NCBI GenBank assembly: GCA_902795135.1
Contig: CADBJW010000018.1
Span: 1-45,425 of the forward strand
Origin: an uncultured Eubacteriales bacterium
GTDB lineage: Bacteria; Bacillota; Clostridia; Peptostreptococcales; Anaerovoracaceae
Length of the DNA: 45,425 nt
Direction of reading: 5' to 3'
Positions within the stretch are counted from its first letter, which is position 1, and each line of letters opens with the position of its first letter. Both the position numbers and the translations under genes were made by a program. Under the pieces are notes generated by a model, which saw only the letters and a list, made by a program, of their open reading frames with translations, was not told the DNA's origin and ran no database searches. Below, one piece after another: positions 1 through 45,425 of the stretch.

Positions 1-103
1 CAAACCTCACGGTTTGAACCTTGGGAGTCGCTATGGGGTTCGTCGTTGGCTACGCCCCGCGTGGACTTTCACCACAGATTGACGGCATGCCCGTCATACG
101 CGT
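1..103. other. Hairpin-rich left-edge segment of unknown nature
   Basis: No gene can be supported here. The + strand frames all close by position 120, with stops at 80-82, 103-105 and 118-120. The segment holds several short perfect inverted repeats: CAAACC/GGTTTG (1-6 and 11-16), GTGG/CCAC (61-64 and 71-74) and TGACGG/CCGTCA (80-85 and 91-96). Consecutive hairpins suggest a structured RNA, the end of a repeat or mobile element, or a gene tail cut by the window edge. I cannot tell which. Confidence 0.3.
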
Positions 104-138
104 AAAGGGAGGTTGTTGACGCACAACAACCTCCCTTT
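104..138. terminator. Perfect 15-bp hairpin, probable bidirectional terminator
   Basis: AAAGGGAGGTTGTTG (104-118) pairs perfectly with CAACAACCTCCCTTT (124-138) around a 5-nt loop. The stem is A-rich on the left and T-rich on the right, as in a bidirectional Rho-independent terminator. It overlaps the -35 box of the next promoter. Confidence 0.6.
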
Positions 139-145
139 CTATAAT
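116..145 (+). promoter_or_regulatory. Promoter of the metallophosphoesterase gene, -35 inside a hairpin
   Basis: TTGACG (116-121) and TATAAT (140-145) are separated by 18 nt. The -35 box covers the top of the stem and the loop of the hairpin at 104-138. The expected transcription start, about 7 nt after the -10 box, coincides with the ATG at 152, so the mRNA may be leaderless. Confidence 0.55.
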
Positions 146-151
146 ATTGAT

Positions 152-1552
152 ATGAAATTTATTTTTTTAGGGGATTCTCAGTGCAGCAGAATATCCGGCA
201 AAGACAATGATTACTCAGGCTGGCAGAAGCTTTTGCGTGAATCTCTTAGCATGCTTGGTAAGGAGAATGAGCGACCGTTGGTGCTGATCAGTGGAGACTT
301 GGTCAACAAGCCGGATAACGCGGACGAATGGCAGGCGTTTTTTGATGCCTGTGACAACGTGCGCAGGGAGTTCGATTTTACGCTCGTATCACCTACCGGC
401 AATCATGGACGGGTCGGTGGCTACGAGCAAATCGACGGATACAGAGAACGATTCCTGCTGACCGGAAACGGTCCCTTTGGCCATGAGCACGGTTTCTTCT
501 CCTTTGATTACGGCAACGCCCATTTTTTGGTGCTGGATTCCAACTATATGGACAACCCAGATGCGGAAGCACGAAACTACCTGGGTGCCTGGATCAAGCA
601 GGATCTGGCAAAAAACAAGCAGTCGGTCGTATTTGCACTCCTGCATCATCCCATGTACAGTGCCAGCGACTCCTTCAATGATCAGGAACATGCAAAGGCC
701 ATGCGGGAGGGATACCTGAATTTACTAGCACGGTACGGTGTGGATTATATTCTCTGTGGCCATGAGCATATGTATTGCAGGACCGGAGCAGCGGCAAAGG
801 TTCCTCAGATTATGGGAGTGTCCGGAGAAAAGCACTTTTATGCGAAAAAAAGAGACATGTTTGCTTTAATTCGTGAAAATGTTGTTGTAACAACTTTTTT
901 TAAGGTCGATATCGATACAATAGAATTGGATACTTTCAGCTCGAAAGGAGAGAAGCTGGATCATCATGTCCAAAGCATTCGCCCGGCAAAGATTCGAAAT
1001 TGCGAAAGCTGCAGTCGATTCAGCCGCTGCGGCGGAACAGGCGAGTTGGAATATGCGGAAACACAAGATCGGGCGAGGTCCGTAGGAAGAAGTCCTTTGA
1101 TTCCTGCCTCACATGATGGCATAATTGTTGATGGAACAACAATTAATCCGGAAGAACTGGAACGACTCGGCGCACGGGAACGTACTTTTTCGGTCATGCA
1201 AAGAGGCAAATTGAAACAGGAAGGGCGATTTGGAATAGAGCTGGAGAAGCTTCTTCCTGACGGCGCACATCACCTGATCGTTACGGACCGCCGTGGCTTT
1301 CGGTTTCACTACGAGTACGCGTCCATCCTGCAGGCCAAACGGTTTGTCTCGGAGGAGGACGGGCAAAGACTCCGGGAAGAACCGGCTCCACCGATGCTTT
1401 CTATGGTGCAGCCCGATACTCCGTCCGATCGAGAAGAACGTCCAAAGACCGTTTACGGAATCGTCATTGGTCAGCAGCATCCCGATGAATACAACGGGAG
1501 ACTGTGGATCGATGATATTGTTGAAATTGAGGTAGTACATGAAATATCTTGA
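152..1552 (+). CDS. Calcineurin-like metallophosphoesterase
   Basis: This is a predicted metal-dependent phosphoesterase of about 466 residues. The calcineurin-like motifs are visible in order: GDSQ (D8, with Q where many members have H), GDLVN (D49), GNHG (N84, H85), HHP (H165, H166) and GHEH (H204, H206). After the catalytic domain, at about residue 285, comes a C-x2-C-x5-C cysteine cluster, then a C-terminal region of about 160 residues that I do not recognise. The substrate is unknown. An upstream TTG at 113 would start inside the terminator hairpin, so ATG 152 is preferred. No Shine-Dalgarno is visible before it, in keeping with a leaderless message. The stop overlaps the downstream Crp/Fnr gene by 14 nt, so the two are probably cotranscribed. 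Confidence 0.85.
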   Translation: MKFIFLGDSQCSRISGKDNDYSGWQKLLRESLSMLGKENERPLVLISGDLVNKPDNADEWQAFFDACDNVRREFDFTLVSPTGNHGRVGGYEQIDGYRERFLLTGNGPFGHEHGFFSFDYGNAHFLVLDSNYMDNPDAEARNYLGAWIKQDLAKNKQSVVFALLHHPMYSASDSFNDQEHAKAMREGYLNLLARYGVDYILCGHEHMYCRTGAAAKVPQIMGVSGEKHFYAKKRDMFALIRENVVVTTFFKVDIDTIELDTFSSKGEKLDHHVQSIRPAKIRNCESCSRFSRCGGTGELEYAETQDRARSVGRSPLIPASHDGIIVDGTTINPEELERLGARERTFSVMQRGKLKQEGRFGIELEKLLPDGAHHLIVTDRRGFRFHYEYASILQAKRFVSEEDGQRLREEPAPPMLSMVQPDTPSDREERPKTVYGIVIGQQHPDEYNGRLWIDDIVEIEVVHEIS

Positions 1553-2180
1553 GAGCGTGATCAACAGCGGGTTGTTCAGCAATCTTAAAAAATCGGAATA
1601 CATTGATGCTTTTGAGCAGCTTGTTGTAACGAACAAGACGTACAAAAAAGGAGAAGCTGTTTTTTACGAGGGGGATCTGATCAGCAACATTTGCGTTGTA
1701 AATCGAGGCAGTGTCTGCGGTGAGAAAACCTATCGGGATGGGGAAGTCCATATCATCGAAGTTTTTGAAGAAGGGACCATTCTCGGTCTGGAAGTCACTC
1801 TGTCAAAGACGAGGAAGGCGGCGGTCGATTACATCTGTAACGAAGACACGGAAATCGTCTTTGTTTCCATGTCGTCCATTACCAAATCGAAATACGCCCC
1901 GAAGATCCAGGCGACTCTGACGTATATTCTGGCGGATAACAACATCCGTATGGCGAACAAAATCGAGATTTTGGCAAAACGCGGTCTCCGGGAACGCATT
2001 CTGATTTATCTGAACATCCTGAGCAAAAAGTCCGGAACCAACACCGTGACCGTGAGGATGAACCGGGAGCAGTTGGCCCAGTATTTATGCGTGAACCGAA
2101 GCGCCCTGTCCAATGAGTTGAATAAACTAAAAAAAGAAGGGGTTCTGGACTTCAAAAAAGATAAATTCACAATCTTGTAA
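1539..2180 (+). CDS. Crp/Fnr family transcriptional regulator
   Basis: This 213-residue protein has the Crp/Fnr layout. An N-terminal cyclic-nucleotide-binding-like beta barrel contains a KKGEAVFYEGD segment near residues 35-46. A long dimerisation helix follows at about 110-145, and a C-terminal winged helix at about 165-213 has the recognition-helix region NREQLAQYLCVNRSALSNE. I see no clear Fe-S cysteine set, so the ligand is unknown. GAGG at 1529-1532 gives a 6-nt spacing to ATG 1539. The start lies inside the end of the metallophosphoesterase gene, which suggests translational coupling. It may regulate that gene or distant targets. Confidence 0.85.
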   Translation: MKYLESVINSGLFSNLKKSEYIDAFEQLVVTNKTYKKGEAVFYEGDLISNICVVNRGSVCGEKTYRDGEVHIIEVFEEGTILGLEVTLSKTRKAAVDYICNEDTEIVFVSMSSITKSKYAPKIQATLTYILADNNIRMANKIEILAKRGLRERILIYLNILSKKSGTNTVTVRMNREQLAQYLCVNRSALSNELNKLKKEGVLDFKKDKFTIL

Positions 2181-2185
2181 AATCC

Positions 2186-2215
2186 TGAAACAATAACGTA
2201 AGAATATGTTATAAT
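2186..2215 (+). promoter_or_regulatory. Extended -10 promoter of the MoxR operon
   Basis: TATAAT at 2210-2215 is preceded by a TGn extension (2207-2209), with a weak -35 (TGAAAC, 2186-2191) 18 nt upstream. It lies between the Crp/Fnr stop and the AGGTGGAGGG ribosome binding site at 2241-2250. Confidence 0.6.
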
Positions 2216-2257
2216 TACCACGTATATTTTTTGCACAAAAAGGTGGAGGGCTAACGA

Positions 2258-3184
2258 GTGGATAATAGATTATTAGTAATCAAAAACGAAGTTAACAAAG
2301 CAATCAAAGGTAAAGACGATGTAATCGATAAAGTGTTGACTGCAATCATGGCAGGCGGACACATTCTGATCGACGACATTCCGGGCGTTGGTAAAACGAC
2401 TATGGCACTGGCATTCAGTAAGGCAATGGGCCTGAAATTCAAGCGTGTTCAGTTCACACCGGACGTTTTGCCTTCAGATATCACAGGCTTCTCGATGTAC
2501 AACAAAGACACCGGGAAACTTTCCTATGTCCAGGGAGCTGCAGCCTGCAACTTCCTCTTGGCAGACGAAATCAACCGTACATCCAGTAAGACCCAGTCGG
2601 CGCTTTTGCAGATCATGCAGGAGGGCAGGGTGTCTGTAGACGGTCATACTTATAAGCTGCCGGAACCATTTATCGTAATGGCAACGCAGAACCCGATCGG
2701 CGCGGTCGGAACGCAGATGCTTCCGGAAGCACAGCTGGACCGTTTTATGATCCAGATTTCCATGGGATATCCGGATAGCGCAGCACAGGTCCAGATTCTG
2801 AAAGACAGAAGCACATCGGATCCGTTGGATCAGGTAAGAGCTGTCGTAAACGCGCAGGATATCGTACAGATGAAGCAGCAGGCAGGCATGATGTATGTGG
2901 ATGATAAGATCTACACTTATATTACAGCTCTGGCAGAAGCCACGAGAAAACACCAGTACGTCAAGCTGGGACTGAGCCCGAGAGGAGCCATCGCTCTTAC
3001 GGATATGGCAAAGGCCGATGCTTTTGTAAAGGGCATGAATTTCGTTGCACCGGAAAACGTACAGGCAGTCTTCCAGGATGTTTGCTGTCACAGACTCATC
3101 CTGCAGCCGAAGGCGCAGCTTGCGGAGACTAACGTAGAGAAGATCCTTTCAGAAATCGTGACACTCGTTAAGGCGCCTAAATAA
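2258..3184 (+). CDS. MoxR family AAA+ ATPase
   Basis: This is an AAA+ ATPase of 308 residues, the usual MoxR size. Walker A is GVGKTT (about 43-48) and Walker B is LLADEINR (about 100-107), followed by the family-typical NRTSSKTQSALLQIMQEG and ATQNP (sensor 1) segments. MoxR proteins are thought to act as chaperones that mature or insert metal or surface protein complexes, usually with vWA-like partners encoded alongside. The start is GTG 2258, supported by AGGTGGAGGG at 2241-2250. It is the first gene of an apparent operon with the DUF58, transglutaminase-like and membrane-anchored proteins downstream. Confidence 0.93.
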   Translation: MDNRLLVIKNEVNKAIKGKDDVIDKVLTAIMAGGHILIDDIPGVGKTTMALAFSKAMGLKFKRVQFTPDVLPSDITGFSMYNKDTGKLSYVQGAAACNFLLADEINRTSSKTQSALLQIMQEGRVSVDGHTYKLPEPFIVMATQNPIGAVGTQMLPEAQLDRFMIQISMGYPDSAAQVQILKDRSTSDPLDQVRAVVNAQDIVQMKQQAGMMYVDDKIYTYITALAEATRKHQYVKLGLSPRGAIALTDMAKADAFVKGMNFVAPENVQAVFQDVCCHRLILQPKAQLAETNVEKILSEIVTLVKAPK

Positions 3185-3205
3185 GGGGTAAAGGGCAGAA
3201 GGGAT

Positions 3206-4297
3206 ATGAGACTGTTTAACATTCGAAGTATATTTATCATCATTTTATTGATTCTATCAACAGCACTGTATTTCTTTACGGAAGCGAAATATGCAGCATT
3301 GCTGATTGTTTTGCTGCTGTTGATCATCATTCTGTCATTTGTTACAGCATTTTTGACGGGAAGGGATCTTAAAGTGTCCATGGAAACTCCTGTGCAGGGC
3401 GTTCAGGGAGTTCCGGCACATGTTGCGATCAAGGTCGAAAACAAAGGATTCTTCCCCGTTTTTATGTGCAAAGTCAAGACGATCATGACCAATCTCCTCA
3501 TGGATGAAACCGACGTTGCCACGGACCGTTTGTCCATTGGGCGGAAAAAGTCTTCGAACGTTGATTTTGCTGTTTCCGAAGACCGGTGCGGATGTATTGA
3601 GATCGGACTTGATGAGATACGGGTCACAGATCCTTTGGGGCTGATTAATGTGAAGCCAAAGAATCTGGACGTGGAAACATCCGGCAACCGGATCTACTAC
3701 ATGCCAAAAGCAGCCGACACACCGATCCCGAGTGAAGATCTGGCCAGCTATGACATGGAAAGTTACAAATACTCCCCGCACAAAAGCGGCGGAGATCCAT
3801 CGGAGATCTTTGACATTCGCGAATACCAGATGAATGACAACATGAAAGCCATCCACTGGAAACTGACCAGCAAGATGGACACGCCAATGGTCAAGGAATT
3901 CGGTCTTCCAATCGAAAACAAACTGATGGTGATTGTGGATAAAGCAAAAGCAGAGCCAGACGCCGATGAAATCGAAAAGGACACGGACTTCGTTGCGTCT
4001 CTCAGCTTGACGCTTTTGAATCAGAGCATCAATCACACCATCGGATGGTACAACTACCTGGAAAACGAATTCGAGGCGTACGCCGTAGATGATGAAACGT
4101 CTCTATGGACGGCCATCAAAGCGCTGATCAGCTGTCCGTTCCGAGCGGATGAAACATCAGCGGCAGCGCATTTTATTGAATCGGACACACACAAAGATTT
4201 TTCTAGCTATATATACGTCACAAGTGACGGCACGGAAATGGAAAGGCTTATGAGTTATGGAGCGGTTAGCCTATACGACCCAAAAGACTTCAGATGA
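3206..4297 (+). CDS. DUF58 domain-containing membrane protein
   Basis: This 363-residue protein has two N-terminal membrane helices (about 8-27 and 29-50), then a cytoplasmic region with the DUF58 signature SGGDPSEIFDIREYQMND followed by IHWKLTSK (about residues 194-220). DUF58 proteins contain a vWA-like fold and are regularly encoded next to MoxR ATPases and transglutaminase-like membrane proteins, as here. The exact function is unknown; assembly or quality control of envelope proteins is the usual inference. The end overlaps the next gene by 41 nt, which implies tight coupling. Confidence 0.92.
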   Translation: MRLFNIRSIFIIILLILSTALYFFTEAKYAALLIVLLLLIIILSFVTAFLTGRDLKVSMETPVQGVQGVPAHVAIKVENKGFFPVFMCKVKTIMTNLLMDETDVATDRLSIGRKKSSNVDFAVSEDRCGCIEIGLDEIRVTDPLGLINVKPKNLDVETSGNRIYYMPKAADTPIPSEDLASYDMESYKYSPHKSGGDPSEIFDIREYQMNDNMKAIHWKLTSKMDTPMVKEFGLPIENKLMVIVDKAKAEPDADEIEKDTDFVASLSLTLLNQSINHTIGWYNYLENEFEAYAVDDETSLWTAIKALISCPFRADETSAAAHFIESDTHKDFSSYIYVTSDGTEMERLMSYGAVSLYDPKDFR

Positions 4298-6569
4298 CAA
4301 TTTAAATAAAGGCAGATTCGCAGACAAGCTGGATGTGTACGCGATCATTGGATATGCGAAGGACGCAGCCATAGGCCTGATCATGGGCATCGGGTCTTTC
4401 CTTGTGTTGCTTTCAACCTTCGGTCTGAGCTGGTCCCACACAGACTGGCCTTATGGCGGGTTCATTGACGGCATGATCAATACCTGGAACATCGTCGCCA
4501 AACACCTGGCGGCCCAGGATGGGGTCTTTCTGCCGCAATTGGAAGTGTACGATGTAGAGAACGGGTTCTTCCTGGCCATGGTGCTTTTGTTCCTGATTGC
4601 TGTGGGCGTTGTGATCTCCTTCAGCCGGAACAAGGGCTTCATCATCTTTTATGCATTGCTGGTGGGACTGCCGTCGATCATATGGGGCATCCACCCGTCG
4701 GTACTGGCTGTAGCGGTGCTCGCTGCGGGGATTTTGCTGTTTATCGTGAATTCAGATATCCGGAACATTTTCCAGAATTACCGGGGACTGATCTACGCCG
4801 CGATCATCGCGGCCGCGGCTTTTGTATTACTGTGCGTACCTGCGGTCGGAAAACTGGCTGACCGGCCGACTGCCGTGGATAAGTTCCGGGAGAATACCCA
4901 GGAGAAGGCGGTGGATTCCTATTACGGAACCAATCCGCTGCACGATGGCGACTTGACCGTGAAGTCAAGAGGCTCCGAAAAGGGCACGGCTTTGGAAGTG
5001 ACCATGAGCAATCCGGAATCCATGTATCTGCGTGGATTTGTTGGAGACGTACTGACCCACGATGGCTGGAAGCCGCTGTCCTCTGCGACCTACTATGAAG
5101 ATAAGAATCTGTTCTACTGGCTCGGTGAAAACGGGTTCAACGGGCTGGGTCAGATTTCCCAGTCTGCGGCCTTGGCCGAACAGGGCGGCGAGAAGAGTTT
5201 GAACTCAAACTACCGTGAACAGAGCAATTACGTGGAAGTTGAAAACATCAACGCCAACAAAAAATACGCCTATGTTCCATACGAAATTTCTCAGGAAGGC
5301 GCCATGGTGGATGAGGAACATCCGGCTAAAAACTGGGGCGACAGTTTCCTGACTGGCGGCAAGCTGGGGAAAGTGAAATCCTATTCCTTCTCCGCGTCCC
5401 AGAACCGGGTAGCGACCTGGACGGATACAGCGTCTAAGTTCTACACGAACAAAGTGACGGTTCCGGAGCAAAAGGATTATCTCGAAAACGAAAGCTATTA
5501 CAACGAATACATTTACAAGAAGTTCACCTATATTTCAGACGACGACCGGTACGTTCTGGAAACGGTACTGGGGGACAAGGGCGATCAAAAGCGTGGACAC
5601 GTGGAATACAACACGGCGATCACCCATGTCAAGCAGCTGATCAGCACGAATTTCTTCTATACGGACGAACTGGATGGCTATGAAAAGGGGAACTCCTCAC
5701 TGGAGAACATCTTCGTTGCGAGAACCGGGTATGACGCCCAGCTGGCAACGGCTGCCGTCATGATGTTCCGTTACTATGGAATCCCGGCAAGGTACGTAGA
5801 GGGTTATCTTGTGACAGAGGAGGACGTTGCAACCGGTTCACCAACCATTGACGTTTCCAGGGCAAACGCCCACGCCTGGGCAGAAATCTATGTGGACGGA
5901 ATCGGATTTGTTCCGGTGGAAGTTTGCGATGAGTTTGCCGGCAAGATGCGTGAAGCGGATTACACCATTGGAATTTCCAGCAAGAATAAGAACGAACTGA
6001 CGGATAAGTCCAAAGAAAACAACACCGACCCGAATGTCATTGAAGAAAAAACGAAGACCAATGCCGGCGGCAAGAAGATTCCGCACAAGGGTCTGATCGT
6101 TCTCGGTATTCTGGCAGGCTTGCTGCTTTTGGCGCTTTTGGTATTCCTGATCCGACTGCTGGTTCTTAAGATCCTCGAACTGATTCAGCGCCGGAAACTG
6201 TTTAAGAGCGGCGAACCGAGAGAAGCAGTCCGTGCAATCTACAGACATATGGATGATAAGAAGATTACGCCGGACGATGAGGCAAGGGATATCGGTAACC
6301 GGGCATCGTACAGTGTTCTGGCAGTCACCGAAGCAGACCGGCTCACCATGCTGAAGAAGCTGAAGGACCTTAAGGAACACAAGTCACTGGATGTATCAAA
6401 GATAAAGGATGTTAAAGGAAAGATTCCAAAGCCGGGCAAAAGCGATAAAGCAAAGGCCGGCGACGAAAAGGGAACGGGAGAAAAGAAAGAAAAGGTAATT
6501 GGAAAATGGGGAGCATTAAAGAAAAAATCCAAGGAAAAATTCCAGGAAAAATCAAAAGAAAAGAAGTAA
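4257..6569 (+). CDS. Transglutaminase-like membrane protein lacking the catalytic cysteine
   Basis: This 770-residue protein has several N-terminal membrane helices between residues 35 and 200, an extracytoplasmic region, a transglutaminase-like core at about 440-560, another membrane helix at about 620-645 and a lysine-rich tail. The core is recognisable from MFRYYGIPARYVEGYLVT and the AHAWAEIYVDG segment. Where active relatives have G-[FY]-C at the nucleophile, this protein reads TGYDAQLA, placing D493 at the cysteine position. His is kept (H539), but the usual Asp is Glu (E555). It may be a non-catalytic domain or use different chemistry. The gene overlaps DUF58 by 41 nt and the next gene by 64 nt. 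The start at ATG 4257 is probable, with GAAAGG upstream. Confidence 0.88.
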   Translation: MERLAYTTQKTSDDNLNKGRFADKLDVYAIIGYAKDAAIGLIMGIGSFLVLLSTFGLSWSHTDWPYGGFIDGMINTWNIVAKHLAAQDGVFLPQLEVYDVENGFFLAMVLLFLIAVGVVISFSRNKGFIIFYALLVGLPSIIWGIHPSVLAVAVLAAGILLFIVNSDIRNIFQNYRGLIYAAIIAAAAFVLLCVPAVGKLADRPTAVDKFRENTQEKAVDSYYGTNPLHDGDLTVKSRGSEKGTALEVTMSNPESMYLRGFVGDVLTHDGWKPLSSATYYEDKNLFYWLGENGFNGLGQISQSAALAEQGGEKSLNSNYREQSNYVEVENINANKKYAYVPYEISQEGAMVDEEHPAKNWGDSFLTGGKLGKVKSYSFSASQNRVATWTDTASKFYTNKVTVPEQKDYLENESYYNEYIYKKFTYISDDDRYVLETVLGDKGDQKRGHVEYNTAITHVKQLISTNFFYTDELDGYEKGNSSLENIFVARTGYDAQLATAAVMMFRYYGIPARYVEGYLVTEEDVATGSPTIDVSRANAHAWAEIYVDGIGFVPVEVCDEFAGKMREADYTIGISSKNKNELTDKSKENNTDPNVIEEKTKTNAGGKKIPHKGLIVLGILAGLLLLALLVFLIRLLVLKILELIQRRKLFKSGEPREAVRAIYRHMDDKKITPDDEARDIGNRASYSVLAVTEADRLTMLKKLKDLKEHKSLDVSKIKDVKGKIPKPGKSDKAKAGDEKGTGEKKEKVIGKWGALKKKSKEKFQEKSKEKK

Positions 6570-7369
6570 CAACGGACACGGCCGCAGGTGTAACATCAAA
6601 CCTTGCGAAGGAAGAAAGCGGCAAAGCTGGTTTCTTTAGTGTGGCCACGGCCAAGCGCCTTGCGAAAAAGCACATTGCTGCGATCATTGCAGTCGCAGTC
6701 ATCGGTGCCGGAGCAGGGACGGTTTATGGTGCCCTGCAGGCACAGGTCGAGGATTTAGGTGAAAATCCGGTATATGGTGAAAGCGAGGCCAAAACCCAGG
6801 TGCTTCTGGAGGGCAAGGGTTATTCTCTGGATAAGAATCAGAAGAAGGATTACGACCTGCCGCAGAAACTGGAAAAGAAAAAAGATAATAAGATCAACAA
6901 GTACAATCCATCTGTTCCGCGTATCAATCCGAACTATCCGCGCAGCAGCTACCGTTTTAGCGGAATCCGGAGCAGTTCCTATAACTCGAACAAATTTAAG
7001 CCGTCCGTCACTACGAATCTAAGGAAGTTGACCAAGGGCGAGACATTTGCAGCCGGTGAAAAAATCACTTTTTGGGTAGAAGGCAAGACCTATAGCAAAG
7101 CCAATATCAAGACCAAGTACTACACCGTAAAGTCCAATGGTAAGAAGGTCAAGATTAACGAAAGCGATAGTGACACCCACGCCGAATATACGATTACGGT
7201 ACCGGATCCGACGGATGCAAAGAAAAGTAAAAAGACTGGAAAATACTACTTCGTAGTAAATGTTGCCGTACGCGATGAAGCAAGACGGAGAATAACAACA
7301 ACAATAACAATAATAATAACAACAATAATAATAACAATAACAATCCTCCACCAACGCCAGAAACAGTAA
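6506..7369 (+). CDS. Membrane-anchored protein, N-terminal part of a frameshifted gene
   Basis: This is the fourth gene of the MoxR operon. It starts inside the preceding gene, with a 64-nt overlap in another frame. A basic N-terminus is followed by one membrane helix (AAIIAVAVIGAGAGTVYGAL, about residues 58-77) and then a basic, Ser/Tyr/Asn-rich extracytoplasmic region with a beta-rich domain from about 165. The last sensible residues are near 255, where the sequence reads VAVRDEA. After that the frame gives a meaningless TTTITIII run, because the downstream AAY codons are being read out of phase. The true continuation is in the -1 frame from about 7279. I recognise no family. It is probably exported and anchored, working with the transglutaminase-like protein. 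Confidence 0.7.
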   Translation: MGSIKEKIQGKIPGKIKRKEVTTDTAAGVTSNLAKEESGKAGFFSVATAKRLAKKHIAAIIAVAVIGAGAGTVYGALQAQVEDLGENPVYGESEAKTQVLLEGKGYSLDKNQKKDYDLPQKLEKKKDNKINKYNPSVPRINPNYPRSSYRFSGIRSSSYNSNKFKPSVTTNLRKLTKGETFAAGEKITFWVEGKTYSKANIKTKYYTVKSNGKKVKINESDSDTHAEYTITVPDPTDAKKSKKTGKYYFVVNVAVRDEARRRITTTITIIITTIIITITILHQRQKQ

Positions 7370-7782
7370 AAGTAACTGCAAGCTTGACGATTACTGGACT
7401 CAAAGAAGCAATAAGTGGTGAAAAGATAGTATATGAAGGTGATGATTCAATTGTCTTAAAAACAGTTACCTTTGATGTTCCGAACGGAGCAGGAAAGGAA
7501 GTTGTCGATGATGAGATATGCAAGGCGTACAATATAGTAAACGGGAAAATATCATATAATGCTCCGTATGGTGAAATAAAGGAGAAAGAAGAAGAGGATA
7601 CTTCAAATCAAGTTGGTGTAGATGATGAGGGAAATCCTATTTATGGTACAAAAACAGTAGAATATACCGAAGAAAAGGAAACAAACCATCTGATAGGTGA
7701 TTTCATTGGCTCATCTATATCAAAAGTAACAGATGAAATGCCTACAGTTCAATGTACATTTAATGTGAAGAACTACGATTAG
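7279..7782 (+). pseudogene. C-terminal part of the frameshifted membrane-anchored protein
   Basis: In the frame one base back from the N-terminal part, the sequence opens after a TGA at 7276-7278. It reads Lys-Thr-Glu, then 18 consecutive asparagine codons (7291-7344), then PPPTPET and a beta-rich domain ending at 7782. The Asn tract plus Pro/Thr stretch looks like a flexible linker between two extracytoplasmic domains. I see no ribosome binding site or believable independent start (TTG 7384 has none), so this is best read as the rest of the 6506 gene, separated by loss of one base near 7279-7290. The segment is AT-richer than its neighbours: 68 G+C in 180 sampled bases, against 34 in 60 at position 5041. 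Confidence 0.65.
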
Positions 7783-7827
7783 CTTGTTTTATTTGTTATA
7801 AAAGTTAGGAATGAATAGAGGTATGTC

Positions 7828-8019
7828 ATGAAACTCAAACTCGGATTAATCGCGGCGTCGATCGTGCTTTGTATCGGCATGTTTACGGCCTGCGGAAGCG
7901 GGATTAATGATGCACAGTCTCTGAACGAAGCAAGTAAAACGGCGCAGGAAGCCGTAAAAAACTTCCATATGGATTCCACGGTTGAGATGAAAGTCGGCTA
8001 TGATTTGAGTCGGCTATGA
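7828..8019 (+). pseudogene. Lipoprotein, N-terminal part before a frameshift
   Basis: ATG 7828 has AGAGG about 7 nt upstream. The product begins with a lipoprotein signal peptide: basic MKLK, a hydrophobic stretch and MFTAC with C22 as the probable lipidated residue (Phe at -3 is unusual). A serine/alanine-rich segment follows. The frame ends at 8019 because the 16-mer AGTCGGCTATGATTTG is duplicated in tandem (7992-8007 and 8008-8023). Deleting one copy restores a continuous reading through VGYDLGDGSASSSG into the downstream frame. The intact protein would have about 387 residues. Confidence 0.75.
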
Positions 8020-8020
8020 T

Positions 8021-9007
8021 TTGGGCGACGGTTCAGCATCATCTTCAGGCGCTTTTGAAATGCCAATGAAGATGAAAACGACTTTGGATTCCAGCAAAGA
8101 GACGGCCCACGGCCGCACCGATGTGGAAATGACATTTATGGGGCAGGGTGCATCACAAGGCGCGGAAGTCTACTGCGATATGACAAACAACTGCGTCTAT
8201 ACCAAGGCTGACGGCACGACCCAATGGATCGCAAGCAATCAGGATGCGGACATGGCAAAGATCGCAACCAGCGCCTCTGAAATGTCCGACGCGGTTCTTA
8301 AAAAAGCCGAGTTCAAAGAAGAGGACGACGAATACGTTCTGACCGTTGCTGCAAAGGATATGGGCGATGTCATTAACGAAACAGGTCTTGCTGGCAGCAT
8401 GGGATCCGGCGGAGTCAATTTCTCAGATCTCGCCATCGATGGAGGAACCATCACCTACAAATATTTTAAGGATTCCCAGCTTTTGAAATCCATGGAAATG
8501 GATGATGTATCCCTAAAGGCTACCGCAGCGGTGCAGGGGCAAAACGTCAAAATGAATGTTAAGATGGATGCGGATTATAAATTCAGCAAATACGATGAAG
8601 TGGACGCATCCGCCTATGAGATCCCGGACGAAGTAAAAGCCCAGAAGACAGGAACAGCAACCCAGCAGGCAACGACACAGGCGGCTACTACCCAGGAAGC
8701 TACGACGCAGGCAACGGGCGATCCTTTGCCAAAGGCAGAAACACAGATCATTCTCGACGGCGCGACCACGCCAGATGATCAGGGTTGGTATGTGGTCGGT
8801 CAGGATTCCATTCCGGCCGGAACCTATAAAGTGTTCCACGGCGAAGGGCAGGGCATTTTGACGATCCAAGGCACAATGGATACGACCTGGACCATCGGAT
8901 ACTCCCATAAAGACGAGCTGAAAGATGGAACAAAAGTCGTTTTGAACAACGGAGACAATGTGTTCATCACCAAGGAACTGGCTCTCGTATTCGACCCGGT
9001 CAACTAA
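8021..9007 (+). CDS. Lipoprotein, main part after the frameshift (DUF6612-like)
   Basis: This is the bulk of the lipoprotein begun at 7828. It has a repetitive beta-rich domain with alternating Met/Lys/Asp strands that resembles the LppX/DUF6612 type of clostridial surface lipoproteins. A Thr/Gln/Ala-rich linker follows (about residues 207-230), then a small C-terminal domain containing YVVGQDSIPAGTYKVF. The TTG at 8021 lies within the second copy of the 16-bp duplication and has no ribosome binding site, so it is unlikely to be a real start. No partner is evident. It is followed by a terminator at 9031-9060. The family assignment is tentative. Confidence 0.6.
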   Translation: MGDGSASSSGAFEMPMKMKTTLDSSKETAHGRTDVEMTFMGQGASQGAEVYCDMTNNCVYTKADGTTQWIASNQDADMAKIATSASEMSDAVLKKAEFKEEDDEYVLTVAAKDMGDVINETGLAGSMGSGGVNFSDLAIDGGTITYKYFKDSQLLKSMEMDDVSLKATAAVQGQNVKMNVKMDADYKFSKYDEVDASAYEIPDEVKAQKTGTATQQATTQAATTQEATTQATGDPLPKAETQIILDGATTPDDQGWYVVGQDSIPAGTYKVFHGEGQGILTIQGTMDTTWTIGYSHKDELKDGTKVVLNNGDNVFITKELALVFDPVN

Positions 9008-9030
9008 TAAATGAATAAACGTATGAATCA

Positions 9031-9060
9031 CCTCTCGGGAACTACCGGGAGGTTTTTCTT
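9031..9060 (+). terminator. Rho-independent terminator after the lipoprotein gene
   Basis: The stem CCTCTCGG (9031-9038) pairs with CCGGGAGG (9045-9052), with one G-U pair and a 6-nt loop. It is followed by TTTTTCTT. Confidence 0.85.
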
Positions 9061-9176
9061 ATTATAACAATTGCATTCCGCCGTTTTGAAACATTCGATA
9101 ATTATTGATGCCAAACTCTTAGCAAATATGAAAGACTTTCAGTGGGTACACGACTTTATGAGTGTGTGGACTGGTT

Positions 9177-9213
9177 TTGACAGGGGTAATCATATATGAT
9201 AACATACCGGTAT
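9177..9213 (+). promoter_or_regulatory. Promoter and probable operator of the Xre-HipA gene
   Basis: TTGACA (9177-9182) and TAACAT (9200-9205) are 17 nt apart. The perfect 10-bp palindrome ATACCGGTAT (9204-9213) overlaps the end of the -10 box and the expected transcription start. The gene encodes its own Xre-type helix-turn-helix, so this is a natural candidate for an autoregulatory operator. Confidence 0.55.
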
Positions 9214-9236
9214 CACATAGAAAGAGGTAATTGGAG

Positions 9237-10631
9237 ATGAAAGAAAGTAAGGGTAAACCGAATCAAAAGCCTTTGCGCTACCGTGTGGCGCGTGAGCTGG
9301 CAGTGACCAGAATGTTTGAGGAGATGAGCCAGGCGCAGCTGGCAGAGAAGACCGGGCTGCAGAAGGCGAATATTTCCAGACTCGAATCCGGCCGCCAGAA
9401 TATGTCTGTCGATTATGTGGAACTGATTGCGGATGCCCTGGGCAAGGAAGTTGCCATCGAGCTCCGGGAGCCGGTGGTCGATTACGGGGATGAGACGGAG
9501 TACAGCTTGAAACTCTATGACGAAGAATTGATGCAATTCAAACTGGTACGTGGATTGGATTTGCATGCGGAGATTCAATGGGTGAATGAAGATCGCAGGC
9601 ACCTTTTGCCTTTGGAACTGGAAATCACCGAGGAGGGACTGATCGATTGGCTCAGTAAGCGAAAGATACCACAAAACAGAGCGATGGTTGTTGAAATTTT
9701 AGAGTCTCTGGGCTTGACCGTGGACAGTATCAAGGGTCTGATTGATATTTCCTTTGGCTTGTCGCTCAATGACAGTTATTGGATCACGCAGAAAGGGTTT
9801 GAAGGCACATTTGCAGAGTACAATCTCTATAAAAATCCGTTCACAGAAGCACTATCGGTAATTGCGTATACGGGGCGGGAACGCGACACGAGCAAATTCC
9901 GAACCTCTCCGGAACTGACAACTGGAGGAATGCTACGAAAGGCATGGAGGTTCTCGAAGTATAAAGGTATTTGGCTTTATAAAGGCGGAACGGATGGATT
10001 TGCCAACACAGGCAACGAACCGTACTGTGAATTTTACGCTAGTCAGGTGGCTCAGCGCATGGGACTAAATGCGGTATCGTATGAGCTGGAAAACTGGAAG
10101 GGGATTTTGGCTTCAAAATGCAAACTGTTTACAGATATTGATACCTCATACATACCAATTGGCAGGCTTGTTAAAACAGGCGGAATTGAAGCTTGTCTTG
10201 AGTATCACAAAAGCCTCGGAGACGAGTTTTATCAGCAGTTGGCAAGCATGCTCGTGTTTGATGCTGTTATCATCAATGAGGATAGACACTTTGGGAATTT
10301 TGGCCTGCTGAGAGATAATAAAACGGGGAAAATAATTGCGCCAGCTCCGGTCTTTGATAACGGAATTTCGTTGCTCTGTTATGCAATGAAAAGTGATTTC
10401 GAAGAGAATTATTTAGATAAATATGTTAAGAGCCGCCGCAATCCATACGGCAAAGATAACGCATACTTCACCCTCGCCCGCAAGGTCATGGGACCGGTGC
10501 AAAAGCAGCAACTACGAAGATTGATCAATTTTCATTTTCAGGAAAGCGATTTGTCGAATCTGCCGACCTGGAGATTGCAGGCAATCGAAGAACTCCTGCA
10601 AAAACGGGTGGGGGAGCTCCTAAAAGAATAA
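9237..10631 (+). CDS. Xre helix-turn-helix fused to HipA-like Ser/Thr kinase
   Basis: This is a 464-residue single-chain protein. Residues about 18-75 form an Xre/HipB-like domain (SQAQLAEKTGLQKANISRLE at 31-50). A linker of about 80 residues follows, then a HipA-like kinase from about 165. Kinase landmarks are SPELTTGGMLRKAWR (about 224), IWLYKGG with likely ATP-binding K249, INEDRHFGNFG with catalytic-loop D349 and N354, and PVFDNG with metal-binding D374. HipA kinases phosphorylate translation-related proteins and arrest growth, while HipB-type DNA-binding partners repress the operon and neutralise them. Here both parts are one gene with no separate antitoxin. The start is ATG 9237, with AGAGG at 9223-9227; an upstream in-frame TTG (9231) is too close to that site. 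The gene stands alone with its own promoter. Confidence 0.88.
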   Translation: MKESKGKPNQKPLRYRVARELAVTRMFEEMSQAQLAEKTGLQKANISRLESGRQNMSVDYVELIADALGKEVAIELREPVVDYGDETEYSLKLYDEELMQFKLVRGLDLHAEIQWVNEDRRHLLPLELEITEEGLIDWLSKRKIPQNRAMVVEILESLGLTVDSIKGLIDISFGLSLNDSYWITQKGFEGTFAEYNLYKNPFTEALSVIAYTGRERDTSKFRTSPELTTGGMLRKAWRFSKYKGIWLYKGGTDGFANTGNEPYCEFYASQVAQRMGLNAVSYELENWKGILASKCKLFTDIDTSYIPIGRLVKTGGIEACLEYHKSLGDEFYQQLASMLVFDAVIINEDRHFGNFGLLRDNKTGKIIAPAPVFDNGISLLCYAMKSDFEENYLDKYVKSRRNPYGKDNAYFTLARKVMGPVQKQQLRRLINFHFQESDLSNLPTWRLQAIEELLQKRVGELLKE

Positions 10632-10655
10632 TGTGTGAGAACAGAAAACGTAAAC

Positions 10656-10705
10656 CCATGATTTCATGATTTATCGTGCAAAAGTCATGGAAAATATGGT
10701 ATAAT
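10656..10705 (+). promoter_or_regulatory. Promoter region of pyruvate carboxylase
   Basis: TATAAT (10700-10705) has a TGG extension (10697-10699) and a weak -35 about 18 nt upstream (GTGCAA, 10676-10681). Just upstream is a tandem 8-mer CATGATTT (10657-10664 and 10665-10672). An inverted pair CCATGA/TCATGG (10656-10661 and 10685-10690) brackets the -35. These could be regulator sites. Confidence 0.5.
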
Positions 10706-10758
10706 AAATGCGTCTATTTTTCTATGGGCAAATACGTTAATGAAAGGAGACTCAGAAT

Positions 10759-13700
10759 ATGAACGAACAGAGAAAATTCAAGCGCGTGCTGGTAGCAAAC
10801 CGCGGCGAAATAGCGATCAGAATATTCAGAGCCTGCAAAGAACTGGGGATCAGAAGTGTAGCGATCTACTCAGAAGAAGATAAAAACACACTGTTCAGAA
10901 CGAAAGCTGATCAGTCGTATCGGATAGGACAAGGCAAAGCCCCTGTAGATGCGTATTTAGCAATCGATGAAATCATCGAGCTTGCAAAAACAAAGGGTAT
11001 TGATGCCATACACCCAGGCTACGGATTTCTTGCAGAAAACACAGAGTTTGCGCGAGCATGTGAAGATTCGGGAATCGTATTTATCGGACCGGATCATGAA
11101 ATGATGGACAATCTCGGTGATAAAGTTAAATCCAAAATCATTGCCAAATCCGTTGGCGTACCGACCATTCCGGGAATCGCAGAAACCATTCCGGATGTAC
11201 AGACTGCATTGGATTTTGCAGAAGAATGCGGATATCCGGTTATGCTCAAAGCAGCGGCAGGCGGTGGCGGCCGCGGCATGCGAATCGTCCGAAGCAAAGA
11301 AGAGCTTCCGGGACAATTTGAAAGCGCCAAGAGCGAAGCGGCAAAAGCCTTTGGAATTGACGACATCTTTATCGAGAAATACATAGAACGGCCGAAGCAC
11401 ATTGAAGTGCAGGTGCTTGGTGACAATTACGGAAACGTGGTACATCTGGGAGAACGTGACTGTTCCATCCAGAGAAGACATCAGAAAGTCGTCGAATTTA
11501 CACCGGCACTTTCCATCAGCCCGGAGCTGAGAGAGGCGCTTTGCACTGATGCAATCAAAATCGCAAAATCCGTAAACTACAAAAGCGCCGGAACGGTGGA
11601 ATTCCTCATTGACAAAGACGGGAACCACTATTTCATCGAAATGAATCCGCGTATTCAGGTAGAACATACCGTTACCGAAATGACGACGGGAATCGACATC
11701 GTACAGTCCCAGATCCTCATTGCGGAAGGGTACCCACTTGATTCTGACGAGGTCAACATCAAGAGCCAGGATGAGATCCAGCCGAGAGGCTATTCGATCC
11801 AGTGCAGACTGACGACAGAAGACCCGATGAACGGATTCGCTCCGGATACAGGCGTCATCACAAGATACATCAGCCCGGGCGGATATGGCATCCGACTGGA
11901 CGCAGGAAACGCACAGACTGGCGCGGACATTTCGCCGTATTATGACAGTTTGCTCGTAAAGGTAACGGCGTGGTCGAGAACCTGGGAAGATGCAGCAAAT
12001 AAGGCGGCAAGAGCGCTCAAAGAACTGAAGATCCAGGGCGTCAAGTCCAACCGGACCTTCCTGCTTAATGTGCTCAATCACCCGACGTTCCGGGCAGGCA
12101 CCTGCGATACCGGCTTTATTGCGGACAATCCGGAACTGCTCCACTCCAAGCCGAGAACAAACTCCGAATTCCAGGTACTGAACTACCTTGGAAACTTATA
12201 TGTAAACGGCAACCGCGGTTTCAAGCCGCAGTTTGATAAACCGGTATTCCCGAAGATCAAGAGCGATCAGATCAAAGACCTCAGAGGAACCAAGCAGCTT
12301 TTGGATGAAACGGGACCGGAAGGAGTCGTAGACTGGATCCGGGGGCAGAAGAAGCTGCTCATTACGGACACATCCATGCGAGACGCACAGCAGTCCCTGA
12401 TGGCGACCCGTGTCAGAACGGTAGATATGGAAAAGATCGCGCCGGCCGTTGCGCTCTACGGCAAAGATCTGTTCTCCCTGGAAATGTGGGGCGGAGCGAC
12501 CTTTGATACCGCATACCGGTTCCTGGGCGAATCACCGTGGGAAAGACTGGAAACCCTGCGGGAACTCGTTCCAAACATTATGTTCCAGATGCTCATTCGA
12601 GGCGCCAATGCCGTAGGATATAAGAACTATCCGGACAATGTGATCCGGCGTTTTGTCAAGGAAAGTGCAAAATCCGGCATCGATGTATTCCGAATCTTTG
12701 ACTCCCTCAACTGGGTACAGGGCATGGAAGTGGCTCTGGATGAGACCCTCAATCAGGGCAAGATCGCAGAAGCCTGCATCTGCTATACCGGTGATATCCT
12801 CGACGAGTCGAGAGAAAAATACAACCTGAAATATTACGTGAATATGGCCAAGGAACTGGAACGCAGAGGCACCCATATTCTCGGAATCAAGGACATGTCC
12901 GGTCTGATCAAGCCGGATGCAGCCAAGAAGCTGATCAGTGCACTGAAGGATGAAATCGGCATTCCGATCCATCTCCATACCCACGATACTTCCGGAAACG
13001 GCGTGGCAACTCTCATGATGGCCGCCAATGCAGGCGTTGACATCATCGACTCAGCCTTTAACAGCATGTCGGGACTGACCTCCCAGCCAGCGCTGAACTC
13101 CATTGCAGCCGCTTTGGATGGAACGGAGAGAGAAACGGGTCTGGATATCGACGGCATTCAGGAAATCTCCGATTACTGGGCAGCCGTAAGACCGGTATAC
13201 AAAGGCTTTGAGTCCGATATGGTAACCGGTTCTGCAGAAATATACAAATACGAAATGCCGGGAGGACAGTATTCGAATCTGAAATCCCAGGTCGAATCCT
13301 TCGGACTGGGACATAAGTTCAAAGAAGTCAAGGAAATGTACAAGACGGTCAACGAGATGCTGGGTGACATCGTTAAGGTAACACCTTCCTCGAAGGCGGT
13401 TGGCGATATGGCGATTTTCATGGTGCAGAATGATCTGACACCGGAGAACATTTATGAAAAGGCAGCCAACATGGACTTCCCTGACTCCATCGTATCCTTC
13501 TTTGAAGGCATGATGGGACAGCCGGTAGGCGGATTCCCTGAGAAACTCCAGAAGTTGGTGCTCCACGGCAAAGAGCCGATCACCTGCAGACCTGGTGAGC
13601 TGTTGCCGGATGAAGACTTTGATGCAATCAAAGCAATGCTTAGAGAAAAACACGGACTCGAAGGAACGGAGCAGGAAGCACTTTCCTATGCGCTGTATCC

Positions 13701-14202
13701 GAAGGTCTACGAAGACTTCCTGGATTCGCAGAAGAAAAAGGGCAAGTTCCGATACATGGGTTCTGATATCTTCTTCCATGGACTTTCCGAAGGTGAGACC
13801 TGCGAAGTTAAGGTCAAAGAAGGTCGTGAACTGGTAATCCGGCTTTCCGATGTACGTGAGGCCGATGAAGAAGGCTTCCGTACCGTCATCTTTGAAGTCA
13901 ACGGAAACAGAAGCGCTGTTAAAATCAAGGATGAAGCGGCGACGATCGCTTCCACGGCAACACAAATCGTTTACGCCGACGCAGATGATCCGACGGAAAT
14001 CGGAGCGAACATTCCGGGTAACATCATCAAGGTTCTGATTCAGGAAGGTGACACGGTCGAAGAAAAACAGCCGATCGCAGTCATCGAGGCCATGAAGATG
14101 GAGACGAACATTCTGGCTACCCAGAAGGGCGTTGTGGATAAAATCTATATCAGCGAAGGCCAGCAAGTCAAAGCGGGCGAACTGATTGCCAAACTGAAAT
14201 AG
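10759..14202 (+). CDS. pyc: Pyruvate carboxylase
   Basis: This biotin enzyme converts pyruvate, bicarbonate and ATP to oxaloacetate, an anaplerotic reaction. At 1147 residues it has the full single-chain length. The N-terminal biotin carboxylase (about 1-455) has the glycine-rich AAAGGGGRGMR loop and the EMNPRIQVEHTVTE segment. The central carboxyltransferase (about 535-1000) begins with TDTSMRDAQQSL and has HLHTHDTSGNG. The C-terminal biotinyl domain carries EAMKMETN with biotinylated K1113. AAAGGAGA lies about 10 nt before ATG 10759. With the pyruvate phosphate dikinase at 31002 it suggests active traffic around pyruvate, PEP and oxaloacetate. Confidence 0.98.
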   Translation: MNEQRKFKRVLVANRGEIAIRIFRACKELGIRSVAIYSEEDKNTLFRTKADQSYRIGQGKAPVDAYLAIDEIIELAKTKGIDAIHPGYGFLAENTEFARACEDSGIVFIGPDHEMMDNLGDKVKSKIIAKSVGVPTIPGIAETIPDVQTALDFAEECGYPVMLKAAAGGGGRGMRIVRSKEELPGQFESAKSEAAKAFGIDDIFIEKYIERPKHIEVQVLGDNYGNVVHLGERDCSIQRRHQKVVEFTPALSISPELREALCTDAIKIAKSVNYKSAGTVEFLIDKDGNHYFIEMNPRIQVEHTVTEMTTGIDIVQSQILIAEGYPLDSDEVNIKSQDEIQPRGYSIQCRLTTEDPMNGFAPDTGVITRYISPGGYGIRLDAGNAQTGADISPYYDSLLVKVTAWSRTWEDAANKAARALKELKIQGVKSNRTFLLNVLNHPTFRAGTCDTGFIADNPELLHSKPRTNSEFQVLNYLGNLYVNGNRGFKPQFDKPVFPKIKSDQIKDLRGTKQLLDETGPEGVVDWIRGQKKLLITDTSMRDAQQSLMATRVRTVDMEKIAPAVALYGKDLFSLEMWGGATFDTAYRFLGESPWERLETLRELVPNIMFQMLIRGANAVGYKNYPDNVIRRFVKESAKSGIDVFRIFDSLNWVQGMEVALDETLNQGKIAEACICYTGDILDESREKYNLKYYVNMAKELERRGTHILGIKDMSGLIKPDAAKKLISALKDEIGIPIHLHTHDTSGNGVATLMMAANAGVDIIDSAFNSMSGLTSQPALNSIAAALDGTERETGLDIDGIQEISDYWAAVRPVYKGFESDMVTGSAEIYKYEMPGGQYSNLKSQVESFGLGHKFKEVKEMYKTVNEMLGDIVKVTPSSKAVGDMAIFMVQNDLTPENIYEKAANMDFPDSIVSFFEGMMGQPVGGFPEKLQKLVLHGKEPITCRPGELLPDEDFDAIKAMLREKHGLEGTEQEALSYALYPKVYEDFLDSQKKKGKFRYMGSDIFFHGLSEGETCEVKVKEGRELVIRLSDVREADEEGFRTVIFEVNGNRSAVKIKDEAATIASTATQIVYADADDPTEIGANIPGNIIKVLIQEGDTVEEKQPIAVIEAMKMETNILATQKGVVDKIYISEGQQVKAGELIAKLK

Positions 14203-14240
14203 TGTGACGTACAAAGGCTTTTGCCGGAAGGGATTCAGGA

Positions 14241-14483
14241 ATGGAAAATGGTGTCATAGGTAAATTCATATCGTTCTGGGCGTTCATGCTCGGCGTGGTC
14301 ATCTTCGGAAGACTCTTTGGGTTCATGAATGAAACGAAGCAGTCCATCTTTATTCTGCTTGGGGCGGCGATCATATTTATTGTATGGACCGTCGGACGAT
14401 CAAAGGCCAAGCAACGCCGCGAGGAACGGGAATACGAAGAACGAAAGAAAGTACCGCAAAAGGGAAAAGGCAAACGAAAATAA
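14241..14483 (+). CDS. Small two-helix membrane protein, unknown function
   Basis: This 80-residue protein has two hydrophobic helices (about 6-28 and 34-51) and a strongly basic, charged tail rich in Arg, Glu and Lys. It follows pyruvate carboxylase by 38 nt and is followed by a terminator, so it may share the pyc transcript. A purine-rich GGAAGGGA lies upstream of ATG 14241. I recognise no family. Confidence 0.6.
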   Translation: MENGVIGKFISFWAFMLGVVIFGRLFGFMNETKQSIFILLGAAIIFIVWTVGRSKAKQRREEREYEERKKVPQKGKGKRK

Positions 14484-14514
14484 ACCAAAAACGTATCAAA
14501 AGGAAATATTTTCT

Positions 14515-14543
14515 CTCCAGCTCCAATTGGGGCTGGAGTTTTT
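14515..14543 (+). terminator. Rho-independent terminator of the pyc transcript
   Basis: CTCCAGCTCC (14515-14524) pairs with GGGGCTGGAG (14529-14538) through ten pairs including one G-U. The loop is AATT, and TTTTT follows. Confidence 0.9.
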
Positions 14544-14576
14544 GATGGATTATTCGGGATTGAGGGACGAAGAGAA

Positions 14577-14606
14577 CAGAAAAAAACCCCGTCGATAAAC
14601 GGGGTT
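14577..14606 (-). terminator. Rho-independent terminator of the L,D-transpeptidase gene
   Basis: AACCCCGT (14585-14592) and ACGGGGTT (14599-14606) form a perfect 8-bp stem. The A-run to its left (14580-14586) gives the U-tract on the minus strand, downstream of the gene ending at 14649. Confidence 0.88.
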
Positions 14607-14648
14607 GATGGTTGATTTCTTTAACTGGGTTCCTTTCATAATGAACGA

Positions 14649-16049
14649 TTAATAGTGAACAATGACCGGGGTTCCGATGGAAACCATGTTGTAGAGTTTC
14701 GGAATTTTTGACGGCGGCATATTGACGCAGCCGTGACTTCCGGCGTATTTGTAGATGTCTCCGCCGAAGCTGCTTCTCCAGGTGGCATCATGCAGTCCAT
14801 AACCGGAGCCATAGAAAGCCATCCAGTAACTTACCGGGCTGGCATAGTAGGTCTTGTTCTTTTTGCTGCCGCCTTTCAGCACGATATTGCGCTGTTTATT
14901 CAAAACCTGGAACAGACCGGTAGGAGTCGAATGACCGGCAGCTACGCAGCCTGTAACAACATCCGTTTCAAACTTATTCTTTCCGTTTTCGAAATAGACA
15001 ACGTGCTGTTTGGAAATATCAACATCGATGTAGGTATCACCGACCAGCTTGGAATACTCACCGTTTCCGGTAATCGCATAGATCGGTTCTCGGGTGACGT
15101 CCTTATGGGAGTTGATATCTTTGACCAGCTGTTTGGTTTCCGCTTCCTGATCGATCTGCCAGCCATAGTTACCGTTGTTGATGGTAAAGGTTTTGCCGGT
15201 AAAGGAAGTGAATTCAATTTCTTCGCCGATGGTATCGTACTTGGATGCCAGCTTCTTGACGTACTTGGCGGCCTTCTTCTTGCTGGCCTTGCCCGATTCC
15301 ACGGATTTCAGGATTTCCAGAATATCATCGTTGGAAAGGGTTACCTTTTCGTCCCCGAATTCATAAGTGATTTTCTGATTCAGGTATTCCTGACAGCATT
15401 TCTGATAGGCCAAAAGCTCCGGATCGTTGCTCTTTACTTCCGGAACGTCTATGTAATCTTTTTCGTCGAAGTGGAATACGAGATTGCCGAGTTCGATGCC
15501 TTTGAGAATACCCTGATAGTAGGCTTCCTCATCCGGCTTGTTGCCGTAGACTTCCGGAACGATCGGATAGGTTGGATCCGTCATGTCAACGTAAGCGTCC
15601 TGCGTTTCTGTAGCATTGCCATGGGAAAGGAAGGCAGAATTGATGACGGTCTCTTTGAAATCCTCATCATCGTCCTTGATGTGCATAGCGATCTGGGCAG
15701 AAAACGGGATGTGCAGATAATGATTCAGGGCGGCTTTCAGCTTATGGGTTTCTTTTACCTTCGCGATGTCATCATCGATCGCATAGGTGCACCCGAAATC
15801 CGTATACTCAGCCAAAGGCTCGTCAAGATTGCCGACAACGACCATGGACTGGTGATTCCAGGCGTCGCTGACTCCTTTGACCGCCTCTTCGTACGTTAGT
15901 CCGGAACAATCAAACCCATTGACAGTCACACCTTCCGGGAAGGTGCTTGCGGTATAATCTTCAGAATGTGTATATGCAACTACAGCGGCAGCTGAACCTA
16001 AAACCAGCACAACAACAGCTGCAATGATAATCGTAATAATTCGCCTCAT
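14649..16049 (-). CDS. L,D-transpeptidase with N-terminal membrane anchor (YkuD family)
   Basis: This 466-residue protein cross-links or modifies peptidoglycan through meso-DAP (3-3 links) outside the membrane. A single N-terminal membrane helix (about 4-26) anchors it. Residues about 40-310 look like tandem peptidoglycan-binding (PG_binding_4-type) domains. The C-terminal YkuD domain (about 335-466) has the signature SHGCVNMP with nucleophile C441 and, before it, YGLHDATWRSSFG. On the minus strand, AAAGGAG precedes the ATG at 16049. A TTTAAA-N17-TATACT promoter lies at 16078-16106. The gene is monocistronic, divergent from dnaE, and has its own terminator. L,D-transpeptidases give resistance to many beta-lactams in some clostridia. 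Confidence 0.93.
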   Translation of the reverse strand: MRRIITIIIAAVVVLVLGSAAAVVAYTHSEDYTASTFPEGVTVNGFDCSGLTYEEAVKGVSDAWNHQSMVVVGNLDEPLAEYTDFGCTYAIDDDIAKVKETHKLKAALNHYLHIPFSAQIAMHIKDDDEDFKETVINSAFLSHGNATETQDAYVDMTDPTYPIVPEVYGNKPDEEAYYQGILKGIELGNLVFHFDEKDYIDVPEVKSNDPELLAYQKCCQEYLNQKITYEFGDEKVTLSNDDILEILKSVESGKASKKKAAKYVKKLASKYDTIGEEIEFTSFTGKTFTINNGNYGWQIDQEAETKQLVKDINSHKDVTREPIYAITGNGEYSKLVGDTYIDVDISKQHVVYFENGKNKFETDVVTGCVAAGHSTPTGLFQVLNKQRNIVLKGGSKKNKTYYASPVSYWMAFYGSGYGLHDATWRSSFGGDIYKYAGSHGCVNMPPSKIPKLYNMVSIGTPVIVHY

Positions 16050-16077
16050 TAAAATACTCCTTTAGTCTGCAACCTAT

Positions 16078-16106
16078 AGTATATTTCATTTGCGCCCGAT
16101 TTTAAA
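16078..16106 (-). promoter_or_regulatory. Promoter of the L,D-transpeptidase gene
   Basis: On the minus strand, TTTAAA (16101-16106) and TATACT (16078-16083) are 17 nt apart. They lie 29 nt upstream of the start codon. Confidence 0.5.
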
Positions 16107-16126
16107 GAGAGCTAAAAAATTTTTTA

Positions 16127-16135
16127 TGCTATAAT
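16127..16135 (+). promoter_or_regulatory. Extended -10 promoter of dnaE
   Basis: TGC plus TATAAT (16130-16135) form an extended -10 element 27 nt before the dnaE start codon. I see no convincing -35 box. Confidence 0.6.
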
Positions 16136-16162
16136 GAGAAATATAACGAGGAAAATAGGAAT

Positions 16163-19100
16163 ATGAGTTTTACCCATTTACACGTACATACAGAATACAG
16201 CCTCTTAGACGGGGCCTCCAGAATCGGAAATCTCGTTTCCAGAGCCAAAGAACTGGGCATGGACTCCCTGGCGATCACGGACCACGGAGTCATGTTTGGT
16301 GTGATCGATTTTTACCGGGAATGCCAAAAGCAGGGCATCAAGCCGATTATCGGCTGCGAGGTATATACGGCAGCCAGAACGAGATTTGATAAAGATGTCG
16401 AAAAAGATAAACACATGGGACATCTTATTTTGCTTGCAGAAAACAACGAAGGCTACAAAAACCTGATGAAAATCGTATCCGAAGGATTCCGAAACGGGTT
16501 TTACTACAAGCCGAGAATCGATAAAGACGTCCTGCGCCAGTACAGCAAAGGCATCATCGCCACATCTGCCTGTCTGGCCGGGGACGTGCAGCGGCATCTT
16601 TTGAACGGCGACTATGCCGGAGCCAAGAAAGAAGCTCTGGAAATGCTGGAAATCTTCGGGGAAGGGAATTACTTCCTGGAGCTGCAGGATCAGGGTCTGG
16701 AAGAAGAAGCCAGAATCCTTCCGGACATGAAGCGTCTCCACGAAGAAACGGGCATTCCATTTGTAGCGACCAACGATGTCCATTATGTTCTGCAGGAGGA
16801 CGCGCAGGCACAGGACGTGCTCATGTGCATCCAGACGGCGACCACCATCGATGAAGACAACCGGATGCGTTTTGCCAACGACCAGTTCTATCTCAAATCC
16901 GAAGAGGAAATGCGCAAAATCTTCAGCAATACGCCGGAGGCTTGCGACAACACAGCGAAAATCGCGGAGCGGTGCGATGTGAGCTTTACCTTCGGGGAAC
17001 TGCATCTGCCGGAATTTCATGCTCCCGATGGCATGAGCAACCGGGACTACCTGCGCAGCCTTTGCGAGATGGGCCTAAAGGACCGCTATGAAAGGGTGAC
17101 GGAGGACTTGCAGCAGCGACTGGATTACGAGCTGTCGACCATCGAAAACATGGGCTATGTGGAATACTTCCTGATTGTTTGGGACTTTATCAATTTCGCC
17201 AAGAGTCAGGGAATCATGGTGGGACCGGGCAGAGGATCCGCGGCAGGGTCCATTGTCGCTTACGTGCTCAAAATCACCGACATCGACCCGATCAAACACG
17301 GTTTGATCTTTGAACGGTTCTTAAATCCGGAGCGTGTCAGCATGCCGGATATCGACATTGACTTTTGCTACGAGAGGCGCGGTGAAGTAATCGATTATGT
17401 CACCGAAAAATACGGCAAAGACAACGTATCCCAAATCATTACCTTCGGAACCATGAAAGCCAAGCAAGCCGTCCGGGATGTCGGACGGGTGCTCAACGTC
17501 AGCTATCAGGACACGGACGCCATCGCAAAGGCCATTCCGAACGCCCTGAAAATGACCATCGACAAAGCCCTGGAAATGAGTCCGGAACTCAAAGAAATGT
17601 ACGATTCCAGCGAACAGACCAGGCAGGTCATCGATATGGCAAAGGCCATCGAGGGGATGCCGCGGCATGCATCGACCCACGCAGCCGGCGTTGTAATTTC
17701 CAGATTGCCACTGGATGAATACGTGCCTTTGTATTTGGCGGACAAAGGCCTTTCGACTCAGTTCAATATGACGACCATTGAGGAACTGGGACTTCTCAAG
17801 ATGGACTTTCTCGGGCTTCGTAATCTGACGATCATCCGGGACGCACTGGAAATGATCGAGGCCAACTACGGGACCCATCTGGATCTGTCTAAAATCGAAT
17901 ACAATGACCCGGCAGTTTTTGAAACCATCTCAAGCGGCAACACCCAGGGAATCTTCCAGCTGGAAAGTGGCGGCATGACGTCCTTTATGAAAAACCTGAA
18001 GCCGGACTGTTTCGAAGATATCGTGGCGGGCATCGCTCTTTATCGGCCAGGCCCGATGGCATCGATTCCGACCTATATCGACAACAAGAAAAACCCGGAG
18101 CACGTCCGATACGTGCACGAAAGTCTGAAACCGATTCTGTCGGTCACCTATGGGTGCATGGTCTATCAGGAACAGGTCATGCAGATCGTCCGTGACCTTG
18201 GCGGATACTCTTACGGCAGATCCGATTTGGTCCGCCGTGCCATGAGTAAGAAAAAGATGGACGTCATGTTAGAAGAAAAAGTCCACTTCCTAAAGGGCTG
18301 CGCACAGAACGGCGTTCCGGAAGAAGCGGCGGAGGAAATCTTTAACCAGATGATCAGCTTTGCCGAATACGCATTCAACAAATCCCACGCGGCAGCGTAT
18401 GCGGTATTGGCCTATGAGACGGCCTTCCTCAAGACCCACTATCCGGTGGAATTCATGGCTGCTCTCATGAGCAGCGTGATGGGTGATGCAAAAGCCATGG
18501 CCCATTACATTCGGAACTGCTCCGAAATGGGAATCGAAGTACTGCCGCCGGATGTGAACGAAAGCAGCAAGAAGTTTACCGTTGTATTTGACGAACAGGA
18601 TACGGCGAAGAAACACGGGAAGATCCGGTTCGGTCTCCTTGGCATCAAGAACCTTGGAGAGGCGGCCATCGACGCCATCATTGATGCCAGAAACCAAAAG
18701 GGAGCACCTCAGGATATTTTCCGGTTTATCGATAACATCGATATTCACAAAGTAAACAAGAAAGCCGTTGAGAGTCTGATCAAATCCGGCGCTATGGATA
18801 GTCTCAACGAAAACCGGGCGGCCCATATGGGAATCTACGAGACCCTGATGGATTCGGCCCAATCCTCGGCGAAACGGTCTCTGGAGGGACAGATCTCTTT
18901 GTTCCAGACCAATGCGGAATCCATGGAAGCAAGTACTTCCAGAGAGCTGCCAAAGGTCCGGAATTTTGATTTGGATATTCTGACGGCTCAGGAAAAAGAT
19001 ATGCTGGGCGTATATTTGACCAATCACCCTCTTGACGAATATGCAGATATCATTCAAAATAATGTATCTGTGACCAGTCAGGATCTGGCACTGTCGGCTG

Positions 19101-19687
19101 ACAGTGAAGAAGATGACATGGTCGAAAGCAATGTAACAGACGGCATGAGTGCTGTGATGGCCGGTATCATCACAGGCAAGAAAACTCTGATCACCAAGAA
19201 TGGCAAGATGATGGCCTTTGTGGAGATGGAAGATATGTTCGGGCCGGTAGAAGTGGTCGTGTTCCCGAACGTCTACGAGCGGTGCAGTTCCATCATCGAA
19301 GAAGACTCCATCATATCCGTCAAGGGCAACATCAATTTCAAAGAAGGCGAAACGCCAAAGATCCTCGCCAACGAGATCGTGGATCTGAAGGAACTGAAAA
19401 ACGCCCTCTCGCAAAAGCAGCCGGAACCGATCCAGGAACAACCGGACGGGATATTTAAAATCCGGCTTCCGGAAGGGGACGGTGTGCATAACATCGAAGA
19501 ACAGAACAATGCCGTTCTGGCTGAGCTCTCAGAGGTCATGAAAAAGTATCCAGGGAATTGGCAGGCCATCATTTATTATCCACAGGGGGGATCCAGACGA
19601 ACTGGCAAACAGCTTTGGGCGGATCCGTGCCAGGCCTTTGGAGAAGAAATCGAAAAAATAGTAGGAAAGGGAAATTATAAAGTATGA
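16163..19687 (+). CDS. dnaE: DNA polymerase III subunit alpha (DnaE)
   Basis: This is a replicative polymerase alpha subunit of 1174 residues, a normal DnaE1 length. The PHP domain opens with THLHVHTEYSLLDG (H5, H7, H9). The polymerase core contains GPGRGSAAGS and PDIDIDF with catalytic aspartates near D396-D400. The helix-hairpin-helix and OB-fold region follows at about 990-1065 (GMSAVMAGIITGKKTLITKN). It overlaps pfkA by the 4-nt ATGA, a pairing common in Clostridia and Bacilli. Clostridia often carry PolC as well, which is not in this window. Confidence 0.98.
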   Translation: MSFTHLHVHTEYSLLDGASRIGNLVSRAKELGMDSLAITDHGVMFGVIDFYRECQKQGIKPIIGCEVYTAARTRFDKDVEKDKHMGHLILLAENNEGYKNLMKIVSEGFRNGFYYKPRIDKDVLRQYSKGIIATSACLAGDVQRHLLNGDYAGAKKEALEMLEIFGEGNYFLELQDQGLEEEARILPDMKRLHEETGIPFVATNDVHYVLQEDAQAQDVLMCIQTATTIDEDNRMRFANDQFYLKSEEEMRKIFSNTPEACDNTAKIAERCDVSFTFGELHLPEFHAPDGMSNRDYLRSLCEMGLKDRYERVTEDLQQRLDYELSTIENMGYVEYFLIVWDFINFAKSQGIMVGPGRGSAAGSIVAYVLKITDIDPIKHGLIFERFLNPERVSMPDIDIDFCYERRGEVIDYVTEKYGKDNVSQIITFGTMKAKQAVRDVGRVLNVSYQDTDAIAKAIPNALKMTIDKALEMSPELKEMYDSSEQTRQVIDMAKAIEGMPRHASTHAAGVVISRLPLDEYVPLYLADKGLSTQFNMTTIEELGLLKMDFLGLRNLTIIRDALEMIEANYGTHLDLSKIEYNDPAVFETISSGNTQGIFQLESGGMTSFMKNLKPDCFEDIVAGIALYRPGPMASIPTYIDNKKNPEHVRYVHESLKPILSVTYGCMVYQEQVMQIVRDLGGYSYGRSDLVRRAMSKKKMDVMLEEKVHFLKGCAQNGVPEEAAEEIFNQMISFAEYAFNKSHAAAYAVLAYETAFLKTHYPVEFMAALMSSVMGDAKAMAHYIRNCSEMGIEVLPPDVNESSKKFTVVFDEQDTAKKHGKIRFGLLGIKNLGEAAIDAIIDARNQKGAPQDIFRFIDNIDIHKVNKKAVESLIKSGAMDSLNENRAAHMGIYETLMDSAQSSAKRSLEGQISLFQTNAESMEASTSRELPKVRNFDLDILTAQEKDMLGVYLTNHPLDEYADIIQNNVSVTSQDLALSADSEEDDMVESNVTDGMSAVMAGIITGKKTLITKNGKMMAFVEMEDMFGPVEVVVFPNVYERCSSIIEEDSIISVKGNINFKEGETPKILANEIVDLKELKNALSQKQPEPIQEQPDGIFKIRLPEGDGVHNIEEQNNAVLAELSEVMKKYPGNWQAIIYYPQGGSRRTGKQLWADPCQAFGEEIEKIVGKGNYKV

Positions 19688-20643
19688 AACGAATCGGTGT
19701 ACTGACAAGCGGCGGCGATGCGCCGGGAATGAACGCAGCCATTCGGGCTGTTGTCCGGCAGGGCATTGCGTTGAATATGGAAGTCTATGGAATCCAGCGG
19801 GGCTACGAAGGGCTTTTGGATGGAGACATAGAAAAGATGGAATCTTACTCCGTGGGAGACATCTTGCAAAGAGGCGGGACTATGCTTCGGACAGCACGGA
19901 GCAAGCGGTTTCTGGAAGATAAATGGATCGACCACGCTGCCAAGATGCTGGAAACATTTGGTATCGAAGGACTGGTGGTAATTGGCGGAGAAGGCTCCTT
20001 CAAAGGCGGAAACGAACTGTCCAAGCGGGGCGTCAAAGTCATGGGCGTTCCGGGAACCATTGATAACGATCTGGGTTATACGGACTATTCCATTGGATTT
20101 GATACGGCAGTCAATACGATTCTCGGACTGATTACAAACATTCGGGACACGTCCTCATCCCATGAGCGGTCAACGATCATCGAAGTCATGGGACGAAACT
20201 GCGGAGATCTGGCCCTTTACGCCGGACTGGCAGGCGGCGCGGATGTCATCATGATCCCGGAAGTAGACATGGATATTAAAGAAGTCTGCCGCAGAGTCCT
20301 GCGGGGACAGCGCTCCGGAAAGGCTCACAGCCTCATTCTGAAGGCGGAAGGCGTACAGATGGATGCAGCGGAACTGGCCAAAGTGCTGGAAGAAATGACA
20401 TCCCGGGAAGCCAGGACCGTCGTTCCAGGATACATCCAAAGAGGCGGCAGCCCAACGGAAGCAGACCGCAGACTGGCTTCTCAGACAGCTGCAAAAGCCG
20501 TGCAACTGCTCTATGACGATACGCCAAGCAGAGCCATCGGCGTACAAGAAGGTCAGATCATTTCCGTGGAACTGGCAAAAGCCATCGAAATGAAACGGGA
20601 ATTCAGACGGGACATCTATGAACTGGCGGAAATACTCGCATGA
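19684..20643 (+). CDS. pfkA: ATP-dependent 6-phosphofructokinase
   Basis: This enzyme phosphorylates fructose 6-phosphate to fructose 1,6-bisphosphate in glycolysis. At 319 residues it has the bacterial PfkA size. It shows the ATP-binding GGDAPGMNAAIRAVV start, GGEGSFKGG, the catalytic PGTIDNDL segment, MGRNCGDLA and the GYIQRGGSPT fructose-phosphate region. It is translationally coupled to dnaE by ATGA. The stop at 20641-20643 directly abuts the stop of minus-strand dinB with no intergenic base, so the two transcripts must terminate inside each other or downstream. Confidence 0.98.
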   Translation: MKRIGVLTSGGDAPGMNAAIRAVVRQGIALNMEVYGIQRGYEGLLDGDIEKMESYSVGDILQRGGTMLRTARSKRFLEDKWIDHAAKMLETFGIEGLVVIGGEGSFKGGNELSKRGVKVMGVPGTIDNDLGYTDYSIGFDTAVNTILGLITNIRDTSSSHERSTIIEVMGRNCGDLALYAGLAGGADVIMIPEVDMDIKEVCRRVLRGQRSGKAHSLILKAEGVQMDAAELAKVLEEMTSREARTVVPGYIQRGGSPTEADRRLASQTAAKAVQLLYDDTPSRAIGVQEGQIISVELAKAIEMKREFRRDIYELAEILA

Positions 20644-21867
20644 TTAAAAATCTCGGTTCATGATGCCGGCGAATCCAATGGCATCGGAACCGAATTTTTT
20701 TCGGATATCATCCATGGTCCGTTCGACTTTTTCACCTTGCTGGGTGCGGAGATTTTCCGATGCAAAGAGGGAAAGCTGCTCCGCCTGATCCTCGTCACAG
20801 AGGTTGATGCCGGTCACCGAAAGCATCCGGATCGGTTCCTTTAGATTCCAGGAAGATCGGATGATTTCCATGGCATTTTCAGAAATGACGTCGGTCAGAT
20901 TGGTCGGATTATCCAGTTGGGTCTGACGGGAGATCACCTTCAGGGATTTGTTTTTGATATCGACTTTCACACCAAAGGCTTTCATGTGGTTTTTACGAAG
21001 TCTTCGGGCGACTTCAGCGGAAATGCTCATGACAGCTTTTTTGATGTCTTCTTCGCCTTGCAGATCCCGGCTGAAGGTCACGTTGTGGCCCACGGACTTT
21101 GCCTTTGCGCGCTGGTCGAAGCGAAGGACCGGCGTGGTATCCAGGCCATTTGCGTAATCGTGGATATCACCGCCGTGACGACCCAAAAGCCCGGCAACCA
21201 TGTTCCGGTCGGAACGAGCCAACTCTCCAATGGTCGAAATGCCGCATTTACGCAGCTTCCCGGCGGTTGCTTCGCCGACAAAAAACAGTTCCCCGATATC
21301 CAAAGGCCACAGCAGGTCTTTGAAATTGTCGCGGGAAATCACCGTCGTAGCATCCGGTTTTTTGTATTCACTACCCATCTTGGCAAAAATCTTATTAAAA
21401 GAGACACCCGCGGACAGGGTAAGTCCGTAGGTTTCACGGACGCGGGTGCGAATCTCATCGGCAATTTGCTTGCCGCTTCCAAAAAGCTTTTGGCTTGCGG
21501 TCACATCCAGCCAGCTTTCGTCGACGCTGAAGGGTTCCACCTGATCGGTGTAATCCAGATAGATTTCGTTGATCAGCTTGCTGTAGTGGCGGTATTTTTC
21601 GTGATGAGGCGGAACCGTAACAAGGTCCGGACACTTTTTTTTCGCCTGCCAGATCGTTTCCGCGGTGACGATGCCGAAAGATTTGGCAATCTCGTTTTTG
21701 GCAAGGATGATGCCGTGACGGTTGTCCGGGCTGCCACTGACCGCCATGGGTTTATCCCGGAGCTGCGGATAGTCGAGAAGTTCTACAGAAGCGAAGAACC
21801 CGTTCATGTCGCAGTGCAGTATGACCCGGTCTGTATGATTGGATTTTGCCTTCGTTTTGTTATCCAT
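20644..21867 (-). CDS. dinB: DNA polymerase IV (Y-family translesion polymerase)
   Basis: This is a translesion DNA polymerase of about 407 residues. It has HCDMNGFFASVE (first catalytic Asp), FSVDESWLDVT (catalytic Asp-Glu), the thumb/HhH region and a little-finger domain. Near the C-terminus is QLSLF, a good match to a beta-clamp-binding motif. A TTG 24 nt further upstream keeps the frame, but it lies upstream of the -10 box TATAAT, so ATG 21867 is preferred. That ATG lies exactly where transcription should begin and has no Shine-Dalgarno, so the message is probably leaderless. I see no LexA-type box. The gene is convergent with pfkA. Confidence 0.95.
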   Translation of the reverse strand: MDNKTKAKSNHTDRVILHCDMNGFFASVELLDYPQLRDKPMAVSGSPDNRHGIILAKNEIAKSFGIVTAETIWQAKKKCPDLVTVPPHHEKYRHYSKLINEIYLDYTDQVEPFSVDESWLDVTASQKLFGSGKQIADEIRTRVRETYGLTLSAGVSFNKIFAKMGSEYKKPDATTVISRDNFKDLLWPLDIGELFFVGEATAGKLRKCGISTIGELARSDRNMVAGLLGRHGGDIHDYANGLDTTPVLRFDQRAKAKSVGHNVTFSRDLQGEEDIKKAVMSISAEVARRLRKNHMKAFGVKVDIKNKSLKVISRQTQLDNPTNLTDVISENAMEIIRSSWNLKEPIRMLSVTGINLCDEDQAEQLSLFASENLRTQQGEKVERTMDDIRKKFGSDAIGFAGIMNRDF

Positions 21868-21873
21868 AACTGC

Positions 21874-21882
21874 ATTATACCA
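21874..21882 (-). promoter_or_regulatory. Extended -10 promoter of dinB
   Basis: On the minus strand, TGG plus TATAAT (21874-21879) lies 6 nt before the ATG at 21867. A weak -35 (TTTTGT, 21897-21902) is 17 nt upstream. Confidence 0.6.
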
Positions 21883-21928
21883 CAGGGACAAATATCACAA
21901 AATCTTCATTCAAATGGCAGGGGCTTTA

Positions 21929-21937
21929 TGTTATAAT
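21929..21937 (+). promoter_or_regulatory. Extended -10 promoter of the small membrane gene at 21971
   Basis: TGT plus TATAAT (21932-21937) form an extended -10 element. It drives the + strand genes away from dinB and is followed by GGAAAGGGGA before ATG 21971. Confidence 0.6.
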
Positions 21938-21970
21938 ACTTCAGTAATAAGGAAAGGGGAAAAATTGACT

Positions 21971-22129
21971 ATGTTGAGCAAGATTATCGAAATGAATCGG
22001 AGCCTTCGCAAGTTGTTCCTGATTTTAGGGGGATTATTTGCATTAGCAAAATTAACCGAAAAGAAAAATACATTTACGGATGAAGATAAATACGGATACC
22101 AGACGAAAGAATTTGACGATATCTGGTAG
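21971..22129 (+). CDS. Small single-helix protein, unknown function
   Basis: This 52-residue protein starts MLSKIIEMNRSLRKL, has one short hydrophobic helix (about 14-26) and a charged, acidic C-terminus ending EFDDIW. It has its own extended -10 promoter and a GGAAAGGGGA ribosome binding site about 10 nt before ATG 21971. It lies 18 nt before the DUF308 gene, so the two are likely cotranscribed. I recognise no family. Confidence 0.6.
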   Translation: MLSKIIEMNRSLRKLFLILGGLFALAKLTEKKNTFTDEDKYGYQTKEFDDIW

Positions 22130-22147
22130 TAAGGGAGTATAGAATAT

Positions 22148-22843
22148 ATGAAAGTACTGACTATAGCCGGTGGTATTTTAATGGTTGCGGGAGGCGCCTT
22201 TTGTTTTATCAACACAGGACAGACCTTCCTGAACATCGCTTTCGTCGTTGGTGCAATAATGGTTATCAACGGCGTTATTCATTCACTGGCATACTTTATT
22301 GGACGAGGCTTAAACAATCGAGGCGATAACAACGGATGGATCCTGATCGACGGGCTTTTGACCCTGCTGCTTGGAATCCTGATTCTGTGTAACCAGTTGG
22401 TGGTCGACATGGCCATTCCGATGATCTTCGGAATGTGGGTTCTGGTATCAGGGCTCCTCAGACTGGAGGCTGCTACGCGAATCAACCGCGAAAAGAAGAG
22501 CGGCAATTTCAAGGCAACCCTGGCAACCGGGATCATCACAACGCTCATCGGGATCTTTGGGTTCGTGGACCCGCTGATCACCTGGGTCAGCCTGGTCGCT
22601 CTTTTGGGAATCTTCCTCCTGATGCAGGGCATCAACGCCATCGAGCTGGGTATCAATATGCCGCATGAGAAGAAGTCTTACGTGAAAGTTTACCGACGTC
22701 CAAAAGAAGCGGTTAAAATCGATGACGAAGTAGACGAAAGTCCGGATGCAGTCGCCAGCAGATTTGAGAATATCAAAGAAAAGGCACAGCAGGCCGAAGA
22801 AATAGAAATCATTGAAACTCTTGTCACGAAACAGCAGAGGTGA
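22148..22843 (+). CDS. DUF308 (HdeD-like) membrane protein
   Basis: This 231-residue protein has about six membrane helices in three hairpin pairs within residues 1-175 (for example IAGGILMVAGGAFCF and LIDGLLTLLLGILILC). That arrangement matches DUF308/HdeD, a family linked to acid resistance in E. coli but of unknown function here. A cytoplasmic tail of about 55 charged residues follows. Its stop overlaps the ribosome binding site of the downstream flavoprotein gene. Confidence 0.82.
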   Translation: MKVLTIAGGILMVAGGAFCFINTGQTFLNIAFVVGAIMVINGVIHSLAYFIGRGLNNRGDNNGWILIDGLLTLLLGILILCNQLVVDMAIPMIFGMWVLVSGLLRLEAATRINREKKSGNFKATLATGIITTLIGIFGFVDPLITWVSLVALLGIFLLMQGINAIELGINMPHEKKSYVKVYRRPKEAVKIDDEVDESPDAVASRFENIKEKAQQAEEIEIIETLVTKQQR

Positions 22844-22844
22844 A

Positions 22845-23984
22845 ATGAGAAGATTTGACGTATGCATTATAGGGGGCGGAGCGGCCGGACTGGCGGTCGC
22901 CGCTCTCTTAGACGACAATCTCAAAGTATGCATTTTAGAAAAAAATGAAATCCCTGGACGCAAGCTCCTGGCCACAGGCGGAGGCAGATGCAATCTGACC
23001 AATGAAGCCTGTCAGGGCAAAGATGCGACCTTGGATTTTTTTGCGTCTATAGGTCTTGCGACTCACTGCGATGAAGAAGGACGCTACTACCCTTACACGA
23101 ACCGGGCTGCGGATGTGCGGCAGGCACTGCTAAATGCCCAGGGAAGTCATGTCGAAACCCTGTATGGCTTTACAGTAGAACGTCTGGAACGCATCGAAAG
23201 CGGCTTTGTGATTGGATCCGCATCGGACGCAGATCCGGAGATTTGTGCGACCAGCGTCGTACTAGCCACTGGCGGCAAAGCAGCGCCCCAGTACGGGACG
23301 ACCGGAGACGGGTACGCCCTCGCCAAGGCAGCCGGTCATAGGGTAAGCCGATTGTTCCCCATTTTGGCACCTGTGGAATGTGCCGACGAAGACGGGCTGA
23401 ATCTTTCGTCCGTAAAAGGAATTCGCGCAAAGGCTTCGGCAAGACTTTGGAAAGACGGAAAACCCGTTGGTGAGCGGGCAGAGGCCGGAGAAGTGCAGTT
23501 TACTGCAGACGGCCTTTCGGGAATCTGTATTTTTAATCTGACCCCATACATCAAGGCAGAAGACGGAGAGGCACCGAAAGACGCCATGAAGCGGTTTTGC
23601 ATTACCCTGGATCTGGCGCCGGACTTCTGCGAAGAGGATCTGAGAGAAAGGAAATCTTCCTTTGGAATATTGACCCGGGAACTGGCCGACCTTGCCGATC
23701 AAAAAATGCAGCTTCGAAACTGCGGACCGGAGTTGATCAAAAACTGGACCTTTCAGGTTACAAACGTAAAAGGATGGCGCCAGGCACAGTGCACATCAGG
23801 CGGTGTCCTTTTGGAAGAAATTCACGAAAATACGATGGAGTCAAAAATATGGCCCGGATTGTATTTCGCAGGGGAGATCCTGAATGTACAGGGCCCTTGC
23901 GGAGGATTCAATCTGCAGAATGCATGGGAAACCGCAGCCAAAACAGCCCATGCGATCAATCATAAGAATAACACAAACCCATGA
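22845..23984 (+). CDS. HI0933/BaiN-family flavoprotein
   Basis: This FAD-dependent protein of 379 residues opens with the dinucleotide-binding motif FDVCIIGGGAAGLAVAALL. It continues with the family-typical PGRKLLATGGGRCNLTN and ends with the second FAD motif, PGLYFAGEILNVQGPCGGFNLQ. The HI0933 family has no settled physiological role; some members reduce bile-acid intermediates (BaiN). ATG 22845 is chosen over an in-frame start at 22812 because AGAGGTGA (22836-22843) sits just before it and the FAD motif follows at once. It overlaps the next flavoprotein gene by ATGA. Confidence 0.92.
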   Translation: MRRFDVCIIGGGAAGLAVAALLDDNLKVCILEKNEIPGRKLLATGGGRCNLTNEACQGKDATLDFFASIGLATHCDEEGRYYPYTNRAADVRQALLNAQGSHVETLYGFTVERLERIESGFVIGSASDADPEICATSVVLATGGKAAPQYGTTGDGYALAKAAGHRVSRLFPILAPVECADEDGLNLSSVKGIRAKASARLWKDGKPVGERAEAGEVQFTADGLSGICIFNLTPYIKAEDGEAPKDAMKRFCITLDLAPDFCEEDLRERKSSFGILTRELADLADQKMQLRNCGPELIKNWTFQVTNVKGWRQAQCTSGGVLLEEIHENTMESKIWPGLYFAGEILNVQGPCGGFNLQNAWETAAKTAHAINHKNNTNP

Positions 23985-25567
23985 GATATCGAGTTTCACA
24001 GATAAAAATAGCCCCGGAAGAAGGGATGGATCAGATCAAAGCGGCAGTCGAAAAAAAGGTCGCAAAGGCACTTCGGCGAAAAACCGGTCAAATGGAGATC
24101 CGCGATATAGAAATCATCCGGGAGTCCATCGATGCCAGAAAAAAGCCGGACGTGAAATTGGTCTACACCGTTGATTTTGAATTTGACGGGAGCCTGCCCT
24201 TTGAGAAGGCGGTAAAAAAACGCTACGAACCGGTCAAATGCACGGGCGTTCAGAGTGGCGGTGAACATGGAACATGCGTGGATGGCGGCCGGCCTGTGAT
24301 TGCAGGGTTTGGCCCTTGCGGTATGTTCGCGGCACTGATTTTGGCGGAGGCAGGTCTGCGGCCCATCGTTTTGGAACGGGGCAAGGCCGTGGAGGAACGC
24401 ATCCAGGATGTGCAGAAGTTTCAGAGCGGCCTATCTAGTCAGCCGGATCCTGAATCCAACATCCAGTTTGGGGAAGGCGGTGCAGGAACCTTTTCCGACG
24501 GGAAGCTGACCACCGGAATCAAAGACGTGCGCATACGAAAAGTGCTGGAAGAGTTCGTTCGTGCCGGCGCTGATCCGGAAATATTATATAAAAGCAAACC
24601 CCACATTGGAACCGACCGGCTGCAGACCATCGTCAGCAACCTGCGAAAGCGGATGGAAGCGCTAGGCGGAGAAATCCGGTTCGTCCAAAGGCTGGAACGC
24701 ATCATCGTAGAAGAAGACGAAGAGAACGGCACGCACCTTACAGGAATGGTGGTCCATGACAACGGCAGCGGAGAAAGGACAGAGCTGCCGGTGAAGACGC
24801 TGGTACTGGCCACAGGCCACAGCGCTCGGGATACCTTCCGGATGCTACATGATATGGGCGTGAAAATGGAGAAAAAACCCTTTTCCATTGGCGTTCGGAT
24901 CGAGCATCCACAGGAGATGATCAACCGGGTACAATACGGAGATCCGAAGCTGGCAGAGCTTCTGGGTGCTGCCGATTATAAATTAAATCACCGGTGCGAA
25001 AACGGGAGGGGCGTGTATACCTTTTGCATGTGCCCCGGCGGCACGGTGATCAACGCATCGACAGAACCTGCAACGCAGGTCACCAACGGCATGAGCAACA
25101 GTGCCCGGGACGGGGCGATGGCCAACAGCGGATTGCTGGTCGATGTACGGACCAGCGATCTGGGCGAGGGAGCCCTTGCCGGAATCGAGTTCCAGCGGAC
25201 CTACGAGCGGCTGGCGTGGCAGAACCAGGCGGTCTCTACCTACGGAAATTTCAAACGGGAAAGCAGCGATCCGGTGCGGAACAGTCTACCGGCCTTTGCG
25301 GCAGAAGCGATTCTGGAGGCCATGCCCTATTTGGGACGAAAGCTCAAAGGCTTCGACCGGGAAGACGCGAAGCTGACGGCCGTTGAGTCCCGCAGTTCCT
25401 CCCCGGTGAGGATTCTCCGGGATCAGGACATGCAGTCCAGCATCAAAGGGCTCATACCGGCGGGAGAAGGACCGGGCTATGCAGGAGGAATCATGTCTGC
25501 AGCTGTGGACGGAATCAAAGCTGCAGAGAAAATCATCATGAAGATTAATGAAAAAGGAGTAGAATGA
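23981..25567 (+). CDS. FAD-dependent dehydrogenase-like protein (COG2509)
   Basis: This flavoprotein has 528 residues. An N-terminal domain of about 90 residues, with a ferredoxin-like look, precedes the Rossmann motif VIAGFGPCGMFAALILAEAG (about 106-125). The conserved FGEGGAGTFSDGKLTTG segment follows, then CMCPGG and, near the end, GPGYAGGIMSAAVDG. These features match the widespread but uncharacterised COG2509 family. It overlaps the genes on both sides by ATGA, so it belongs to the operon running from 21971 through phoH. Confidence 0.93.
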   Translation: MRYRVSQIKIAPEEGMDQIKAAVEKKVAKALRRKTGQMEIRDIEIIRESIDARKKPDVKLVYTVDFEFDGSLPFEKAVKKRYEPVKCTGVQSGGEHGTCVDGGRPVIAGFGPCGMFAALILAEAGLRPIVLERGKAVEERIQDVQKFQSGLSSQPDPESNIQFGEGGAGTFSDGKLTTGIKDVRIRKVLEEFVRAGADPEILYKSKPHIGTDRLQTIVSNLRKRMEALGGEIRFVQRLERIIVEEDEENGTHLTGMVVHDNGSGERTELPVKTLVLATGHSARDTFRMLHDMGVKMEKKPFSIGVRIEHPQEMINRVQYGDPKLAELLGAADYKLNHRCENGRGVYTFCMCPGGTVINASTEPATQVTNGMSNSARDGAMANSGLLVDVRTSDLGEGALAGIEFQRTYERLAWQNQAVSTYGNFKRESSDPVRNSLPAFAAEAILEAMPYLGRKLKGFDREDAKLTAVESRSSSPVRILRDQDMQSSIKGLIPAGEGPGYAGGIMSAAVDGIKAAEKIIMKINEKGVE

Positions 25568-26574
25568 ACAGGAATTCAGGAAGTTGTATGGATAGGATGA
25601 AAGTCGTTCCCATCGGAGATGACATCGATCGTGGTGAACTCTTTGGTGGTCTCGACAAGAATATAAAAAACATCGAAAGCGAATTTGGTGTGGATATCAT
25701 TCAACGGGGAAATGATCTGGTATTAAAGGGAGCACGCGTGGATGAGGCAGAAGGGATCCTCCTCGAAATGGTGGATGTATTGAGTAAAGGAGAAACATTG
25801 GACGAACAGAAAATCGGGTATATTACCGACCTTAAAGAACACGGCATATCCTATAAAGCAGAACACGCAGGTGAGAAACTGTCACGGGACATTATTTGTT
25901 TCACCCACGATGGGAAACCATTGAAGTCAAAGACCGTCGGACAGAAGCAGTACGTGGAAGCGATCCGCGAAAAGGACATTGTCTTCGGAATCGGTCCGGC
26001 AGGAACCGGCAAGACGTACATCGCCGTTGCCATGGCAGTCAACGCCTTCAAAAACAAAGAAGTACAGAAAATCATACTGGCAAGACCAGCGGTAGAAGCG
26101 GGCGAGCGACTGGGATTTTTGCCCGGCGATCTGCAGGAAAAAGTTGATCCGTACCTGCGGCCTTTGTACGATGCCCTCTACGATGTGCTGGGCAGAGAAA
26201 GCGCTTTGCGCCTGAAGGAAAAGGAAGTGATCGAAGTTGTGCCGCTGGCGTATATGAGAGGCAGAACTCTGGACCAGTCCTTTATCATTCTGGATGAGGC
26301 GCAGAATACGACACCGGAGCAAATGAAAATGTTTCTGACCCGAATGGGCTTTGGATCCAAAGTCGTTGTAACCGGCGACATTACTCAAATCGACCTGCCA
26401 CGGGGCAAAAAGTCCGGATTGGTGGAGGCCCGCAAGGTACTGAAAGGTGTTAAGGAAATCGGCTTTTGCTATTTGAAGGACGTGGATGTCGTGCGACATC
26501 AACTGGTCAAGAAAGTCATCAGTGCATACGACGAGTATTACCGGGCGCACCCGCGTGAGCAGGAAGACGAGTAG
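25564..26574 (+). CDS. phoH: PhoH family protein (RNA-associated ATPase)
   Basis: This 336-residue protein has a KH-like N-terminal segment (about 28-90) and a helicase-like ATPase domain. Walker A is GPAGTGKTYIAVAMAV (about 143) and Walker B is FIILDEAQNT (about 240), followed by MFLTRMGFGSKVVVTGD. PhoH/YbeZ proteins work with YbeY, an endoribonuclease in 16S rRNA 3'-end processing and ribosome quality control, and ybeY is the next gene. AAGGAG at 25554-25559 precedes ATG 25564. Confidence 0.96.
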   Translation: MNRNSGSCMDRMKVVPIGDDIDRGELFGGLDKNIKNIESEFGVDIIQRGNDLVLKGARVDEAEGILLEMVDVLSKGETLDEQKIGYITDLKEHGISYKAEHAGEKLSRDIICFTHDGKPLKSKTVGQKQYVEAIREKDIVFGIGPAGTGKTYIAVAMAVNAFKNKEVQKIILARPAVEAGERLGFLPGDLQEKVDPYLRPLYDALYDVLGRESALRLKEKEVIEVVPLAYMRGRTLDQSFIILDEAQNTTPEQMKMFLTRMGFGSKVVVTGDITQIDLPRGKKSGLVEARKVLKGVKEIGFCYLKDVDVVRHQLVKKVISAYDEYYRAHPREQEDE

Positions 26575-26602
26575 ACAAGAACGAGAAGGAAGTAGACGAT
26601 AA

Positions 26603-27085
26603 ATGAGGATATTGATCGATAACGGAACCCCGCTGACGGAGTCGCTACGTAAAGATTTCGAACAGGCAGCAATACAATGCGTTGAACTGGAGCGGGAGGA
26701 TACCGGATTGGAAATATATGATCCGGACCATATGGAAATCAGCCTGTCCTTTGTGGGAATGGATGAGATCCATCAGCTGAACCGGGATTACAGAGGCGTG
26801 GACCGTCCGACGGACGTGTTGTCTTTCCCGATGATCGAGGATTTTGAACAGGAAGCCGCCATGTTCGGCGGTGAAGAAGAGCTGTTGCTTGGGGATGTGG
26901 TCATTTGCCTCGAGAAGGCGCTGCAGCAGGCGGAGGAATACGGCCATTCCAAAGAACGGGAAATCGTGTATCTCTTTACCCACAGCGTGCTGCATTTGCT
27001 GGGGTACGATCACATGACAGAAGAAGATAAGAAAGAAATGCGCGCCCGCGAAGAGGCGGTCATGGCAGAAAGGTATCAAAGATGA
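26603..27085 (+). CDS. ybeY: rRNA maturation endoribonuclease YbeY
   Basis: This 160-residue zinc metalloprotein is needed for 16S rRNA 3' maturation and 70S quality control. It has the signature [12 protein letters not shown] with the three metal-binding histidines, and the upstream [15 protein letters not shown] segment. It overlaps era by ATGA. The cytidine deaminase and diacylglycerol kinase genes that often sit between ybeY and era in Firmicutes are absent. Confidence 0.97.
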
Positions 27086-27963
27086 AATCAGGATTCATAG
27101 GAATAGTTGGCAGACCAAACGTGGGCAAATCCACCTTGCTCAACGCCATTTTAGGAGAAAAAATCGCAATCACGACGGATAAGCCCCAGACCACTCGAAA
27201 TGCCATCCGCGGGATTTATACGAAAGACGATTTACAGATGATTTTCATCGACACACCGGGGATTCACAAACCGAGAAACAAACTGGGCAAATTCATGACG
27301 GAGGCGGCGACCGGAACATTCAACGAAGTGGATGCGATTATTTTTATCGTGGACGATGCCTTAAGCAAAGGCCCCGGAGACAAGTACATCGTGGAGCTTT
27401 TGCGGGAGGCGGAAACGCCAAAGATCCTGGTGATCAATAAAATGGACCAGATGGATCCCGATGAGTTTGCGAAAATCTATCAGGAATATGAAGATCTCGG
27501 CATGTTTGATGAGATCTTAGGGACGGCAGCCATTGACGGAACCAATGTGCAGCAGGTCATTGACGCGGCAGCGCGGTTTATGGAAGAGGGGCCGATGTAC
27601 TTCCCGGAAGACATGGTCACCGAAGATCCGGTGCGGTTTATCGTCAGCGAAATCATCCGGGAAAAGATTCTCATGTATCTGGAAGACGAGGTGCCTCATG
27701 GAGTCGCCGTGGAAATCGAGCAGTACATCGAGGAAGAGAATCTGACCCGCATCAGCGCCGTGATCTATTGCGAGCGTAAATCCCACAAAGGCATGATCAT
27801 TGGCAAAAACGGCAGGAAGCTCAAAGGCATCGGCAAGAGTGCCCGCGAGGAAATCGAAGGCCTGCTTGGAACGAAGGTGTTCCTGCAGACCTGGGTCAAG
27901 GTAAAGGAAAACTGGAGAGACAGCGACATTGCACTGAGCAATTTCGGGTATAAGGAACAGTAA
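27082..27963 (+). CDS. era: GTPase Era
   Basis: This GTPase, required for 30S subunit assembly, has 293 residues. It has G1 [10 protein letters not shown]3 DTPGIHKP and G4 NKMD, and a C-terminal KH domain with [21 protein letters not shown], which binds the 3' end of 16S rRNA. It is coupled to ybeY by a 4-nt overlap, so ribosome maturation functions (phoH, ybeY, era) are grouped. Confidence 0.98.
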
Positions 27964-27994
27964 AGGAAATCGTAATCGTTAGGGAAAAGCAGTC

Positions 27995-28768
27995 ATGCGG
28001 ACAGATACCGAAGGGATCGTATTAAAACATATCAAAACTTCATACAACCGGAAGATGATCGTGCTTTTCTCGAGGAAATACGGAAAGATACGAGCCGGCA
28101 CGAGCATCGGCGAAAAGGGGAAAACAAAAAGCTCCCTGGCCCTGCAGTCTTTTACCGTCGGTCGATATGAGCTTTTTGTGAGCCGGGACAATTACAACAT
28201 TGACGCAGCAGAGGTGCTGAAAACCTACTACAAAATCAGCGATGATCTGGACAAGTTCATGTACGGTTCTTATGTCCTTGAGTTTACAGAAAAAGTTCTG
28301 GAAGAAAACGTGGCCCGGCCAAAGGTTTTTGACCTGTTGATTGAGTTTCTGAATCTCCTGGAAACGAGGGACAAAGGCATTGGAACGCTGGTGCTGGCAT
28401 ACCAGACGAAACTCCTGGGACATGCTGGCGTCATGCCTGAGCTGGACAAGTGTACGGTCTGCGGCAGAACCATGGAAAAAGGCGCCGGGGACCGGTTTCT
28501 GAGCATCGATTCCGGAGGGGTCGTGTGCAGCAAATGTGCCGCCGAACGGGGCACCGGCAGGCAGGAAAAAACAAAGACCGATGCGTTGATTTACAAAGAT
28601 GACTTTGATATAATTGACGTGATTAAATACTTCGCGGCAGTACCGCTGAGGAAACTTGAAAACATTGCACTCACTGAGACTACAGGGAAGGAACTCCAGC
28701 AATGGATCAGGGAATATGCCTCCTATCATCTGGATGTCTCAAACATAAAAAGTGAAAAACTCATTTAA
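27995..28768 (+). CDS. recO: DNA repair protein RecO
   Basis: This 257-residue protein acts with RecF/RecR to load RecA at gaps. An N-terminal OB fold starts TDTEGIVLKHIKTSYNRKMIVLFSRKYGK. A helical domain and a four-cysteine zinc site follow, CTVCG at about 149 and CSKC at about 176. Its position right after era is typical of Firmicutes. AGGGAAAAG lies upstream of ATG 27995. Confidence 0.96.
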   Translation: MRTDTEGIVLKHIKTSYNRKMIVLFSRKYGKIRAGTSIGEKGKTKSSLALQSFTVGRYELFVSRDNYNIDAAEVLKTYYKISDDLDKFMYGSYVLEFTEKVLEENVARPKVFDLLIEFLNLLETRDKGIGTLVLAYQTKLLGHAGVMPELDKCTVCGRTMEKGAGDRFLSIDSGGVVCSKCAAERGTGRQEKTKTDALIYKDDFDIIDVIKYFAAVPLRKLENIALTETTGKELQQWIREYASYHLDVSNIKSEKLI

Positions 28769-28780
28769 GGAGGAAAAGAA

Positions 28781-29578
28781 ATGGAGATTACATTAGAAAA
28801 AATCGAACTTGTCAAGGACAGAACAGGTGTAACTTACGCAGAAGCGAAACAGGCACTGGAAGATGCAGACGGCAGTGTTGTAGATGCGATCATCTCAATC
28901 GAAGAAACCGTGAACTCCGGTGAAAAAGGCAGAGGCTTTGGAGAAAAGGGCGAAGCACTCTTTGCAAGACTGAAGGGCCTGATCAAGAAGGGCAACGTTG
29001 CCAGAATCCAGGTCAAGAAAGATGTTGATACGATTGTCAACATTCCAGTGAACGCAGGAATCCTGGGAATCTGCATCGCGCCACTGGCTTCTGTAGTTGC
29101 TTTGGTAGCTGCCTTTGGTTTTAAGTGCACCATCGAAGTTGTTAAGACGGATGGAACGATCATCGACGTCAGCGATGCTGTGTCCGATACAGTTGCAAAC
29201 GTTGCAGAAATGGGAAGCGATAAGGCAGATTTCCTGAGAGGAAAAGGCAAGGAATATTTTGATAAAGCTCAGGAAGTGGGCAAAGAATACTATGAAAAGG
29301 CTAAGGACAGCGACTTTGTAGAAAAAGCCAAGGAAAATGACTTCGTAGAAAAGGCAATGGATAAAGTCGACGGAGTAAAAGAAAAGGCAGAAGACCTGGC
29401 AGAAAAGGCAAAGAAAGCAGCCGAAGAAAAGGTGGAAGAATTCAAGGACAAAGTAGGGGACGCTGAAGAAGAAGCCGAAGACATCGTTGAAGAAGCTGCA
29501 GAAGAAGCAGAAGACGTTGTGGAAGAAGCTGCAGAAGAAGCCGAAGACGTTGTGGAAGAAGCTAAAGAAGAGGAATAA
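28781..29578 (+). CDS. DUF4342 protein with LEA-like 11-residue repeats
   Basis: This 265-residue protein starts with a UBA/nascent-polypeptide-associated-like helical segment ([20 protein letters not shown]). A DUF4342 region follows (about 55-125) with a hydrophobic patch at about 88-108, [20 protein letters not shown]. From about 145 the rest is one long charged helix of Lys/Ala/Glu/Asp built on an 11-residue period, such as [11 protein letters not shown] repeated near the C-terminus, resembling LEA or amphipathic membrane-binding helices. The function is unknown. AAGGAGGAAAAG precedes ATG 28781. It is a common neighbour of recO and glyS in Clostridia. Confidence 0.85.
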
Positions 29579-29588
29579 ACAGCAAAGT

Positions 29589-30989
29589 ATGACAGAAGTA
29601 ACAATGGAAAAAATCACAGCTCTGGCCAAGAACCGCGGATTCATTTTCCCTGGTTCTGAGATTTACGGCGGGCTGGCAAATACGTGGGATTACGGTCCTT
29701 TGGGAGTAGAACTTAAGAACAATATCAAGGATGCGTGGAGACAAAAATTCGTCCGGGAATCCAAGTACAATGTAGGACTGGATGCCGCGATTCTGATGAA
29801 TCCGGAAACCTGGGTCGCATCCGGTCACGTAGGAGGGTTTGCAGATCCGCTGATCGACTGCAAGTCGTGCAAGGCCAGATTCCGGGCAGATCATCTGATC
29901 GAAGAGTATCTGGAAAAGCAGGGAGAAAAAGACGTCCAGGTCGATGGCTGGTCCAATGAGAAACTGGAATCTTTCATCGCCGAGAAAGGCATCGTTTGTC
30001 CGGAATGCGGCAAATCAGATTTCACCGGAATCCGGCAGTTCAACCTGATGTTCAAAACCTTCCAGGGCGTTACCGAAGATTCAAAAGCAGAGATTTATCT
30101 CAGACCGGAAACGGCGCAGGGTATCTTCGTAAATTTCAAAAGCGTTCAGAGAACCGCCAGAAAAAAGATTCCGTTTGGAATCGCACAGGTCGGCAAATCC
30201 TTCCGAAATGAGATTACTCCAGGTAACTTTATTTTCAGAACCAGAGAATTCGAGCAGATGGAACTGGAATTTTTCTGCAAGCCTGGAACGGAACTGGAAT
30301 GGTTTGACTACTGGCGTGGATATTGTGCAGACTTCCTGAAATCACTGGGAATCAAGGAAGAAAATATCCGGCTCAGAGATCATGACCCTGAAGAATTGTC
30401 CCACTACAGCAATGCGACGACGGATATCGAATACCTCTTCCCGTTTGGCTGGGGAGAACTTTGGGGCATTGCATCCAGAACGGATTTCGACCTGATGGCT
30501 CATCAGAACCACTCCGGTCAGGACATGAGTTATCTGGATCCGGAAACCAACGAGAAGTACGTTCCGTACTGCATCGAACCTTCCGTAGGTGTTGAGAGAA
30601 TGCTGCTGGCCTTCCTGACCGATGCCTACGACGAGGAAGTTCTCACGGATGCAAAGGGCAAAGAAGATATTCGTAAAGTGCTCAGACTGCATCCTGCACT
30701 GGCTCCGTTTAAGGCCGCTGTATTGCCGCTGAGCAAGAAGCTTTCGGATGTGGCAGAGCCGATTTTTGAAGACCTGCAGAAGTATTTCAATGTGGATTAC
30801 GATGCAGCAGGCTCCATTGGGAAACGGTACCGCAGAGAAGATGAAATCGGAACACCGTTCTGCATTTGCGTAGACTTTGATACGGCTGAAGACGGCTGTG
30901 TCACTATCAGAGATCGTGACACCATGGAACAGGTTCGAGTACCTGTCAGTGATGTTCGAAAATATATTGAAGAAAGATTAGTTTTTTAA
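29589..30989 (+). CDS. glyS: Glycine--tRNA ligase (single-chain, class II)
   Basis: This enzyme charges tRNA-Gly. It is the alpha2-type enzyme of 466 residues rather than the GlyQ/GlyS tetramer. It has the N-terminal [20 protein letters not shown] and class II motifs including [14 protein letters not shown] and the [21 protein letters not shown] region. ATG 29589 is chosen because the residues before it in the longer frame are only the out-of-phase Glu-rich tail of the preceding gene. It starts 10 nt after the DUF4342 gene, leaving no room for a T-box leader. Confidence 0.97.
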
Positions 30990-31001
30990 GAGGAGATGGA
31001 A

Positions 31002-33623
31002 ATGAAGAAATTTGTTTACTCATTCAACGAAGGATCAAAAGACATGAGAGACCTTCTCGGCGGTAAGGGAGCAAACCTCGCTGAAATGACAAAAATCGGC
31101 CTGCCAGTGCCTTTTGGTTTCACAGTAACAACAGAAGCTTGTACGAGATACTATGAAGAAGGACAGACAATTGGACAGGATATCGTTGATGATATCTATG
31201 TAAAGTTGGCGGATCTGGAAAATGTAGCCGGAAAGAAATTCGGAGATGCTTCAAATCCACTGCTGGTATCTGTAAGATCAGGGGCTAAAATATCAATGCC
31301 GGGAATGATGGACACAATTCTGAACCTAGGGCTGAACGATGAAACCGTAGAAGGTTTGTCAGCTCTGACAGAAAATCCTCGTTTCGCATATGACAGTTAC
31401 AGAAGATTTATGCAGATGTTCGGCGATGTAGTTATGGGCATCAGCAAGGCAAAGTACGATGAAATCTTCGACGGCCAGAAGGCTAAGAAGGGCGTTGAAT
31501 TCGACGTTGATCTGGATGTTGACGATCTGAAAGAAATCATCGTAGGATACAAGGCACTGTACAAGCAGGAAATCGGAACCGACTTCCCGCAGGATCCAAA
31601 AGAACAGCTGATGGAAGCTGTGAAGGCTGTATTCCGTTCATGGAACACAGAAAGAGCGATCCTCTACAGACAGCTCAATGAGATTCCAGACGATATCGGA
31701 ACAGCAGTAAACGTACAGTCCATGGTATTCGGTAATATGGGTGACACTTCCGGAACAGGCGTTGCATTCACAAGATCACCGGTCAATGGCGAAAAAGCCA
31801 TCTTCGGTGAATTCCTTGTAAACGCACAGGGCGAAGACGTTGTAGCTGGTATCAGAACACCGCAGCCGATCGCTGAAATGGCACAGGCTTTCCCTGCTGT
31901 ATATGACGATTTCGTAAGAATCGCAAACGTTCTGGAAAACCACTACAAAGACATGCAGGATATGGAGTTTACAGTGGAAAGAGGTAAGCTCTACATGCTG
32001 CAGACAAGAAATGGTAAGAGAACAGCTCCATCAGCAGTTAAAATCGCTGTTGATATGGTAGAAGAAGAGCTGATTACGAAAGAAGATGCTGTAATGAGAA
32101 TCGAGCCTGGTCAGATCGGTCAGCTGCTCCACCCAATGTTTGATGCAGACGAAATCGCTGCTGCAGAAAAACTGACAAAGGGACTTCCGGCATCACCTGG
32201 CGCTGCTTGCGGACAGATCTATTTCAACGCAGCAGATGCTGAAGCGGCAGTAGCAAACGGACAGAAGGCAATTCTGGTAAGACTGGAAACTTCACCGGAA
32301 GACCTGGCTGGAATGGTTGCTGCAGAAGGTATCCTGACAGCAAGAGGCGGAATGACTTCCCACGCTGCAGTAGTTGCAAGAGGCATGGGTAAGTGCTGCG
32401 TATCCGGCTGTTCAGAAATCAAAGTGAACGAAGAAGCAAAGACTCTGGGAATTGGCGAATACGTATTCAAGGAAGGCGACTTCATTTCACTGGATGGTTC
32501 TTCCGGCGAAGTCATCAAGGGCGAAGTTAAGACCGTACCGCCTGAACTTTCCGGAGACTTCGGAACGATTATGGAGTGGGCTGATGAAATCAGAACTCTG
32601 AAAGTAAGAACCAATGCGGACAACCCTAGAGATGCTCAGCAGGCAGTAGACTTCGGAGCACAGGGCATTGGCCTTTGCAGAACGGAGCACATGTTCTTCG
32701 AAGAAGAAAGAATTCCGGCAATCAGAAGAATGATCATGGCAGACACCGTTGAAGAAAGAAGAGAAGCACTCAGCTTCCTGCTCCCTTATCAGAAGGGTGA
32801 CTTCAAGGGCATCTACGAAGCAATGGAAGAAAGACCTGTTACAATCAGACTGCTTGACCCACCTCTCCATGAGTTCATTCCTCACACAGACGAAGAACTG
32901 CACGAACTGGCTGAACAGATCGGCAAGCCATATGAAAAGCTGGCTAAGAAGGCAGAAGAACTCCACGAGTTCAACCCAATGCTTGGTCACAGAGGCTGCA
33001 GACTGGCTGTTACATATCCTGAAATTGCTGAGATGCAGGCAGAAGCAATCATCATGGCTGCGATCGAAGTAAGAAAAGAAAAGGGATATGACATCGTTCC
33101 AGAAATCATGATTCCACTGGTTGGAATGGTTACGGAACTGGCCGATGTTAAGAAGACCGTTGTTGAAACAATCAGCAAAGTCTTCGAACGGGAAGGCGTT
33201 GAATTCCCTTATCTGGTAGGAACTATGATCGAGATTCCAAGAGCTGCTCTGACAGCTGATGAAATCGCAGAAGAAGCTGAATTCTTCTCATTCGGTACAA
33301 ACGACCTGACTCAGATGGGATTCGGATTCTCCAGAGACGACACCGGCAAAATCATCAAGGAATACAAAGACAAGGGAATCCTTGAAGATGACCCGTTCCA
33401 GAGTCTGGATCAGACGGGTATCGGCAAGCTGGTTAAGATGGCAGTGGAACTTGGTAAGAAGACAAGACCGAACATTCACCTCGGCATCTGCGGAGAACAC
33501 GGCGGAGATCCTAAGTCCATCGATTTCTGTCACAGAGTCGGACTGCAGTATGTATCATGTTCACCATTCAGAGTGCCTATCGCAAGACTGGCAGCAGCTC
33601 AGGCAGCGATCAGAAATAAATAA
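31002..33623 (+). CDS. ppdK: Pyruvate, phosphate dikinase
   Basis: This enzyme interconverts pyruvate, ATP and phosphate with PEP, AMP and pyrophosphate, used in clostridia for PPi-linked glycolysis or gluconeogenesis. At 873 residues it has full length. It shows the N-terminal ATP-grasp domain (GGKGANLAEM, RSGAKISMPGMMDTILNLG), the phosphohistidine domain GGMTSHAAVVARGMGKCCVSGC, and a C-terminal PEP-binding barrel with GTNDLTQM and GICGEHGGDP. AGGAG (30991-30995) fits ATG 31002 with a 6-nt spacing and excludes the in-frame ATG 30996. Arginine is encoded almost only by AGA, as expected of a highly expressed gene. It is cotranscribed with glyS. Confidence 0.98.
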   Translation: MKKFVYSFNEGSKDMRDLLGGKGANLAEMTKIGLPVPFGFTVTTEACTRYYEEGQTIGQDIVDDIYVKLADLENVAGKKFGDASNPLLVSVRSGAKISMPGMMDTILNLGLNDETVEGLSALTENPRFAYDSYRRFMQMFGDVVMGISKAKYDEIFDGQKAKKGVEFDVDLDVDDLKEIIVGYKALYKQEIGTDFPQDPKEQLMEAVKAVFRSWNTERAILYRQLNEIPDDIGTAVNVQSMVFGNMGDTSGTGVAFTRSPVNGEKAIFGEFLVNAQGEDVVAGIRTPQPIAEMAQAFPAVYDDFVRIANVLENHYKDMQDMEFTVERGKLYMLQTRNGKRTAPSAVKIAVDMVEEELITKEDAVMRIEPGQIGQLLHPMFDADEIAAAEKLTKGLPASPGAACGQIYFNAADAEAAVANGQKAILVRLETSPEDLAGMVAAEGILTARGGMTSHAAVVARGMGKCCVSGCSEIKVNEEAKTLGIGEYVFKEGDFISLDGSSGEVIKGEVKTVPPELSGDFGTIMEWADEIRTLKVRTNADNPRDAQQAVDFGAQGIGLCRTEHMFFEEERIPAIRRMIMADTVEERREALSFLLPYQKGDFKGIYEAMEERPVTIRLLDPPLHEFIPHTDEELHELAEQIGKPYEKLAKKAEELHEFNPMLGHRGCRLAVTYPEIAEMQAEAIIMAAIEVRKEKGYDIVPEIMIPLVGMVTELADVKKTVVETISKVFEREGVEFPYLVGTMIEIPRAALTADEIAEEAEFFSFGTNDLTQMGFGFSRDDTGKIIKEYKDKGILEDDPFQSLDQTGIGKLVKMAVELGKKTRPNIHLGICGEHGGDPKSIDFCHRVGLQYVSCSPFRVPIARLAAAQAAIRNK

Positions 33624-33664
33624 TCCTGATCATTTCGTGGACAGGAAATTTGTATGCTAGTAAG

Positions 33665-33694
33665 GAAGAGGCTCTCATGAGCCTCTTCTGTTTT
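33665..33694 (+). terminator. Rho-independent terminator after ppdK
   Basis: GAAGAGGCTC (33665-33674) and GAGCCTCTTC (33679-33688) form a perfect 10-bp stem with a TCAT loop, followed by TGTTTT. It lies just before the monooxygenase-like gene, so read-through is possible. Confidence 0.85.
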
Positions 33695-33708
33695 GAAGGA
33701 GAAGAAAA

Positions 33709-33999
33709 ATGACAAACTTTAATGTAGTGTATAAGATGGCAACCAAAGAGGACCGGGACGGATATTACAAAGAAGCGAAAGAACTTGGTGTTGCAGAGAA
33801 ATCAAGAGCCGAGGCTGGCTGTCACAGATACGACTTTTCATTCCCGGCAGAATCGGATACAACCCTCTTTCTTTGGGAACAATGGGAAACCAGAGAACAT
33901 CAGGCAGCCCACTGTAAGACAGAACACTTCGCAGCACTCGGTAAGCTAAAAGAAAAGTATGGCGTTGAAACAGAAATCAGTATTGCTGATGAGGCCTGA
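33709..33999 (+). CDS. Antibiotic biosynthesis monooxygenase-like (putative quinol monooxygenase) protein
   Basis: This small 96-residue protein has an ABM-type dimeric alpha-beta barrel pattern. A beta strand at the start (FNVVYKMA) is followed by an acidic helix, then GCHRYDFSF and FLWEQWETREHQAAHCKTEHF, which is the family's core signature. Such proteins act on quinones or, in other branches, haem; the substrate here is unknown. AAGGAGAAG precedes ATG 33709. Its stop overlaps the azlC start (TGATG). Confidence 0.85.
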   Translation: MTNFNVVYKMATKEDRDGYYKEAKELGVAEKSRAEAGCHRYDFSFPAESDTTLFLWEQWETREHQAAHCKTEHFAALGKLKEKYGVETEISIADEA

Positions 34000-34724
34000 T
34001 GAAAGAAACGATACGCAAGGCCTTTGTTGACAGCATCCCGATTATGGCCGGGTATATATTTATCGGCATTGGTTTCGGAATCATCATGGAAGAAAAGGAC
34101 ATGGGAATCTGGTGGGTCATTGCCATGTCCGTGCTCATCTATTCCGGAGCCATGCAGTTCGTAACGATCAACCTGATTACAGGGGGAGCGTCTTTTATCG
34201 CGTCCGCGGTAACGGCGTTGATGGTCAGCTGCCGGCACCTGTTCTATGCGATTTCCATGATTGACGGATACAAAGGCGCCGGGCTAAAGAAACCTTATCT
34301 GATCTATGCGCTGACCGACGAAACCTATTCCATCGTGTGCCGGGATCAGCTTCCGGAAGGAATGAACCGGCATACTTATTGTTTTTTGCTGTCCATGTTC
34401 AATCAATCCTATTGGATTGCGGGATGTATCATCGGATCTCTTGCCGGAACGGTCATTACCTTTAATACCGAGGGCATCGATTTTGCCATGACCGCTCTTT
34501 TTGTGAGCATCTTCACAGAGCAGTGGATGGAAACAAAAGACAAATCTTCTGCGTTGATTGGAGTCGGTGTGAGCTTGATCTGCCTGATCGTATTTGGAGC
34601 GCAGAGTTTCTTGATTCCGACGATGATTGGAATCACTTTGTGCCTGACGGTGCTGGATAAGATCCGCGGCCTGCGGAAGACGGCGAAGCCAGAACCTCCG
34701 GAAGGAGGTGAGGGCGATGCATGA
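33999..34724 (+). CDS. azlC: Branched-chain amino acid exporter large subunit, AzlC family
   Basis: This 241-residue integral membrane protein has the AzlC signature near its start (FVDSIPIMAGYIFIGIGFGIIM), followed by YSGAMQFVTINLI and SCRHLFYAISM. AzlC pairs with the small AzlD to export branched-chain amino acids or their analogues, and azlD follows with an 8-nt overlap. The tail is polar and Pro/Glu-rich. Confidence 0.93.
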   Translation: MKETIRKAFVDSIPIMAGYIFIGIGFGIIMEEKDMGIWWVIAMSVLIYSGAMQFVTINLITGGASFIASAVTALMVSCRHLFYAISMIDGYKGAGLKKPYLIYALTDETYSIVCRDQLPEGMNRHTYCFLLSMFNQSYWIAGCIIGSLAGTVITFNTEGIDFAMTALFVSIFTEQWMETKDKSSALIGVGVSLICLIVFGAQSFLIPTMIGITLCLTVLDKIRGLRKTAKPEPPEGGEGDA

Positions 34725-35052
34725 TACGGCAACCTTTGCTTTGCTAACGATTCTGATCTGTGGGGCCGTAACCCAAGGTCTGCGTTTTTTGCCTTTTGCA
34801 GTATTCGGCGGCGGCAGAAAGACGCCCGGGTATATCTCCTGGTTGGGAAGTGTATTGCCCTATGCCATTATGGGTATGCTGTGCGTATACTGTCTCAAAA
34901 GCATTTCCATTGAGACCGTATCTGGATGGGCACCTTCTGCAATCGCCGTTGCGCTGGTTATTGCGCTGCAGGCGTGGAAACACAATTCGCTTTTGAGTAT
35001 TGGCGCCGGAACCATTTGTTACATGGTCATGATTCAATTGGTTTTTGCGTAA
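34717..35052 (+). CDS. azlD: Branched-chain amino acid transport small subunit, AzlD family
   Basis: This 111-residue protein has about four membrane helices, including the family-typical TQGLRFLPFAVFGGG and LPYAIMGMLCVYCL. It forms the transporter with AzlC. AAGGAGGTG (34702-34710) is 6 nt before ATG 34717, which decides that start over GTG 34708. The ribosome binding site lies in the end of azlC. Confidence 0.92.
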   Translation: MHDTATFALLTILICGAVTQGLRFLPFAVFGGGRKTPGYISWLGSVLPYAIMGMLCVYCLKSISIETVSGWAPSAIAVALVIALQAWKHNSLLSIGAGTICYMVMIQLVFA

Positions 35053-35067
35053 TGGAGGAATTTGAGA

Positions 35068-35286
35068 ATGGAAACCTTTGGACAGAAATTCATGAAAATC
35101 TACGACAGAAAAATATTGAGTGGAGAAACGACCTTTAGCCGATCGGGAATCGACAGAAACGATTTCACCCATCTGTGCATCGATGGCAGCTACGTGTTCT
35201 CCCTGGAAGCCTTAGACAAGATTCGCGACAAAATGCCTCTGACCGACGAAGAATACGAATCCCTGGTCGCGTACATCAAAGAATAA
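35068..35286 (+). CDS. Small hypothetical protein
   Basis: This 72-residue soluble protein begins METFGQKFMKIYDRK and ends MPLTDEEYESLVAYIKE. It is predicted to be mixed helix and strand, and I recognise no domain. GGAGG at 35054-35058 gives a 9-nt spacing to ATG 35068. It starts 15 nt after azlD and is probably on the same transcript. Confidence 0.65.
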   Translation: METFGQKFMKIYDRKILSGETTFSRSGIDRNDFTHLCIDGSYVFSLEALDKIRDKMPLTDEEYESLVAYIKE

Positions 35287-35289
35287 TGT

Positions 35290-35311
35290 GTCCATAGGGA
35301 CCGTTCTTTTT
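35290..35311 (+). terminator. Weak candidate terminator after the azlCD transcript
   Basis: GTCC (35290-35293) and GGAC (35298-35301) form a short stem, followed within four bases by a run of six T. The stem is only 4 bp, so this is tentative. Confidence 0.35.
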
Positions 35312-35341
35312 TGGCATATGCACTTTTTTCAAAAACATGTT

Positions 35342-35370
35342 TTGATTTTTGTACAAAACTCTGTTACAAT
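35342..35370 (+). promoter_or_regulatory. Promoter of the CarD-family gene
   Basis: TTGATT (35342-35347) and TACAAT (35365-35370) are 17 nt apart, with a TG dinucleotide just before the -10 box. Confidence 0.7.
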
Positions 35371-35408
35371 ATTAACAAGCATCGTTTGACTAGAAAGAAG
35401 GTATGCCA

Positions 35409-35948
35409 ATGAATGAGATGCAGTTTAAGAAGGGTCAGATACTCTCATACGGGACCAATGGAATATGTATCGTCGATGATATCAAGACGCTGAAAATCAC
35501 TCTGGACTCAAAGCCGGAGCCATATTATATTCTCAAATTAAAACGTGACGCACAATCAACGGTGTCCGTTCCCGTGGCGAACACAATGCTCACCTCCAAA
35601 ATGAGAGAGCCCATGAGTAAGGACCAGATTAATACCATGCTCCACTCAGCGAAGGAAAGGAGAATGGTCTGGACTTCAGACCGACGATCCAGAAACGACC
35701 GGTTCCGCGAGATTATGGTGGACGGCGTCAGCACGGATCTGCTGAGAATGATCATGTGCATTTATGAACGAAAGAACAAGCTGTATAAAGAAGGTAAGAA
35801 ACTTCCTGTTACCGATGCCAATACACTGAAGAATGCAGTCCGATTGTTTGAGGAGGAAGTCGCTTACGTCTTCGAGATGCCGGAAGAGGACGTGGCCCCT
35901 TACGTAAAGAAAACCATGGGCATAAGATATGACGGACATACAATATAA
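35409..35948 (+). CDS. CarD/CdnL-family transcription regulator
   Basis: This 179-residue protein has an N-terminal RNA-polymerase-interacting (RID) domain beginning MQFKKGQILSYGTNGICIVDDI and an all-helical C-terminal domain, as in CarD/CdnL. These proteins bind the RNA polymerase beta subunit and stabilise open promoter complexes, often affecting rRNA and housekeeping genes. AGAAGG (35396-35401) is 7 nt from ATG 35409 and only 1 nt from ATG 35403, so 35409 is preferred. It is monocistronic, with its own promoter and terminator. Confidence 0.88.
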   Translation: MNEMQFKKGQILSYGTNGICIVDDIKTLKITLDSKPEPYYILKLKRDAQSTVSVPVANTMLTSKMREPMSKDQINTMLHSAKERRMVWTSDRRSRNDRFREIMVDGVSTDLLRMIMCIYERKNKLYKEGKKLPVTDANTLKNAVRLFEEEVAYVFEMPEEDVAPYVKKTMGIRYDGHTI

Positions 35949-35968
35949 TGTGCCGCTTTGAATGACAC

Positions 35969-35996
35969 AACACCACAGCGAGTGGTGTTTTATTTT
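35969..35996 (+). terminator. Rho-independent terminator after the CarD-family gene
   Basis: AACACCAC (35969-35976) and GTGGTGTT (35982-35989) form a perfect 8-bp stem with a 5-nt loop, followed by TTATTTTT. Confidence 0.88.
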
Positions 35997-36029
35997 TGTT
36001 ACGATGCTTATGGAACTGTCAGAAAACGG

Positions 36030-36058
36030 TTGACATACACTCATACTGCCTATATACT
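36030..36058 (+). promoter_or_regulatory. Strong promoter of the fatty acid synthesis operon
   Basis: TTGACA (36030-36035) and TATACT (36053-36058) have the ideal 17-nt spacing. The expected transcription start near 36065 is the first base of the palindrome cluster that follows. Confidence 0.85.
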
Positions 36059-36064
36059 ACCAAT

Positions 36065-36120
36065 AGTTAGATTATCTAATTGTTTAGTTAATCTAACTGT
36101 TATCTATATCATTTAGATAA
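36065..36120. promoter_or_regulatory. Nested palindromes, probable FabT-type (MarR) operator
   Basis: AGTTAGATTA (36065-36074) is repeated inverted as TAATCTAACT (36089-36098). The left arm itself contains the 13-bp palindrome TTAGATTATCTAA (36067-36079). A third inverted pair, TTATCTA (36100-36106) and TAGATAA (36114-36120), follows. The core resembles the TTTGAnnnTCAAA operators of streptococcal/lactococcal FabT, and a MarR-family gene closes this operon at 42049. The site covers the transcription start, suited to repression. Confidence 0.65.
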
Positions 36121-36163
36121 TAAAGTTGGTTATTAATCATTTAGAAAAAGAGAGGTAAAAAAC

Positions 36164-36385
36164 ATGTTATTTGATCAGATTGCAGAAATCGTTGCTGAAC
36201 ACCTTGATTGCGACAAGGAAGAAATCAAGAGAGATTCTACATTTGAATCACTGGGAATCGATTCACTGGATGCAGTTGAACTGGTTATGAAGCTTGAAGA
36301 AAGTCTCGATGTACAGCTTGACCTTGACAGAGATCTGGCAACTATCGACGAACTGGTTAAGTTTGTAGAAGAGAAGATGAACTAA
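36164..36385 (+). CDS. acpP: Acyl carrier protein
   Basis: This 73-residue acidic four-helix protein carries acyl chains on a phosphopantetheine arm. The attachment motif is GIDSLDAVEL with S34. It is the first gene of the fab operon, about 100 nt downstream of the predicted transcription start, with GAGAGG before ATG 36164. Being first behind a strong promoter suits its high abundance. Confidence 0.97.
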   Translation: MLFDQIAEIVAEHLDCDKEEIKRDSTFESLGIDSLDAVELVMKLEESLDVQLDLDRDLATIDELVKFVEEKMN

Positions 36386-36405
36386 TCCTTAAGAAGGGAA
36401 TTGCT

Positions 36406-37350
36406 ATGAAAAAAGGAAAAATAACTGAACTGTTGGGTATCAAGTATCCAATATTTCAGGGTGGAATGGCATGGATAGCCGATGCGGAACTGGCAGCGGC
36501 TGTTTCGAATGCAGGCGGTCTCGGAATCATCGCAGCTGGAAATGCAGATGGAGACTATGTGCGTTCTCAGCTCAGGAAAGCGAAGGAACTCACAGACAAG
36601 CCGTTTGGTCTGAACATTATGCTGCTGAGTCCTTTTGCAGATGATGTTGCGCAGGCAGCCGTTGACGAGGGCGTTCAGGTAATTACAACCGGTGCAGGCA
36701 ACCCGGCAAAGTACATGAAGCTTTGGCTCGAAGCAGGCATCAAGGTAATTCCGGTAGTTCCATCGATTACTTTCGCGAAGCTGGCAGTAAGAAATGGAGC
36801 TGCAGCGGTCATCGCAGAAGGCGGTGAAAGCGGAGGACACATCGGAGAACTGACTACCATGGCACTCGTACCACAGGTATGTGATACAGTGGACATTCCA
36901 GTCATCGCAGCAGGCGGAATTGCAGATGGCAGAGGAATGGCCGCGGCTTTTGCATTGGGAGCAGACGCAGTACAAATCGGAACGAGATTTTTGTCGGCGA
37001 AGGAATGCAACATCCACGAAAACTATAAGAAAAAAGTCTTAAAGGCAGGCGATACTGCCACAATCGTAACAGGCAGGAGACTGGGACACCCTGTCAGAAG
37101 TATCCGGAATCAGTTTGCCAGAGAATACAGCAAGATTGAATATACGGACATTTCCGATCAGGAACTGGACGATTTCGCTGCAGGCAGACTGCGCCAGGCC
37201 GTCGTTGACGGAGATGAGAAGAACGGATGCTTCCTGGCCGGTCAGATTGCCGCATTAGTCAAAGAAGAACAAACTTGTAAAGAAATTATTGAAGACCTTA
37301 TGAGTGATACAGAAAGAGTTCTCAAGCAGCTCGCTGAACTCAGCAAGTAG
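36406..37350 (+). CDS. fabK: Enoyl-ACP reductase II (FabK)
   Basis: This FMN-dependent TIM-barrel enzyme of 314 residues catalyses the last reduction of each elongation cycle. It starts with GIKYPIFQGGMAWIAD, and GGESGGHIG carries the probable catalytic H145. The phosphate-binding VIAAGGIADGRG and ALGADAVQIGTRFL segments follow. FabK replaces the triclosan-sensitive FabI in many Firmicutes. AAGAAGGGAA precedes ATG 36406, 20 nt after acpP. Confidence 0.96.
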   Translation: MKKGKITELLGIKYPIFQGGMAWIADAELAAAVSNAGGLGIIAAGNADGDYVRSQLRKAKELTDKPFGLNIMLLSPFADDVAQAAVDEGVQVITTGAGNPAKYMKLWLEAGIKVIPVVPSITFAKLAVRNGAAAVIAEGGESGGHIGELTTMALVPQVCDTVDIPVIAAGGIADGRGMAAAFALGADAVQIGTRFLSAKECNIHENYKKKVLKAGDTATIVTGRRLGHPVRSIRNQFAREYSKIEYTDISDQELDDFAAGRLRQAVVDGDEKNGCFLAGQIAALVKEEQTCKEIIEDLMSDTERVLKQLAELSK

Positions 37351-37398
37351 TCACAGTCTGCAGACATGTAGGCAAATAAGGCCTGGGAGGTAACATTT

Positions 37399-38316
37399 AT
37401 GGGAAAGATCGCTTTTGTATTTGCAGGACAGGGTGCACAGTATCCTGGAATGGGTAAGGACGTCGCAGAATACAGCGCAGCTGCTGCGGAAATCTTTAAG
37501 ATTGCCGACGAAGTTCGTCCTGAAACGAGCAGACAGTGCTTTGAAGGAACCAGCGAAGAATTGCAGGAAACGAGAAACACGCAGCCTTGCATTTTTACCG
37601 TTGACCTTGCTATGGCAGCAGCTTTAGGCGAAAAGGGCATCAAAGCTGACTATACAGCAGGATTCTCTTTGGGAGAACTCGCAGCACTGACTTATGCAAA
37701 GGCGTTCGGTTTCGGAGATGGCCTCAAAATCGTCAGCAAGCGTGGAGAACTGATGCAGATCGCTTCAGAGAAACACAACACTGGCATGGCAGCTGTACTG
37801 AAGCTGTCCGATGAAAAAATCGAGGAGCTGGCCGCAAAGTACGACAACGTTTACCCGGTAAACTACAACTGCAACGGGAACGTTACAGTAGCAGCAGATA
37901 AAGAGCAACTAGCTGCGTTCTCCGCAGATGTCAAGGAAGCACGCGGACTGGCAAGGCCTCTGAAAGTAAGCGGAGCTTTCCACTCACCGTACATGGCGGA
38001 AGCCGCCGAAGAATTTGGCGCGTTTCTAAAAGACGTCGAAGTCGGTGAAGTGGAAATCCCTGTTTATTCCAACAGAACAGCAAAGGCTTATGAAGGCGAC
38101 TATAAGGAGCTTCTGGAAGAACAGATCATCAATCCGGTCAGATGGAAGACCCTCATAGAAAACCTGATTGCTGAAGGCGTTGATACATTTATTGAACTCG
38201 GACCTGGCAAGGCGCTGACTTCAATGATTACACGCATATCTAAAGAAGTGACAGCTCTCAACGTAAGTGATGTTGAAAGTCTGGAAAACACATTAGAAAG
38301 GATGTCAGAATGTTAA
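37399..38316 (+). CDS. fabD: Malonyl-CoA:ACP transacylase (FabD)
   Basis: This 305-residue enzyme loads malonyl groups onto ACP. It starts with AFVFAGQGAQYPGMG, and its nucleophile motif is GFSLGE with S90 (Phe where GHSLGE is usual). GAFHSPYM carries the catalytic His and PVYSNRTA follows. GGGAGG lies about 10 nt before ATG 37399. Its end overlaps fabG by 7 nt. Confidence 0.96.
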   Translation: MGKIAFVFAGQGAQYPGMGKDVAEYSAAAAEIFKIADEVRPETSRQCFEGTSEELQETRNTQPCIFTVDLAMAAALGEKGIKADYTAGFSLGELAALTYAKAFGFGDGLKIVSKRGELMQIASEKHNTGMAAVLKLSDEKIEELAAKYDNVYPVNYNCNGNVTVAADKEQLAAFSADVKEARGLARPLKVSGAFHSPYMAEAAEEFGAFLKDVEVGEVEIPVYSNRTAKAYEGDYKELLEEQIINPVRWKTLIENLIAEGVDTFIELGPGKALTSMITRISKEVTALNVSDVESLENTLERMSEC

Positions 38317-39044
38317 AAGGAAAAACAGCTGTAGTAACAGGCGGCAGCCAGGGAATTGGTAAAGTAACAGCGCTCAAACTTGCCGCAGAAGGCGCTGATA
38401 TCGTAATCATCCACATGGGAACCGAAGAAGATGCTGCAGCAGCATGTTCTGAAATCGAGGCTTTTGGGGTAAAAGCAAAAGCACTCAGACTGGATGTTTC
38501 AGACTTCGGAGCTGTAAAAGAAGCAGTTGCGGACATCATCAAAGAATTCGGTACGATCGATGTTCTCGTAAACTGCGCAGGAATCACCAGAGACGGACTC
38601 ATTGCAATGATGAAAGAAGAAAACTTCGATGCAGTCATCAATGTAAATCTCAAGGGAACATTCAACATGATCAGACACTGCACCCCTTACTTTATCAAAC
38701 AAAAGGGCGGAGCAATCGTCAACGTTTCATCCGTTTCCGGGATCATGGGTAATGCCGGACAGGCGAACTACAGTACATCAAAGGCCGGCGTGATCGGACT
38801 TACCAAGTCAACGGCGAAAGAACTGGTTGGCAGAGGCGTAAGATGTAATGCGGTAGCTCCTGGATTCGTGGCAACTGCGATGACAGAGAACCTGAGCAAG
38901 AACAACAAGCTGGTGGACGCGATTCCGATGAAGAGAATGGCGACTGCAGAAGAAGTAGCTGATGTTATTGTATTCCTCGCATCGGATAAGGCTAGCTATA
39001 TAACCGGCGAAGTCATTAAAGTCGATGGCGGAATCGCAATGTAG
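38310..39044 (+). CDS. fabG: 3-oxoacyl-ACP reductase (FabG)
   Basis: This short-chain dehydrogenase of 244 residues reduces 3-oxoacyl-ACP with NADPH. The cofactor motif is TGGSQGIG (about 10-17), NCAG is near 89, and the catalytic Ser and Y-x3-K lie in NVSSVSGIMGNAGQANYSTSKAG (listed here as separate motifs NVSS and YSTSK). Length and position between fabD and fabF are canonical. Confidence 0.96.
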   Translation: MLKGKTAVVTGGSQGIGKVTALKLAAEGADIVIIHMGTEEDAAAACSEIEAFGVKAKALRLDVSDFGAVKEAVADIIKEFGTIDVLVNCAGITRDGLIAMMKEENFDAVINVNLKGTFNMIRHCTPYFIKQKGGAIVNVSSVSGIMGNAGQANYSTSKAGVIGLTKSTAKELVGRGVRCNAVAPGFVATAMTENLSKNNKLVDAIPMKRMATAEEVADVIVFLASDKASYITGEVIKVDGGIAM

Positions 39045-39059
39045 TGAGAGGTAATATTT

Positions 39060-40295
39060 ATGGAAAGAAAAGTAGTAGTTACCGGGATGGGTGCCATCAC
39101 TCCTCTCGGCAATGATGTAAATACATTATGGGACAACCTGATTGCCGGCAAGCTGGGAATCGGCCCAATCACAAGATTTGATACAACCGACTATGCCGTT
39201 AAGATCGGTGCAGAAGTCAAGGATTTTGATCCAAAGGACTACATGGAAAAGGCAGATGTCAGAAAAGCTGACCATAACGTTCATATGGCCGTTGCGGCAG
39301 CCGTACAGGCAGTGAACGACAGCGGCATCGAAGGCCATTTCGATCCGGAAAGAACCGGCGTATATTTCGGTTCTGGAATCGGCGGAATTGAAACCTTCGA
39401 AGATACTTATACGAAGCTTTTGAATAAGGGACCTCGTTTCGTATCTCCATACTTTATTCCGATGATGATTCCGAATATGGCAGCAGGAACCATCGCCATT
39501 CGCTATGGCATGAGAGGCCCGGCACTTCCTGCCGTTTCCGCTTGTGCATCCGGAACCAATGCCATTGGGGAAGCTCTTAGAGCGGTCAGACACGGATACA
39601 CCGACGTTATGGTAACCGGCGGTACAGAAGCGGCGCTGACTAGATCCAGCGTAGCAGGCTTCATCAAGATGCAGGCCCTGAACATGACCGACGACGTGGA
39701 GCACGCCAGTCTGCCGTTCCATAAGGACAGAGGCGGATTCGTAATCGGTGAAGGTGCAGGCGCACTGGTTATCGAAAGTGAAGAGCATGCACTGGCAAGA
39801 GGCGCAAAGATCTATGCGGAACTGTGCGGATATGGTTCCACATGCGACGCCTACCACATGACAGCTCCGGATCCGGAAGCAAAAGCAGGTTCCGCAGCGA
39901 TTCGTGACGCGTGGGTAGAAGGCGGATCTCCGGATGCTTCTACGATTTACGTAAATGCGCACGGAACGGGAACACCGCTCAATGACAAATCCGAAACGAT
40001 TGCACTGAAGAAAGTCTTTGGTGAAGATGCATACAAACTGATCATCAGTTCAACCAAGTCCATGACAGGACACATGCTGGGCGGAACTGGCGCAGTAGAA
40101 GCCATCGCTTCCATTCTGGCCATCAAGGAAGGCATGATTCCTCCAACGATCGGTCTGGATACACCGGATCCGGAATGCGACCTGGACTACACGCCGCTTA
40201 AGGCGCGTAAGGCAGATGTGGATTTCGCACTTTCCACTTCACTGGGATTTGGCGGACACAACGCATGCATTTCATTCAAGAAGTACGAAAAGTAA
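39060..40295 (+). CDS. fabF: 3-oxoacyl-ACP synthase II (FabF)
   Basis: This condensing enzyme of 411 residues elongates acyl-ACP with malonyl-ACP. The active-site triad is in place: SACASGTNAIGEAL with nucleophile C162, NAHGTGTPLND and KSMTGHMLGGTGA. It is the first of two fabF-like genes in this operon and the more canonical of the pair. GAGAGG lies upstream of ATG 39060. Confidence 0.95.
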   Translation: MERKVVVTGMGAITPLGNDVNTLWDNLIAGKLGIGPITRFDTTDYAVKIGAEVKDFDPKDYMEKADVRKADHNVHMAVAAAVQAVNDSGIEGHFDPERTGVYFGSGIGGIETFEDTYTKLLNKGPRFVSPYFIPMMIPNMAAGTIAIRYGMRGPALPAVSACASGTNAIGEALRAVRHGYTDVMVTGGTEAALTRSSVAGFIKMQALNMTDDVEHASLPFHKDRGGFVIGEGAGALVIESEEHALARGAKIYAELCGYGSTCDAYHMTAPDPEAKAGSAAIRDAWVEGGSPDASTIYVNAHGTGTPLNDKSETIALKKVFGEDAYKLIISSTKSMTGHMLGGTGAVEAIASILAIKEGMIPPTIGLDTPDPECDLDYTPLKARKADVDFALSTSLGFGGHNACISFKKYEK

Positions 40296-40320
40296 GCGTA
40301 CGAATAATAGGAGAAAACCC

Positions 40321-40764
40321 ATGAACAAACAGGAAATAATGCAGATCCTTCCGCACAGAGACAATATGCTCCTCGTCGAAGAAGCAGAAGTCGAAGAAGT
40401 TGAAGGCAAGGATGGAGAAATCAAGAAGGTATCTCACGGGAAGTATCACGTTAGAGGAGATGAATTTTTCCTGCAGGGACATTTCCCGGGCAATCCCATC
40501 GTTCCGGGCGTGATTCTTTGTGAAATGATGGCACAGTCCACCTGTGTGCTTTTGCAGGACGCCATGGAAGAGGGAATGAGCTCCCTGTTTACAGGTCTCA
40601 AAGACGTTAAGTTCAAAAATCCTGTAAAACCGGGCGACACATTTGAATCAAAATGCGAAATCACGAGAAAAATGCCGCCATTCTATTTCGCCAAAGGCGA
40701 AGGCTATGTAGATGGCAAACTGGCTGTCAAAGCTGAATTCTCATTCGCGTTAGTCAAGGGCTGA
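40321..40764 (+). CDS. fabZ: 3-hydroxyacyl-ACP dehydratase (FabZ)
   Basis: This hot-dog-fold enzyme of 147 residues dehydrates 3-hydroxyacyl-ACP. The catalytic His is in ILPHRDNMLLVEE (H12) and the Glu in FPGNPIVPGVILCEMMAQ. An acidic insert after the first strand (about 24-34, VEEVEGKDGEI) is slightly unusual. AATAGGAGAAAA precedes ATG 40321. A hairpin lies just after the gene. Confidence 0.95.
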   Translation: MNKQEIMQILPHRDNMLLVEEAEVEEVEGKDGEIKKVSHGKYHVRGDEFFLQGHFPGNPIVPGVILCEMMAQSTCVLLQDAMEEGMSSLFTGLKDVKFKNPVKPGDTFESKCEITRKMPPFYFAKGEGYVDGKLAVKAEFSFALVKG

Positions 40765-40769
40765 TCTAC

Positions 40770-40799
40770 AGGTGGCAAGAGATGATTCTTTTGTCACCT
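40770..40799 (+). promoter_or_regulatory. Intra-operon hairpin between fabZ and the second fabF
   Basis: AGGTGGCAAGAG (40770-40781) pairs with CTTTTGTCACCT (40788-40799) over 12 bp including two G-U pairs, with a 6-nt loop. No T-tract follows, so this is more likely an mRNA processing or stability element than a terminator. It lies 23 nt before the next start codon. Confidence 0.5.
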
Positions 40800-40822
40800 T
40801 AATCATAGAGGAGACAAATCAT

Positions 40823-42049
40823 ATGAGCAAAAAACTTGTTATCACAGGCATGGGAATGATTACGCCAATCGGCATCGGAGTCGACGCTTATTGGGAAAAT
40901 CTCATTGCCGGTAAAACAGGAATCGATTATATAACCAGAATAGATACAGAAGAACTGCCGGTCAAATTTGCCGGCGAATGTAAGGATTTCGTTGCGAAGG
41001 AATTCATGCCGCGCAAGTTATCCAGCGAAATGGACCGGTTCATGCAGATGGCCTTTGTCGCTGCAGGACAGGCCATCGAAGACTGCGGCGGAATCGCAGA
41101 TCCATATAGAACCGGTATCACCATCGGCACTGCCCTGAATGGCATTATGACCATCACAGAAACGGAACGGTCTTACACCAAGTCCGCCTTCAAGAGAGTC
41201 GGTCCGAGATTTTTGCCGAAATCACTGGGCAATGTTTGCGCTTCACAGATTGCGATTGCAAACAACATTCACGGGCCAAGCATGACCCTTAATACGGCGT
41301 GCGCTTCCGGTGGAGATGCCATGACCCTGGCCGCTATGTTCATTCAGAGCGGGATGGCAGACGCCATGGTCGTTGCGGGAGCAGAATCCGCAACGGAACC
41401 GATCCTGATTCAGTCACTGGCAGGAGCCCAGGCTCTGTCCACCTTTAACGAGGATCCACAGAGAGCCTGCAGGCCTTTTGATAAGGACCGGGACGGCTTC
41501 GTGCTCGGCGAGGGTGCGGGTTCCGTTGTCATAGAAACCGAGGAACATGCAAAGGCAAGGGGCGCGAAGATTTACGCAGAACTTGCGGGCTACGGCAACA
41601 ATACCGACGCGTATCACCCGGTTACTCCGAGACCGGATGGCGAAGGCGAGATTCTTTGCATGAAACAGGCCATGGAAGTGGCCGGCATTAAACCGTCAGA
41701 CATTGGATACATCAATACCCACGGGACTGCTACCGTCAAGGGCGACATGGTGGAAGATGAATCCGTACGGGAAGTATTCGGTGAAGACGCAAAGGGATTG
41801 ATACTGAATTCAACAAAGGCCGCAACAGGGCACATTATGGGTGCAGGCGGTATTACAGAGACGATTACGTGCATCAAGGCACTGGAAACAGGTCTGATTG
41901 CGCCGACGTTGAATCTGAAGGAGCAGGATCCTGATTGTAAACTCCACTACGCCAAGGAACTGACCAAGGTTGAGGGCTTGAAATATGCTATGTCCAATGC
42001 CTTTGGATTCGGAGGACAGAATTCCAGTATCATCGTAGGGAAGTATTGA
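40823..42049 (+). CDS. fabF: Second 3-oxoacyl-ACP synthase (FabF-like, KAS II)
   Basis: This 408-residue condensing enzyme keeps the full triad: NTACASGGDAMTLAAM with C160, NTHGTATVKGD and KAATGHIMGAGG. It diverges clearly from the first copy, for example GIDYITRIDTEELPVKFAGE near the start. It could take a different chain length or do the unsaturated-chain step, or partly stand in for the fabH missing from this operon; this is inference. GAGGAGA precedes ATG 40823, and the earlier in-frame start lies in the hairpin. The stop overlaps the marR start. Confidence 0.93.
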   Translation: MSKKLVITGMGMITPIGIGVDAYWENLIAGKTGIDYITRIDTEELPVKFAGECKDFVAKEFMPRKLSSEMDRFMQMAFVAAGQAIEDCGGIADPYRTGITIGTALNGIMTITETERSYTKSAFKRVGPRFLPKSLGNVCASQIAIANNIHGPSMTLNTACASGGDAMTLAAMFIQSGMADAMVVAGAESATEPILIQSLAGAQALSTFNEDPQRACRPFDKDRDGFVLGEGAGSVVIETEEHAKARGAKIYAELAGYGNNTDAYHPVTPRPDGEGEILCMKQAMEVAGIKPSDIGYINTHGTATVKGDMVEDESVREVFGEDAKGLILNSTKAATGHIMGAGGITETITCIKALETGLIAPTLNLKEQDPDCKLHYAKELTKVEGLKYAMSNAFGFGGQNSSIIVGKY

Positions 42050-42516
42050 TGATGAAAGATTTTTCGAATCAGTTTAATAAAGTGATCGTTGAGGCATACC
42101 ATAACCTGCTGTTGATGGAGGAAACGAAGCGCAAGTACAGCAGCGCCAGTTTTTCCTTTCGGGACAGGAATGCGGTGGCGTTTCTTCTCCGAAATCCGGA
42201 GGGAACCAGAATCAGTGATCTGGCTGATTATCTGAAAATCAGCCGGCCCTCCACGACGACACTGGTCAAGAAGCTGGAGAAAAACGGTCTTGTGCAGCGC
42301 GTACGCAAATCCAATGACAGCAAGGTGACTCTGTTAAAGTGCACGGGAAAAGGCAAACGCTACGCCTCATTTCAAAGACGTTACACAGACCGCCTTACGA
42401 AGCGGGTGAACGAAGAGTTCACGGAGGAAGAAAAGGAAATACTATACAAAGGCTTTTGCAAGCTGAACGAGTTTTTCATCGAAAGCATCAACGAGTCTGA
42501 AGAAAAACATAAATAG
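42049..42516 (+). CDS. MarR family regulator, probable FabT-like repressor
   Basis: This 155-residue winged-helix protein has the MarR plan. An N-terminal helix pair is followed by HTH residues about 58-82 (RISDLADYLKISRPSTTTLV), the charged wing at about 88-101 (VQRVRKSNDSKVTLL), and a long C-terminal dimerisation helix. Its place inside the fab operon and the palindromes at 36065-36120 suggest a FabT-like repressor of fatty acid synthesis. FabT is usually encoded at the front of the cluster; here it is at the end. AGGGAA (42037-42042) is 6 nt before ATG 42049; ATG 42052 is also possible. Confidence 0.85.
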   Translation: MMKDFSNQFNKVIVEAYHNLLLMEETKRKYSSASFSFRDRNAVAFLLRNPEGTRISDLADYLKISRPSTTTLVKKLEKNGLVQRVRKSNDSKVTLLKCTGKGKRYASFQRRYTDRLTKRVNEEFTEEEKEILYKGFCKLNEFFIESINESEEKHK

Positions 42517-42525
42517 GAGATCGAA

Positions 42526-43884
42526 ATGAGCAGAATAAGGTTTTATGCTGCATTATATATTTCTAAAATCATAGCTTTTGGAATCGGTCTGGTTGCGAAA
42601 GAGCGCGGAACAAATCTTCCGGGCTCTATTGCGCTTAAAATCGACCCTGGATTCATTAGCCACATCAAAGGCCTGGATCCGGAGAATACGATTTTTGTTA
42701 CTGGGACGAACGGCAAAAGCACCACGACCAATCTCATGGCCCATGTCTTTGAAAAGGCAGGAATCCGGGCGGCGGTCAATCTGGCTGGAGCAAATCTGAT
42801 CGGCGGAGCCGTCGTAACGCTTTTGCATAATTGCGGACTGGATGGCAAGCTGAAAGCGGACGTTGTACTGTTGGAAACGGACGAGCGTTTTATGCCGATC
42901 ATCCGCAAGCAGCTGCCGGCGAAGCACATTTGCGTGACGAACATACAGAAGGATCAGGTGCAGAGAAACGGTGAACCGGACATTATCTGGCGTAAGATCG
43001 CATCGGCCATCGACGAAGATGTGACGTTGTATGTAAACGGGGATGAGCCAAATGCCCTGAGTCTGGGCCGCATTGCCGGGAAATGCGTCACCTATGGAGT
43101 CGATGAGAACACGTCGTCCTTTGACAAAAAAGATGACTTTTTCTCTGTGACAATGCCTTGCCCGGTCTGCCACGAGCCAATTGTCTTTGACAAGTACAAT
43201 ATCGATAACATTGGCCCGTTCCATTGCAGTGGATGTGGATTCGGAGTGATCAAGAACGATTATCAGGCTCACCATATCGACTTTGACAGGAAAACCTTCT
43301 CCGTAGATGGTGCAACCTATGATTTCAAGTACAGCACGCCATATTTCCTGTACTGTTATGTAGCGGCGCTAACGTTGGCCCGGGAGTTTGGGGTTTCGGA
43401 AGATAAAATCAGCGAGGCCTTTGAAGATTTCGTGAATATCGGCGGAAGAATGGAAACCATTCAGGCCGGCGGCAAATCCATCAAATACTTGCGTATGAAG
43501 CAGGAGAATCCGGAGACCGTACAGTCCGCGCTCAACGTCATTGCGGACGACCCAACGGAAAAGCTGTTTTTGCTGGGCCTGGATGAACTGGTGGATTTTG
43601 AACCGCATTACACAAACACCTTTTATACCTTTGACTGCGATTTCCGGAAGCTGGTCAACTCCAATGTGGGAAGGTGCATCTGCTTTTCGGGGACGGTTGC
43701 CTATGATGCGGCTCTCCGAATGCTATACGACGGGTTTGATCCGGAGAAGCTGACGGTACTGCCAACCAACGATGATAAGACCATCGTCGATGAAATGGCG
43801 AAATATGATATTGATAACGTATACTTGATCACATGGCTTCACAAATTTGAGTCTTTGGCCGAATATGCCAAGGCACATATGTGA
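42526..43884 (+). CDS. murT: MurT-like Mur ligase (lipid II isoglutaminyl synthase subunit), divergent
   Basis: This Mur-ligase-family protein has 452 residues. The ATP loop is VTGTNGKSTTT (K64), and a four-cysteine zinc ribbon is inserted in the central domain (C212, C215, C234, C237), as in MurT. With GatD, MurT amidates the D-Glu alpha-carboxyl of lipid II to D-isoglutamine. The C-terminal domain, which in MurT meets GatD and supplies an Asp to its triad, is divergent here: after GLDELVDFEPHYTNTF I do not find the usual DGRDVSWLWD-like stretch. TAGGAGATCG precedes ATG 42526, 9 nt after marR, so it is probably read from the fab promoter. Confidence 0.88.
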   Translation: MSRIRFYAALYISKIIAFGIGLVAKERGTNLPGSIALKIDPGFISHIKGLDPENTIFVTGTNGKSTTTNLMAHVFEKAGIRAAVNLAGANLIGGAVVTLLHNCGLDGKLKADVVLLETDERFMPIIRKQLPAKHICVTNIQKDQVQRNGEPDIIWRKIASAIDEDVTLYVNGDEPNALSLGRIAGKCVTYGVDENTSSFDKKDDFFSVTMPCPVCHEPIVFDKYNIDNIGPFHCSGCGFGVIKNDYQAHHIDFDRKTFSVDGATYDFKYSTPYFLYCYVAALTLAREFGVSEDKISEAFEDFVNIGGRMETIQAGGKSIKYLRMKQENPETVQSALNVIADDPTEKLFLLGLDELVDFEPHYTNTFYTFDCDFRKLVNSNVGRCICFSGTVAYDAALRMLYDGFDPEKLTVLPTNDDKTIVDEMAKYDIDNVYLITWLHKFESLAEYAKAHM

Positions 43885-43911
43885 TTCAAATAGATCCATT
43901 TGGTGAGAAAT

Positions 43912-44769
43912 ATGAATAATTTTGATAAGTTCAACAGGATAAGAAACAATGCGGATCGCAATACCCTCAACATTACAAATGAGAGTGAAGTATCCGGAGA
44001 TAATGGATTTAAGTTTTTTCATATACTGTGGCTGTATCCGGATGTGCTGAACATCCACGGCGGACGCGGGGATATCATGGGGCTTTTGCATATCTGCAAT
44101 ATGCTGGATATTCCGGTTGAAATCGAACGCTGGGATACCATGCGCAGCGACATTCCGTGGGAGTGGCCGGATCTGATCTACATGAATAGTGGGGAACTCA
44201 AGTGCGCGGAAGACGTGGTAAAGGCGCTCCAGCGGCAGAGAAACGGGCTGGATAAGTTCCTGGAAAGAGATAAGTACATTATTGCAGTTGCAAGCAGCGG
44301 CGCGATTTTAGCGGAGAGCACAAAGAAACTTGACGGGAGCACCGTCAAGGGGCTGGGGCTTTTGGGCATGCAGTGGAAAGAACGGGAATCCGTCTGGGGT
44401 GACGACATCTGGTTCAAGACGGAAGACGGACAGGAAGTCATCGGCAATCAGATTCAGGTTGCGGATGTGTTCCTCAATGAAGGCCAAAAGCCTTTGGGCG
44501 AAATCGTCTACGGCAGAGGGAATCACGGCGAAGGTGATGAAGGAGCCAGAACCGGCAACGTTATTTTCACCAATTGTCTGGGACCGCTTGTTACGAAAAA
44601 CCCGGAATACATCGCGGGACTGCTCCGGGACGCAGCTGTGGATGCCGGAATCCAGGTAAACGGAGTGATTTCAGAGAGCGATGTAGAAATCGAAAGAAAG
44701 TCAGCAGAATATATTAAGAATTTCATGCTGGAGAAAATCAAAAAAGCAGAAAAGAAAGCCGAAAAGTAG
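43912..44769 (+). CDS. GatD-like glutamine amidotransferase homologue without catalytic Cys or His
   Basis: This 285-residue partner of MurT has an N-terminal extension of about 36 residues, then the GatD start LWLYPDVLNIHGGRGDIMGLL, DLIYMNSGE, and the late landmarks PLGEIVYGRGNHGEGDEGA and GPLVTKNPEYIAGLL. The elbow that should read AVCGGYQ reads AVASSGA (residues 125-131), so the cysteine position is Ala127. The TYLHGPLL histidine is Leu223 in TNCLGPLV. Glutaminase activity by the known mechanism is therefore not expected. ATG 43912 follows GGTGA (43902-43906); TTG 43900 and GTG 43903 are unlikely. The C-terminus is Lys/Glu-rich. I leave the gene symbol open. Confidence 0.82.
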   Translation: MNNFDKFNRIRNNADRNTLNITNESEVSGDNGFKFFHILWLYPDVLNIHGGRGDIMGLLHICNMLDIPVEIERWDTMRSDIPWEWPDLIYMNSGELKCAEDVVKALQRQRNGLDKFLERDKYIIAVASSGAILAESTKKLDGSTVKGLGLLGMQWKERESVWGDDIWFKTEDGQEVIGNQIQVADVFLNEGQKPLGEIVYGRGNHGEGDEGARTGNVIFTNCLGPLVTKNPEYIAGLLRDAAVDAGIQVNGVISESDVEIERKSAEYIKNFMLEKIKKAEKKAEK

Positions 44770-44779
44770 ACATTTTTCC

Positions 44780-44808
44780 TTGACATTAATAGTCTCAGAT
44801 GGTAGTAT
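44780..44808 (+). promoter_or_regulatory. Promoter of the tRNA cluster
   Basis: TTGACA (44780-44785) and TAGTAT (44803-44808) are 17 nt apart, about 37 nt before the first tRNA. Confidence 0.6.
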
Positions 44809-44844
44809 ATTTCTTGCGGCGGCGTTAAGATATGTCGCGAGTGT

Positions 44845-44921
44845 GGCGGTGTAGCTTAGTTGGCTAGAGCGTCCGGTTCATACCCGGAAGGTCGGTGGTT
44901 CGACTCCACTCGCCGCTACCA
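44845..44921 (+). tRNA. tRNA-Met(CAT)
   Basis: Acceptor GGCGGTG pairs with CGCCGCT (two wobble pairs). The anticodon arm is TCCGG-TTCATAC-CCGGA with anticodon CAT, the T loop is GGTTCGACTCC, and CCA is encoded. G1-U72 pairing argues for elongator Met rather than initiator. Confidence 0.95.
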
Positions 44922-44925
44922 TTGT

Positions 44926-45001
44926 GGGCGCTTAGCTCAGCTGGGAGAGCACCTGCCTTACAAGCAGGGGGTCACAGGTTCGAGCCCTGTAGCGCCCACC
45001 A
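44926..45001 (+). tRNA. tRNA-Val(TAC)
   Basis: Acceptor GGGCGCT pairs perfectly with AGCGCCC. The anticodon arm is CCTGC-CTTACAA-GCAGG with anticodon TAC. CCA is encoded. Confidence 0.96.
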
Positions 45002-45031
45002 TAACAGATTTGATCTGTTGCTTAAAAATGC

Positions 45032-45108
45032 GGTCCGGTAGTTCAGTTGGTTAGAATGCCAGCCTGTCACGCTGGAGGTCGACGGTTCGAGCCCGTTCCG
45101 GATCGCCA
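45032..45108 (+). tRNA. tRNA-Asp(GTC)
   Basis: Acceptor GGTCCGG pairs with CCGGATC (one G-U). The anticodon arm is CCAGC-CTGTCAC-GCTGG with anticodon GTC. The discriminator is G and CCA is encoded. A short hairpin AACAGAT/ATCTGTT (45003-45019) separates it from tRNA-Val. Confidence 0.96.
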
Positions 45109-45116
45109 ATTTTTAT

Positions 45117-45191
<75 letters not shown>

Positions 45192-45238
45192 CTAATCTTT
45201 TCGGAGACCGCTCCGAGAGATTACAATGAAATGATGTG

Positions 45239-45314
45239 GTGGGTATAGTCAAGTGGTTAAGACAGCGGGTTGTGGCTCCGTTATGCGTGGGTTCGAATCC
45301 CACTATCCACCCCA
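45239..45314 (+). tRNA. tRNA-His(GTG)
   Basis: Acceptor GTGGGTA pairs with TATCCAC. The anticodon loop TTGTGGC has anticodon GTG. The discriminator C311 can pair with the G at 45238 (the G-1 that marks tRNA-His). CCA is encoded. A hairpin TCGGAG/CTCCGA (45201-45216) lies upstream. Confidence 0.95.
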
Positions 45315-45341
45315 TTTTTTTCGGGAAAAATTAATACACGT

Positions 45342-45416
45342 TGGGGTATCGCCAAGCGGTAAGGCAACGGATTCTGATTCCGTCATGCGCAGGTTCGAAT
45401 CCTGCTACCCTAGCCA
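45342..45416 (+). tRNA. tRNA-Gln(CTG)
   Basis: Acceptor TGGGGTA pairs with TACCCTA (one G-U). The anticodon arm is ACGGA-TTCTGAT-TCCGT with anticodon CTG. CCA is encoded. The cluster may continue past the window. Confidence 0.94.
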
Positions 45417-45425
45417 AGATAAAGG

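Follow-up and report, generated by a model that had tools for sequence, protein, structure and literature searches.

MurT/GatD pairs without a glutaminase triad in Clostridia: a possible amino-acid ligase of the cell wall

The closest described systems to the gene pair analyzed here are the MurT/GatD enzymes of Staphylococcus aureus and Streptococcus pneumoniae. In S. aureus, neither MurT nor GatD works alone, and MurT combined with the GatD variant C94G used NH3 at pH 8.5, while ammonia was not used at pH 7.5 (PMC3266927). Replacement of the triad Asp of S. aureus MurT by Asn (D349; Noldeke et al.) completely abolished the activity in vitro according to the figure legend, or severely reduced it according to the text (PMC6113224); the variant D355A of S. 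pneumoniae MurT had 28% of activity left and gave no viability (PMC6085368). For S. pneumoniae GatD, roles were described for Asp32, the oxyanion glycines and the glutamine-capturing Arg142, and mutation of the MurT residues K59, N85, D112/E113, D136 and R140 left 1–13% of activity (PMC6085368).

The window, i.e., the whole analyzed stretch of 45,425 nucleotides from contig CADBJW010000018.1 of an uncultured Eubacteriales bacterium of the family Anaerovoracaceae, contains a murT gene and a gatD homologue separated by a gap of 27 bp (Table 1). The nearest NCBIfam family of the window GatD is GatD (67.6 bits, E 1e-18), with the equivalog cut-off of 400 bits missed; the window MurT, with scores of 156.8 and 169.8 bits, missed the equivalog cut-off of 800. 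A single MurT_C match was found in the assembly. The original prediction had named a second, intact gatD elsewhere in the genome as a finding that would overturn it; profile searches of the contigs of this 91%-complete assembly revealed no second GatD. Two other GATase_3 matches, of 174.7 and 99.6 bits, are located on one contig and fall in the CobB/CobQ range by score only, and two further matches, judged from their ORFs, are HisH and a protein resembling DJ-1. No murE match was found in the window's own assembly.

Table 1. Positions of the gene pair and of its former triad residues in the window.
Feature	Positions	Strand	Basis
murT, class A, 452 aa, Mur ligase half	42526..43884	+	ORF and profile/alignment reading
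gatD homologue, class A, 285 aa, glutaminase fold	43912..44769	+	ATG at 43912, stop at 44769
Ala127 codon GCA (GatD), at the catalytic Cys position (S. aureus C94, S. pneumoniae C107)	44290..44292	+	
Leu223 codon CTG (GatD), at the catalytic His position (S. aureus H189, S. pneumoniae H206)	44578..44580	+	
Asn364 codon AAC (MurT), at the triad Asp position (S. aureus D349)	43615..43617	+	

The genomic surroundings of the pair are represented by a fatty-acid synthesis operon (fabD, fabG, fabF, fabZ, a second fabF and a MarR-type regulator), directly followed by murT–gatD (37399–44769; names read from ORFs). ORFs of similar length, judged by length only, are located upstream of murT in loci L030–L033. 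Six consecutive tRNA genes (Met, Val, Asp, Cys, His, Gln) follow gatD in the window at 44845–45416.

The nucleophile segment of the window GatD is IAVASSGA, and its histidine segment is TNCLGPL. When aligned by HMMER with the structurally solved chains 6fqb, 9sq9, 6gs2 and 5n9m, the window GatD has Ala127 at the place of the catalytic Cys and Leu223 at that of the His; together with the codons, this bears out the original prediction that both catalytic residues have been replaced. The loss is wider than had been predicted, since the oxyanion glycines, the capturing Arg and the Asp of MurT are gone as well, and many genera are affected. By alignment, Asp32, Gly72, Gly73 and Arg142 of S. pneumoniae GatD correspond to Gly51, Asn92, Ser93 and Val161 of the window GatD; Gly74 is retained as Gly94, i.e., two of the three oxyanion glycines are lost. 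The features of a glutamine-dependent amidase that are missing from the window pair thus comprise the Cys, the His, the capturing Arg and an intact oxyanion Gly-Gly-Gly of GatD, as well as the triad Asp of MurT. Judged from these alignments, the glutaminase half of the window pair is gone.

In MurT, Asn364 aligns with S. aureus D349, so that the Asp with which MurT serves GatD is also lost. This position is occupied by Asp in 21/21 canonical MurT rows, whereas the class A rows (n = 54), representing the class of the window, contain Asn (49), Val (3) or Asp (2). The window MurT retains the P-loop GTNGKST (60–66), GAN (N90), DE (119–120), D143, R147 and the Cys4 zinc ribbon. Residues K64, N90, D119, E120, D143 and R147 are invariant in alignment A2, comprising 45 MurTs of all classes, and read by alignment position as K59, N85, D112, E113, D136 and R140 of S. 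pneumoniae; the zinc-ribbon residues C212, C215, C234 and C237 are conserved in the same alignment at a level of at least 90%. Because these mutation-tested residues are invariant across the 45 MurTs, the ATP-dependent carboxylate-activating half looks functional, whereas the ammonia-supplying half does not. The window MurT also has the altered loops KQENPET and PHYTNTFY, and two loops of MurT are lengthened by insertions.

Besides the canonical class of MurT proteins, there are three altered ones, A (including the window), B and C; the class labels are motif-based, and a few B rows (G021, G336, G327) are motif outliers, G021 also by branch length. The MurT set, a subset of all MurT_C matches, combined those that had loci with 80 regions selected to cover many genera, and 10 rows representing other Mur ligases and fragments were excluded ahead of the motif table. 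Among the 128 genomes with classed MurTs, 52 contain class A, 37 class B, 14 classes B and C, 4 class C and 21 the canonical class; in the loci fetched from these genomes, class A was never found together with B or C. Pairs with a dead GatD, i.e., one without the catalytic Cys and His, span 32 genus codes (25 + 7) in five families, with intact frames.

Among the 36 searched relatives under the window's genus code, 16 have a class A copy spanning both sites, and all of these show the same loss, with A, G or S at the Cys position and L at the His position; Ala127 and Leu223 are therefore not an assembly error. Lineage-wide conservation of the replacement, which the original prediction had proposed to examine, thus holds for these 16 relatives but is not genus-wide, as a canonical pair with Cys and His is encoded by G036, which falls under this genus code. 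The identity of the G036 copy is as low as 26%; a close relative combining intact residues with an otherwise similar sequence, which by the original prediction would have spoken against it, was not found. Other relatives under this genus code belong to class B or gave no match. Two deeply diverged pairs of MurT and dead GatD (GNSP/EGP and GNAG/IGP) on long branches were found in G021, also assigned to the window's genus code (L139, L140).

The GatD homologues adjoining MurT number 124, including one of another family; Cys and His are both absent from 110 and both present in 13, and 1 is truncated and lacks the Cys. An altered MurT is accompanied by a dead GatD in 137/137 pairs with an assigned neighbor (one GatD, that of G327, being truncated before the His), and a canonical MurT by a Cys/His GatD in 46/46 full-length pairs; one more canonical MurT (G424) adjoins a truncated GatD that keeps the Cys. 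No mixed pair, combining a dead or canonical MurT with the opposite type of GatD, was found among these 137 dead, 46 canonical and 1 truncated canonical pairs, the totals being summed over successive searches (124 + 12 + 1 (G735) dead; 16 + 24 + 6 canonical).

Eight of the 149 MurT rows have no assigned partner. For G036 and L140 of G021, the GatD copy is kept under another locus; in G343, GatD is encoded on the opposite strand; G002 is located at a contig end; the nearest GatD of the second G063 copy lies upstream; and G156 has no GatD frame of at least 60 aa. The remaining two, L098 (G194) and L108 (G227), are MurT-like genes keeping the DGxD motif, with no GatD found in the stretch or elsewhere in the genome (E 1e-15).

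Trees were built from two thinned MurT sets, with 92 and 55 members; class A is located on one side of a branch (SH-aLRT 100), as are the canonical MurTs in both trees (SH-aLRT 98 and 100) and class C in one tree only (SH-aLRT 100). As each of these classes sits on one side of a branch, the trees are compatible with one loss of catalysis. Within class A, the sub-clade of the window (SSG type, including G269 and G749) is separated from the sub-clade of E. limosum (GTS type). Both a canonical pair and one of class A are present in the genome G749, which has no gene of the ornithine-racemase-like (Orr) family.

All finite dN/dS estimates are in the range of 0.035–0.193 for GatD and 0.024–0.054 for MurT, with most synonymous sites saturated; the sole clean pair (dS 0.53) gave 0.038 for GatD and 0.028 for MurT. 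GatD evolves faster than MurT. Since the loss is common to genera and families, MurT co-varies with GatD without exception and dN/dS is low, the dead pair is, on this comparative evidence, held by purifying selection and not decaying, which agrees with the selected repurposing proposed in the original prediction.

In each dead class, conservation is higher in the 11 named columns of the former GatD active site than in the rest of GatD (Mann–Whitney p 0.002, 0.002 and 0.006). Compared with other canonical-invariant columns, the same 11 columns are not detectably less conserved, and their consensus residues are mostly changed. Fixation of the rebuilt site is incomplete in class A, where 6/11 named columns have a consensus residue that does not reach 70% of the (weighted) rows. 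The sharpest conservation gains of class A, located near the named columns in sequence or elsewhere, are W40, H49, E95, E157, G163-D164-D165 and Q180-I181; of these, E95, E157, G163-D164-D165 and Q180-I181 recur in the genomes taken as E. limosum and A. woodii. Residues R52 and Y200 are near-invariant in class A and were found in some canonical GatDs too. In classes B and C, T-G-N is newly conserved together with Glu131. A subunit serving as a mere brace would be expected to drift at the old site, yet these columns stay conserved with new residues, which suggests that the old glutaminase site was rebuilt with class-specific residues, at positions placed by alignment alone.

In type B cell walls, a diamino acid is joined to the α-carboxyl of D-Glu, and the classical clostridial cases are E. 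limosum and Acetobacterium; Microbacteriaceae and Erysipelothrix are type B groups as well. The class A pair is present in G791, taken as E. limosum ATCC 8486, and in G554, taken as A. woodii DSM 1030. The wall of E. limosum contains Ala, Glu, Lys, Orn and Ser (PMC4791908), and a review table gives the B2-alpha wall type for Eubacterium (PMC11382707). For MurE, the motif D(D,N)P(N,A) has been assigned to lysine (PMC6113224). In the family of E. limosum and A. woodii, MurE has DNPA in 8/9 class A carriers and EDPS in G693 (G749 being treated apart). In the same search, DNPR or DNSR was read for the 16 canonical carriers. The MurE motifs refer to the fetched copies, which do not include every second murE copy (e.g., that of G495). 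MurE with DNPR, the motif usual for DAP stems, was found in the class A relatives of the window and in the class A carriers G522, G763 and G735; class A therefore also lives with probable DAP stems. In a DAP wall, D-Orn on D-Glu would be a decoration and not a needed cross-bridge. Beside the class A pairs of genera g34 and g97 (L068, L083, L088, L097, L107), MurE has an ASPRTDDP-like motif or ACPKTDDP, not the usual DNPR.

Within the family of the window, an Orr-family gene adjoins gatD in the genera g34, g50 and g97 (L068, L071, L083, L097, L107); the protein of L097 scores 284 bits against a cut-off of 480 bits, and its substrate is therefore uncertain. The murT–gatD–racemase adjacency was also found outside the window's family, in G522 of family f26. 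In g34 and g97, murE is located on the other side of the pair, and G090 contains a partial murE at the contig end. Outside the window's family, an Orr-like gene is present in 12/13 class A carriers versus 1/16 canonical carriers (p 3e-6, all 29 class-checked), and the same comparison by family gave 3/3 versus 1/10 (p 0.014); both tests correct only partly for shared ancestry. In the canonical exception, the neighbors of the gene were read from ORFs as ornithine aminomutase. Within the window's family (f1), Orr-like genes are present in 75/80 genomes, including 6/9 of those without MurT; they were found in 33/34 class A carriers and in the window's genome, and are not specific there. Because the gene is near-universal in this family, MurT-less genomes included, the association carries no weight in it.

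In the window's genus, loci L205, L206, L207, L210, L216 and L223 contain, with or without MurT, a cluster of murE, an acyl-CoA ligase-like gene, a gene of a small protein, presumably C_GCAxxG_C_C-like, and an Orr-like racemase gene; a gene of an FAD-dependent protein is present in most of them.

In three MurT-less relatives (L211, L212, L213), genes of an ATP-grasp ligase and an aspartate-type racemase adjoin murE, an arrangement that suggests a D-Asp bridge. From this context with murE and an amino-acid racemase in the three genomes, we infer that the ATP-grasp gene is D-Asp-ligase-like. Such a gene was found in 1/63 genomes with a dead MurT versus 12/17 others (p 1e-9); by genus without g1, the ratio is 0/20 versus 8/10 (p 8e-6), and within g1 p is 0.04, with ancestry only partly corrected. 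The genome G030 contains a class A pair and the D-Asp-ligase-like gene together. This near-exclusion was dropped as sole proof of a bridge function, as it may follow the stem type indicated by the MurE motifs. The DapF gene (PF01678) was also rejected as a class marker: it is present in 46/80 genomes and does not separate the classes.

Pairs of classes B and C adjoin an ATP-grasp gene in 32 loci of 16 genera (L109, L117, L118, L120, L121 and others). The ATP-grasp protein of L120, the only one scanned, belongs to ATPgrasp_ST (PF14397), and in L120 and other loci two dead pairs flank the ATP-grasp gene in one operon.

Our tentative but quite plausible reading of the sequence comparison is that the class A pair uses ATP to ligate a D-amino acid (probably D-Orn or D-Lys) to the α-carboxyl of D-Glu, i.e., performs type B chemistry. 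According to this reading, MurT would activate with ATP a carboxylate of the lipid-linked stem peptide, most likely the D-Glu α-carboxyl as in canonical MurT, and would no longer be fed with ammonia from glutamine. GatD would be a non-catalytic subunit, the rebuilt old site of which, together with the altered MurT loops, would bind a new amine. The likeliest amine in class A would be D-ornithine or D-lysine, both of them D-amino acids carrying two amino groups; an ornithine-racemase-like enzyme would provide it, and its attachment would represent the defining step of type B peptidoglycan. We infer the acceptor, the identity of the amine and its binding by GatD. As the SSG and GTS sub-clades differ, the amine of the window could be other than that of E. 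limosum. An extension of the proposal to all dead pairs is possible but more doubtful: MurT with dead GatD would form a family of amino-acid ligases using the old pocket as an amino-acid site, in which class A joins D-Orn or D-Lys to D-Glu as the missing type B enzyme, and classes B and C, encoded in operons with ATP-grasp genes, add other residues.

Free NH3 is abundant in the gut and rumen, and the pair could alternatively perform ammonia-dependent amidation, in which MurT forms D-iso-Gln and GatD persists in a structural or allosteric role, by analogy with the ammonia-dependent carbamoyl phosphate synthetase I. This explanation is rather unlikely. It agrees with the kept ligase residues of MurT and with the activity of the S. 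aureus C94G complex with NH3 at pH 8.5, and the mutual dependence of the S. aureus subunits would explain why a dead GatD may still be needed; however, the same enzymes made no use of ammonia at pH 7.5 (PMC3266927). Neither new class-specific conserved residues around the old pocket, nor insertions in two MurT loops, nor two different dead pairs per operon in other genera, nor association with an amino-acid racemase are predicted for a mere scaffold. Among the three options of the original prediction, a different modification is consequently better supported than free ammonia, which keeps the C94G precedent; the former is favored by the new class-specific residues, the co-occurrence and adjacency of the racemase, and the presence of the pair in genomes taken as those of organisms with a recorded type B wall.

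Attachment of some other amine to this carboxyl (e.g., glycine, a different L- or D-amino acid, or a diamine such as cadaverine or putrescine), possibly varying among classes A, B and C and the sub-clades of A, is unlikely, although polyamines are present on the D-Glu α-carboxylate in Negativicutes (PMC10628300). Such variation would fit the different re-conserved residues (T-G-N..E) and the ATP-grasp ligase neighbor of classes B and C, as well as the position of the window in a sub-clade other than that of E. limosum, with DNPR-type MurE in its relatives; however, the Orr-like gene is the sole amino-acid-supply gene found beside class A pairs. Mur ligases are versatile, and the window copy adjoins the fatty-acid synthesis operon and not wall genes, so that an acceptor outside peptidoglycan (a peptide natural product, a cofactor or another polymer) was also considered. 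It is quite improbable, given that the acceptor-side residues of MurT are kept, that the pair is linked to murE and the racemase in g34 and g97 and to the racemase in g50, and that it nearly excludes the D-Asp-ligase-like gene adjoining murE. The probability of a decaying gene, a recent mutation or an assembly error, to which the loss of all triad residues and the faster evolution of GatD might point, is practically nil: this explanation is refuted by the intact frames in 32 genus codes, dN/dS well below 1 and the exceptionless co-variation with MurT.

Among the literature matches listed in a limited search, none dealt with dead GatD classes or named a type B ligase. The class A pair represents a concrete, testable gene pair for a step of type B wall synthesis in culturable organisms; Eubacterium is genetically tractable, and a CRISPRi system for E. 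callanderi is present in the literature. If the proposed function is true, the pair would supply the missing enzyme of type B peptidoglycan and would be a clear case of a glutaminase subunit that lost catalysis and was then rebuilt. The annotation gatD in many Clostridia is accordingly not to be taken as evidence of iso-glutamine formation.

Similar to MurT/GatD of S. aureus and S. pneumoniae, the window pair is a two-gene operon encoding a Cys4-zinc-ribbon Mur ligase and a subunit of the GATase_3 fold, with P-loop, acceptor and metal residues; unlike them, it is devoid of the Cys-His-Asp triad, two oxyanion glycines and the capturing Arg, and has longer MurT loops and new conserved residues. 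By its sequence, the pair is MurT/GatD by descent, and it is not classed as a glutamine-dependent amidase by function, because the tested glutaminase features fail. Mammalian carbamoyl phosphate synthetase I contains a class I glutaminase domain that has lost its Cys and is retained as a structural part of the synthetase. The window pair likewise retains a glutaminase domain with a lost Cys in a synthetase; in contrast to carbamoyl phosphate synthetase I, the evidence favors a new amine over ammonia, and the partner Asp and the pocket are changed as well. The type B formers, represented by the genomes taken as E. limosum and A. woodii, share the class A pair, an Orr-like gene and MurE with DNPA, whereas the window belongs to another sub-clade, and the MurE of its relatives has DNPR. 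A lipid intermediate:diamine ligase activity is reportedly present in Selenomonas, and the reaction proposed for class A would resemble it in joining an amine other than ammonia to the same carboxyl of D-Glu.
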